From the NCBI GenBank assembly GCA_008360955.1, contig LUCM01009412.1, positions 1 to 64,000 on the forward strand: DNA of 64,000 nucleotides. Direction: 5' to 3'. Position 1 is the stretch's first letter; each line of letters opens with the position of its first letter. Of this stretch, positions 1 through 64,000 are shown one piece after another. This DNA comes from Fasciolopsis buskii. Taxonomy: Eukaryota > Platyhelminthes > Trematoda > Plagiorchiida > Fasciolidae. The notes below the pieces were generated by a model. It was not told the DNA's origin and did not search any database. It saw only the letters and a list, made by a program, of their open reading frames with translations. A program made the translations under genes and the position numbers.

Positions 1-3000
1 TCTCTCCGTTGTTGTTGTTGGAGAGACGTTAGCTTCAAATCTTGGATTCTTCCTCTTTTAGTCCTCCCCGATATCCTTCTGTCTATTTAAGACATTTCGG
101 ACCTCATTTACTGCCTCCATAATCATGGAGCTCTGTGTGGCTTCTTTTCTTTCCTTGGCTGACAGTGTTCACCTTACAATATGCTACTGGTCGCTCTAGA
201 ATGATGCAAATACCGTGATTATCTACATTGCGAAATTCAGTCAATCTAATGCATCTGTCTTTTCCAGCTCGTTCAGCATTTTTATCTTCATTTGTTGTTC
301 ATTGTCTGTTCCTCTTATTGCCGATTGAGTTCCTTTTATTCCTAAGCGTAGACTGTCCTCAAGCTAGATTAGCTATTCCATCTAGATTGTGCATCGATCA
401 AAACAGGGAAATTGCCACGAGACAGGAGCCAATCGCCTCCTATAATTGCGGGTCGCGCTATACTTTCTAGACCCTTCATTTTCTGCTTGGCGGACAAAGT
501 TTAGCTCGTAGCTGTTGGCTCACTGTTTTGGCTCGCCTTGGATTATTCACTACTGTAAAATTGATGTCTCTTTTCTCCTTATTACACCGTATTTGCACTT
601 CTTCCGTCACTCCCCTGTAAGTTATCACAGTAGTGCGGGGAGCGGTCATATCCAACGCTGTGGTGGGCGAACACTGGGCGGCCAGCTCAGATGCAGCGAT
701 GTGCAGATTGTAGATAATGTTCGGACTTACATTCCTGTTTTCACCCCTAAAAGGTGATTTTCAGGTTGGGTCACCAGAACCCAGGCAGCCCCACCCACCA
801 GCACTGTTGTGGTGAACAGCCCTCTAGTTCCCACGCTCATGTGCATGGTTTTGCACTGGATTCATCTTGCTCCTTTCCTAATTCCTTTGCCGAAATCATA
901 AAAATGGACTCACTGCGGAAGTATTTTTACTGGCATCTGATAAGAGCTGATGTTTTGCATGCACTTCAATATTCTTCATGAAAGTAGCTGAGGACCGTCA
1001 TTTCTCATGAAATTTTATTGCGGCCCATAAAATTTGGCAACAGACCGCGGCTCCTGGCAACTGTTCCCTACAAGAGTCCACCAAAGATTGTCAGATTTGA
1101 TTCCGGCTCCTTTTTTTTCCAACCCTGCCCCAATCACTGGACACAAATGAAATTCACGAGCCAAAACTTACCCAAAATAGTTTTCTTGGATCAGACACAC
1201 GATTGCACAGTTTCTTTCCGGTTCCGCCGCCTTCTTCGCTCAGCGGAATGTGCCCGCCAGGCTACGCATCCCGCGAGAAACTGCTCTTAAGTTTCCCGTT
1301 TCTTGATTCATAGCTTTTTTCTTGCCACGCATTATCCATTCTACCAGTTCTAAATCGTGTTTATTTTAAACATTCAGAAAACTTACCACCTGAAAGGATT
1401 TGCCTGTGGCGTCATTGATACATTTCGGTTTGATGCTCGCATATGGCTGTCTACAAGACGCACAACAGTAACGCAAAGCGGTACTGACGAAAAGTCCTCG
1501 TTGGACTCAAATTCCTTACCTTTATGGTCCTACCAAACATATGACTTTCCGTTTGCAATATTGGCCGTTGTATAGGCCCCCCACCGTTTGAAAATTATTA
1601 ACAATTTTATCCTCTTTTTTTATCATCGTCGCACGTCATGATCATACTCTTTACATGTTCTTGGCGCTGTCTGGACTGTGCCTTCTTTGCAGACTTTTGG
1701 TCTTGCCTTGCGCACGACTCTCGTATATCAAGAAATATATATAAACACACAAACCTTTCAGAATACTTAAAATTGATCTCACCCTGTTTCCTATCGATTT
1801 AAATTATTCGTACTTCCGGTGCATCGTTTTTGTACAAACTTGATTTTACCTTGCGCATGCCTCTCGCAAATCGAGAAATATGCATTGTTATTATTAAATG
1901 GATTTTTATAATGATTAGTTCTGCGAGGCCGTAAGGCATGGGCTGGTTTCCCTGGGATGTATAAAGACAGTTCTGTGTGAATTTTCAAAGGCCAGACGAT
2001 CCGCAGTTTTGGAGAAACTATAAGATAACCAATGAGTAGTTTGCGCACTGCAACTTTCGTGATGAGTTTAAACTTTGATAACCGGTGTACTAATAAAAGG
2101 GGGTTCCGGGTGTCCTTCTAGTGGAAACTGTTATTGCTCTCGCAAGAAGCTACATTATATTTGGAAGCCAATTAGCTGCATGAAAATTTGTAGTTTTTTG
2201 CTTAACGGTCCCGATTTACCTCTCCGTCTCCGCTAAATAGCCAGCTACTACTAGATCCGCTGGAAGTAAACCCTTGATTAACTCAGACATCCACCGATAG
2301 AGCTCGTCTTTCTCCTCCGGGTATCCGAAATCACTGGACCCACACATAAAAGTAACGGACAAACAATGACACTTAAATTGATCGCCGTTCTCACGCAATG
2401 GTAATGGTTTTTGTCTTCAGATCATGGTGCACACCTGCAAAACTGATAAAAATGTTTGCCTGGAAGCGATGGAATATTGAGCATAGCAGATGGCAACACT
2501 GAATGAAGTTAGTAGAGATGAAAACAAAACTCATTTCAAGGGTAGCCGACCGGTGTGTGGCGTACCCCGTAGGCCACAACATCCTTGCCATGCAGCAGGA
2601 TGGTGGACCTGGCCTGAGCAAAGGTGAAGAAAGTGGCTAGAATGAACAACGTCCGCGTACCTCACAATCAGGTCAACGACGTTCCGAACAAAGTGAGTGA
2701 GGTCATATTTAAAGAGAATTTAGAGAGAAATGAATGGTGATTTGCGAACAAACATGAGCTGAAAATGCAATAGATGGGCTGCCCGGAGGTCCGCTTCATT
2801 CGAATTAGGTGACAGTACATCGTCGGTAAAGTTAAACAGATTTCCGTCACTGTGTTGATTAGATTGCATGCATGAATCTACAGCCGTCTTAAGCAGCGGC
2901 TGATGGATAAAAACCTAAATTGAAGATGTGTTGAAAAAATATCTGAGATCCCTATTTTGTTGCAGACAGCAACAGAAAAAACTTCGTTTAAGCCAGTTCT

Positions 3001-6000
3001 GGTGTAGGACTGGACAAGGGGAGTATTCTTCATTCCTGCCAGAATGTGAGAGGAGCACAAAGCCAGTAAATAAAGGTGCACTTGAACAAAGAGGCTGGAT
3101 ATTTGTTAGCCACAACGGTGCTGGTGGGTTAAGCTGACCGTATGCTGGACACAATCTGAAAACCCTTTCTGTGAGGTGAACGCAGCAGGTATTATCTCCC
3201 AACCGAGCTGCACCCAACACCACTCCAGCCGAACTGCCGGCCCCAAGTGATTCGGCAAATGTGGTGGCTCTAGCAACGCCAAGCACCCAAAGGATTACTG
3301 CAAGGGTGCAGAGGAAAAACTCAGACTCAGTCGAATGCGATAAGGGTCGAGATGAAAAATGTGGTGTTGTCAAAGGCGACCGGGTTTTGAACCGGTTGGA
3401 ATTTGGAGTAGTTCCTTCTGACACTGGAAAGCTGAGTAGGGCGTCCGAATAGCGCAGTCCCCAGCAAAACTCAAACGGGCCACATTCCCGTCAGATGTGG
3501 CTGGATATTCCGTCAGAACAGACGTACTTCTTTAGTTTTTGAAAAACGCGGCCAGTTGGGACAACGTTGATGCTCCCACGACGCGTAGTTCTGTTCAGGA
3601 CAGAATCTTTAAGTTACTGCAAAGGGGTCAATTACAGGAAGTATCTAGATTACCGCACGCAGCATGTCTAGTGCAGTGGGCAATTATATATTGTAGGCGG
3701 ACTGGCTATTCACGGGTAATCAGGAGAGGAAATCTACCATGATGATTAGAAGGAAGGAAAGATATTGAAAGCTGATTGAAATGGGCGCACAGACGGAATG
3801 TTCATAAAGACGATGGATATGTAGTTGACCTAAAAATTAAGTAAATCTATGGACATACAAATTCTGGCATGCGTTTATGTAAATAAATGACATCAAGTGC
3901 GGTTTTAACGTGACAACCCTTAACAAATCACATAGAAGAATCTGGATTTGAAGCTAAGTTAAGTGAGGGGAATAAGCAGAGTCGAATGTCTTTTTCGGAG
4001 TGGATATGAAAAATGCTTATAAGAAGCAAAAAAGAAGAAAATTACCACGAGAGAAGCTTCAGGCGGCAAAACTAGAATGGCCTAGGTGGAAGTAGTGGAG
4101 GGATGAGGATACACAAAAAACCTTCTTGGTAAATGACGTTCGCTTTTTCAATAGGTACACCAGCAGATGCTGTCTAAATAGAGATGGCATAACACAGGTC
4201 CGTGGCTCGCTCAGCCATAGCTTTTCCGAAGAAATTACACGTAAACGAAAAGTAAAGTTCGAGGATTCTGAGAAAATGAAGGATGAAAATTATGACCTTG
4301 TTTGTCGTGAGTGTGCTGGGTGGCAGGGATTACGTGAATGGCGAAATGATGTTCTCTGTGATCGCGAACTCCGTTGCCGACGAGCAGCGCTTTTGACCGA
4401 GGGAATTCAGGTCACATTGAATGCGGCGGATGAATTTTGGGGGATTAGCTGAACAAGAAGTGTAGAGTGGCTTGGTGTCATCGGCGAAAATGAGGGGGAG
4501 GCCACATTAGAAAGAAGAAAAAATGTCCTTGTAGACATAGAGAAAGACAGGAGAACAAGGAGGTTAAGTTGGTTAACAACATCGATGATCGGTTTTTGGG
4601 ATGACAGATGTTCAGCGATCCTGATCACTTGAAAGAGCCATCTCAGTTGCTAGGATGACCAATAGAGCAGCAGATGAGTAATTCCAAAAGAGCGAATTTT
4701 AAAAGTAGGGTAGTTTCGAGGCATACGGTCAAACCCCTCAGTCCTGTCCAGGTAGAATATGATAGCCGATGTACCTTCGTTAAAGGACGAAGCAAGTGCG
4801 TGAAGGAAGTCACCCTGACAACTGGAGCATGACCGCCGGTTGATGGTATCGTGTTGGCTGCCGTGAAGCAACGTTTTACAGAGAAGATAGTCATGCATTT
4901 GTAGTTTGACATTTTTCACTTAATGTTGCGGGAAAAGGTCAGTGGCCGTCGGGGTCGTGGTGGGAACACTTCCTACTGTGTAACAGAAGGACAATTGGGC
5001 AGGCACCTGCTGTATACCGCGAGTGAATGCCTTTAGTAGTAAATAGACCTTATCTGGACCACCTAGACTAAAAAATACTTAAGGAAGGCCCTCAAGGCCA
5101 GTGCGAGCGGAAAGTATTTAGGTAATCATTTCGGTCATGGCGGCCGTCAAGAAATTATTGGTAGAAACTGTGGAAACTGGGTTTAAATGAAGGATTGAAG
5201 AAATGAATGGACGAGTGCCAGTTATGTGCGGGAGGAGAAAACGTGACTTTTGGAATGTTTCGCACTGTTTTTCGGGTTTGCAGCCTTGTGAGAATCAGCG
5301 AGTATTAGCTTCAGCGACTCATAATTAGAAAAGGGAGTACTCTCAGGGATTACTTTGGAAGTGCGATTGCAAGTGTGTGGTACACGGAGTGCGTGTACAT
5401 TTTGTGATCTAGGTTATTTGCCTTGCAAATGCAAGAGCTTTTATGTAGCATATTTAGGCGTGGGAAAAGTGAGAAGCCCCGTAAAATGAGGAGCCAGCAT
5501 TATCTAGGTCTGGCTGCAGGGTGACAGAGTACGACCATTGTGCAGAGACACGTGAGGAAGCTTTCGTAGACTGAACTAGCAGTTTACTGTGGTCTGCGGT
5601 GTGAGGAGCTGCACCACTTTGCGGTGCAGACCAAGAAAGGGACAGAGGCCCATTTGACATGACACGAATGCTTGCTGCTTACGTTATTTCGGCGCGATTT
5701 TGGAGGCGCATTTTGAGAGGGTTTGCAACATATTGTTCTACCGTCACTTCCAGAAAAAATTCCTATCTCGGTACTACCCTAGATGGGGTTCAAGGTGATC
5801 GGTAACTTGAAGGGATTCGCACCTCGTGGATTGGCAAACATGCCAAGAAAATCTGCCAAACCCTCTGCTGGAGGAAAAGTCTTTGAATACCGGAGGAATG
5901 GCAAGGGAGGGCTAGGATATTTGAAGCGTTTCAAAGTTCCCGGCAGTAAGCGTTAAACTAATTAGGCGGCCCATTGCGGAATTGAAAGAACTCATAAGAG

Positions 6001-8370
6001 CACCAAACGTTCGTCTCTCATCCAGGAGGGCAGCTGATTTATCCTAGAGCTGTATCCTGCTCTTAGACCAAAATTGTTGGTCAATAGTGTTCATGGTTAG
6101 CGCATGGTGGCCTTAAGTAAAAACTGCTTTAATTGGGCGATACCACCCCTTTCTCTTCCACCGAAACAACGGCCGGAAACGTATTTTTATTATCCAGGAA
6201 AAGTGATCAACTGCTGAGGTTTCGGTTATCCACGTTTCCGTCACAAGTAACACGTCATGATCAGGGCCGGTGCAAGACTTTTCACGCGGGCCAATGGGCC
6301 CAACAACTACCTAGCGTTGATCATCAACAGTGAGTATTTTCCAGACTGACCACCACGAGTACGGCAAAATACAGGGGGCTAGAGTTTATAAAATTTGGCT
6401 GTTGCATTAAGACGGTTTAATGAAGGGGGCTGGAAGTTGGAAATTTTGCTTATGTGAAGGCAGTTCTCAAGAAAATATGGTTGTTGTAGGGCTAGTTGCA
6501 ATTATGAAGATGGGACAGCCTGCGGAAGGACCGCGAGACACGAGGGCGAGTATCATTGTTTTGCGATAGGGTTTGCATGGTTATTGGGGAATATGGAAGG
6601 GTCAATTAGCCACTGGTATCTGGAGGCTCATGGAGACTGGAGGCATGGGATCTGCAGGAAACAGGTTTGACAATTTTTATTCGCTATTCATAGTTTTTGC
6701 TGAGGTTCTTTGCCACAAAACTTAATTTCATGAGCACCATATGACCTTACGAAATGGTGAATGATTCTACTGTTTTTCCATTAATGACTATGCTTTGGCG
6801 ACTTTTAAACAAGACTTTCGTTGGTCTCCTGTGAACCAAATTTAATCAACACTGACACATGTTGTTGGTCGCATCTTTCAATCACGCTCTTTGATATGCC
6901 CAATAATACCGCTTTAATGTGAAACTAGTAATCCAACACGCCTTTTAAGGTTAACGAGAAATCTGCCATAATACTGTTATTATCAATTGGAATCTCATTA
7001 AATAAAGGTGAAGCGCGCCATTTGTTGCGCTTCAGGACCGGTGAGTAAGAAGTGGACAATGTTCAATTTCCACAGAACCTACGGTTCAGAGGGATTCGCT
7101 TTGAATGTAATCCTTACGGAGAAGAATAGACCAACCTTTAAATTAAAAGTGGAGGTTAAGCTTAGGCATCTCGATACTTTCTAGCTGGCTGCCTCTGAGA
7201 GTATGAGGGATCAGGAAGGGCATCTGTTTCCCATGAGATGCAATGTAAGTTTGAGATGGTAAACAACCGAAAAAGATTAGATTTGGGCTGGAGCACCCTT
7301 TGGCTAAGAAGGTGCTGGACGTTCGGGGAATCTTCGGATTTTGGCTGGGCTTAGGGATAGCAGGCAGAAGCACGAGAGGTAGTGTGAGGACTTTGCCGCC
7401 GACTTTCAGGAAAAGGCGGCAATGAAAAGATTTATTTGGGGTTCCGAAGGTGCTGCATCTTGCATAATGATTGCATGCAGTGTCATCCACTGCGGACCCA
7501 AATCAAAAAGATCGAGGAAAATTGTCTCCTACTCCAGATTCTGGTAAATTTCTTGGGAACATGAAGCAGTTTGAGGTATGGGCCGGTGGGCTTAGTGAAG
7601 ACGTGCCTCCTATTAGTTGCTGAATCAGTGGTTGGAGAATCCCGTCTATCGACGGTATTTACATGGTTTTATTGCTGCCGGATGCAAGACGTGTCAAAGT
7701 ACAGCAGACTTCAAAACACAAAAAACAGACCACAATGTAAGTGATTTTATTCAGCGCATCATTCGGATGAGAGGATTACTGGATAGGGAGACAGTTACAA
7801 AAGTCGTTTTCATAGGGCATAATCAACCAAACAAATATAACAAAAGCAAAATAGGATTAATGGAACAGGCGAGCAAAGGGATGCTAGGAAATAGTCTATT
7901 TAACCCAAAACATCGAAAATGATGTGAGATTATATGGTGACAAATGGACGCTAATTGCTTCTTCGGCGCAGATTTTTGCAGACTTGATACACTTAATGAA
8001 CGAATGATTTGGGCAATCGCTTTTAGCACTAAGAGCGAACAAGTGAAAACTGCACTTAAAGCGCCGCCACATGAATTTTAGACGCACTCAAAGTTCCAAG
8101 CTCATTTACTTCCACTTCAGTTGCATATGAAGCATGAACCGATTTCCGTGTAGCAGAACAAGTAGTCGGACCTTTTACAGCGACGTCGAATTTTATTTAC
8201 CACAATGGACACTCTTCAGATAAAAGTTAACTCCTCCCATGAAGGTTTACTTGTGCGGGCTTAATCGTAATGTAGCGATCAGAACAGCGATTTGTTTTAC
8301 TAGGCCATTTGCTTGTAGTATCTGTGATACTGAAGGGGCGTATTTAAAGTTGACTAGATGATTACCGACA
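1..8370. other. Upstream region with no recognised gene
   Basis: Mixed composition, with a GC-richer part at about 3100-6400. Frames up to 169 codons (2915-3424, minus) show no motif or splice-consistent partner. Two diverged copies of a block reading CTTGCGCA.G.CTCTCG occur near 1706 and 1851. Promoter elements for EFHC1 probably lie in the last few hundred bases, but I cannot point to a defined site. Confidence 0.45.
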
Positions 8371-8439
8371 ATGTGTGAACATCCCAAAACTCTTGAAGGT
8401 TTGCCATTCTTACCTGGAAATACATTCCGCGATCCAACG
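8371..8439 (+). CDS. EFHC1: EFHC1 exon 1 (residues 1-23)
   Basis: It encodes the start methionine and the [14 protein letters not shown] segment, matching the N-terminus of vertebrate EFHC1 (GLPFLPG..F.D.T). The in-frame stop TGA at 8359-8361 supports the start. The exon ends phase 0 at ACG|GTAATG. A TATTTAAAG stretch at about 8340-8348 lies about 25 nt before the ATG, but I cannot say whether it is a promoter element. A 5' non-coding exon or spliced-leader addition cannot be excluded. Confidence 0.88.
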
Positions 8440-10174
8440 GTAATGCAGAAGTGCAGTGTTTTACCCATTTTAGCAAACAAACTTTCATTTAAGCAATACT
8501 CTATCCTACAAAAATGGTTACCAAATGCCAAAGCCTTATCCACAATTCGGAATTGGAGGCCGTCCATTGAAAGTTAATCAGCTTACGGAAGCGGAATTAG
8601 ATGAACTCGCTAATTTTCAACCAAGTCTCACGTATGGAAAAACTCGGCAGGCTCCTCCCTCTGAGTTCGTCCCTGCTCACGTGGCACTGGATAAAAAAGT
8701 CCTGAGGTTTTATGGATATTTCAAAGAAACAGTTAATGAATCGCCTCAAGAAAATTATAGAATTCGTCTTGTACAGATAATTTATTTTCTGGAAGATGAT
8801 AGCATGCTAATTATGGAACCACCGCAAAACAACAGTGGAATCCCACAAGGTAAGTTTTTCTGAAATCATGTTGGCCTTTAGCGTTTATCCAAATAAAGGT
8901 ATACTTGTCTATGCAGTGTTAAGCTACGGCATGGCGTAGTTTGGCGCGCAATACTGATCGACCTTTCAGCAGCCAACTGATAAACATCTGAGAATCGCCT
9001 GGCTAGCAACCAGACGTTTCCTAGAGCAGTCATTTAGTACGCCCAATAAGTTGTTGCAAAATTCAACCCAAGGGGCACCTAGAAACTTCTTATTTTATCT
9101 TTTAAAGAAAGCTACTAGAGTGTAAAGTGTAATAATGCACAATGAAATTTGTGTAACGAATAATTCCAAGATATTGATATATGAAACAAATCTTAGCCAG
9201 AAACCGTTTGTACCCTTTTCGCGGACTTATCCCTTCTACGGTGAAGAATTTAGTGATAAATGAATGGCCGCCGTACATCTACACAATAACCAAAAAATGT
9301 GTTCCGTATTGCATCTCCAAGTTTACTCAAATAAAACCTAAATGTTTACATGAAATAATTCACCATGTGATATCACCACTCAGCTCACCATAGAAAAACC
9401 ATGGAAGCACTGTACAGCTGTTTCATCCTTATTAGGAATCATCAGCAGTGCATATCCACCGCGCCCCAACTGGGACGCGAACCCGGGACGAACGATTGTG
9501 AGTCGAACGCCTTAGCCATTACGCTACCGGACAGGCTCTGAACGGTTTGTTGAACTTCACCACATGATGTTGCACCTATCCGTCACTGATTTGCACGGTT
9601 ACTGTCCGTTAGCTCACAGCGATCGACCCCTACTGATAGATGACTTCTGTGCAGGTAGCCTAGGTTCGACGAAGGCTTTGGGTATGACCTACAGAGCTTG
9701 ATTACTTGATACATTTTAGTAGTAGGAGATTGAACGTTTACATGAAATAATTCACCATGTGATATCATCACTCAACTCACCATAAAGAAACCATGGAAGC
9801 ACTGTACAGCTGTTTCATCCTTGTTAAGAATCATCAGCCTAAAGGTTCCGGGAAATGAGCGCGAAACGGACACTTTGCAGCACATCTGGGTACTTTTACG
9901 GGATATTTTTGAAAGGCCTGACAGAACGCAGTTAAACTTCTGGTAGAGTTTCTCCATGCTCGTGGGTCTAAATTTGAGTCATTTTCTCTGCATTTTAAAG
10001 CGTCTACTCAGCACAGTCTCAGGATATACACGGGGAAAACCACAAGCCATTATGACCAGTGACCAAGTAATATGAACCGTATTTTCGGCATATCTATCGT
10101 AGCTCGTCCGCCGCAAATTGCAATGCCCGCTAAATGACCGTAGAGAGGTAAAAAGTACATCAGAGTCAAATGCG

Positions 10175-10212
<38 letters not shown>

Positions 10213-13200
10213 CCGTCTTTCCAAAAATGCATCCGATGAGTTATACAACTGATTGACGTAATGGATAGGCTCCTTAGTATTGTTCACAGATTATTTACAA
10301 CCGTATCCGTGGAAGTTACTAAGTGAATTATGAATTTCGATAGAAATCCTGCCAGTTTTATAGTCTACTAGTGTAATAATGTATTCGTTATAAGCTGTTT
10401 ACAAATATTTGATCGCAGCAGAGAAATATGGCACGAAACGTTACTAAGTATGAGCATATATTTTCATGTGATTTATTAAAAGTTTAAGGCTAATTATTAC
10501 GCATCGTCAGACGGCTATTGCTTTGTAACTTTCTTGGCCTGCTGCAAGGCTATTGGCATGTATTTTAGATTGCAGCCTTCTCACAATTTATGCAAAGTAT
10601 GACATCTTTATGTAAACATGTAGTAATTTGTCGTGCTAATTAAATTTAGTTTTCAATAGGCAATGAGTAATTAATTCCTATAGTTTACCTGCCTCAGTCA
10701 TAAGAATTGGCTGTACGGATGAGTGAAAAAAAATAATGAAACTGGATTTTACTGCACATTAATACAGTTATGAAATTTGTATAAACCAAATGAGCACAGA
10801 ACGGAGACGCCAAGCCAAAGCTCAGGACCATCTGAAAAAGTGAGTTTGAAAATTAGATCCCGCCAGGACCTGCTTGGATAGGCAAATGCATTCAAAGTAC
10901 ACAACTCTTTAATCTGTGGAGGTTTTTGTTTTCTATAAAACGTGACAGTTAATATTATTTCGGTTAAATCTGATGCGATACCTCAAGGTGTATTTTATCC
11001 TTTATATGCAGTGTCTATACAATCGTCAATTCTTTTGAACTCTTGGTAGCGCTTTGGCAAAACTTTTTTCGCCGGTGGCTTAACCGCGGCAATAGTTCTT
11101 GCCTTCCATTTGCGTGGTCCAAAAACCAGATAATTGATTTCCAAAGCCTTCTAAACTTTTGACAACAATTTTGTGGATTGGAACTATGAACACATCCATG
11201 AACAAATTGTTGGCGAAGAACTCTGTAAAAAATCACCAAACAGTGGAACGATCCAATAAAAGGGGATAAAAACAATCTATGTTGTAAGGATTTTGTGCAA
11301 CAAAACGAAAATTGGCTTGTGATCTTTAGTATTACGGATAATTATGATTCAATGGTGCAAAAAGACTGCAGACGACTTTGGTTAAACATATTCTGACTAT
11401 TAGCTGTTTCCCATACTATATAAAATAAGTCTATAAGAGTAATAGTTTAACACAATCAATAACAAAGGTTGCAAGCTGTGAGGCAAATAATCATTTTCGA
11501 ACAGCTAGTAATTTGCCTGAAAATTAATTAGAAATCAGCTGACTTTATATGACTCACGTCATTTCAGTGTACATTTTGACTTATTTGGGTGACTCGTGCG
11601 CAAACTGCTCAAAATAAGTTCAGTGATTTTAATAAGTTTCGAAATATTTTAATTAAAATTAACCAGTCAGCAACAACGGAAGTGCAAATAAACTTACAGT
11701 GGGAGAATAAAACATCCAGATCCTTCATAGAGCTCAATCTAACCTTCCGAGCATACATGTCAATGGAATTAGTTTTACGGTGAAAACCTTTTGCGCTATT
11801 TTCACGGTGTATGATTTTGAAAAATTGTGAGCGACTGCATGGACATAGCGTTCCTGTGTAATCTACTTCATATCATTGTTCTTTATTTGATATAATCAGC
11901 GAATTCTTAAGGAGGCCAGCGCAGAGGGCAGGGGGTTAGAAAGGCTATCATTATGTATTATCGCTTTTAATTATCGATATTTTGGACATAGAGATATTTG
12001 GCAAAGATATGTAAAATTATTGGAACATGCTCATTAGACTATGAAAAAAGGTTGAACGCAAAGAGGTTTAATTTTAATTAATCGCTATGGGAATTTGCGG
12101 TTATTGAGTTGCATGGGTAGAAATGGTTGTCGCTTGAAATGGATAAGTAAGTGTAAAAGATCGATAACATAACAACCGGCTGCACTTTAAAGACCTCGAA
12201 AATTGAGGTGGATGAAAAAAATCAATTGCATATGTGAAAATAAACTGAACTTTAAGAATTCCGATTAAAGGTTGACTATAAGTTGGGGATTATTAGGCTA
12301 GTTTTCTCGGCCAGGGTTGTACAGGGTCATATCGCTTAAATATATAATGTTCTTGGAAGGAATATTCAATTAAAGCGGTTTTGTCTGTACGCCAGAAATT
12401 TAAAATAGTATCCTCTTAAAGCTGCCGACTATTCATGGGGTCTAATACCAAAAGTATGTTTCTCAGACTGTGAGGCATTCCTCTCAAAACTGTGTTTGCC
12501 AACCACATTCACTTAACAGTGAATCAGAAGTATTCTGCTGTGTTTGCCTGGAGTGAGTTATGCGTTTTTGCTTAAAACCGATGGCCGTTGAATAATTTTC
12601 CGAGTAGGCAACCAGAACAACAACTATTCGTTAAACGCGGTAAACACTTTGGTGTAGCAGATTATAAGCTAAACCGACAGAAATTTAGACGTTGCAAGGT
12701 AATTATTTCATCTTTTCTAGTGCACTGGGGGTTTTTATTTATCAAGTTAATTTAACCTACTTAGGTTAAGTGTTTCCTCTAAAGATCGATCCGTGGAGTC
12801 CGATATCTTATACCTATCTTCCAAGTTGTTGTAAAAATTCTCCCAACCCGTTCTACCTATACTAAGAGGATATCAGTGATCAAACTACAAAATTCTTCTG
12901 GAAATCTATGTTCATAATGGCCGTATTCCTAAACTTAATTTACTGCTTCTTTCTACGCTTGGCCATTGGCCAGCAACCGAATGTTGTGCCAGCGCCACAA
13001 CTGGTGCAGTTTGGTTGACTTTGAAGGACACTTTCGTATGCGCCAAGAGTTTTCATTCAGCAAAATACTGTTAAAGTTTAAATATCTAGGCAATAACACA
13101 TAACTACTTAATTTAGATCCTTTTCTACTTTAAGTCAGTCTAGTGATGTAACAGAAGTTCTAAGCTTGATGGTGCAAAACGCATCCCAGACATACACTGC

Positions 13201-16200
13201 CGTACATTCAATATTTAAAAACCAGCAGTTTACGAGGTTGGGAAGAGATCAACTGCGGTATCCTTTTGATAAATGCGTCATTTTATGTAAAGAATGTTTC
13301 AGTTCATATAAGTTTACACCTCAAGCAAAGCACAGAAACCACTTGTTCTTCTGTCATTTTCTGTTTTCTTACCTGTTCTTTGTATATTCTTATTTAAATA
13401 TTTGCTGCGTTGGCAAGAAACTTGTTCTCAGACCATTATAATTTATATGCACACAACGTCACTGAGAGCAGAACAATAGACCCAAAATTACATGGTAAAA
13501 TAACTTGAAATCTGTAAACGTCAAGAGGGCTAGCCGTCCGATGAACTCTATTCTCTGTTTATCTATATAAGCTGTCTGACTAATAAAATTAACGAAAAAG
13601 GTTACATAGGTTACATGGTTCACTTTAATCGTTTTTGCTTGATTAGATGGGGGGCAGTTGAACGGAATCAAGACGACCGATAGACGTTGCTTGATTTACG
13701 GATAATACGAAGCAAGGTTTTAGAAGAGATACTGTCAAACGATACTTTGTGAACAAAATTACAGCAATATCCAAGTTGGTATTCAACGTGCGGAGAGGTC
13801 ACATGCTTAATCTTAATTAAGTAAACGTCATTGTTTATCGCAAAATGTCAGCAAAAAATCATAAATGCTTTCTTTTAAAATTCACGGGGTATTGCACGGC
13901 AATAATGAAAAGGGATTTTGCGAACGCGCTAGAAACCGTATTTTAGTATTATAAACTGTGAGGCCAGAACCAGTGTAAATTTAGGCATGTCAAGGAATAG
14001 CTGCATATTTCATTAGAGCAGTAGTGAATTTGTAAACAAAGAGGACTGCTAATTAGAATAATTTGGACAAGTTTAGAAGGTAATTTATTGTTAAGTTCTA
14101 AGCTATCCACGATTATTAAACGTCAAAAATGCATTCGAAACAATGAAAACGGTTGAAGTTTGGACAAGTTTATTGGCAAACTTTTCAAAACTTGATAAAT
14201 GTTTTGTGGATATGTTGAAAAGGATTTCTTATTAAGTTAGAGGGAACGGAAATATTTCATGCGCTTACTAAAAGCCGAAACCAGAAATATAACAAATCGC
14301 GTGAAAGAACCACAAATTAGGATGTCTGGAAATAGCCAACCAAAGCTTTAGAGAAAATCTTGAATATTACGGTGCACTGTGTTAATCCAGTAAAAATGTC
14401 AACAAGCCCTGCAAATAAGTGTTGCCAACATCAAAGTGATTTCGATTTGCTTGTTAACTGAAATAGTAAAATGGAATCAAGAACAAATGGTTTATGAAAA
14501 TCTCATCCACCTTATTTTGTCTTGTCGCTCAAAGCTTTGTTGATTTTTTCACTATCATAGGAAGTTCATGTTGACTGCCAAATGAGTCATAATCCAGAAT
14601 TACTACTGCCAAACCATGGGGCTACTTTAAAGCTGTTTTACCCCCGACGACTGCAAACTATGATTTAAGGAGTACTGCTCCGTAGACTCCAAATTCCATT
14701 GGAAGATTAGGACGAAATAAGTTGACCTACTGATCTGCGTCTTTACAGTGCTGGACTCAGACTGACCATATTTCCACTGACCAGTGAGTAAATAGGTTAT
14801 TCAAACGCTGCTGATAATTCTGGCTCATGCATGAGAACTCAGATCACACTTTTATCTGCGCCTTTTCTGTGGTAGCACCAACAGAAAGAAGCATTTAACA
14901 TTCACGGCTATCTCCAGACAATAACTGCCTGTGTGTGGCCTTCTCACCGCGGTGGTTGTCAAAGTCAAATTTGCAGGAGCCGCACAAATACCGCAGGTAG
15001 ATGGACGATCTATAGGTAGCGGTAGACGCCGTGCAGAACCACCGGTTCTGTATCTTCAATCTCAGCTGTTGTGTCAGTAGCTCAAAAATACGCCAGTATG
15101 CATGCCATGCACAATGAGAGACCCGAATCTTTGAGTTATTTGCTGATCGGGAATTCTGAAAATACTCAGGAGCATTAGTGTATAGAGGATTTACAGGAAG
15201 TAGAAGAAAAACTTCAGGGACCTGTTAGCAATACTAGACTATGGAGGCCAGGTGTAGGCAAAACGAGCAAATGGCCAGATGACCTACTGATTCACTCTAA
15301 ACGCCCTGCACCTTCCAAGTGTAAAACGCTGTCGCAAAGCTGGATTGACTCGAATCTCATTTACGCAAGATGAAACTGAGAAAATTAGGTAGGTTTCGTG
15401 ATTTGGATAGTCAATCCTATTCAGTTAATTGTATATCGAGGAAAGTGTTCATACATACAAGAAAGGCTCCATTGGCATTTACCCATTTAAACAAGTATGG
15501 TGTTAGCAAATGCAGCACTTTATAAATGGAAGTTTAGGTGGACAATATAATAGTAAGATTTAGAAATCTTGACTTTGTGAGCAGAATATATGCAAAGAGA
15601 GGTGAAGAGTGTCGGTGTCTAGAAATCACTGTCCTCCCAGCTGAGGGAGTGTTTTAAGATACTTCTTGATAGAGTCCAGTCTTTGGAAAAAACGTACATT
15701 GATCATACTCAAAGGTTGTCGTCTCGGTGTGCCATGTATTCCGAGGTCGACAGTTGTTAGATGGGTCAATTTGAGCAATCCATGACGTAAACATTACAAA
15801 AATCCTAGCCATTAGATCTTCTCGGATAGATGAGTTGAACTTATCAAGCTTAGATCCACGAGATTGCCACACAATAACTGGAGGTGTTTGTCGACAAAAC
15901 TAAATGCAACAGTTAACGTAAGTTATGCATTCAAAACAATTCTGCTTATCGGCATTTCGTCTGAATTGCACTTTGGTATTTCGTTTTCTCCCTTATTCGG
16001 TGTCACACGCGAGAAACTGAAGGCAGAGACTGCTAGTGTGAGGTTTATAGCAATATAGACTAGAGCTATCAGGTAGCGATTATCTGAAGAACATTGCGAT
16101 AAGCAATGAATATTGGCGATTGAGTTGTCATTCTTCGTCGAACTGAAGTGACCAAAATCATATGGTTTTGTACAGTTGAACAGTATTTCCTACGTTGGCT

Positions 16201-19200
16201 AATAAAACATTCTTTTCACTTTATTGTGGGCTTCTGCTCACTTTACTTCATTAACGTCCTCATAGAGGCGCGCACCCCAACACGGAATACACTAGTCAGT
16301 GGGTCGAGCTGTTTTTATTTATTTATTCTTTTTTTACCTCGCATGTAATTCACTTATTGCTCAAATATGACTCACTTGGCGAGCAAAAAGCTGTGGCCTG
16401 CAAACTATGGTGGCGCATAACGGTGCTATATCATATAGTGTCGATGACAACCTGCCTGACCAGAGTAAAGGCTAGGCACTAGACTCAAAACTGTGCACTC
16501 CGGGCCGCGTTCCACTCGGAAAATTGTGAATTTGCTGATTAAGTGAACATCAAGATAATTGCACCAAATGCCCATAATGTAACTTGATGGCGTCACTTGA
16601 GCAACTGCGCGCGGTTTTAGATTTGTGCGCAAGGCTTTCCAAGGTAGGTTTAGTGGACGGATTTAAAGACGAGTGGATTAAACGTTTCCCTGAGATCTGC
16701 AAACGCTTTTCCGCGATAACAGACCTCCAAGAGCCAGGCATGGCACAAAAATTGCCAATGGTTTTCAACAATGCGAGACAAAAGTTGGACATACTTCTGT
16801 AGCGCAGAAGGGAGACTGTCTGGCATAGTGCAGCAGATGCTTCCGTATTGTGCACTGTTACGCAGTTTCCATGAAGTAGGTGCCACAAGTAACTATATCC
16901 AGGAAAAGGAAATTTGAAAAAAGTTTTTCTGTCCAAAAGCTTAACCCGAATATTGCAGGACTTGATTTCTTTGGACACAGAAGTTCTGGACCTTCCCATA
17001 GAATTTTGCTGTAGTCACTTCTGATGGTTTGCCTGAAAATAAACTCATAAAGGTGTCTAACCCCAGCTTTCGTCAGTCTATGAAACCGTTTAACTCCATC
17101 GTTCTCCAATCTGTTATCTGCTCACAGTGATCATGTTTTAGTAGAAAATGACCCACTTTCCATTATATACGAGAACCATTCTTATCGAGTATCACAGATT
17201 AGCATTGAGTTCCCCATTGCTGCTATTCAGTCCAATAGTGACAGACAGGAAAAAGAAAGTCGTAGGCCAGCGGTAGTGAATAAAATTTTGTGGGAACTCT
17301 TTGGCAGGCGAAAATATCTGGAGGCAAAGGTATGCATCCTTTGGTTTCTCAATCATATCAAAGAAGGGAAGCAAACACATTTTCAATATTAATTTAAGGA
17401 GATAAGGTTTAACAATGAACCCAGAAGGCCTATGTAGAAGTGACAATATTAAAATTGCTTTCAATAACCTTGCATAGAAGCGTTTTTCTCCTTGTGGGGG
17501 ACAAAATGTCAGAAAAACAAAACGAGTTATTCGATACGTAATGGTTGAAATTTTCAGCCATGAAATGAGGTAAAAGTGTCTGAGTTTGCAGTTATCATAA
17601 TTTTATGACTGGAAAATCTAGAGTTATACTGAATCATTAAACAGTTAATGCCCTCGAAGGAAAATCTAAAAGCGCTTTATGATTCGATGCACCAGGATAA
17701 CTCGGTATACGTAATTGCACCCATTCTAGGCTCTTGTCGCACGATTTTCTACACGATGGTAGCTAGGAAATCCCTGAAGTTACATTAAAAAGTCATTAGT
17801 ATTGTGATTTGGCCAATATTTGTAAAAATAGCTGAATGGATGGCCAGGTAAATGCGTGCCCTAGGGTGTCCGATAAATTTGACAGTTTCGAAACCTGCGA
17901 AACGTTGACGAGGACCAACCAGGGGATTGCAATTTCTCGAAGAGTTTGGCTAGGACAGGTCTGCTAGGTTACCGATTTATGTGAGTCTAGATGTCCAGGG
18001 GTTGCTGACGGTAGAAACGTTGCATTCGGATCTTAAAACGTGCACAAAATACCACCATTACAAAGTTAGTAATAAAATAGTGCTACTGAGATGACAATAA
18101 AAACCTAGTGTGGCTTTGGACGAAGAAAAACAGCACAACCAGTTGAGGAACAACATATATCCACGTAAATGTACAAATACATAAGTGGCCACGATTTGTA
18201 CGGATGCAGATACATATGAGCAAATATATATATAATAATGCATATATAAATGTATATGTACAAAAGCACCCAAAATTCTGTCTTGCGCATATTAATCCTT
18301 ATAGCCATAAGCTTCTGCATGTGTGCAAATATACGCATAGAAGAGTATAGATATAATTTTAATTATATATGGTCATGTTTTTTACGTATAACTAGGTGTA
18401 AATTATATTTGCCCATGTGCAGACATGATACAGATTAGTGTGGTTGCTTAATATTTGTTCTAGTTTTAGCAAGCTTTACGCTAGCTTTTAACCAAAACAA
18501 AGTCAATCACATCGTTGCAACATTGCTAAGCCTAGATGCAATAGGCTTGTCAAATGTCAATTATTCTCAAGAGTCAGATGCAAATGTTTTACCTTGTTAT
18601 TCACAATATGAGCAAGATAAAGATGTCAATACATTCCGGTATGCTGATAGGCCAAGTTGAATAACGAGTTATATGGGTGAGTGAAAGTGTAAGGTCCGGG
18701 TGCGAACACGTGGGTATGCTTTAGTTGGGTAGTGTTAAGCAGAATCTAGTCTGTTAATTTTAAGCGAACGCTGATATGTCCCTTCAGATATCGTCAATAA
18801 GAACGTGTGAAAATGCACTAAGAGACCTTGCAGTAAGTCTGAGGTGGCATGTTTAAATCGGAAATTTGGCATTCAAATATCCGGCAAAAATACAAATTAA
18901 CGGCGAAATGGAGTAGCAAGAAGTGGTTAACACTGACCAATAAGGACAAAACGAAGGCCGCTTTATTGTGTCATATATATACATATATAGTATAATCCGG
19001 CTCAAAAACAGGCAAACATAATGCAAACATAAGAACATGTATTGTGTTCTGAAAGTGTTAAAATGAGACTAATTGGATCGGCAGTAGGTCAAACCCCAAG
19101 TAAATGCAAATGACTGCGCATTCCAACAAACGTTATCGGCCTGAACGATGAAAAGGTGCTTGGCGACGGCGAAGTCAATTAAGCAGAAGACATATCAGAC

Positions 19201-22200
19201 GAGGATTAAATGCACCAAATTTTCAGCTGCTGTGTGGTGTAGAACTTGGCTTTTCCGTGTGAAAAGTAAAGTAATAATGTGCCACATATACTTGACTGCT
19301 TTTTAATGCATTTATATACACAAGAGTATATATGTGCTCATATAATTATATGCCTTCTCGCACTTCTAGTACGTCGTTACATAGATTGTTTGTATTTACC
19401 TCACACAGGACAACCATAAACTACAGTTCTTAATTTAGAATTGATTCCTGATTCGCTCAGAGTTATCATACCAAAAATATTCTGGTAGTGTATGTGTGGG
19501 CATGTTGTGTGTCATCAACTTTATTACATAGAAACAAAATATCAGAATTCTTGGATTAATGATCTCATTCTTCAAAGCGTACGTTTACATTACACTTAAT
19601 TCAGAAACCGGCTATTTTAGCTTTATCTTTTCGTTGTCTTTGATTTGCGTTTAACCAATTGGAAGGAAATCAATCGATCAGTGACTTTCAAAATAATCAG
19701 ACCGACAAAATGTACACACATCAACAGCTAGCTTGGACACTATCTCCCCACAAGACCGGAGTTGAACAAGAGCCGCGAAATTTTCAGAGCAAGCCTATCA
19801 GTCAAAAGTCACAGGAATTACCTGGTGAACGACATGATAAATACCATCAGTTTTTATTATTCAATGAAAGATGCGCTAGCATGGCGAAAAATGCATCCTA
19901 ATACTATACTTAACTGTCGCAACGGCATAAGTTATTTAATGGTTTACTCAAAATCTTTGGCCTTTTTAAACTCGGAAGATGATCGTGCATCAGCGTTAGG
20001 ACAACTAAAGGCTATCACCCCCTAATACAGTGGCTCCTAAAGATTTAGTGGCAATAACGCCTTAACTAACGCGTAAAAGCGAAATGTTCATGCGCCTACT
20101 GTTTGGATAAGCTACTGCTAGCTTATTATTTATGGCAATCATTATACTACTATGAATTTCTACTGCTCGGTTTACCTTCCAGTACGCAAACTCTAAATCG
20201 CTAACCGAGGTAAAAATATTACTAATGGTTCCAAATCCATCAATAATGACATTTTTTTAGTAAACTTGACTCAAAACGTACGTACTAGCTAAGCTAAATA
20301 TTGTCATTTGCACCCACTATACAGATATACTTCCCAGTCATTTGATTCAATTCATGATGATTAGAATCTGAACGAATCTTATAGAAGTGAAAATATGAGG
20401 GCAAACATAGGAATGAAAAACAATCCTCGTGTCTGCACATAAAAAACTTCACGGTAAGTTGCTCTGTGATTCAGGGTTTCAGTCTATACGAAACTGAGAA
20501 TGTCCGTACTCATGTCTACCGGTACACGTCGAAGGCAGGATCAAATAGCCAATGTGGTCTAGTGACCCCCTTTTCGGTAACATCAGTAAAAAGAAGTTTG
20601 CAAAATAATCCAAATTATCAATGATATTCATTTGACTTGTGCTTTGTCTGTGACGTTTGTTTAAATTTCACTCACAGCTACAAATGTGCCACCAGCATCG
20701 AAGTCGCGTAAATTTTTCTTAACTTGCGGACCAATAATTGTTCGTTAAATCTCACGAGAAACTGAATATAGTAAGATATCAATAAATATCCCATTACCGA
20801 GGAATGTTCACTAAAATTCACTCAAACACGGGATGTTTTATTTGCTTTCCAAATCATATGATCTGGTTTAGACTGGTTGTTGAAAAACACTGTTCAGTTT
20901 CAAGATATTAAGCAGTCGCTTTTCCCTACAAACCAGCCCGCAGCTTTTGAAAATGCTTCAAAATTTCAGTGACAACTTTTTTCTTTCCACCGCGTAAGTT
21001 ATTTTACCTTACAATGAAAGTGTGACTATCACTTTCTGTTAAAAATACACCTAGTGTTCAATGGGCCACTTCGAAATCTGATGCATAGTGGGAATAAAAC
21101 AGCGAAGGTCAACTGACTGAAAGTTTACAATAAATTAATGGCACACAGATACCTTAGTTTGAGTGATAAAACCTGCATCTTGGTACATTGCGTGAGTAAT
21201 TGTTCTCGGAGTCATCCTAATGTGTTAGTGAAATCCATAAGGTTGCTTTATGACAGCAAATCTACGCGAAAGACGGGTGTTGTTTTCATTAGCGAGTCTT
21301 AACGACACTCAGTTTTCTGAAGGTAAGGCGAGGCTAAGCCCCGATATCAAGAATTCAGCACTGCTTGAGTTTTATTCGGTGAGTCATTCACTATGAAAGG
21401 TAGATTATTTCAGGAAAACAAAGCTAGCCGGCAAACCACTTTGCAATCATGTAAAAGAGGTACGAAATAGGAATCTGATCGATTTTAAGCTCGAAAACGA
21501 GGTCGGAATCAGCCATTGGCCCTAGTACCCGGGACATGGTGAAACTGCGCTGATTTTTACGATGCCTTCAAAAGCGAGCGGGGATGTTACTCGAAATGAA
21601 GTTCACGGAAGAGTAAATATGCTCGGGAAACTCGATGAAATCGGCCAGCGAACTCTGACCTGAAGAGACCTAAGTAAATTGCTTGATTACATTTAAAGAT
21701 CAATCCTGTTATTCTACCACGGACCATTTAGTCCTTTTTGCTTGATTTAGCAGGACGGGCTAGAACTGCGGTGACTAGTCCAAATTACTGGAGTCACTGA
21801 CAGTGATGTTCCGATTTCAAAACAGTCATTTGCGCACTAAAAGCTTACAATGGTCGCAACCAACAGAATGAATTTCATTAGCATCAAATTAAGTCTACTC
21901 TGCTGTCCGTGGGATTTGAAAGAGTATACCGTAACTAAGACCAACTACAACATTTTCTTAAAATCATACTTGATATTAGCAGTATGTTTTCGTCACCTGA
22001 TGACGCATGACGTTTTTTCCCAAAAACAACCTGTGCCAATAACGCAGACTGATTATTTGCCCTTGACGTTGAATAGGCTTGCCAAGTAAATTAACTTCCC
22101 TACTTGACCCATGATTACTCTGCTCACGTTCAAAATACATTTCTAATGGAAATTCACTTGTCACGATAAGTTAACCAATAAACAGCGCAACTGAAGATCA

Positions 22201-25200
22201 TTGCATTTTTGCAAATTCTTTAATTGGCTAAGAACTACATCACCTATAATCGGCGAGGTGGTTCTCGCCAAGTGTTAAAACATGATAACAGTAGGAAGGA
22301 AGTTTACTTTCCACCGGTCAGTTTCTAACTATTGCACTGAAAAATAAGTCGATTCAAAGAACCGGGAGGAACACAATGAATATCGTGGCCTCTAAAAATT
22401 ACGCAACTAGCGGCGAGATTTCGCGTGTTGGTAACAGGAAAATTACATCAACAATCTACTGAATTGAATACTTCCTCCTCAGAAAGATATTTACAGTGAG
22501 CATTACACTAATTTCCTAGTGCATATATATCCTGTTCCAGCTTTGGTTCTCCTAATTTATTTAGCAGATTTATTTCTTGGAAGTCGTGACAGTTTATTCC
22601 ACAGCCAGTAGGTCCATTTATTGCCTCTCTCTTCTCAGTCTTAGTCAACATAGTAGACAGAACTCTAGAAATCAGGTAGAAAAACAACCAAATGGAGGTT
22701 ACATGTTTTTTTACGTAGATAAGTGCACAAGTTCAGTTCAACGGAGTTTCGTTTCAGTAACCAAAAGGGAACCATAAGTGCGATGATATACAGTATTAGG
22801 CGCATTTGCTGCTGGCCTGGATTGTCCATCATGCACAGGAGCACCAGTACCAAAACACTTCCGTATCACACCGTTAGCAGTTAGCTGTGGCACGTGTTCA
22901 TTCAACGCGTTTCACTCTTGCTATTTTATACTTAACCATATATAAATGGGTTGCAAAGCTAATAGATATTAGAGCCTCCGTTCGCCCTAAAAACATTTTG
23001 CCAACTAGTAAATTTTGCAGGATATTGACCTTCTTCCCAAATAAAATCACTTCACTTCAAGGGATAGTAAAATATCGATCAATGAATTAAAGACAGACTG
23101 TGATGCTGGTGTTTAACAAACACCCGACTTACGGCACAGTCCCGGTGGAAAGGTCTTTCACATTGGAACCCCGTGTGTATGCCGACAAACCTAAGTCGAC
23201 GAAAAATGGCACCTCAGCGGTAGAAGTAATGTGCCTCCAGACCTGTTTTTCCTTTATCATCTAAGAACCCGTTAGCATTTGCGTAGCTCTGGGCCTCTTT
23301 CACATAGGGAGAACGGTGTCAAACGTCGAGGCACGAAAGGTTCCATGAACCGTTAGGTAATGTTTATTGGTCCGTCAGAATTGCAATAAACTTATTTATA
23401 CAAGAATCAAAGACACCAGCCAGCGTTTCTAAGTGAGTTACTTCTAGTCCAATCAAACAACGAAACTAGAATAAAGCCAAATCGCTGTTTCCCAAAGTTG
23501 CTCAACGGATATCGGCTTACGGACAAGCATAAAGGGCAATAACCTAAATAATGTTCTTGACTGATCCGTTGAAACTCAATTGAAAACATATTTAATGGTA
23601 ATGAAAAACGCAGAGATTCCAATAACGTTTACCATTCACAAGTTCGGAACTCCAATACGAAAGCGAATTCAGGATGCAGACCGTATATGGCGGGATCGCC
23701 ATAGCTAGTGGCCACGGCAAGGCTTTACAGAAGAAACGTTGCAGTTATATAGATGTTCTCCAAGCTGATTCAGCCCATTGCAGATACCGGGATGAAAACA
23801 CGGCAATTGAGGGAAATGATCCATGAATTTGACCAATCGAGTATCCACAACGATAAGAGACATGTTGTGCGCTAAGCAGAACATATTCAAGGCGCAATTT
23901 AGCTGGCACTCAGAATCAGCGCCTCCCGTAATTATCCCAGCAAACGCCCGCCAACTGACTCAAAGATCCTCAGGGAAATCCGACCCATAGAAAATCGTAA
24001 GGCCCCGGGCTCCGACAGGTTTACTCCAACTCTGTTTACAGATGAAAGAATAGAACTGGTGAGAGAACTTCAATTGTTGTTCTCAAAGATCTGGTACTCC
24101 GAGATAGTCACCTCCTCAAGGGAGGAGTCGATGTTTCTTCCCATCTTCAAAATCGTCTGCCCGGTGACTGCACTAACCTAGAGAGTATTAGCCTACTCAC
24201 AAAACAATCGAGGCTGCTTTTGTCCGTCATTCTCCGCGGGATACACCACACGCATGGTGAGCAAACTTGCGAGGAACAGGTTGGGTTTCGCGTTGGTCGT
24301 GTCTGCGTCGATCAAATGTTTACCCCACGACAGATGTTAGAACGCGTTTCAATTTACAAAGGCCAACGGTCATCGTGTTCTTGCACGTTCGCACAGCCTT
24401 TGAATCTTTTGATAGGTCTGTATTATGGTATTGTTTGTTAAGGAATGGAGTACCCGGAAATTGCATGTCGGTCCTCAAAGAGTTGTGCCGTCATTTATCA
24501 GGTCTGGTTATAGATTATGATAAGCTTTCGCCATCTTTCGTCATCTCCAATGGAGTACGACAAGACTGTCTTATATAAGCATTTCTTTTCAATTATGCCG
24601 TAGATATTGTTCTACAGGACTCTTTATCTGATCTTTCGGACGGTGGAGTTGGAAGAATTCGGGGAACGGAGTTCTAATTTAGAGTACGCCGATGATATTG
24701 TCTTGCTGAGTGACAATGCACGGACAGTTAAACGTGCGTTAGACCGCTTGAAATTTGAGATATCTACGTAGGGTACGTGGGTTGCACGTTTAGAATGCAA
24801 GGTGTTTCTTCAAAACTAGCAGGAGTCTGTGTTTGTGCTCACCCTTTGTGGTGATCGATTGGAATTAGTCAATAGCTTCAAGTAACTCGGGAGCATGATC
24901 ACGCCGGGTGGATATGCTGCGCAGGAGGTCTCATCACGAATTGCGAATGCCAGTACAGCTTTTTCGAACCTGCGACATTTGTGACGCCGCGACGGCATCT
25001 AGCTTTCCCTCAGATGAAGGGTGTACAATGGCGAATTTCGAAGTGTTCTGCTTTGCGGTTGCGAGACCTGGCCTATCCGCGTTGAGGATTCCTGGCGGCC
25101 TTCTGTGTTTGACCGCCACTGTCTCCGACTGATTGCTCGTGACTGGTGGGAACGTCGTTTGAGCAATGACGAGGTGCGTCGTCATTTTTAGTGTTCAGAC

Positions 25201-28200
25201 TGTCGTCCTGTGGCTGAGATATTCGCCCCATGTCGGCTTCGGTGGCTTGACACGCATTGCGAATGCCTGTCCATTGTCTGTGTTGTCGCGTTCTTTTAGC
25301 ACGTGCTGAGCAGGATTGGAATAAGCGAAGCGGCGGTCAGGCTATGACTTGGCCCAGAGGTATGAAGCAGTTAGCTTCGGCCTTGTCCTCGGTTGGTGTT
25401 TCCCACGTTTCTGTTTAGGGCCCAAGATGAGAATGATTGTTGGTTGGAGACGCTGAAAGATATGGCTCAGAACCGAAGTCAGTGGTGCGAATGCTATTTG
25501 GCCTGTCCGTAGAACTCACCCTGTTAGACATAATCCGAATACAACCAAAAATTACAGAATGTGTAAGGCGGAAACAGAGAGCAATTGGTTTTTTGTGATT
25601 TATCGATTTTCCACTTGTTTTTTTTACCTTCTGAGAAATTCCATTCATATTGTTGTGATGGCTCGGTGCTTCTTTTCAAGCTGATATATCACATTTATGC
25701 ATATTTTTTTATGAACTACTAATTTTGCTTAACTGCACCCTCCCAGAGACATTAACTTTCCGGTTTGTTTGTCTGCTATTCCCCATATTTCTTTCCTCTT
25801 ATTCCGCTAAAATCGAATAATCGATTTAAGTGTCCCGAAATATTGTTGCATCCTAAATTTTAAATTCGCATCATGTCAGTGAATGTATTAGAGCAAGTAA
25901 TATGAGACAAATTTCATGGTTGTTGCTGCAAAGTTCTAAAAGACTTTTGCAACGCAAACTGTGGAAATTATTTGCATTTTTACTTTTGTTGATTGTCGAC
26001 GAATCTTTTTGGATTCAGATGATAATCATCGATCACGGTGCATCACCACTTGTTCAGTTATTTGTTCTGAATCATCTAAAGGAAGCGATTGTGCCCCCAA
26101 TAATCAACAAATATCTAGTTAAAACGGCGACCGTCGATCCACGTCTTCTCTGCTGAATAAACATTTCCAGTAGTCATCCAACGAATCACCTGGAAAAAAG
26201 TCTTTCCATTATGTTTTGGAAGCTTGTGGTCCAAAATATTGATAATATTTCGCAAACTGCTGCTTTCTGTTGGTTCTACCGTTCGCATTATACAGAATAA
26301 AGAGCAATATCTACTCTGAATTTAACTCGTCGATCGACATTTTTTCCTCTCCATTGCTCTGCCTCTGGTTTCCGCTGACTTGAGATACAAAAAGACGAAT
26401 CGAGAAAATAAATGACCTCCGTAGGTTAATGGGAAAACTAAATGTGCACAGCGGTTTCCTGCGGACACCACTCACTTTTCGCTCGACGTAACTGATGCCT
26501 TTTCACTAAACCTCTGTGGTGCAATTCAAAATATGTCAGTTTAAAATTATGTCTAGAAACATTGAGTGTGATAATACTTCAAAAATATTGTAATTCAATG
26601 ATTATGCATTTGACGACGTGATATGCGGCGTACCTTGAGATTTAGTGGTATGTGAATATCCAGACATTCGATGTGAACATGCAAGAACTAAAAAATAAAC
26701 GGAAGAAAAATCTAATTATGTGCTTCTCGTGAGCTGTTTGATGGAGTCTGAGCTGCCTTTGTGATTCCCTGATTTCTTCAAGGTGCGAATTATAATGTAA
26801 TACATGCTAAGAACATGCTACGTTCAACATCATAAATAACATTAGGGAGTCATGATAAACTAAGTAGCTGAATCGCGAAAGCCTATTTTGTTCCGAACCG
26901 CTACCATTTGTATGCTTTTTAAGCAACCCCTAGGCAAACCTTTGACCACAGACAATTGTGTCGTCAAATCTGCCTAAATAATGGGTCATCGAAATTTGCG
27001 TGAAATTTTGAACTTTACACATTTTTGCCGCTATAGTTTTACGGCCAACAACTATATAGCGAGTGTGTTTGATTTGTATTGTCATTTTGACAAAAGTGGT
27101 AAAGCAGAGTGGGGATTATAAAAACGTACGGTGATAATAAACGAAGTTCTCTGGATGCAAGAATTTGCCCCCGAGGCTGTCACTAACGCCACCACATAGC
27201 CATGCCATTTAGTATCTCTAGTTTCCTCGACGGGGTATCAGGTAATTCCCAGTCAGGGATACGTCCACCGGTTGAATACAAAGATTATTTGTTCGGTGGC
27301 ATTTCTGAAAGATTATATTTATATATAATATGGATACATATAGATATATGTATATACATGCAAGAGTCCTGTCCTGTGAGCTGGTTTGTGGAAAAATCGG
27401 CACACACATTGACCAGAAGGATATGCATGATTGTATAATCAATAATTTTTATCATCGAAGAGCCTGAAACAATTGATAGTCTTCTTGCTGTCGGAGATGG
27501 TATTACCGTTATATTGGTCAGCAAGTCAGTGACAGCGTAAACGGTTTTACATAGCCAAAGTGTCCAACAATCTAGAAAATATATGGGTACCTCTCAGTTT
27601 CACATGACTGTATCCGCTAGTTAAGGAATGATACCGATGTAGACCGCAGTTCACCATCGACCATCCACTGCAACTAGAGGTCAAGTTCATGCAGATCACC
27701 ACCCAGTTTTGCTTTCGAAGTCGGTGATCGTACGTTGACCGTATGCATAGACGTTCAACATTTTTCTCTAAGACAGTGACCCACATTTCTGGCTGACCAC
27801 CACGGTGCGATACCACTGGAAACAGCGTGAATTTTAGCGTTTGTCGACAGAGTTCCATTCCAGGACCCCAAACTATGGGCCTCAACCAAGATGGGCATCG
27901 GTTTTATATCTCCAGAAACATCACCAGCTATCTATATACTAAATATCCGAACAGAAGTGAAAACAATACTACAATTGGCTTAGTGACACCAGGGTAAATT
28001 ACAATGAAACAAAACTAGTTTGTAAATATCAGGACCAAATGATGTAAGAAGTGCATCGAAAAATCGATGCGCCATGTATTGGTTTTGATTTTGAGTGATA
28101 TGATGGTAATAACACAGAGTTGTTGGTAGATGTAATGCACCAACATTCCGACTACCATGGGTAGTCTTTCTCAAGGCAAGTTTTACAATCAAATCTTGCC

Positions 28201-31200
28201 TTGAGAAAAATTACCCAAGGTAGTCAAAACGTTGGCGCATTACATCTGCCAGCAACGCTGTTATTAACATTATATCATTCACAATTGAGACAAAACTATT
28301 TCGTTTTTATCTATATGATAAAAGTCATTGATTTCGAATTGATTGGTCTCCGATCTAAGAAAACATTTACATGGAAATCTCGTCTGTCTCACCGGCTTAG
28401 CCATAAGACCACCTAGGTGCGTGCGATTCGCGAAGCCGTGAACTCTGTATGATGTCTGTTTTTGGCCCAGTTTTAGTTCAGATTTACTAAAAGTTGCGGC
28501 ATCATATAAAGTATCAGATGTACAGTTAATTATTCAGTCAGACATTTTTCGTACAACTATTTGTGGATCCGTTGTAGTTTTGACAGTCTGCAGTAACCGA
28601 AATGTTGATAAATTAATAAGTGTTGTGATAAAAAAGCCTCTAAAAATGCTAGTTATTTATGGAAGTTTTCGAAGCGATTATCGCTTTGAAGGCAAATGAG
28701 GATCCGTTGCTAACATTAGCCTGACAGTTGGGTCATGCTTACGGCAATTCCACTAACTCCAATAGTTTTATTTTGTTCAGGAGAGCTTCTTTATAAGCCA
28801 ATCAAGTATGTTACATGGACTGGTAACAAATCTCAAGGCTAATCACTCCTTCTAACAATACAAATCAGCTGAAATCGGCGTCATTCTACAGAAGCATAAA
28901 CATCAAATAAACATTGCGTAAACTGCTGACAATCTTAGCAGTGTGAACCTGGTCAATCAATGATCAAACAAATCAGTGTCACTCAAGTCCATCAGGTCAC
29001 GCACCTATCCGGCCTATCAGACTATCGATGGTCCCAAATCGAAATGACAGTACAACACGACACTAACGTCACGGATACCAGTATTCAGAATAATCAACTC
29101 AATATCCTTAGCAGCCCTATAGATTAACAGTCCCTGACTAAACAAAAACAAGAAGCCGCGAAATCGGCAGTCAGCAAAACCTATTGACAGTTAATTATCA
29201 AACCTGCAGACAGGCTAGAGGAACAAAATGGTACGAGAAAAGCTGATTCCATGATCATGGTTTGTGCTCCAGTCAACCATAGATTATGCTGATTAGTACA
29301 TCAGTGCGTTTGACTTTTGAAGAAAGAACGGCGACTAATTAACAGCTTACCCCAATCTTTAAAGCATAGACGATTTTTACTTTCGTTCTGGAAAGGATCC
29401 AAAAAAGCATAATCTGACTATTTAAGGCAGTGGTATCAAAAGTAACTATACAGAAAAAATGATAGCTTAAAATACTTCCTAAGTAACGTGAATTGGGGCG
29501 GATGGAATGCGTTTAATAGACAGTAACGGCAAGAGGCAAGAAAGATTAGTCAATTCAATCATCTTTTCAAAATAGATCCGTATTACGAAGTATCTGGAAG
29601 AGTATGCCGACTGGGAAATCGAAAATTTCCCTTATTAAACAAATACCGGGCAAATACTTTGATCTTTGCTTTCAAAGATAGGAATGGTAGGACCAAAATA
29701 CTCATTCGTCCTCTTTAATATCAAGTCGATTTTGTTCTTTTCAACTAAATTCAAGTTAACTATTGAACTAGTCAGAAGCGTTTAATGTCTATATGATGCA
29801 AGCTTTCCAATGGCTTCATTTACGTTTCTAGCCTCCAGCTAATTTTCTAGTTTCTTTTGAACATAATCGTCTTTGTCCAATGCAAAGCCGATCGGACTGT
29901 CGGCAACTGACTGGTCTCTTGTCGCAAGTCACTGATATTGCGACGAAAGAGCTTTTAGCTTAGAAGTGATAAATCACGGACGGAATCTGTATAGAAGTTG
30001 CTAGCGGGTGATTCAGCGTGCCGTCGCTCATGATTCAATCCCGGAAAACTCTTTGCACTCTATCACTGCATGAATGCATTCGGCCGCAGTAGTGCACGCA
30101 AAGCACCATGAATATGAACAGCAAATATTTGCATTCTCTTCGAAATAAAATGCATGAACCAGTCCGTTGTGCTCACTTGACCCTTTCTTTGTTAGCAGCA
30201 CAATTATTATGGATCTGTAACATTCAGAAATGATCCATAAATCTTGATGAATCTAGGTAAAGTCTACATGAGGACAAGCTGTAATTTTTAGTTATCTCAT
30301 GAATTCAAACAGTGACAGAACAGTAAACGGTCGACAATCAAGTGTTTGGATCACGCTTTCAGGTGATCCGTGAATCAAAAAGGCCAAACAGTTGTTAGAC
30401 ACCAAAAGCTGATATTGGAATCCAGTGATCCTGGCCGGACAGAATGCCTAAAGGAGTAACTAATCACTCGGAAGATGATTTGGGAAATCAACGACATTAT
30501 GTCAGTAAAAAAATCTTTGGATTGTCTCCAATCAGGGACTCTTTGATCATTCCGCTCACAGTTAGAAATAACCACAAACAAGTACAGAAAGTGCACTGAA
30601 AGCTATCTAGAAATTAACATTACATATAATGTAAACTGGAAAAGCATGGACACATATGCCGCTATTATTTATCGCCCGGCATAGTGGACAAACACGATTG
30701 GCTAGGTTGCATAAGACAGTGTCGATTGCCCAATAGTTTGCAGGGTGGTGTGGGCGATAGGTAGTATAAAATCATTCAATGTTAAATGTAAAACTAAAGT
30801 GTGGATTAAACGGTTGGTTCATGGGCGTACGAGACGTGAGTACAATGTCGTATTGAACTTACGAGTGTGTCACTTTGTAGGGTCACCAGGGAACACCCAC
30901 GTGGATTGATTGAATTTTGTCTGGAACTTTTATTCAAGAAGTGTTTTTGGGGAGACGTCGGCATCGCGTAAAACCTGCGACGATAAGAGTCGTAACTTAA
31001 AATTAGGTTTTATTTATTGGATCACTGTTGACTTTGAGCCAAGTCCGGTGATTTATTAATCAAAAGAGTGAGTGCAAAATGGCGCTCGGAGGAAGAAGCA
31101 ATGGCGAACAAATAACAGTAGAGGAATGAAACGAGTCTGAAGTGAAAAATAAATTTCATGTACATATATAGCATATAAAAATATTGATAGGCACCGAACA

Positions 31201-34200
31201 TGTCTATACACGATGATAAAGAAATATATAAATAAACATGTACAAAAATTCTTCATGGAATCAGAAAAAGCACGGAGCCGAAGAAACAATATGAATGGAA
31301 TTTCTCAGAAGGTAAAAAAAAACAAGTGGAAAATCGATAAATCACAAAAAACCAATTGCTCTCTGTTTCCGCCTTACACATTCTGTAATTTTTGGTTGTA
31401 TTCGGATTATGTCTAACAGGGTGAGTTCTACGGACAGGCCAAATAGCATTCGCACCACTGACTTCGGTTCTGAGCCATATCTTTCAGCGTCTCCAACCAA
31501 CAATCATTCTCATCTTGGGCCCTAAACAGAAACGTGGGAAACACCAACCGAGGACAAGGCCGAAGCTAACTGCTTCATACCTCTGGGCCAAGTCATAGCC
31601 TGACCGCCGCTTCGCTTATTCCAATCCTGCTCAGCACGTGCTAAAAGAACGCGACAACACAGACAATGGACAGGCATTCGCAATGCGTGTCAAGCCACCG
31701 AAGCCGACATGGGGCGAATATCTCAGCCACAGGACGACAGTCTGAACACTAAAAATGACGACGCACCTCGTCATTGCTCAAACGACGTTCCCACCAGTCA
31801 CGAGCAATCAGTCGGAGACAGTGGCGGTCAAACACAGAAGGCCGCCAGGAATCCTCAACGCGGATAGGCCAGGTCTCGCAACCGCAAAGCAGAACACTTC
31901 GAAATTCGCCATTGTACACCCTTCATCTGAGGGAAAGCTAGATGCCGTCGCGGCGTCACAAATGTCGCAGGTTCGAAAAAGCTGTACTGGCATTCGCAAT
32001 TCGTGATGAGACCTCCTGCGCAGCATATCCACCCGGCGTGATCATGCTCCCGAGTTACTTGAAGCTATTGACTAATTCCAATCGATCACCACAAAGGGTG
32101 AGCACAAACACAGACTCCTGCTAGTTTTGAAGAAACACCTTGCATTCTAAACGTGCAACCCACGTACCCTACGTAGATATCTCAAATTTCAAGCGGTCTA
32201 ACGCACGTTTAACTGTCCGTGCATTGTCACTCAGCAAGACAATATCATCGGCGTACTCTAAATTAGAACTCCGTTCCCCGAATTCTTCCAACTCCACCGT
32301 CCGAAAGATCAGATAAAGAGTCCTGTAGAACAATATCTACGGCATAATTGAAAAGAAATGCTTATATAAGACAGTCTTGTCGTACTCCATTGGAGATGAC
32401 GAAAGATGGCGAAAGCTTATCATAATCTATAACCAGACCTGATAAATGACGGCACAACTCTTTGAGGACCGACATGCAATTTCCGGGTACTCCATTCCTT
32501 AACAAACAATACCATAATACAGACCTATCAAAAAATTCAAAGGCTGTGCGAACGTGCAAGAACACGATGACCGTTGGCCTTTGTAAATTGAAACGCGTTC
32601 TAACATCTGTCGTGGGGTAAACATTTGATCGACGCAGACACGACCAACGCGAAACCCAACCTGTTCCTCGCAAGTTTGCTCACCATGCGTGTGGTGTATC
32701 CCGCGGAGAATGACGGACAAAAGCAGCCTCGATTGTTTTGTGAGTAGGCTAATGCTCTCTAGGTTAGTGCAGTCACCGGGCAGACGATTTTGAAGATGGG
32801 AAGAAACATCGACTCCTCCCTTGAGGAGGTGACTATCTCGGAGTACCAGATCTTTGAGAACAACAATTGAAGTTCTCTCACCAGTTCTATTCTTTCATCT
32901 GTAAACAGAGTTGGAGTAAACCTGTCGGAGCCCGGGGCCTTACGATTTTCTATGGGTCGGATTTCCCTGAGGATCTTTGAGTCAGTTGGCGGGCGTTTGC
33001 TGGGATAATTACGGGAGGCGCTGATTCTGAGTGCCAGCTAAATTTGCTGAGCTCGACGCAGAATACGTCGCTGAATCTTTGGATAGTTGAACCATCGGCT
33101 GCGCAGATACTGTGAGTTGGTAACTCTTCGTAATTTTGTTATCATTCGAATTCCTAAAACTGGCTGGCGCGAAGTCCTCCTACATTAGCTTAACACGATT
33201 GGTCGGTTCCTTGCGACTTGTTTTCCTTTCGTCTTGAGGTTTCACTTGGAACGTTTGTCGATACCGGTGCCAGTTCCTACGAACGGAATTTCGGTAACGA
33301 CAAGTGGCTTGGAATCTTCTATATTTCACTCGACATTAGATTGTGAGAACTCATGTAGTTTGAACAAGGTTTGATTAATAAAATTCCATGTTCAACGACG
33401 AACTGATGGTTTGGCAGCGTGTGAACAAGACTGACTGTTCTGTTCTTTAGCATCTGAGTTTAAACATGTTAATGATAGGATAGCGACTTATGGTCCATTG
33501 GGATTTTTAAGAACTTATGTTGCTGGAAGTTGATTGATTTTCGTTTTTACGTTGATAGGAAGGGACTGTGTTTCCTATCTGGCACATTTTTACGACCTTT
33601 CATTCCTAAGGAAATGTCTGATCAATAGTGAATAAAGTAGGATGATGTGTTTGATGATGAAAAGATAAGCAGTAGAAAAACGATAATGACGATTAATTTG
33701 AGTTTAACAATATGAATGCACGCTGCCAGAAAAGCAAACTGAAATACAACTGGATGAACTGGTTTCATAAGCTCGTCATTGTTCAAGGAATCATTTTCAC
33801 ATTATGGAATGACCGTCGGGAGCTAAATACCGAGACGTTCAAACCTGAAGATTTTGCTTGAATCTTTTCAACACTGGTCAATTTTCACGACTGGAAGCTC
33901 TATTCTACTGCGACCCCTCACCAGAAAACCGTTTGCATTGTTATTTGCACAATAATAAAGAAGGTAGAGACAAAATGCTGATCTCATCACTGCGGATATA
34001 TACAGGTTGCTAGAATCTCATTTATATCACCGTCGAAGTTGAGCGCGTAGCGAATGTCTGAGTTTGAGGAGACCAGCATGGTATGTTCTGGTTCAATTAG
34101 CTACTTCTTTCGAATGTCTACTTCATTGGTGCTGATTGATTCCATATGTCAGGTAAAAAGAAGATTATTTACGGCTGCACACATCTTTCACCACTAACGG

Positions 34201-37200
34201 AGCAAGAAAGAGATAGAACGGAATTTTTTTCTTCCACGATGAATTTTGACAGCTGAGCTACCCAAGTTACCATGATGGATTAGTATTAAAGTTACGGATG
34301 GTCGGCGCTCCTGTGTACTACAGTAACATTTTATTTTATATCAAAAATTCATAACATTAAATGGATAATTTGCAGTAAGACAAAAGTAATTTTTACGGAA
34401 AAGTTGTCAGACCGTTGATCAGAGTCATCCAATTCTTTAGCTGAACTGGTTGAAGCGAAGTCGTTCGGACACAGTACGTTTCTGATTTGAATGAAGGTAA
34501 TTAACTTATCATTTTTATCAATCGTCGTGATGCATCAATGACCAAATTGCCAAGGAAATCATGAAACCACTGAGAATCCATTTTGTCATCGAAAGGAAAC
34601 ACCAACGGTGAATAACCATGTCGCTTGAACTGCTACACGAACTTAAGGCGGAAGATTCTGGAGGGCGAGCATTATGGCCGCTGGGTCATTTTATTAAGTT
34701 TCTCATTGTTCTTTTTTAAATTTCAAGAGAGCGTGACTTAGCACCTACTAACCACGAGTTTCGCGCAGTCATTGAGGGTTTCTTGTTGGACCCACTCCTT
34801 CGTTGGATGATCTGCGGATGGGTGTTTTGTGTTCTCCACTTTGTCAGCAGCAAGTCCTACTGAAATTATCCCGCTGTCTTGCATTCCAGGGAAACTAGTG
34901 CGTCGGCATCGTATCCCCAAAAACGAAGCTGGGGATACATACAACTGGAGAGATCTGAATTTGGGCACCAACATTGCGGTTTACGGACGCGTCTATCGCA
35001 TCGTTAATTGTGACAAGTTCACACATGTGAGTATCCGAAACACTTTTCCAACCCTAAGTGGTTTCTCAATGGTTAGTGATTAACCTCAATGCTCTGTCAC
35101 GAGATATTTTTATCTTATCACTTTTTCGTGCAGAATAATGGCTTGGTGGAGTTAAGAGAATATGTAGTGCAGAGATAGCTGTGAAACACATTAAACACAA
35201 AGGATATTTCCTTCACTGAATCCGCCTCCCGTTGATGGTCAGTGTAACTTTTAAGTCCTGTTACTTTTCTCTCGCGTTTTCCCTCGGATAGCATCCAAAT
35301 ATCACCGAATCCACTTCTATCGGTCAGTGCATTTTTTCGTCCTTAATGCCCCTACGAAATATCCACCGTCAATGTGCGAACACTGAAGCGAGTAGTTCAA
35401 CAGAGTTGTTTAGCCCGTGCACTGGAGGCCTTAGCCATTGATGTGTGCTGTACGCAAGAGACTCGTATTCAAGACTGCAGCTATTATTCGACTGACATCC
35501 AGATCCACTGCTTCCGTGAAGCTGCATCCGAGTTTTCTTGGAGACCAAGATGCTGTGTTCTCTAGTTTTTCTGGTGTTGGTGTGGCTCTCAGTGAGGCTG
35601 TTTTAGGTGACTGGACTCCAGTCGACAGCCGGCTGCGCGCAATGAGACTGAGATTCCTGCAAAGTAAACAGTCGTCGCTCTGAAATACGCAACTTGGTTG
35701 TCATCCCAGCGTAGGTACCAACAGATTGCACCCCAGATAAGATCACGGACACTTTCTATCAAAAGCTGGATGACCTACGCATAGCAAGGCGGAGTGACAC
35801 CGTCAATTTGGCAGGAGACATGAATGCTAGAGTAGGTCGGCTGTCCTCAAATAAGGCGCATCTAAGAGATCTCTTTGGTCTTGATTTCGATCATTCTGAA
35901 AACAGTAAACGGTTGTTGGCTTTGTGCGTAGACCATCAACTGCTCCTCGCTTATACGCATTTCACACGTCCCATTCGTCGATACGCCACCTGGCGTCCGC
36001 CCTCTTCGGGCCAGTGGTGGAACTAAATCGATCACATTGCCATTAGCTACAGAAGACGGGGCTGTCTACAAGAATGCCGGTTGTAGTGTGACATTCCCTG
36101 AACTCCGACTACGCATTAGTATGTACTAGGCTTTCTGTGTTTTAGTGAACTTTCAAAAAGCATGGTGTAGCATCCGCTAGATTGTGACAAGCTATCTCAT
36201 CCGATTCGCCTATGAAGTTTCTGAATCATACTAGCTGAAAAGCTAGGATTGCCCTCACCTACAAACAATTAGGACTGGTTGATTATCAAGAATGACTAGC
36301 ATTGGCCTGCCTTGGTGATTTGTGGCCTTACTCGTCGCCTTGCAACACTCTGGATATCTGCTGAGTTTCAGCGCCTTCTTGACACACACCAAGGAATCCA
36401 GCCTAGGGAAGACTATAATGGTGCACGGCTCGTAACAATGCATGAATTCAATGCAAGCGTGGATAGAGATCGAAATACATAAAAGTCAAAGCTAGATTTG
36501 AAAACCGAACGTGTTTCCGCTGCGTAAAAGTTCCTCATCCCAGCTACAGACAGAAAAACACTGCATGTGAGGAAAAGCACCTGTGACATTGACAGTTCGA
36601 GCATCCACAACCACGAAAGTTATCAATTTCCAGTAACGTAAGTTCTTAAAAATCCCAATGGACCAGAAGTCGCTATCCTATCATTAACATGTTTAAACTC
36701 AGATGCTAAAGAACAGAACAGTCAGTCTTGTTCACACGCTGCCAAACCATCAGTTCGTCGTTGAACATGGAATTTTATTAATCAAACCTTGTTCAAACTA
36801 CATGAGTTCTCACAATCTAATGTCGAGTGAAATATAGAAGATTCCAAGCCACTTGTCGTTACCGAAATTCCGTTCGTAGGAACTGCAACCTGGTATCGAC
36901 AAACCTTCCAGAAGTGAAACCTCCAACCGTAAGATCGCAAAGAAAAACAAGTCCCGCACAAGAGAACAATCCGGGACGCACATCGTGTTAAGCTAATGTA
37001 GGAGGACTTCGCGCCAGCCAGTTTTAGGAATTCGAATGAAACAAAGAATTACCTGAATATCCGTAACTCACAAGCTATCTGCGCAGCCGATGATTCAGAC
37101 TTACCAAAATTCGAAGCGACGTATTCCTGCGTCGAGCCGTCAGCAAAGTTAAGCTGGGCACTCAAATCAGCGCCTCCCGTAATATCCCCGAGCAAACCGC

Positions 37201-40200
37201 CCAGCCAAACTGACTCAAAGACCTCCAGGAAATCCGACCCATAGAAAATCGTAAGGCCCCGGGCTCCGACAGGTTTACTCCAACTCTGTTTACAGATGAA
37301 AGAATAGAACTGGTGAGAGAACTTCAGTTGTTGTTCTCAAAGATCTGGTACTCCGAGATAGTCACCTCCTCAAGGGAGGAGTCGATGTTTCTTCCCATCT
37401 TCAAAATCGTCTGCCCGGTGACTGCACTAACCTAGAGAGTATTAGCCTACTCACAAAACAATCGAGGCTGCTTTTGTCCGTCATTCTCCGCGGGATACAC
37501 CACACGCATGGTGAGCAAACTTGCGAGGAACAGGTTGGGTTTCGCGTTGGTCGTGTCTGCGTCGATCAAATGTTTACCCCACGACAGATGTTAGAACGCG
37601 TTTCAATTTACAAAGGCCAACGGTCATCGTGTTCTTGCACGTTCGCACAGCCTTTGAATCTTTTGATAGGTCTGTATTATGGTATTGTTTGTTAAGGAAT
37701 GGAGTACCCGGAAATTGCATGTCGGTCCTCAAAGAGTTGTGCCGTCATTTATCAGGTCTGGTTATAGATTATGATAAGCTTTCGCCATCTTTCGTCATCT
37801 CCAATGGAGTACGACAAGACTGTCTTATATAAGCATTTCTTTTCAATTATGCCGTAGATATTGTTCTACAGGACTCTTTATCTGATCTTTCGGACGGTGG
37901 AGTTGGAAGAATTCGGGGAACGGAGTTCTAATTTAGAGTACGCCGATGATATTGTCTTGCTGAGTGACAATGCACGGACAGTTAAACGTGCGTTAGACCG
38001 CTTGAAATTTGAGATATCTACGTAGGGTACGTGGGTTGCACGTTTAGAATGCAAGGTGTTTCTTCAAAACTAGCAGGAGTCTGTGTTTGTGCTCACCCTT
38101 TGTGGTGATCGATTGGAATTAGTCAATAGCTTCAAGTAACTCGGGAGCATGATCACGCCGGGTGGATATGCTGCGCAGGAGGTCTCATCACGAATTGCGA
38201 ATGCCAGTACAGCTTTTTCGAACCTGCGACATTTGTGACGCCGCGACGGCATCTAGCTTTCCCTCAGATGAAGGGTGTACAATGGCGAATTTCGAAGTGT
38301 TCTGCTTTGCGGTTGCGAGACCTGGCCTATCCGCGTTGAGGATTCCTGGCGGCCTTCTGTGTTTGACCGCCACTGTCTCCGACTGATTGCTCGTGACTGG
38401 TGGGAACGTCGTTTGAGCAATGACGAGGTGCGTCGTCATTTTTAGTGTTCAGACTGTCGTCCTGTGGCTGAGATATTCGCCCCATGTCGGCTTCGGTGGC
38501 TTGACACGCATTGCGAATGCCTGTCCATTGTCTGTGTTGTCGCGTTCTTTTAGCACGTGCTGAGCAGGATTGGAATAAGCGAAGCGGCGGTCAGGCTATG
38601 ACTTGGCCCAGAGGTATGAAGCAGTTAGCTTCGGCCTTGTCCTCGGTTGGTGTTTCCCACGTTTCTGTTTAGGGCCCAAGATGAGAATGATTGTTGGTTG
38701 GAGACGCTGAAAGATATGGCTCAGAACCGAAGTCAGTGGTGCGAATGCTATTTGGCCTGTCCGTTGATCTCATCCAGTTATACCTATTGTAAGTACAATC
38801 GAAAACTCAGAATATTTTACAGGAAATGGCACAGCTATTTTCTATTTTGATTCCTTTGTTTTTTTTCTCGTTTTTCGCCCTTAATGAAACTTCATTTGCA
38901 TATTATTTCTTCCGCACTTTTCTGTTCTTATTCAGTGTAAAGTGTCTATAATTATTTATATCTTTCTAGCTTGTTATTTCCTATTTCGGACTTTATATCT
39001 ACTCCTAATTTTCCAGCATTTACTGGAATTCTATTTTGGTATATCCTTAGTTGCGATCTCTGATCTCTGCTGCTTTAGAAAATGCGATTTTAAGCATTGG
39101 CTTTCTTAAGTTTAATTTTATTCCCAACGGATCATCATCATTTTGTGAGTTAAGTTCCATTGCAAATCACTGGGTTGATAAAATGTCATGAACTAAACAT
39201 TTGTATTAGAATTTAATTTATCAAAACCTTTTGAAAGAAGTTGATGACAAAGAGTTCCAGAGAACCTCACTCCTGATGTTCACTGGTTTATGGGATTGTT
39301 CTGCTCAGTGAGGCCAAGTGTTTTTCGATCGCATGTATCCTGATGTATTCGGTGAGTAGCGAATCGGGTCCATCTGGTAAGTATCCAGGCCCGTTTGGCC
39401 ATTTGTGACGCACGTGGTCAAGATACATGAAGATGATTGACAGTGACTGAATGCTATGAGTGTCATTTAGTCCATCGAAGGAAACGTAGAAAGTAAATGT
39501 CAATAAAACCCGGTGTATTTAAATAAAATATTACATGCTTGCACAAGTAAACCTGTCCATTCATCAGCCCATACATTTTTGGAGGTAGGCTTACTTCTCG
39601 CAAACAGCTCAATCTTGTCTATCAGATTCCAGTTAGTTGTATTCTCTTTTTTAAACATTGATGTGTTGCGGCTTTCAGGTTTCTACAATCATTATACGAG
39701 AATGATATCATCTGTGTGATGGAAGAAAGTCTGTATCAGTGCTAGAGTTCGGTATCCAAAGCTTGGATGTTGCGTTTCCATCTCCGAATTACTGCTTTTT
39801 TGTCATCTGATATTTAAGCATGATAGATTATCACTGATGCTACACGGCTACTATTCTGTAGCGCACTGCTTTTGTGCTTGGAAGAAAGGCAACAGTCGAC
39901 AGCCAGTGCCATGAAAAAATGGTATAAAAACAGGGCTGCCCAGTTTATATCAGTTGGCCTCTTATGTCTGCGGGTGAAGAAGACGGGTAATTAGAGAAAC
40001 TGTAAACTGTGCTGAGTGCAACGCAGTGGTGCGATAAAATACTCAGAACAAAAGGTTATAATGCGGTTTTTTCTCACATTATCTGCTGTTTTATCGTTAC
40101 CTTCTCAATGACTGTTTTGTATTTTTTTTTTATTTCGCCCAACATTTGTATCTCAGCATAGACGGGAGTGGACTCCAGGCTACCTACTTGCCCTAAACGT

Positions 40201-43200
40201 CTCTCAAAATCCCCCAAAATGACCGTGCGTCTAAAATTACAGGTGATAAGTAACTCTTACTTACTATCTCCTAGTGATCAGGGTGTTCGCATTAAATTTT
40301 GAAGATGAAGTTGAACGCACAACGTTTACCACCGAGTTGATTGGTCTTCGGTGGTAATTGTGAGGTAGATGGCTGAACTTTGGCTCCAAACCAACTACGG
40401 GCGACGTACGAGGCATACTGCCGTATGCTCACCCACATCCTTGTCGGAGGGTGTACTGGGCACCCTGAATCTCCGGCGCCATTCTAAAGGCATTTAAGCT
40501 GAGCCATCTGTCACCAGTTCCCAGAGGGTCACGAGCCCCTCAAATGGCCCCCTATTGCTTTCTAGGTTAGACTCTTTGGCAAAGAGTTGAAGTAGGGTCC
40601 CTTGTTTCGGTTTAGCCAACCGGATAGTATGAAAACCACTGACGAAATAGGCCTCCCGATGAGAAACCGAAGATGGTTGCGGAGAATGAAAAATTTGTCG
40701 TACGTGTGCAGACTTTTATACAACGTCTTTTTGTTTTCGTTTTCCCCATCCTTTTAGCCCCCCGGAAAATTCCGCTAACACGACGTGTGCACCGATTTTT
40801 GCTATATATATATATATACATATATATATAAACGTTTTCTAATAAGTAATCGGAGTAAAGACATTCTTCATTCCCTTCGGTACATTTCAAAGATTCCCAT
40901 GTTTTCGTTTGTTTTATTCTTAAAAGGACTTTCTGGAAAGTGAAGGCGTTGTTATCAACGATCCGGAACCGGAGCCAGAAGACCCGTACTTGGTAGAACG
41001 GGCGCGACGTGAAGCATTGACAACCAGCAAGACTCCAAGTTCTTTTGACAAACGAAAACAACAATTTGAACTAGATCGGAAAGTACTTCGTTTCTATGCC
41101 GTGTGGGATGATCGAGCTGAACCGATGGGTGAATGTCGTAAATTTTCAATACAGGTGAGAATGATTTTGCAGAGAAAAAGATTTTAGAACTTTACGATTA
41201 CTTTACCATTGCTAATTCATCACAACGCCCGCTAGTTTACACGTTTGTTGGTGCGATTCCAAATAAACTGGAATCTGATGGGTTACGAATAGTACAAATT
41301 TGTAGTACGTAGTTAAAGCTTTTCTGAACGTGGTCAATCATTTTCAAAAAAAAATAAGCATACAAGGTCATACGTTATGGAACACTCCGGAAGAGCGATC
41401 GCCTCTTCCAAACAAACACTTCCTTGATCCCGAAAAAGCTTTATCGTAAAAACCAACCCCATGGGCAACAACGCCATCTCCAACTAAACAGATCTGGTTG
41501 GTTCCGGTTGTAATCGCACCAATGGAGAGTATTCTGTGATGAGTCTGTTATTTTTTAAAAAAGCGTGCCACCGATCAGATTACCTATTGGTGATGCCTTT
41601 TGTTCATAGCAATAGGCATATCATCTTCAATGACTATAATCTACCTAAAAATTCAACCGCCTTCTAACATGTTATTGATTTTGAGTGCTCATATTCTATC
41701 TAAACCATTGTAACATACAAAACATAAGTCAGCCAACATATACGCATCTAGTAATACCAGTATGAGTTTATGTATTTGTTAGATTTACTTCTGGCATAAT
41801 GTACATTTTCCAATAATACCTATTTTGTTTCTCTTTGGTCTGTCATAGTACTACCTGGCCGATGATACTATGGAAGTACGCGAGATTCACACAGTCAACG
41901 ATGGGAGAGATCCCTTTCCACTACTGATTAGAAGAAGTCGCATTCCAAAAAATTTGGATGATATACCACGCACGTTTCCTACTATTACCATGGAAATAAC
42001 TGGTGCGTCTAATTGTTAAAAACCGACGGTCAGTATTATGATATGATTTGAAAAGGATACAAATGAAAAGATTACAAAAGGTTGCAATCATAAGGTTACG
42101 AAACAAAATTCAACGGGTTTAGCAAAAGCAAACGTAAGTAATTTAAAAGACCAAAGACCAGAAAACGTTGGCTTACGTAGGAAAACTAGTTAAAATGTAC
42201 GCTTCATCATTATTTTCAAAATGTAGTTTCATGGAACCATGAGAAAATGTAAAAACAGAGTGTGAGGGTGCATACCGAAATTGTTGCCTGAAACGGTGTG
42301 TAACTGCTATTTTTGTCCACAGTTTGTCCCCTCCAGCACTCCGAATGGTAAGTGAAAATTATTGGTTTTCATGAATTAATTCACCACTTGATACCATACC
42401 ATACATCATCACTTTAAAAAGGATATGGAAAATATAGCGTTTATTATGGAAATTGCCAATTGAATCGTTAGAACTTTGCACTCTGAACCAGACGCTAGTT
42501 GATTAGCTTGGGGTAATCTAGCTTAAAATTTAGCGGGTCTCTCTGATTAGGTCACTCCAATTTTCATATCCCATTGGTGACATTGTTCGTGCATCTTGTC
42601 AATGGCTATGGAATGCGAGTGATAACTAATCATCGACGGCGCTCGTTGATTTTTACAATCTGTATAACGCACGCAGAGCCACCAGTGTTTGATCTTCAGT
42701 TTCGAGTCACCAATTTCCAAATACATCTGATCACTTCACAGCTGTGTATGTCAGTTTCTCAGATTTATCTTGAAGTGTTGCACCATATGTGATTTCAATA
42801 CGCATTCCTTCAGCATTGAATTCCTCTCACTGCAGCGACAATTGACTCATCAGTCTACTGAACGGTAAAATATTATCTTCTAAAATAGGCGTCCCATTTG
42901 GTTATGTTCACAATAGAATTGAAGGGAATGCACTTGAAAATATTCTCAACTAGTTCAACTACTGCAAACAGCGCAGCTGGCATGAATTACACCGGTCGTA
43001 CTGGTTTCAGAGGCCATCGCGTTGATTATTATCAAAAGTAAATGGGAAGATGCCGGTCATATCAGCTCATATGATTAACCTCAAGTGACGACAGGCCTGC
43101 ACGTTGAACGGTGTACGGCCTCACTTCTTTTGGTATTACCTGACGCATAACTGAGATGAATAATAGCTAGAGACCTCTACAGACCCTTAGTTTAATTACA

Positions 43201-46200
43201 ATAACTAAGCAGTTTATAGTGCTTTTTTCTCAAACTAATCTAGTGTCTTTTCGGCTTCTTTTGGTAATTTGTCATTTTAGCACGGTAGTTTCTGAAGTCA
43301 GTCGAAAAATAATCGAGGTGATTTATACTAATATCTTTTTAAACGACGGCTGATTGGCCGCACTGTGTTAGGTTCGTTGACCAATCTGCTGACCAATCTT
43401 CTACTAAATTGGGTCCAAGCAAAAGAAAAACCCATTCCTGAACGAAATGCGGTAACTTTATGTCTATCAATAATGGTGCAATATGGAGACATACATCTCA
43501 ACAGCGGGGTTAAATGATGAAACAAGTTAACCAGTTCGATGTGAATTCAATTTTCAAGTATAGTGTATGTGCTAGAAGTACAGCTACGACTGGCGCTCTT
43601 AGCATGTTTTCTCAAAAGTATGTCGTCTTTTGCAAAATTTATGATAGTTCTTGATGGGTAGGATATGTGATCTTCAAATATCTGAATAGAAAACTTATGT
43701 GCCGAAAGACCAAGCCATATGTGGGCTGTTCTGTGGCACTCACCCATGTTGTACTGAAAACTAGACAGTAGACAGTCGACTTCCCGGAAGTTTACTCACT
43801 ACGGTCGGAAAAATTGCCAAGCTTGGACTGTGAATCGAGCCAACAAAACTGTTATTTTCACAAGTGGTTTCCCTGGTTCTATCCATCTACGTACGTGCTA
43901 GTCAAAACGTTACAGCTGCTCTATTCATAGTCAAGCTGGAATATTTGGCCTACCAGATAGGATGAAAAACTAGACTAAGAATCGTCCGGATTACACTCAA
44001 ATCAAAATGAGTGTCACTGTGAGACCTCTCAAGGCTTGGCAGCCCATCAGGTAAACCTACCGCTAATCTGATTCTGGCTCACAGAGCCTGATCACGTCTT
44101 GCGCACGAATATAAAAACGAGGTTTGCGATAAAAAGTCATGTCGTCAGCACTAAACAATCAAATTTGCGTCAGTGGTAGTTTCACTTATAGCGAACATTT
44201 TGGGGGTTCACTACGTGAGAGAGAGAGAGAGACAAAGAATAAAGAGTGGGTTGTAAGTACTAGGATAAGGCACATCTCATTAGAAAATGGAAACCTACGA
44301 GTTGAGTGCGGGAGCCGAATTACTGATGGGATGCTGCAAATTCAAAAAAGAAACAATGACAATAACGCTGAATCTTCACATCTACGCTTTCAAAAAGGTT
44401 TTTGGTACTAATAATTGCAAGCTACTTTTGAGAAATGCTGAAATGATGCATGCACATGTATTACCTTCCACCCATCGTGGTCGAAATAGTAAATCCGGTG
44501 CCATAGAATACGGAACCAAAAGAAACATTTTTGTCCCGAAGTTTTGGTTTCAAGCTAAAATGCGAAACGATTTTCGTCCCATGCACTAAATTCATACTGT
44601 TCCATTTAAAGTTTGCCATTCAGTAGGGCAAAACGAACGATGGAAACTGCTCATTCATTACAATTTCGTGCACAGCTATGAGTCTTCAGGGAGAACAATA
44701 AATTTATCGATTGGCTGATAAGCATTCCAAGATTCTGGGGGAATCTTAAAGATTCTGCTGCAACTGAAAGTGACATCCAAGTTGGTTAGTTATGCGCAAT
44801 TCTGATAAATATTATCTATGGCATTTTATTACATATGAAATTCATTTATCATCATTCATTTTATATTTTCTAAAGTGTTACTTTTGCGAATGATGGTCAG
44901 GTTGAAACCCATGGTGCCGTTATCCACGTAACGAATCCGCTAAATAGGTTCAGTAATGAGTCCTTTGGGGAAAGCAAGCAGACTGCCGAGACCTAATTAC
45001 AGACGCTACCTCAAGCATAAAGGTTCAGCTTGCGAACCTGGAAACAGAAAAAGGATGGGAATATGTAGCAAATAATCATACAAAGATTGTATCAATTTGT
45101 ATGACTAGCATTTTCTTCGCATCCTTGTCGAAAGGTATAGGTTGGTCGCATAAAGTGTTTAAGAACAAGTTGTAAGCATTTGGAAAAGTAAAGTTTTCCA
45201 ATAAGTTAACGGTTTTTGTGAATGATTTTCACATTTAAATAGTCGGGATTATGAGCTTTTATTGTTGTTTTAGTGCAAACGCAATTGGATGACAAGTATG
45301 ATTTGTACAGGCCGGTGACGAAGATGTGTAGAATTTTGATGTCGGCCTGTGAAAGTACAAGTCACCTTTGTTATTTTTGCGGAAATATTTTCGTTTTGTT
45401 TTTTTTAAAGTAATCCGTATTCTGAAAGAACAAACCGACCACTGGGTTTCAACAAGACTTGAAGAAAACTAGAAAAGATTTTTGCCCAAAATTGTCGTTC
45501 ATCTATGATCAATTAGTGTGAATATGGAAGTGCATTTAAAAGATTCTAAATTACAGAAATTAGAATGCTGTTTTCTTTGCTATTTTACCTGGCCCAATAT
45601 TCACTTTACTCTGGGTTCTATTATATGTCTGAAAGCTGCTGAAATTACTTCTGGACGGAAGACAGACAAAATTTTTGGTTAATAAGTAAAACATGCAATG
45701 GTGCAATACATAGTCCTCCTGTTTAAACCCAAGCTCATGTTCGCCTTTTCAGGCAGAACTTTATTGGTGGCTGATAACAGGGAAGTGAACAAGTTTTACA
45801 TCAAATGCTATTATCATTGATGTATGAACCTTCGAACAGACTTTCTTTCTCACTATTCAATCTATCAGTGTACTATATATATGCCAGTTTTTCGTAGAAC
45901 CGTGTCCTTTAAATTGTTACGAAAGAGGCAAAGACCGCAGCAAAGAGGAAGGAAGTAGCAAAGTAGAGCAGGATACCCCATACACGTTAGATATATGCAT
46001 GCTCCATGTTCATGACATTGGTTTTTCCTCCTGGATTGTTTGTGGGCTTGATAGTGCACAGTTCCTGAAAACTACATCAAGGATTCGTTTTGATCAAGAA
46101 TCCCGAACAACGACTAACATTAATGCCACCGACTGGGTACTTGTTCTTTGTCAGCGTACATTACGTCGATTTAGAGTATGAGATCCGAACTGGTCGTGGA

Positions 46201-49200
46201 GTGATTTTAATAAACAATAGTCTATGCAGTGCTTTCCCCTTCAACATATATTTTCCAGGGATACAGTATCACCATTGGAGGCTATAAGTAACCTGTTTTG
46301 CTACCACAGTCATTCCTTCTCAAGGTAGTCCACTAAACTAGGAGAAAGATTCCAGAAGGATAATTAGCCGTGGTGACCAAAAACTGACCTTGCTATTGCA
46401 GATGACGCTGTTTTCAGTGATTGATCAAACAAGAACACTAGACGTCCTTACGAAAATGAACCGCTTTATTATTGGTTTGCTAAAATCAACGGTCATTAGT
46501 AAGCAGCTTTGTTGGATATTTCGGCCTCGTATTTCTATGCACTTCTTTTTAATTGACTACTTACTGAGTGAATTCAGTCTGATTGTAAACTTTTGTCTGC
46601 TGACGACGTAATATTGACGATAAATTCAGTTTTCCCACGATTCCTAATCTGTTAGGGACCCTGGAGGTCTCATATCCCATTGTAGGCTGGTCACTGATCT
46701 CTCAGATCATAAACGCTTCGGATGCTCAGTCTATCTTTCGATTATTCTTGTTACTTCGGAATTCATGAACGCATGTAATGTAGTAAATGTCAGATATTTG
46801 GTTTTTCACCATCGTCAGCCCTTAGCAAACAACAGACAATTTGACTGTCATGATCTATTTGGATTTCATTGCCAACCTGCCACTAGAAGCTATTTTATTC
46901 TGTTATATTTCTCTCCGACAAATCTTTCCACAGAGGAAGAAGTTAAAGAATATTTTCAGCCAAGTGATTTTAGAATCGGACATTCTCTGAATATACTGGG
47001 ACGTAAATTCCTCATCTACGATTGTGACAATTTTACCAAAGCATGGTATTATCAGAACTTCGGTCTGACTGATTTCACACCGGTCGACGTTGACATCAAG
47101 GTGCCGGAAATTCCTAAAAAGGTGGGCTGTTCGCCTTGCATATGTTATCATTGGCGCTTTTATACAGGTTTGAAGTTTCAGTGAAATCTTTTGTACTTTT
47201 ATATAGAATGTATTACACCCTTGAGGGAGTAACAAATGATCAAAAACCATCTACATTCTTGAGCACAAAGTTATGTAGTCGCGAACTTGGAGCCCGACGA
47301 ACGACGGCAGTTTTATTCGTGTCTCAAATTCCCACAATATCTTCGGTTTTCAGTGGGGCACAACCAGCATTTTGGACAACAGAACGAACAATGCGAAAAC
47401 AAACAAATATTTTCTGTTCAATTTCTGTCAACACCAAATTTTGATCAATAGAGGAAGGTGATAATGCTGCTAAGTTATGGTAATCCCTTAGCTTCTGTGA
47501 GACTGAATTAAAGTAATATTGGGTAAAACAACCTTTCTAGAACAGCGCTTTGGAGCACGCTTGGACGTAGCGTCTAGGCGATTCTAGAACATCTAGTTAT
47601 CGATTTGGACTCAGTCTCGTAGCAATAGCTTTTCATGCAATCTGACGGACTTTGTCAGTCTGACGCCGTAAGCACTCTCCATGATGAAACGCTTACTCGA
47701 AGAGTGAACATGGCTAAATTTTCACCATTGCTTCCAGGTTAACTTCGATCATGTTACCACACAATCGTAGTAATCTAGAAGAAAGTGAAAGTGATCAAAT
47801 CCAGTAAATGCACGTAGGCAGATGTCATGGCCCACTGAAAGAGACATTTCGGCAATAAGACAGGGGGAATCGTCGTAATTTATATGACGGAATAAAGCAT
47901 GTATGGAACACCCAAAACGAAACCAACCGATAGAAGATTTAAAGACCACTTAGTCCTCCCAGGGTAGAGATTACACAGCGTTAACTGATTTTTGCACTGT
48001 CAACTTGGCGTTCTTTCTGGATGTTTGAATTTTGTATCTAAAAGCACCCCTGAGGCAAAATCAATCGATTAGAGTGACTTGATCGAAAGGATTAAGCGCA
48101 AGTGGTCCATTGTGTATATTGTGGATTTTACTATGACGTAAATTTGGAAACATTAGATGCAAAAACGTAGCGCTTCTTCTACCACAGAATGAACAAACGT
48201 GAATACATTCAGGCCCCACTTTAGTGAGTGAAGCGTAGCTAAAATATATCGACCGTAGTCAGTAGTGTTGATTTGTCAAAGAGACTGGTTTTTGGTACTA
48301 TCCGGCTATTCACAGTTTACCTGATCACAAGTTGGTTGTTTTCTTGTGGTGCAGGTCCTAGCTCGGTGAAAGCCATTTGAGTCACTGTGATCAGGCAGGT
48401 GACACCGAAGTATCTGTGTCCCAGTGTCACAACAAATGCAGAAAAGATGCTTCACAATCCTAGGGCGAAACAGTGGGAATTATTCTAACCGAATACACTA
48501 ACGATCAAAAATGTATTTGCTGGCGGTGGTAGGTTGCAGACGATTAGCTCAAACCACTGGTTCGCACAAATGGGTATGGATATTATTGCACTATTCCGAA
48601 TTCAGCTGACAGTGTACGTGCATTGACCAGGTAAAATCTCGATGAAGCCGTCTTTTTTCCGATGCCAATGATCGGGGAAGCAAGTGTGACAAACGACTAC
48701 TTATGAAATAAAATCAGTGCGATAAAATAAATAAAAATTTCAGACAGCGCAGTTTCAATTGTATTACTATGAATGAAATATTGAAATTATCCTTTGGTTT
48801 TCACAACAAAGTTTCTTCATCTACTCTTTCTAGATATATTTATGAGCTTAACAATGATAAAGGTGATTGCTGACATTTTGTCTTTCGTTCGGTGTTAAAG
48901 AAGTGGTCGATATCGGGCTGTTGAATGTGAATGTCCTTTCTTAGTTTCGAAACTTCCGCCGCCAACTTGACAGCCCAATATTATCCTCAGCCCACTCTAA
49001 AAGCTACTTACATTGACATTTGAATGTTAAAACAAATAATAGTATGAAAGACTGTAAATGAATACGCAAAACCAGTGTAGAGTAAACTTATTTTTTCTGT
49101 TCAAACAGAAATAGTCTAATATGGTATAAATATTGCATCCCGCTTCGCTAAATTTATATTACCCTTGTGTGAGCTCAATACAATTTAATCTGTAAGGCAA

Positions 49201-52200
49201 ACAAAGTGCAACAAACCTCCCTTCATTTACTTGATAGTCCTAACTTGGTACGTCCCATGTGATACCACTCCAATAATTCACCGCTAAATCTACACCTAAC
49301 CCTTGTCTAGATCGATTCAGCAGTGCAACACTGCGGCGCCAAACACGCACTGTTTCACTCAATAAACATTTATACGGGTGATATTTTATTAGACAAGAAT
49401 TCCGTGTTTTTGTCAAACGGTGTAACATGTTGATGTTTTGGTACTGATGTTTCGATGTTTTGATGTATAAAATCCTTTCAGAATAACCAGTCCCATCTCT
49501 CCCGCTATGAGGGTGCAACCCAGATTCTGAGCATTTCACTATTAAAAGTTTTCCAACTAACCCACTACGGTACGTTAGACAGGTGGTACAAATAATGGCA
49601 TAAGCCAAGGAAAATTGTCTCATTCCAGAAGGCTATTGTGTTTCGACGGTCAGTCTTTGTGACACTGGTTCCTCTCTATCTAGCACGCTGATGTAAACCA
49701 GATGTTGTCATTTAATGTTATTTCATTTTTTAACAGTATCACAAGTTTGACATGCGCTACAATATTCGTTAAATTTTCTTTAACAATTATCCATAGATTC
49801 GTTGCAGCTTTTTAATTTGAGCACTTTTGTAAATGACAATTTTGTAACCTCTTATGTGGTTGATATCAGAAAACAAGGGGTCTCGGATATTTAACAAAAT
49901 GGTATTCCTAAACCTAAATACAACCTGCAGGGAAGATGTTTTTATTAACGAAATAGTGCACCGGTCTGTATAAAGTTCATATTTATGCCTCACAGAATTT
50001 TTATTTGTATAAATAAGACAGAACTCTTGTTTCAGCTCATCACAAATGATTATCCAAAAATTGGTCTTTTTATCTACTGAATGAAGCTTAAGTAGTCATC
50101 TGCAAATAAAGTAGATTTGAAATATTTCACTTGTATTAAATAAAATACACCTCATAAAAGATGAGTCATTTGTCACTTGATCATGCAATAGGAAGGATTT
50201 CAGATGACCATTTTTTGAAAATGTGACATGGCACACGCTTCGCTGCATTTTATCAACCAATCAAAATGAAGGATACTCAACAGATGAAATGGAAACATGG
50301 GGTTGAACTGTTTGTTGTGTAATATTTTATTCTGTCGGAGGTGGTTAGGGAAACAGTTGAAACCACAACGTGCTGCAAAAGAATTAGTTAACTGATCTGT
50401 GGTGGAGTGAGTTATCGTTTGACGTCAAGATATACAGAACGCTTTCTTGTTAATACGACTGAATCCATTAGTTTGCTTTGAAACATTCTGAAAAATTTGG
50501 GCTTTTCGGTGAGTGAGAACAAGAGAAGCAGGGATTAGCGATGCTATAAAACCCGGTTTCCTGTGTTCTTGGTATCACTCGAAATGGCTGGCATGGTAGA
50601 TCCTTTGAAATAGTGTTGTGTAAAGCGACATTTCATATGCTTTGTATTGACGGCACTTCTTGATTTGATATTACCGCTCGAGGCGAAGCTTTTAAATTGC
50701 CGTAAATATTTCAATGGAGTTAGCACTGATAACGTTAATTGTTACCACGTATAATAAGACCGTCGGAACGCGGGCTGAATCACACAATTCACACCCTCTA
50801 GGCTAGACTAATTCGTGATTTTTCCAGTAGTGAGCCAAATGTCGAAATTTATCGGTGACCAAGGTTTCAGGGCGAACTTTAACGGACACGATTTTGTCGA
50901 CATACAACGGGTAAGGTCTAGGCAATCAAGCCGGCACGTCACATCCTGTGTGAACCTTTCGCTGACTTAACTACTAACTAATATTAAGTTAGTTCGGTCC
51001 GGAATGTAGTTTGGATACACTGCAAAAGATCTCCGAAATCAGTAATGGGAAACATTTATCACAGTGCTAATCACCATACGGAGGGAAGTGAATAGCTACT
51101 ACTGAATCTATTGTCTCTTCAAACTGGTAGCTAATTCCACGCTGACTTGACCTTGAATTACCTTCGCACCTAATGGCCGTGAGAACGGATTGGTTGTCGA
51201 AAGTTTTGTTTCAGATGATCATTTAAAATGATGCTTTTCCTTTGAAATTGACCTGTTCACAAATGGATCGTGTATAGTTGAATTCTACAACATGCGAAAA
51301 TTTTGTTTCAGTCAAAAATTACATTGTGAACCTGAATTATTTTTTTTATCTGGTTTCCATCGGAGTTGGTTACTGGTGGATTTTAGCCACAGAAAAGTTC
51401 TCGGAATTTTCGTTTTTCGAGAAAAAGGGGTGGTTTCACATTGTCTGATAAATATCCAGACAATGATTTTTTCCTTTCGTCAGTCATAACGGAAAGTTCA
51501 ACCATGTACATTTGGATTCTTGAATGGTTTCCACATTGTTTCCTTGCCTCTTCACAGCTGAATCTAACCAAGTCGTGTTTGGCCTTAGACAGGTGGATGA
51601 CTTTTTTCATCCTCCTTGCATTCGGAATTAAGACTTTTATCTAGACCATCCCATTCGAAAAACAAGGTGATTTATATGACTACAATCCTCAACCCACCTC
51701 AAGAAAATCTCCTCTGTCTCCCTTGATTCACCCACTAAAGTCACTTCCTAGCTAGATCGTCGTCGATTCGAGAAAACATTATTCCCAGAGTTGCTCTTTT
51801 TCAAATCAAATAGTTTATTTCTTGAATACGTCGAGAGACATGTTTAAAAGCACGAACAAACTTTACACCGATGATTCACAGTGCGACAAAATGAAGAAGT
51901 AGAAGAAAACAAAATAAAAAATTGGCCAAGAATATACGCGATTTTCTCACCACCAGCCTAGGGGCCAGTCTCTGTTTATGCTTGTTAGAGGTGCGTATCG
52001 CAGAGGTGAAATTCAGTTGGAGGATGAAGGTAAATAACGAGATACTGCCAAAAATACTGGAAACTTACCAGTATTTTATAAGAAATAAAGCTTAGGCTGT
52101 GGCGAAGAAAATCGATGAAAATCATGATTACCGGGTGAAAAATTGTCAAAATGGACCGGGTCGGTTGGAGGGATGAAAGATAAAGTCTTGGATAAAGATA

Positions 52201-55200
52201 ATAAACAGCCAATATTAAGATAAGTACATGGGAGGAAGATGACCAAACAGAAATGTACCAGACCACCAAGAGAATGTAGTCTTACGAAGAAACTTGCTTG
52301 AAGCGGAAATTGAAAACCGCAGGAATATTGATCTCACTGAGATGAGTCGACGTGACTGCCAGCAAAGTGAACGGTTAGGCACGAATTATATGAAAAAGCA
52401 TTAATTTGGAAGTAGAATAAATAGTTAAATATGCTTGCCATAGATATCCTTAAAAGCTTACACTGCCGTTATGTGTTGCCCATATTTTGCAGAGGAGTTC
52501 ATTATGGTATATTTTTCGAAAAAAACGTCGACAGAATTTCACTGTCAATTTCGCTCTGACCGTAATCGAGATAATGTTAAGAATAATCCACCTACCCAAG
52601 CTATTTCTCTCACACATTTAGCTGACAATAATTAGATCGTTGTTTCATATTTTGAATCGCTTTACAGGAGATGCCACCGTATACTGGCTACGGTACTATG
52701 GAAGACAGTTTGTCCTCTCTCAAATCATTTGTTCCCGCACCACCAAAAGTAGATTTTGCAAAACAAGTGGACTATGCCACCAAAATGCTGCGCTATGAAG
52801 CCAGATTGGTGAGTTGTTTGTAATGAGTTCTTATTGTTTCGGAAGAGAATAGCGGACTATAATAACGATAATCTATTCTGTTTATTGCCCGCCAACAGTT
52901 CAACGATTTTGGAAAGAATAATGAGAATTTAATAGCCGGTAAATGCGAAGGTGATCTTCAGTTCGATTCAGTTCACTTCAGTTTTTTTCAACCGTCAACG
53001 TAGCACCGACGTACTGCCGTTCGATTTGTTGCCCGAGAAAGATATCCACTAGAAAACGAAATAGAAGTAAAAATAGTCAACAAATAACCGAAACATAATG
53101 GATTTAAAAAGTATGTAAATCATAAAATATTACTGGTGTAATGAGTCCGTCATTTTTAATGCCACGAGCCGCCACCTGAGATTCTCGCGGACTCCGAATC
53201 AGAAATCTTACTCGTCGCACGTGGATCACTACGCTGGATAGGATTTCTGTACCTCTGTTCACGTCATGGAGTGCTGCCAACAATTCACCTTCCACCAAGT
53301 TCCTGCTTCTGAAAACGGTGGGCGCCGACGGTTTGTTTGTGGGAATGTGCAGTGCACACTCTCGCAATCCCCCTTTTTATGCTACTCTCAAAATAGTCAC
53401 GCGATCGACAGAGCATGGTCACAGGCCGCTTCTATACTTGGCTGGAAATTCCAATTCTTGCTAACATTCATTGCATACTACAATTGAACTGAAAACAAAA
53501 CAAAACCCTGTTTGTCAAACCCTTCTTATTTGCGTCCCTCGAAACGAAAATGACCACGCCGTCTGCGATCGTCAAAGGCCAAGACTTATCATTACATAAA
53601 TCTTCGGATCTCGTAATCATTTCAAGGAGGCGAATTCGTAGCCATAATTAGGGTGCTCGCGTTCAAGACCCTTTTTTGATGAGACCGTTGTCATCCTCTT
53701 GATGCATACCGATTGGTTTCAGTACTCACCATTTGAACCGAGTGCTGAAGAACAAATGTACTTAGAGAGATTGGCGAATCCCGTTTGCGTAGTACCGAGT
53801 GAGAAAACCGCTACTGTATGTATAGATGTGTTGTTTTAATACTGCTTTTCGGCAGTTAACGTTTGCAGCTCTATTAACTGAGGCTCAGAAATCGAGATTT
53901 TCACAGATGAACAAAGTAATGATGATGTGTTTGGAGGCGTCCTTTGCCAAGCAATTCTGGAAAACCAAAGAATCTCAAACTTTTTAGACCTGACAGAGGC
54001 TTTCTTTGGTTTGAAGAATAAACATGAGCAGAAGAATGCAAGTATTCTCATTAATTGTCACATTCGTGCACCTTTCTAAAGACTGTCCTCCTCCGTGTTA
54101 ACCCGAAGATTCCATTGACCTTGAATCTCCCGCTAACTCAGACCTCCCTGAAGACATTTTTTATATGAAGCCTCTGCTCTTGGTCTTTACGACCTCCGAT
54201 AGTTGCCAAGTGCGGAACTTTACCAATAATTTCATCCTTTAACTTGTACTTTCATTATTAATAAAGTAACAATGTGTACCATATTAGAGAAGGAGACCGC
54301 GGCCAACTGAGGCTTGTCAAGTGGGAAGGTTGATCGTGTCTGGGAAGATCCGAACCCGTGACCTTCCGCTCGACTACTGCCGGTCTAACCGATCAACTTG
54401 CTACGTCGACTAGTTCATTTGTAGACATTTATTTGATTATTTCTTCTCCTATATCAGGCAAGCTGCAGCGATTACCAGAATCTCCCAGTGCACCAACTGT
54501 TCCTAAACAGTGAGAATTTTTGCCCGTAGTTAGTGAAAAAGCTTTTTCTTATTGGGCTATAAATGCATTTAAGTGTACCACGTGGCTCTATTTCAGTTTA
54601 ATGGCCTACCACTGATGCTGTGATTGGATTAATCCATCATCTCAGTAAATTATTGAGTAAAACTAAGATTTTCCAGTACTCAATCCACGCTTACTCTTTA
54701 GCCTTTAACCCGATGTTTATTTTTTTTCTTCAAACTCACGAAGCCCCCTACATTTCCGGGTTCTCAAACAATCTTTAAAAAGAATGTGACAACCCTAATC
54801 GAGATAAATGAGCTCTAAACCTCTTGTCAAATAATGTAAATCAATCCAGGTTATTTTTCACTCTTCCGTCTCATACCTAGGATAGTGAGCACCCCTCGAA
54901 GTATGTTGTTGATGCCGTCTTCCTTCAAGTTATACCGTTCTCCTCTCCTTAAAAATATTCAGTGGAAACTTAATTTACATTTGTTCCCGATTGAGTCTAG
55001 GATTAAATATGTCCATTTATCTTAAATGCGATTCAGCTCCCCTCGCTTTCAAGATAAATCTTGTTTTAAGGGATAACGTCTATCTATTTAGTTATTTCTG
55101 CGTGGATACCCATCCAAGATGCACATCTGAATCTCAGTACGAAGTAACCATACCGTCTGAATGGCTAAAAGTCTAACTTCTTTGGATGTATGAAGCAACT

Positions 55201-58200
55201 ACCGAATTGAAGTGAAGTGGCCCTTATATTTCCCAATACAAATACCAGGAAATTTTCTTGCGTAGCAGACAGATCTTTCCAAATTCGCTTAATTTTTCTA
55301 CATCGGAAACAGCATGTTAATGATTTCCTGGACTTCCTGGTTACATTTTCATACAATATGTAGTCCTTCAAGGAAATCGAGATATCATCTCGTTTAATCT
55401 TTATTTAAGATGATGACCGTCTTTGAATCGCTGATGACAAAAAGAAATAAACTGGCTTCCGAAGATATTACAAAGCGTTGGAATGCATTTGAAAGACTGG
55501 TTAAAAATCAATCTCACGTAGCTAAGATCCAAAAGGAACCAAAATTAGGTGACATCCGTAATAGGTAAACTGACAAAAAGACATTCTGTTTACCAAACGT
55601 ACTGGGGCATGACGTGCACATCCCAGAGGTGATGGAAAAACTGCGCTGTTCGTGCGACAAATGAACCTTATTTTGTTCGAAAAAAGCCGTTGCAGTTGAA
55701 ATGCCATCATTCTGAACAACTATGATGTCACCTCGCGTTGCTGAAAAAAGTTGATGAATATATGTTAACGTCATACGCATCTCACAAAATTTCGAATTTG
55801 AGCCACGACCGGTCACCCATTTTTCTGATAGAACGAGTTAATGAGAAGGCAGATTCATAAATAATTCTTTTATTACAAGCTGAAGAAACTATCTGGCTTT
55901 TATCCCCCTCAAGTGAGAGTACGAAGTCAAATTTACAAAAATTTCGTTCCAATTTTTAATTCATCCCTATAGGACAGTAGTTACCCGGAGGATGCGTCAA
56001 GACGATTTATTTTGTCGTATCGCCTCTGTGATGATATGATATCTATTTACGAGACGCCCATACGCAATTCTGGCTTTGTTGGAGGCTTCTTCTTGAGAAG
56101 AGCTCGGTAAGCTTCAAAACAAATGTAAACATTTTTCATCGAAAACAGGAACTCCCTCTATTTTTTTGTCACGTCATTTTTGATATCTTTCCCTGTCGGT
56201 TTCGGCAACGCTGTACAGTCATTCCTGAGCGGAAAACCGGAGTCACTGTGAAATCGTTTTCGATATTGAATCAAAATATCAAATTGCATTTGGTCGAGTA
56301 AATTATCCTGAAAATTTAAATCGACATTTCGGGTTAGGTGATTTCAAACATTAGCGACATCTGAAAGTTGGAATCTTTCATTCTGTAGAATAGGCCCTGT
56401 CTTGAATCGTACGCCTAATCGGCCACTGGTCAACGTCATGACTGTCCCAGTACTAATCTCTTTTTTAAAACAATAGACGGCTCTTCATATTAGCCATAGT
56501 TGTATATTTATCGTAACGCACGTAGCATATGCAATTCAGAATTCCAGCTGAATTTTGACATGGATGAATCTGTTACGCATATTAATGAACTTGACTGATT
56601 TTTACAGGACAGAATATTGCGAGAAACCTACGGTGTAGGCTTTGTCGCATGTCAGTTCTTCATAATTTGACACGTCAAATATAGCCTTTTCATATTCATG
56701 TAGAAGCAGCAATTAACTAACTGCCAACCACCGTCCTTGCTGTTATCGGCCTAGTAATGTCATATATGTGGTATTCCTATTGCTTCATTTTGTATAGTGT
56801 TCCCCCAACAGAATGACGTTATTCATGCAGTCGAAAGAAATCCTAATATTTCTTAGTTATTCTTACTGACTTATACCTCCCTTTCTTTGGCAAAAAGACC
56901 AATTCTGACGAAATATTCACTAAGGAATCCATTAATTTTTTGTCGAACTCGTTCAGGAATCATTACAGCAGGCTTACCAGACCGGAAATCGGTTGCCACC
57001 TAGCTTGGAAAGCTGTTGTTCAGTCCAAACATATAAAGCTCAGTTTAGGCAAATTGTCATTCCCAGATTTTTACCACTCAGACGAACGTTTGATACAATT
57101 TTATCCTGATTTGTATTCATTCCATCTCATTATTCCGTGGATGTTATTCATATTGCGAAAAAATTTGACGTGTCCCCTTAGGACTTCTTGCTTACATGAG
57201 AATATGATTGAATCCTCATTTGACGACAAAGAGGACGAACCAGAATGCGAAGTCAGTGACAGTGTATTTGCCCTATCTTACCAAAAACGAGATCAAACAT
57301 CCGATTACACTTCTCTTGGCCAGAATCTTAGCAGACAGAAGTCAAACCTTTTCCGGAATGTGTCTCCCTTATTGGTTCGATCGCGTGTCAATAATATGGA
57401 TAACTTCGATGTAGCATTTCTTCGATCAGCCACATTCACTTCATCACCGGATTCCTTCATGAACTACGTTGATGTGGTCGTACACAAATATCAAAAATTC
57501 CAAATTACCTAATGCCACCAGGGTTGCAGCTGCGGTAGGTCCTGATCAACGGAGGGAATTTAAAGAGACGGAATTCAGACCGCATAGGACCTAGTTGTTC
57601 ACCAGGCTAGAACAAGAATGACACCAAAAAACCTCTGATTAGAGGCATGGACGGCCACTACTAAAAGCCGGATTTAATGGCGCCCATGACCCAATGAGTT
57701 ATATAGGACGGCTTATCTCACGCCGAAGACTCAATCCTGTATGGAATATCAATGGTGTGACGAAGTAATCTTCTGGTCTCCCAGGTTGGAATATATTTAA
57801 AAAGGCAAGTCAGTCGGAAAATTGAGTGAAAAAAATTTGTAGTGGGTCGCTGTGTGCGGAAGCCAAAAGTGCAAGGCAACTTTTCTACAGTGTAATGAAT
57901 CGTATAGAGGAGAAGCGCCACTATGACCATAAGAACAACACCGACTGACAAACGCCAGCTGGACAGCACAAGGACTTAGAAGTGGATCGACATCAAGCCC
58001 GAGGAATCATCCCGGAGTCAGCCAGCTCCTCTAGTCCGCGGACTGGTTGAAAGCGGTCCGATTTTTTGATAGGACCAGATGGAGTCCGGAGCGGCATTCG
58101 CTATGAGGACCAGGGAAAAGATGATGAACCCTTTAGACCAGGGGAAAGTGGCTAATAAGCCGTATATTGTTTGGACCTTTATAAACCATCTGATTATGGC

Positions 58201-61200
58201 AAATAGACGGGAAACTGTTGTATTGATTGCCCAGAGACTATTTGATCGTTTCATTTTGATCAAGCGGCGCGGAACTGAACTAGAAACGAGACGACTGACG
58301 TAAGTCGCTAGAGTCAGTGGTAAATTGACCATAAAATAAAATTGATCCAAGTATATTGGGCTTCCACTCGGTTTCCCCTTGCTGCCTTGTATACAGGTTC
58401 TTGTTAGGACCAAGGTTTTGGTTAGAAACCCTAATCACTCTCCTGCTTAGTGGCTAGACTCTCCAGCAATCTTTGTCCAAAAAACTTCAACGAATAGTAC
58501 AAGCATGATGAATTCCACACTGTATCGGTCGTCACACAGGTTAATCAGAACCGTAACACCCATTGCTTCAAGCAAAGTGGGTAATGATAAACATGGAACT
58601 GCTCCGAGTTCCCGTGCTAGATTACCGCCGCATTGCCTCGTGTGTGAGAATTTTTAGTCAACGGCTCTGGTCCGAGTTCTCAAAGAAAAACCGTTTCTAT
58701 GGTTTGAGCAGCCGCGAAATATCGATCGCCGGAATACCTCCAGCGCCCTTTCTACAGGGAACATTTCTACTTCCCTTTTTTCCGATATACCAATCACGCA
58801 AGATGTTACGAAGAATTACTACCCAATGAAATTGTCTAATAGTGGCGTTAGTGGAAAGGAAAAGTGGTTTGGACGCATTACTCAAACCTAAGCGTTTACT
58901 TCACTTAGCTGTCTTCAGCATCCGCAAGCCCAACCAAATAGGGTGACATGCTTCCCTAGCTAGAACTCTTGAAACTTTTAAAGTGCATTTGTGCTATATC
59001 TCTGCAACGCGCATGCAAGATAGCACTTATGTGATCATTTTTCAAACCCCAGATGCAAACTTATTCCCTTGTTTAATCCTTTGCGCGTCAGGGGGATCGG
59101 GTTTTGAGCGCTGTTTTTCAGGCTGATGATGAGATTCTCTCTGAGCATGCGAGCTTATCGAGCACTGTTAGGCCGGATCCGAGTCAACAGTCGTTTGTGT
59201 AAAGTTCAGTTGGACGGTTCTGTCCACGTCTATGGAAGACGACTGAAGCATCGCAGTTTGTTTGTCGTTTCTGATTGCAGCGCCTCTTAAACGAAAGACT
59301 AGTTCTACTAAGAGTTATTTCGATTATTCCGTAGTGTGCTTTCAACGGACGTTGTGGATGTTGCTGATTTTGATGCCTTCCTTGAGTACTTAGAGGATAA
59401 GAAACGGCCCATCTGAGACCGATTTTATGTCCCAACCGACTGGACCGACAACGGAGATCGTCTCGTTAAATTTGTATCAATCACAGGCTGTCTCTGCTGA
59501 ACGCCAACTTTTGTCATAAAAAGCGGCATCGACTCACCTAGTGCCTTCCTTCGCCTTCGTAGCATTGGACTTAAAACGGCCATGAGATTGGGTACCGTTG
59601 GCGTGAATCAATCAAGGATTGCCGATCATTATGGTCCGTCGAAACTTACGGTCAGCTTGGTTAGAATGAGTGCCAGTTGTTCCCGTACCCAGGAAATAAT
59701 AACTATTCACTTTAAGTGATCTCCTAGTGATCTCATTCCAGTTTATTCGAGACCTGTCAAACTCAACTGCTTTTCTAGCTCCTCTATCTGGTTTATAAAT
59801 GTTCACAGAAGCAATCCATGCAGCACCTTATTTTCTCCAGTCTGTTATTTTTATTAAGCAACTCTATTACATGCGTTATATTTATTCTCTTTAATCACTC
59901 ATTGCCTTTGTTTTCTAGTGTAGCTTACAGACCTGTTCTATAAACAGTCCCAAAACAGGAAATTTAGAGAGTATTGCTTCTTAATTTAATGATTAGTTCT
60001 AATTTTATTCATGGATTCATCTTTCTATTCTTTTCTCCGGTCATGTCTTCGACGTCCTATCTTATTCCTTTTGTATTTAGCTTAAATGCGTTGACGATGC
60101 GTCCAAATGCTATTCCGCATTTACCGATATATATATATATTTATATACCGCACAAATCTGGGTACAAATCATTTCATCAGAATCACGGCTAAGGATGAAA
60201 ATAGTGAACGTAAAAGAAACCGTGAACAGAGTTCACCATGAGAGTTATTCTATTCTTTGATCCAGACTAAGCAAAATAATCATTTTAGTTTTGTCGGATC
60301 CGACCCGTGCCATCTGTTAGACTTGGGTAGATTTGTGTGAAAACTGTACGGACTATCCAAGTGCGTAACGAAAACTAGATTACTATAATATTTTAGGGAC
60401 AAATGGCACTATGAATATTCCAGGAGATCGCGTATGTTTAACGTGCTGTTGTACGCGCTCAGTCGTCTTGCTTTCCCGAGGTAACAGTTATTACAGATGC
60501 AATTTTATTATGTAATTTTGTAGGTCTATGGTGATTAATCACCTTTGTCTCCACGCCATAGTAATTCACAACGGTCACATATCATGTATCGTGTGGCGAA
60601 AAAATAGAAAATTTAAGTCTTGCGGGCCTCAAACAGAACATTCAAGAGATAAACAGGCAGGGATAAGTCGTTTGTGTCTTTTGCATCACGCTTCTGACGC
60701 CACCCTTTTAATGAAAACTACTTCAATGGGAAAACCTACCTGGTTAGTATTGACGGGTGCTATGGCATCTGCATTGAATGACTGGATGGTTCATTCAGGG
60801 TACAGCCAAGGTTATCGAATGATTGATCATTTCTAGACTGCTATCACATATGCATGCATGCCTTCCTTCAATTCCTGGTTGAACAATGCTTCCCAAAAGT
60901 ATGTAAGACGGATGCTTCGTTCTGAGAACTAGGACACGTGTTTATCTAACTTTCACTCATTTACCTGGCCGTGTGCTTCTATCGCATTTGTGAATAAATT
61001 TGCGTCTGTTTACGCGAATAAGTATTACCAATAAAGCGAATCCTCCGCCCAAAGTTCGCTACCTACTTTCACTTATACAATAATGAAGTGTGACGTATGA
61101 AACGGAGCAGTTGATTATTTTGTCCCACGAGGCAGTTGGTTTAATTATGCCACCGGGAAGTTTATTCGAACTGAAAACATACAAAAAAGAGATCAAAAGC

Positions 61201-63080
61201 TGAAATTGAGAGTGAAAATTGTTGTCTAATCTTGTGGCCAATATTATCATTGCTGTTATTCAAGTTGTGTCGAATTTTGTCATCCTTATTTGATCGCGTC
61301 ATTTAGGATAGCAAAACCTGGGAGTACTGTAGACAAACCAATCTACTACGGTCCTAATGATTTTTCACTTGGATCGAAAATTGAAGTATTTGGCAATCGC
61401 TTCATAATCACCGACGCTGACGCGTTTGTGATCAAATTCATGGAAACTAATCGCGACCAATTTTCGGATGAACTGATTCAGTGCTGGAGAGCGCGAATCA
61501 CTGAGAGAGAGGCGGAAGAGCGAGCCAGACAGGCGGCCAAAGAAGCCAGGACCAAAGGTGGTCCCGTTGCCTTGCGTCGGCAGTAAGTATGATCTTTAGT
61601 CGAAATTTTACCATTGATAAACTACTTCATGGTCAGCTTTATATTTTCTAATTAAAAAATCCGCTAACCAATAGCAGAAAACGTTTTGAATTCAATTTAC
61701 CAGGGAAAATAGCCTTTGGTTGTCTCACATTCAAAGGGGACCTCGGATGGTGAAAAAATTATGCGACCAAAATGGTCGAATTCAGATACTAGGAACTCAT
61801 ACTAAAATTTCAAATCCATTTAAACAAAATAAACCTGCTTTTGAATTACTCTTCGTTTCACGGAATGCAGTATCACATTGGCCTTACACTTACCTACGAC
61901 GATTCTCTGTAGAGAACAAACTGGATCACCGTAAACCGTCACTGATTGGCACGGTTACTGTCCGTTAGCTCAGAGCGATCGACCCCTACTGATAAATGAC
62001 TTCTCTGCAGGTAGCCTAAGTACGACGAAGGCTTTGGATATGACCTACAGAGCTTGATTACTTGATACATTTTAGTGACGGATAGGTGCAACATCATGTG
62101 GTGAAGTTCAACAAACCGTTCAGAGCCTGCCCGGTAGCGTAATGGCTAAGGCGTTCCACTCAGAATCCAATCGTTCGTCCCGGGTTCGCGTCCCAGTTCG
62201 GGAGCAGTGGATATGCACTGCTGATGATTCCTAATAAGGATGAAACAGCTGTACAGTGCTTCCATGGTTTCTCTATGGTGAGTTGAGCGATGATATCACA
62301 TGGTGAATTATTTCATGAAAACATTCAATCTCCTACTGCTAGAATAGTGTTACATTTTTCAGATACCTTCATTTTATTTTTACGATCACAAAGCACATTC
62401 TATTCTACTTGACTGACTGTCCTTGTGTTTCTATCGCTGAAGCACAAACCCCAGACAATTCAGTCAGCTTTAGACTCGGGAAACACCTGACTAGAATTTC
62501 GCTCTTATTAGAGCTCACCGGTGAGACGCATTCACTGTCACATCCACAGTTTCAACCCGGACCTTCCACCTAGGGGCGTAAACATAGCGCCACTAAGCTT
62601 CCATGTGAGCTGATCGGAATTAACTAATTGTTTGTTCAGGTGACGCCCAAAATGACAATCGGCAGTGTCCAACAGTTTAGAAAATAAACATAGCAAATTT
62701 CCCGTTAGCTCCATTCAGGCTTCCCGAATGCAAGGCTGACTGGACGACCTGAGGTGTGTGCACGAAAGGTTCATTCTGAAGGGGAATCAATCAGACAAAT
62801 TGGTATCAATCCCACACGTTATTCACGAATAACCGAAATATGTATGAAATATTCGCAGTTTAGCAATGCTCAAATGTTCTTCTTCAGCGATGGAGATACG
62901 AAAGATCTGATTGAAGAATTCCGGACACAGCTGAAAAAGTTAGCCATTACTGACAAGCTGCGCAAGGACGAAATGTTCCTCCGATATAACAGAGATCGCC
63001 TAGGCTTTATCGATATCGAGTGTTTGAAAGATATTTGCGTGAAACTTCAATTGCCTCCTGACGAAGAAGTCCTGAACGCG
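8371..63080 (+). CDS. EFHC1: EFHC1 orthologue, 10 exons, 3'-incomplete (three DM10 domains plus EF-hand)
   Basis: Joining 8371-8439, 8474-8849, 34890-35026, 40927-41154, 41849-42002, 46934-47121, 52668-52808, 55973-56106, 61307-61582 and 62888-63080 gives 1896 nt, 632 codons, with every junction GT..AG and in phase. The product aligns along its whole length with vertebrate EFHC1 (about 640 aa): N-terminal GLPFLPG motif, GIGG, DM10 domains at about 94-196, 240-360 and 417-521, a charged helix rich in E, A and R (about 538-560) and an EF-hand-like loop at 602-613. EFHC1/Rib72 proteins are known microtubule inner proteins of axonemal doublets. In a fluke this predicts expression in flame cells, sperm and ciliated sensory cells. 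The N-terminus and linker segments resemble EFHC1 rather than EFHC2. The ATG at 8371 has an in-frame TGA 12 nt upstream. About 30 C-terminal codons, expected by comparison with human EFHC1, are not found before the window ends. Confidence 0.95.
8440..8473 (+). other. 34-nt spliceosomal intron (intron 1)
   Basis: GTAATG at the 5' end and CCATTTTAG at the 3' end enclose only 34 nt between two phase-0 exons. Removing it joins DPT to [12 protein letters not shown], which aligns without gap to human EFHC1 (ST-KTAFHRSQTLSY). Retention shifts the frame and gives a 68-codon product ending at 8577. Very short introns near the 5' ends of genes are known in schistosomes. Confidence 0.88.
8474..8849 (+). 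CDS. EFHC1: EFHC1 exon 2 (residues 24-149, start of DM10-1)
   Basis: It encodes [49 protein letters not shown] and [11 protein letters not shown], all close to human EFHC1. The first half of DM10-1 begins at about residue 94. The exon begins after TTTTAG and ends at CAAG|GTAAGT in phase 1. The frame is open back only to a TAG at 8471-8473, which is the acceptor itself. Confidence 0.95.
8850..9343 (+). other. Start of intron 2, no recognised element
   Basis: Non-coding stretch between the exon 2 donor and the SINE cluster. I see no conserved frame or repeat with a second copy in the window. Confidence 0.5.
9402..9458 (-). ncRNA. Hammerhead ribozyme, type I, copy A
   Basis: Minus strand order: stem I 5' strand TGGA-TAT-GCACTG; CTGATGA core; stem II TCCT/AGGA with AATA loop; GAAA; stem III ACAG/CTGT with no loop; cleavage triplet GTA; stem I 3' strand CAGTGC-T-TCCA. 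Both helices of stem I pair perfectly around a 3/1-nt internal loop. Predicted cleavage lies between positions 9413 and 9412. The expected G-C closing pair of stem II next to the core is U-U here. The very short palindromic stem III suggests activity as a dimer, as reported for short-stem-III hammerheads of this class. Confidence 0.85.
9484..9540 (-). ncRNA. tRNA-like head of SINE copy A
   Basis: The minus strand carries GCCTGTCCGG, A box TAGCGTAATGGCTAAGGCG and B box GGTTCGCGTCCC. It is embedded in the SINE and is not a stand-alone tRNA gene. An acceptor stem is not convincingly formed. Confidence 0.75.
9587..9719 (+). repeat. 133-bp SINE-associated module X, copy 1
   Basis: From TGATTTGCACGG to ACATTTTAG, about 93% identical by eye to 61943-62075. 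Both copies read the same way on the plus strand, although the SINEs next to them are on opposite strands. CCGTCAC precedes the left end. It contains TAGCTCACAGCG and, about 50 nt later, GGTTCGAC, vaguely like tRNA A and B boxes, but copy 2 has lost the second, so I do not call it a promoter. Confidence 0.8.
9720..9838 (-). mobile_element. SINE 3' fragment, copy A' (5' truncated inside the hammerhead)
   Basis: The minus strand begins at GCTGATGATTC, so the tRNA head and the stem I 5' strand are missing. The rest of the ribozyme core and the 3' tail (GTGAATTATTTCATG, then CAATCTCCTACT) remain. It lies in the same orientation as copy A with module X between them, so the locus resembles a partial head-to-tail dimer. 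Confidence 0.8.
9794..9838 (-). ncRNA. Truncated hammerhead ribozyme, copy A'
   Basis: CTGATGA, stem II (TCTT/AGGA with one G-U pair), GAAA, palindromic stem III, GTA and CAGTGC are all present. The GCACTG partner strand of stem I is replaced by unrelated sequence. It should be unable to cleave on its own. Confidence 0.75.
10177..10208. repeat. (AT)16 microsatellite
   Basis: Uninterrupted AT dinucleotide run in intron 2. Confidence 0.95.
10209..23639. other. Intron 2 interior, 13.4 kb without recognised gene
   Basis: AT-rich sequence with short open frames only, none longer than about 150 codons, none showing a familiar motif or splice-consistent continuation of EFHC1. TA-rich low-complexity patches occur at about 18220-18260, 18975-18990 and 19310-19350. 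No copy of the SINE or LINE families described elsewhere in the window was seen here. Confidence 0.5.
23640..25900 (+). mobile_element. Degenerate RTE-like non-LTR retrotransposon, copy 1 (linker, RT and 3' end)
   Basis: From about 23640 a diverged linker reads like the segment between endonuclease and RT of RTE-type LINEs (FSKLIQ...TG, then [15 protein letters not shown]). The homogenised core starts at about 23896. Recognisable RT pieces in different frames: [14 protein letters not shown] (about 23975), [10 protein letters not shown] (about 24267), motif A with His instead of Asp (VFLHVRTAF, about 24376), SNGVRQDC instead of RQGC (about 24545), [12 protein letters not shown] (about 24682), and the C-terminal [15 protein letters not shown] near 25440-25490. 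Frameshifts and stops make it non-functional. The near-identical core ends at about 25653, where similarity to copy 2 drops abruptly. The RTE/SR2-like assignment is from motif style, not phylogeny. Confidence 0.88.
25901..28080. other. Intron 2, no recognised element
   Basis: AT-rich sequence with a TA-rich stretch at about 27315-27360. Open frames are short and unremarkable. Confidence 0.45.
28081..28296. repeat. Fold-back repeat with ~100-bp arms
   Basis: The left arm (28081-28180) and right arm (28195-28296) are inverted copies with about 80% identity by eye, separated by a 14-nt spacer. Shared blocks include CTTGCCTTGAGAAA, ACCCA.GGTAGTC and GCATTACATCT. The inner part of the left arm is itself a short palindrome (GACTACCATGGGTAGTC). 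It could be a MITE-like fold-back, or two solo copies of an element end in opposite orientation. Confidence 0.85.
28297..31290. other. Intron 2, no recognised element
   Basis: No conserved frame found. A stretch at about 29999-30045 has weak tRNA-like box matches but is too short between boxes to call. Confidence 0.45.
31291..33520 (-). mobile_element. Degenerate RTE-like LINE, copy 2 (inverted)
   Basis: Reverse complement of copies 1 and 3. From 31291 to about 33020 it matches copy 1 almost base for base, including the 3' tail. From about 31434 to 33510 it matches copy 3. It carries the same motif A Asp-to-His change, the same RQDC substitution and the same stop after QDCLI, with private point changes (for example ESFDRS to EFFDRS). 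No endonuclease is recognisable upstream (beyond 33520). Confidence 0.9.
33521..34889. other. End of intron 2, no recognised element
   Basis: Non-coding sequence leading to the acceptor GCATTCCAG at 34881-34889. Upstream of 33520 similarity to copy 3 persists weakly for a few tens of bases and then fades. Confidence 0.5.
34890..35026 (+). CDS. EFHC1: EFHC1 exon 3 (residues 149-194, end of DM10-1)
   Basis: It encodes [26 protein letters not shown] and VNCDKFTH, matching the second half of EFHC1 DM10-1. Phase 1 in, phase 0 out (CAT|GTGAGT). It is flanked by LINE copy 2 (minus) on the left and copy 3 (plus) on the right. Confidence 0.95.
35280..36210 (+). mobile_element. RTE-like LINE copy 3, endonuclease remnant
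   Basis: Frame 1 from about 35371 reads [35 protein letters not shown], the start of an apurinic-type LINE endonuclease with the catalytic Glu in QET. After a frameshift, 35808-36040 reads AGDMNARVG and ends with [21 protein letters not shown], matching the GD.N and IDHI motifs. At least one frameshift and one stop inactivate it. The left limit is approximate. Confidence 0.82.
36211..36642. other. Segment between endonuclease and RT parts of LINE copy 3
   Basis: No recognisable LINE motif. It may be diverged LINE linker or an insertion. The part next to 36643 retains weak similarity to the flank of copy 2. Confidence 0.4.
36643..38870 (+). mobile_element. RTE-like LINE copy 3, linker, RT and diverged tail
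   Basis: 36643-37150 matches the 5' part of copy 2 in inverted orientation. 37240-38762 is nearly identical to copies 1 and 2, with the same dead motif A, RQDC and frameshifts. After CCTGTCCGT at about 38762 the tail is only about 65-70% similar by eye to the tails of copies 1 and 2, although clearly the same family end (shared T-run, CATATT.TTTCTTC). Small indels cluster between about 36880 and 37230. Confidence 0.9.
38871..40140. other. Intron 3, no recognised element
   Basis: AT-rich intronic sequence. No homologous exon or known repeat seen. Confidence 0.45.
40141..40620. repeat. GC-richer block of probable repeat origin in intron 3
   Basis: The composition is visibly richer in G and C than the flanks, with words such as CTCCGGCGCCATT and AGAGGGTCACGAGCCCC, and no open frame. 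It resembles the untranslated part of a retroelement in style, but there is no second copy in the window to prove it. Confidence 0.3.
40803..40830. repeat. (TA)n low-complexity tract
   Basis: TA run interrupted by one CA, about 100 nt before the exon 4 acceptor. Confidence 0.9.
40927..41154 (+). CDS. EFHC1: EFHC1 exon 4 (residues 195-270, start of DM10-2)
   Basis: It encodes DFLESEG, a Pro/Glu-rich linker EPEPEDPY, then [15 protein letters not shown] and GECRKFSIQ, matching human DKQVLRFYAIWDD and GECRTYIIH. Boundaries AAAAG|GAC and CAG|GTGAGA, phase 0 on both sides. Confidence 0.96.
41155..41848 (+). other. EFHC1 intron 4 (694 nt)
   Basis: GTGAGA...TGTCATAG. AT-rich with no recognised element. 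Confidence 0.8.
41849..42002 (+). CDS. EFHC1: EFHC1 exon 5 (residues 271-322, DM10-2)
   Basis: It encodes [32 protein letters not shown], nearly the same as human [33 protein letters not shown]. Ends phase 1 at AACTG|GTGCGT. Confidence 0.96.
42003..46933. other. EFHC1 intron 5 (4.9 kb)
   Basis: GTGCGT...TTTCCACAG. Contains a (GA)8 run at 44217-44232. Open frames of up to 100 codons (for example 44287-44589) have no recognised motif. Confidence 0.55.
44217..44232. repeat. (GA)8 microsatellite
   Basis: Perfect GA dinucleotide run in intron 5. Confidence 0.9.
46934..47121 (+). CDS. EFHC1: EFHC1 exon 6 (residues 322-384, end of DM10-2)
   Basis: It encodes [34 protein letters not shown] and [10 protein letters not shown], matching human [27 protein letters not shown] and KEKFGITD. 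Ends AAG|GTGGGC, phase 0. Confidence 0.96.
47122..52667. other. EFHC1 intron 6 (5.5 kb)
   Basis: GTGGGC...CTTTACAG. No recognised repeat family or coding segment. Open frames are short. Confidence 0.55.
52668..52808 (+). CDS. EFHC1: EFHC1 exon 7 (residues 385-431, linker and start of DM10-3)
   Basis: It encodes [28 protein letters not shown] and MLRYEARL, aligned with human ELPPYNGFGLVEDS and VLRYLAVL. Phase 0 at both ends (TTTACAG|GAG, TTG|GTGAGT). Confidence 0.95.
52809..54339. other. EFHC1 intron 7, 5' part
   Basis: Non-coding. A region near 53140-53420 is somewhat GC-richer but has no identifiable element. Confidence 0.5.
54340..54412 (-). ncRNA. tRNA-derived SINE head, second family
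   Basis: The minus strand shows A box TAGCAAGTTGATCGGTTAGA and B box GGGTTCGGATCTTCC 47 nt apart, the spacing of a tRNA. The sequence continues downstream on the minus strand toward 54296 without a clear end. It differs from the hammerhead SINE. It is more likely a SINE head than a working tRNA, because no acceptor stem pairs. Confidence 0.65.
54413..55972. other. EFHC1 intron 7, 3' part
   Basis: AT-rich. Ends at the acceptor CCCTATAG. No recognised element. Confidence 0.5.
55973..56106 (+). CDS. EFHC1: EFHC1 exon 8 (residues 432-476, DM10-3)
   Basis: It encodes [31 protein letters not shown] and GGFFLRRAR, matching human [30 protein letters not shown] and GGKYLGRT. Ends phase 2 at GCTCG|GTAAGC. 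Confidence 0.95.
56107..56846. other. EFHC1 intron 8, 5' part
   Basis: No recognised element. Confidence 0.5.
56847..57512 (+). other. Unassigned 221-codon open frame in intron 8
   Basis: Open from after a TAA at 56844 to the stop at 57510-57512, but without an ATG in its first third, so not a normal gene start. The predicted peptide has an acidic segment ([15 protein letters not shown]) and no motif I recognise. It may be a chance frame or a relic of a mobile-element protein. Confidence 0.2.
57513..61306. other. EFHC1 intron 8, 3' part
   Basis: A GC-richer, repeat-like stretch at about 57530-58460 with no open frame of interest, an (AT)n tract at 60126-60147, and otherwise AT-rich sequence. 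No element could be named. Confidence 0.45.
61307..61582 (+). CDS. EFHC1: EFHC1 exon 9 (residues 476-568, end of DM10-3 and charged helix)
   Basis: It encodes [45 protein letters not shown], matching human [45 protein letters not shown]. A helix rich in R, E and A follows ([16 protein letters not shown]). Ends phase 2 at GGCA|GTAAGT; reading through gives an immediate stop, as expected for a true donor. Confidence 0.96.
61583..61942. other. EFHC1 intron 9, 5' part
   Basis: Intronic sequence up to the module X / SINE insertion. An 82-codon frame (61720-61968) shows no motif. Confidence 0.5.
61943..62075 (+). repeat. 133-bp SINE-associated module X, copy 2
   Basis: Matches 9587-9719. Here it is bounded on the left by CCGTCAC and on the right by GTGACGG, a short inverted repeat, and the SINE starts with the right-hand copy. 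Confidence 0.8.
62128..62200 (+). ncRNA. tRNA-like head of SINE copy B
   Basis: A box and B box matches as in copy A, with a 5-nt insertion near ATCCA in the anticodon-arm region. Part of the SINE, not a separate tRNA gene. Confidence 0.72.
62208..62264 (+). ncRNA. Hammerhead ribozyme, type I, copy B
   Basis: TGGA-TAT-GCACTG, CTGATGA, TCCT-AATA-AGGA, GAAA, ACAGCTGT, GTA, CAGTGC-T-TCCA: all core nucleotides and both stem I helices are intact. Predicted cleavage is between 62253 and 62254. The motif is base-for-base the same as copy A, including the U-U position closing stem II. Confidence 0.87.
62535..62612 (-). ncRNA. tRNA-derived SINE head, probable third family
   Basis: The minus strand has an A-box-like AGCTTAGTGGCG and, 42 nt later, a B-box-like GGGTTGAAACT; between them lies TTTACGCCCCTAGGTGGAAGGTC. 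The boxes are slightly degenerate (A in place of C in the B box core), so this is a relic. Confidence 0.5.
62888..63080 (+). CDS. EFHC1: EFHC1 exon 10 (residues 568-632, EF-hand)
   Basis: It encodes [17 protein letters not shown], then [35 protein letters not shown], matching human [37 protein letters not shown]. The Ca-binding loop is degenerate: position 1 is Asn and position 12 is Cys instead of Glu. Acceptor CTTCTTCAG|C, donor GCG|GTGAGT, phase 0 out. This fits a further, final exon to the right of the window. Confidence 0.94.
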
Positions 63081-63649
63081 GTGAGTCTCCCATTATTTTC
63101 GAATGCCCTGAACCGCCATATATATAAATATATACGTCGTATTAGAAGAGAGTCATTGTTCATCCCGGATGGCATTTTTGACGGTCTGAGACAAAAGATG
63201 TTTACGTCTTATCATGATATTACTGTCGCCACACTTATCGCAAAATATGGACTCAACTCGGAAAGTCGTTCAACTGCTGTTGTTGGCTTACTACACTTAG
63301 CAAAATAACCATATTTTGTACATAACTTCCCAACTGGAGAGTCGTACTTTATTTAAATGAGATTCAAAAAAAAAATAATTAACAAATCTCTCAGGCACAT
63401 ATGAACCAGTTCAAACTTACTGCTATTGGACAAAGTTGACTGCTGCTCAACCAGACATTTTAAACTGAAACGAAGTGCAATCAGTAACCAGTCAAACGGA
63501 GAGGGCTTCTAGGCAGCCATAATGATTTCTATAAAAGCCATCGACACGAGTCACAACCATCACCAGTTTTCATTACGAATACCCCATATTAAGAAGCAAA
63601 AGCAACATATGACTGACCAAGTACTACCGCAAAATCAGCCTTCCGAAGA
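63081..63649. other. Start of EFHC1 intron 10
   Basis: Open in frame past the donor only as read-through to 63308. No homology to the expected C-terminus (a short segment ending NYYNFVRAF in human) was found. Confidence 0.55.
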
Positions 63650-63830
63650 AACGTTTGCGCCTTCTGTATCCATTTTCGGCCATTGCTTACTCAAGGTGGG
63701 ATTTTGATAATTGCCGATTAAAGATATCAGGAGTTTGGAAGCACTAGAGCACCAGTGTTTACGACAAAATCTTCGAACAACTTGGCAAGGGAGAAGCCCA
63801 AATGACAAAATGAGAGGGTGGTGCTGAAAC
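63650..63830 (+). mobile_element. LINE reverse transcriptase C-terminal relic
   Basis: The plus frame around 63700-63810 reads LPIKDIRSLEALEHQCLRQNLRTTW, the conserved post-RT block of RTE-like LINEs (LR.ED.R.LEVF.HRCLR.I.R..W). Two stops replace the residues just before it. Not a copy of the 24-38 kb LINE, judging from sequence. Confidence 0.7.
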
Positions 63831-64000
63831 GCTGACCATTTTTCTTCACTGCCGCCGACTTTAACGGCTTGATCATATCCTACCACACCGCCCTCCCATG
63901 GAACTCTATGACAAACGCAATGCCCCTAACCTTTCTCGGAATTACAATGACGCCTTGGTATTCAGTTAAAGCCGTGAATTTGTGCAGCCGAGAAAAATTT

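Follow-up and report, generated by a model that had tools for sequence, protein, structure and literature searches.

A tandemly copied hammerhead element in a fluke genome, with insertion scars that suggest Penelope-type mobilisation

A tRNA-headed element carrying a hammerhead ribozyme, found in a 64,000-nucleotide stretch of Fasciolopsis buskii DNA (the window), raises the question of what kind of element it is and which machinery spreads it. An earlier note, made from the sequence alone, had described A and B boxes followed by a complete hammerhead with a two-part stem I, CTGATGA, GAAA and a GTA triplet. Direct reading confirms this observation, and the scars around the element's copies in the genome suggest Penelope-type retrotransposon machinery as its spreader. 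The motif comprises the following features:

62135-62145, + strand: A box TAGCGTAATGG, read directly, with a tRNA model match in loci L052 and L044
62183-62193, + strand: B box GGTTCGCGTCC, read directly, with Rfam tRNA matches in other loci
62208-62264, + strand: hammerhead ribozyme, including both outer strands of stem I (direct reading, Rfam, fold)
62245-62252, + strand: ACAGCTGT palindrome, forming stem III in the double hammerhead predicted by the two-strand minimum-energy fold
62253/62254, + strand: predicted cleavage site between GTA and C (motif position)

As read directly, stem I pairs outer strands TGGA (62208-62211) and TCCA (62261-62264) and inner strands GCACTG (62215-62220) and CAGTGC (62254-62259), whereas the core consists of CTGATGA (62221-62227) and GAAA (62242-62245), separated by stem and loop II (62228-62241; three pairs and one U.U). 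A17 lies at 62253, in agreement with the cleavage position given in the note, and stem III can be read either as two pairs closed by a tetraloop or as an 8-nt palindrome. In the Rfam scan of the whole window, no match reached its gathering threshold; the covariance-model check on the interval does return a hammerhead, Hammerhead_HH9 at 62205-62273, but a weak one (25.1 bits, gathering 52; E 0.00064 when searching 601 bases and 0.068 for the window), and the same model matches 9461-9393 on the minus strand (24.9 bits, gathering 52). When three other loci were searched, four units each in L052 and L044 matched Hammerhead_1 (26.7 bits, gathering 34) and, over positions 1-71, the tRNA model (23.7 bits, gathering 29), together with an antisense, tRNA-like Plastid-ycf2 match (27.3 bits, gathering 65.7), and L058 gave neither a hammerhead nor a tRNA match. 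The pol III-like character of the head is upheld by the two boxes and these tRNA matches; the head is close to no tRNA, appearing Val-CAC- or Leu-like under relaxed settings. The B box has one mismatch to the consensus, and a 23-mer containing the A box is identical in a second copy in the window (copy A). Exact matches to the 32-base ribozyme core, with two free positions, number 1,880 in the 703-Mb digenean genome and 0 for the reversed control. This excludes a chance origin of the motif; the element is high-copy, at well over a thousand copies. Common variants affect 1 in 57 ribozyme columns and 19 in 335 outside, raw counts that do not establish constraint on the ribozyme.

The element unit is 392 nt long and joined head to tail; its tRNA-like pol III head is followed by a minimal type I hammerhead and then a tail. 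The earlier bounds, 62076..62340, therefore cut it short: the unit runs on head to tail and does not start at 62076, and the bases 61936-62076 are the first 141 of the same element, inverted. The copies in the window (u, unit position) are arranged as follows:

61936-62076, - strand: copy B inverted cDNA, u141>u1 (95% identity to 9580-9720, in the opposite arrangement)
62074-62345, + strand: copy B sense cDNA, u134>u8, with head, ribozyme and tail (BLAST against the copy-A unit, 93%)
62305-62329, + strand: reverse-transcription start site 1 (u360-384, median u372, ~62317), from the cluster of outer insertion ends
62330-62345, + strand: first part of the ~31-nt tail toward start site 2 (u385-392/u1-25); copy B ends inside it, at u8
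9341-9838, - strand: copy A sense run, 498 bp or 1.27 units, with two ribozyme cores 392 bp apart
9393-9461, - strand: copy A complete hammerhead (Rfam HH9, 24.9 bits)
9813-9838, - strand: copy A upstream ribozyme core, lacking the 5' stem I (truncation point)
9337-9342, partner 9838-9843, - strand: copy A candidate duplication TTTAGG, weak and found by eye (flank score 8; the later cut-off was 9)
42350-42430, - strand: decayed tail-like stretch (69% over 81 bp); ORFs of at least 60 aa around it, judged by eye, held no recognisable gene

Copy B has the appearance of an insertion of roughly one unit made by plain twin priming. Of 92 insertion records read from the genome, 86 were kept (one palindromic artefact and five duplicate flanks were dropped), including 38 sense only, 47 with an inverted and a sense part, and 1 other; the sense run exceeds one unit in 20/86. 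Target-site duplications are present in 35 of 74 testable insertions (median 12 bp), compared with 24/5,398 (0.44%) in the control; they often begin with A-runs and overlap both element ends by ~3 bases on average, in a search that maximises overlap. Rare variants are common to tandem units within one insertion in 158/548 cases (9.2 expected) and to inverted and sense halves in 28/308 (6.2 expected), whereas pairs of different loci share 164/7,906 (212 expected). The two halves have 14 shared sites, against a mean of 2.8 and a maximum of 9 in 40 random-partner draws.

A 50-nt zone of the unit contains 76/82 right ends and 30/43 inverted outer ends; many right ends fall in the tail's runs of AAA or AAAA. 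Where both outer ends lie at preferred sites, one lies at each, ~31 nt apart, in 26 of 27 pairs (Fisher p = 1.3e-6): 16 are (1,2), 10 (2,1), 0 (1,1) and 1 (2,2), and this one-tail rule recurs in three locus sets (15/16, 4/4 and 7/7). In another 15 of 42 testable pairs, an end falls outside both start sites. Additionally, tail positions u335-360 are present in both halves of 31 of the 47 inverted insertions, so that copying of the tail took place two times, which differs from plain twin priming on a single linear RNA; the cDNA junction overlaps by 0-3 nt in 30/47.

We place a probability of about 0.7 on a non-autonomous retroelement of the animal retrozyme/Sm-alpha kind, copied head to tail and spread by Penelope-type machinery. 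Transcription, probably by pol III given the A and B boxes, would yield transcripts of at least two units. Their hammerheads may cleave these transcripts, for the most part after the ACAGCUGU palindrome has brought two of them together as a double hammerhead, and circles may form by ligation of unit RNA. A putative Penelope-type reverse transcriptase would then bind the stretch 3' of the ribozyme and cut an A/T-rich target on both strands, the cuts staggered by ~12 bp. Each target end would prime a cDNA, one at site 1 and the other at site 2 (~64 and ~95 nt past the cleavage site), before both cDNAs join. Runs longer than a unit, which are observed, would arise as the enzyme circled a circle or followed a multimer.

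The claim of an intact type-I ribozyme stands for the sequence, which is complete, but the predicted fold of a single strand hides the core; two strands give the double-hammerhead pairing at -40.5 (minimum energy), which suggests cleavage as dimers. Several results count against this scheme. In a 542-nt RNA with two hammerheads, the minimum-energy fold hides both cores and forms no double hammerhead. The start zone leaves out 13 of 43 inverted outer ends, that of copy B among them, and also takes in 13/47 inner sense ends (p 0.0065); it is therefore not specific to outer ends. In array L058, four units carry an identical ribozyme in which CAAA replaces GAAA. No Penelope element with the same tail was found, and a GIY-YIG search, with 150 of 212 candidates scored, gave two decayed matches; no hammerhead lay nearby, and neither resembled the unit convincingly (best E 0.57).

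In L1-type twin priming, the second cDNA normally begins within the element body. The fluke insertions resemble L1-type ones in their 5' inversion, short junction overlap and similar duplication length, and a LINE with an APE-type nuclease might have mobilised the element, inverted copies reflecting L1-like twin priming and end clusters reflecting A-runs that anneal a T-ended primer. The 12-bp duplications with their initial A-runs, the right ends at tail AAA or AAAA, the form of copy B and the 15-bp duplications of an anemone retrozyme, termed LINE-like in PMC4918200, all favour such a mobiliser; we nevertheless consider it unlikely, as plain one-RNA twin priming predicts neither the tail copied in both halves nor one start site per end, and the second cDNAs begin mostly in the same tail zone.

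The nature of the template is more evenly balanced. Multimeric linear transcripts of tandem copies, with the ribozyme irrelevant for insertion, are only slightly less than an even prospect. Insertion ends occur at the cleavage site in 0/82, 1/43, 1/47, 0/47 and 0/32 cases across five end classes, leaving ribozyme action untraceable in DNA; Penelope insertion in vitro proceeds without need for the ribozyme, mostly from unprocessed RNA (PMC11167929); and the altered core of L058 agrees with this. In contrast, units of some young arrays share most rare variants (6/6 between two complete units of L052; 10-12 of 13-16 in six unit pairs of L058), which a homogeneous source array could also explain, and the inner sense ends in the start zone appear as if after one full turn; from these we infer a circular template. 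Growth of the arrays after insertion, as satellite DNA by unequal exchange, is improbable: L058 extends past the end of the analysed stretch and L060 units diverge by up to 21%, but multi-unit runs also lie within single duplication-flanked insertions. Examples are L062, whose sense run of 3.7 units measures 1,433 bp, and L044, with an inverted part of 702 bp and a sense part of 723 bp.

Penelope-type machinery, the preferred reading, has close published parallels. PMC11167929 and PMC3846280 describe cleavage and extension of both strands, two internal start sites with the hammerhead immediately 5' of them, a 30-40-nt tail, AT-rich targets, and an inverted terminal repeat with a 31-bp tail at one and 8-10 bp duplications. 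The fluke element shares the hammerhead upstream of two start sites, the optional 30-40-nt tail, the inverted 5' part, partial tandems, short duplications and AT-rich targets, although its unit begins with a pol III-like head and is too small to encode the protein of those elements. Against the parallel, the start site of the published enzyme is non-homologous to the cut DNA, whereas the fluke duplications overlap the element ends by those ~3 bases.

Animal non-LTR retrozymes (PMC7229834) likewise combine a type I hammerhead, units of ~170-400 nt, tandem copies and high copy number without coding capacity, and amphibian members require dimeric ribozymes for higher cleavage rates. The fluke element differs in its tRNA-like A/B-box head, plant and animal retrozymes being seemingly promoterless according to PMC7761336. 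What mobilises animal retrozymes has not been settled in print; a Penelope-type footprint, a point that PMC7229834 and PMC7761336 left open, is documented here. A Penelope link to such elements was proposed earlier without insertion-scar evidence of this sort; new here is the insertion anatomy, with both target strands primed at two fixed sites and one tail. Sm-alpha and Sj-alpha of schistosomes are also fluke elements with a tRNA-related head, a hammerhead and thousands of copies (PMC2770079), and PMC4918200 already includes full-tRNA repeats of schistosomes among putative retrozymes; Sm-alpha differs in its head, which is reported to be Gln-TTG-derived. The earlier interpretation holds for a fluke, a pol III-like head, a real hammerhead and high copy number, whereas its bounds cut the unit and the insertion mechanism lay beyond its view. 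The window also contains EFHC1 exons, and all named proteins among their 10 best matches are from flukes, in keeping with the fluke origin that the note had proposed.

The element, a hammerhead-bearing sequence with a tRNA-like head, is built of units joined head to tail, and the footprints of its insertions point to Penelope-type insertion. Its period is 392 bp in copy A (9341-9838, minus strand; 1.27 units), and unit positions are numbered u1-u392 starting from ACTAAAATG, with u403 corresponding to u11 of the next unit. Its principal features are as follows.

u1-141, S segment
u263-319, ribozyme
u308/309, predicted cleavage site
u331-392, tail
62135-62145, plus strand, A box (u195 in unit numbering)
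62183-62193, plus strand, B box (about u237 in unit numbering)

With this period, the element has the organization of animal retrozymes, namely head-to-tail units of 150-400 bp carrying one hammerhead each, and it also possesses the A and B boxes of a pol III SINE. A Penelope-like element itself is ruled out for the unit, as 392 bp are too short for an RT and GIY-YIG protein. Copy B (61936-62345) consists of u1-141 in inverted orientation followed by u134-u392-u8. The flanking CCGTCACT...AGTGACGG had suggested that the S segment is an inverted-repeat DNA transposon; this was rejected, because those 8 bp are where two cDNAs overlap and the inversion points differ in other copies. The genome-wide copy search proposed in the earlier note, run on 703,196,239 bases in 6,974 contigs, revealed an abundant family: exact matches number 1,880 for a 32-base core (with 2 free positions) and 2,844 for a 26-base tail word, with 0 occurrences of either reversed control. 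Searches of plasmid, viral, and bacterial/archaeal collections gave no matches.

Insertions were sampled in three sets, comprising 36 regions around the best matches to a head-ribozyme query (set 1), 26 regions around the best matches to a tail query (set 2), and 20 regions matching the core pattern, taken in the order of the contigs (set 3); sets 1 and 2 are selected by similarity and set 3 is conditional on an intact core. Together with both window copies, these amounted to 84 sequences. A record was defined as a stretch matching over no less than 100 bp, with a best match of 86% identity or above; there were 92 records, with 0 in each of three core-pattern regions (L072, L076, and L086). 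Six records were removed, one for a palindromic flank (L020) and five for duplicate flanks, leaving 86 insertions. At L020 (contig C1213), the element and its flank form a long palindrome adjoining Ns, which looks like an assembly artefact.

Like a SINE, the element is flanked by target-site duplications: those scoring at least 9 were found in 35 of the 74 insertions with both flanks readable (9-17 bp, median 12), compared with 24 of 5,398 mismatched flank pairs. By class, they occur in 28/42 insertions in which an inverted cDNA is joined to a sense cDNA, 7/29 sense-only insertions, and 0/3 others. Their much greater scarcity in sense-only insertions looks as if second priming were the regular finish. 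Insertion ends were then located relative to a start zone covering 50 of the 392 positions (u365-392/u1-22), which takes in right ends (76/82), inverted outer ends (30/43), inner inverted ends (3/47), and, in sense-only insertions, left ends (4/32). The inner sense ends of inverted insertions show a modest excess in this zone (13/47, p 0.0065), where the cDNA could often have stopped at its own start after one turn. At the junction, the overlap between the halves is 0-3 nt in 30 of 47 cases and 4-15 nt in 8, and the remaining 9 show a gap of 1-43 nt.

The outer ends mark two preferred reverse-transcription start sites, with medians at u372 and u403, 31 nt apart (21-43 nt per insertion). Both ends can be read in 42 of the inverted insertions; of these, site 1 is paired with site 2 in 16 and site 2 with site 1 in 10, while same-site pairs are represented by a single case of 2 with 2 and none of 1 with 1; the other 15 have one end outside both start sites and are hence uninformative for pairing. 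One outer end at each site (the one-tail rule) is therefore found in 26 of 27 informative pairs (15/16, 4/4, and 7/7 by locus set), in a test that was not blind, as the site boundaries were set after the Penelope comparison from ends already tabulated; the insertion footprints had been measured before comparison with published Penelope features. These insertions thereby display the feature expected of mobilization by a Penelope-like element, namely an inverted 5′ part and, at one end only, an additional tail of 30-40 nt.

As described in a study of the anole Penelope (PMC11167929), the enzyme cuts and extends both target strands and favours AT-rich DNA, internal starts occur at two sites whose spacing makes up a 30-40-bp tail, the hammerhead lies upstream, with its cut at +26 and the main start at +111-118, and insertion by the enzyme is equal when the hammerhead is mutant. 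Penelope inserts, according to another article, bear two direct and one inverted terminal repeat, an optional 31-bp tail at one inverted repeat, and duplications of 8-10 bp, some lacking a duplication (PMC3846280). In the present element, the starts lie about 64 and 95 nt downstream of the predicted cleavage position.

The two-part stem I, CTGATGA, GAAA, and GTA/C that the earlier note had recognized are indeed present at 62208-62264, downstream of both boxes, and the motif is of type I, with the CUGAUGA/GAAA core conserved, an NUH site, and stem I open. The minus strand at 9341-9838 holds another full copy plus a third ribozyme core. The covariance-model search suggested in that note was borne out only in part: a hammerhead model was matched (HH9, 25.1 bits), at a score short of the gathering cut-off of 52, and the Hammerhead_1 match reached 26.7 bits against a cut-off of 34 (Rfam; 4 units each in the multi-unit loci L052 and L044). 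In the same two loci, the Rfam tRNA model was matched over its full length at 23.7 bits, below the cut-off of 29. In L058, the third non-window locus searched, neither the hammerhead nor the tRNA model was matched. ARAGORN returned no tRNA in the window and, at relaxed settings, assigned conflicting tRNA types to the head. In the predicted one-strand fold (-17.3), the core C, U, and G are paired with the palindrome at a probability near 1, the hammerhead fold of a single strand being at -10.9. For two strands, the program's own fold (-40.5) is a double-hammerhead pairing with both cores free. Weighing against the dimer, the hidden-core fold persists at minimum energy in a 392-nt circle and in a linear RNA of 542 nt that carries two hammerheads. 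The double hammerhead stands as a prediction, because energy models leave out tertiary contacts and proteins. Two lines of evidence for ribozyme function were dropped: core conservation, for which common variants were too few and two of the three locus sets had been retrieved by queries containing the ribozyme, and a pile-up of ends at the cleavage site, which is absent (2 of 251 insertion ends counted fall in u305-313).

The most far-reaching reading, to which we give a probability of roughly one in three, is that the element is a SINE with a Penelope-like autonomous partner, in which a pol III-headed RNA carries a Penelope-type cassette of a hammerhead plus two RT start sites and paired RNAs are copied by an RT dimer. 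The palindromic hammerhead would pair two RNAs, and a Penelope RT dimer would copy both simultaneously from the two cut target ends, yielding one-tail inverted insertions. If this is true, RNA pairing would supply a reason for the persistence of hammerheads in Penelope elements and retrozymes. The footprints also bear on the role of the hammerhead, whose dimer form, rather than cleavage, may serve insertion. Two articles treat the mobilizer of animal retrozymes as unsettled and suggest that LINEs or Penelope elements help, the latter as a strong candidate, without a discriminating footprint (PMC7229834; PMC7761336). Among the literature matches listed, none describes, in its title or at the start of its abstract, a retrozyme or SINE bearing a Penelope tail, and the footprints reported here supply figures testable in other genomes. 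In a search for a mobilizing partner, 150 of 212 GIY-YIG family candidates were scored, giving two decayed matches (L087 and L088). Their sequence looks Penelope-like, and we take them to be probably Penelope relics; the hammerhead is absent beside both, and neither is accompanied by a clear match to the element unit or a shared tail. Both fragments were dropped, the protein search with L088 having given one relative. Window positions 42350-42430, considered as a LINE end, were likewise dropped, no gene being recognized nearby.

A sense run longer than one unit occurs in 20 of 86 insertions, and 21 single-strand runs span 414 to 1,628 bp, the longest extending beyond the fetched stretch and one of 702 bp (L044) being an inverted half. 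Such runs imply a template longer than the unit, a circular one, or later array growth. In tests covering sets 1 and 2 and the window copies, which predate set 3, rare variants are common to units of one insertion in 158/548 cases (9.2 expected), to inverted and sense halves, more weakly, in 28/308 (6.2 expected), and to pairs of different loci in 164/7,906 (212 expected), counts that enter each pair twice, once per direction, and to which arrays contribute heavily. The variants shared by halves represent 14 sites, compared with 2.8 when partners are drawn at random, and come from 7 of 34 insertions, the other 27 sharing none. A circle and a homogeneous multimer account equally for this sharing. 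In a divergence comparison that likewise predates set 3, tandem units are closer than copies of different loci (median divergence 0.022 vs 0.054). Plain within-insertion divergence was discarded as a test, as halves are no closer than different loci (mean 0.054 vs 0.058), from which only the rare-variant test distinguishes them. In L058 (contig C773), at least 4 array units have a common ribozyme in which CAAA replaces GAAA and outer stem I is altered, showing that array formation is possible even where the ribozyme would not be expected to cut on its own.

The best protein matches to the EFHC1 exons of the window come from flukes (hits 2 to 10 of 931); the top match, P0001, shows 97% identity across 39% of the query and is 67-81% identical to the nine fluke proteins compared. 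The source is accordingly taken to be a digenean. These exons are scattered across 8474-63308, so that both element copies lie between exons seen in the window. Three nearly identical open frames of 131 codons, one oppositely oriented, occupy 24046-24441, 32499-32894, and 37300-37695 and are another repeat family.
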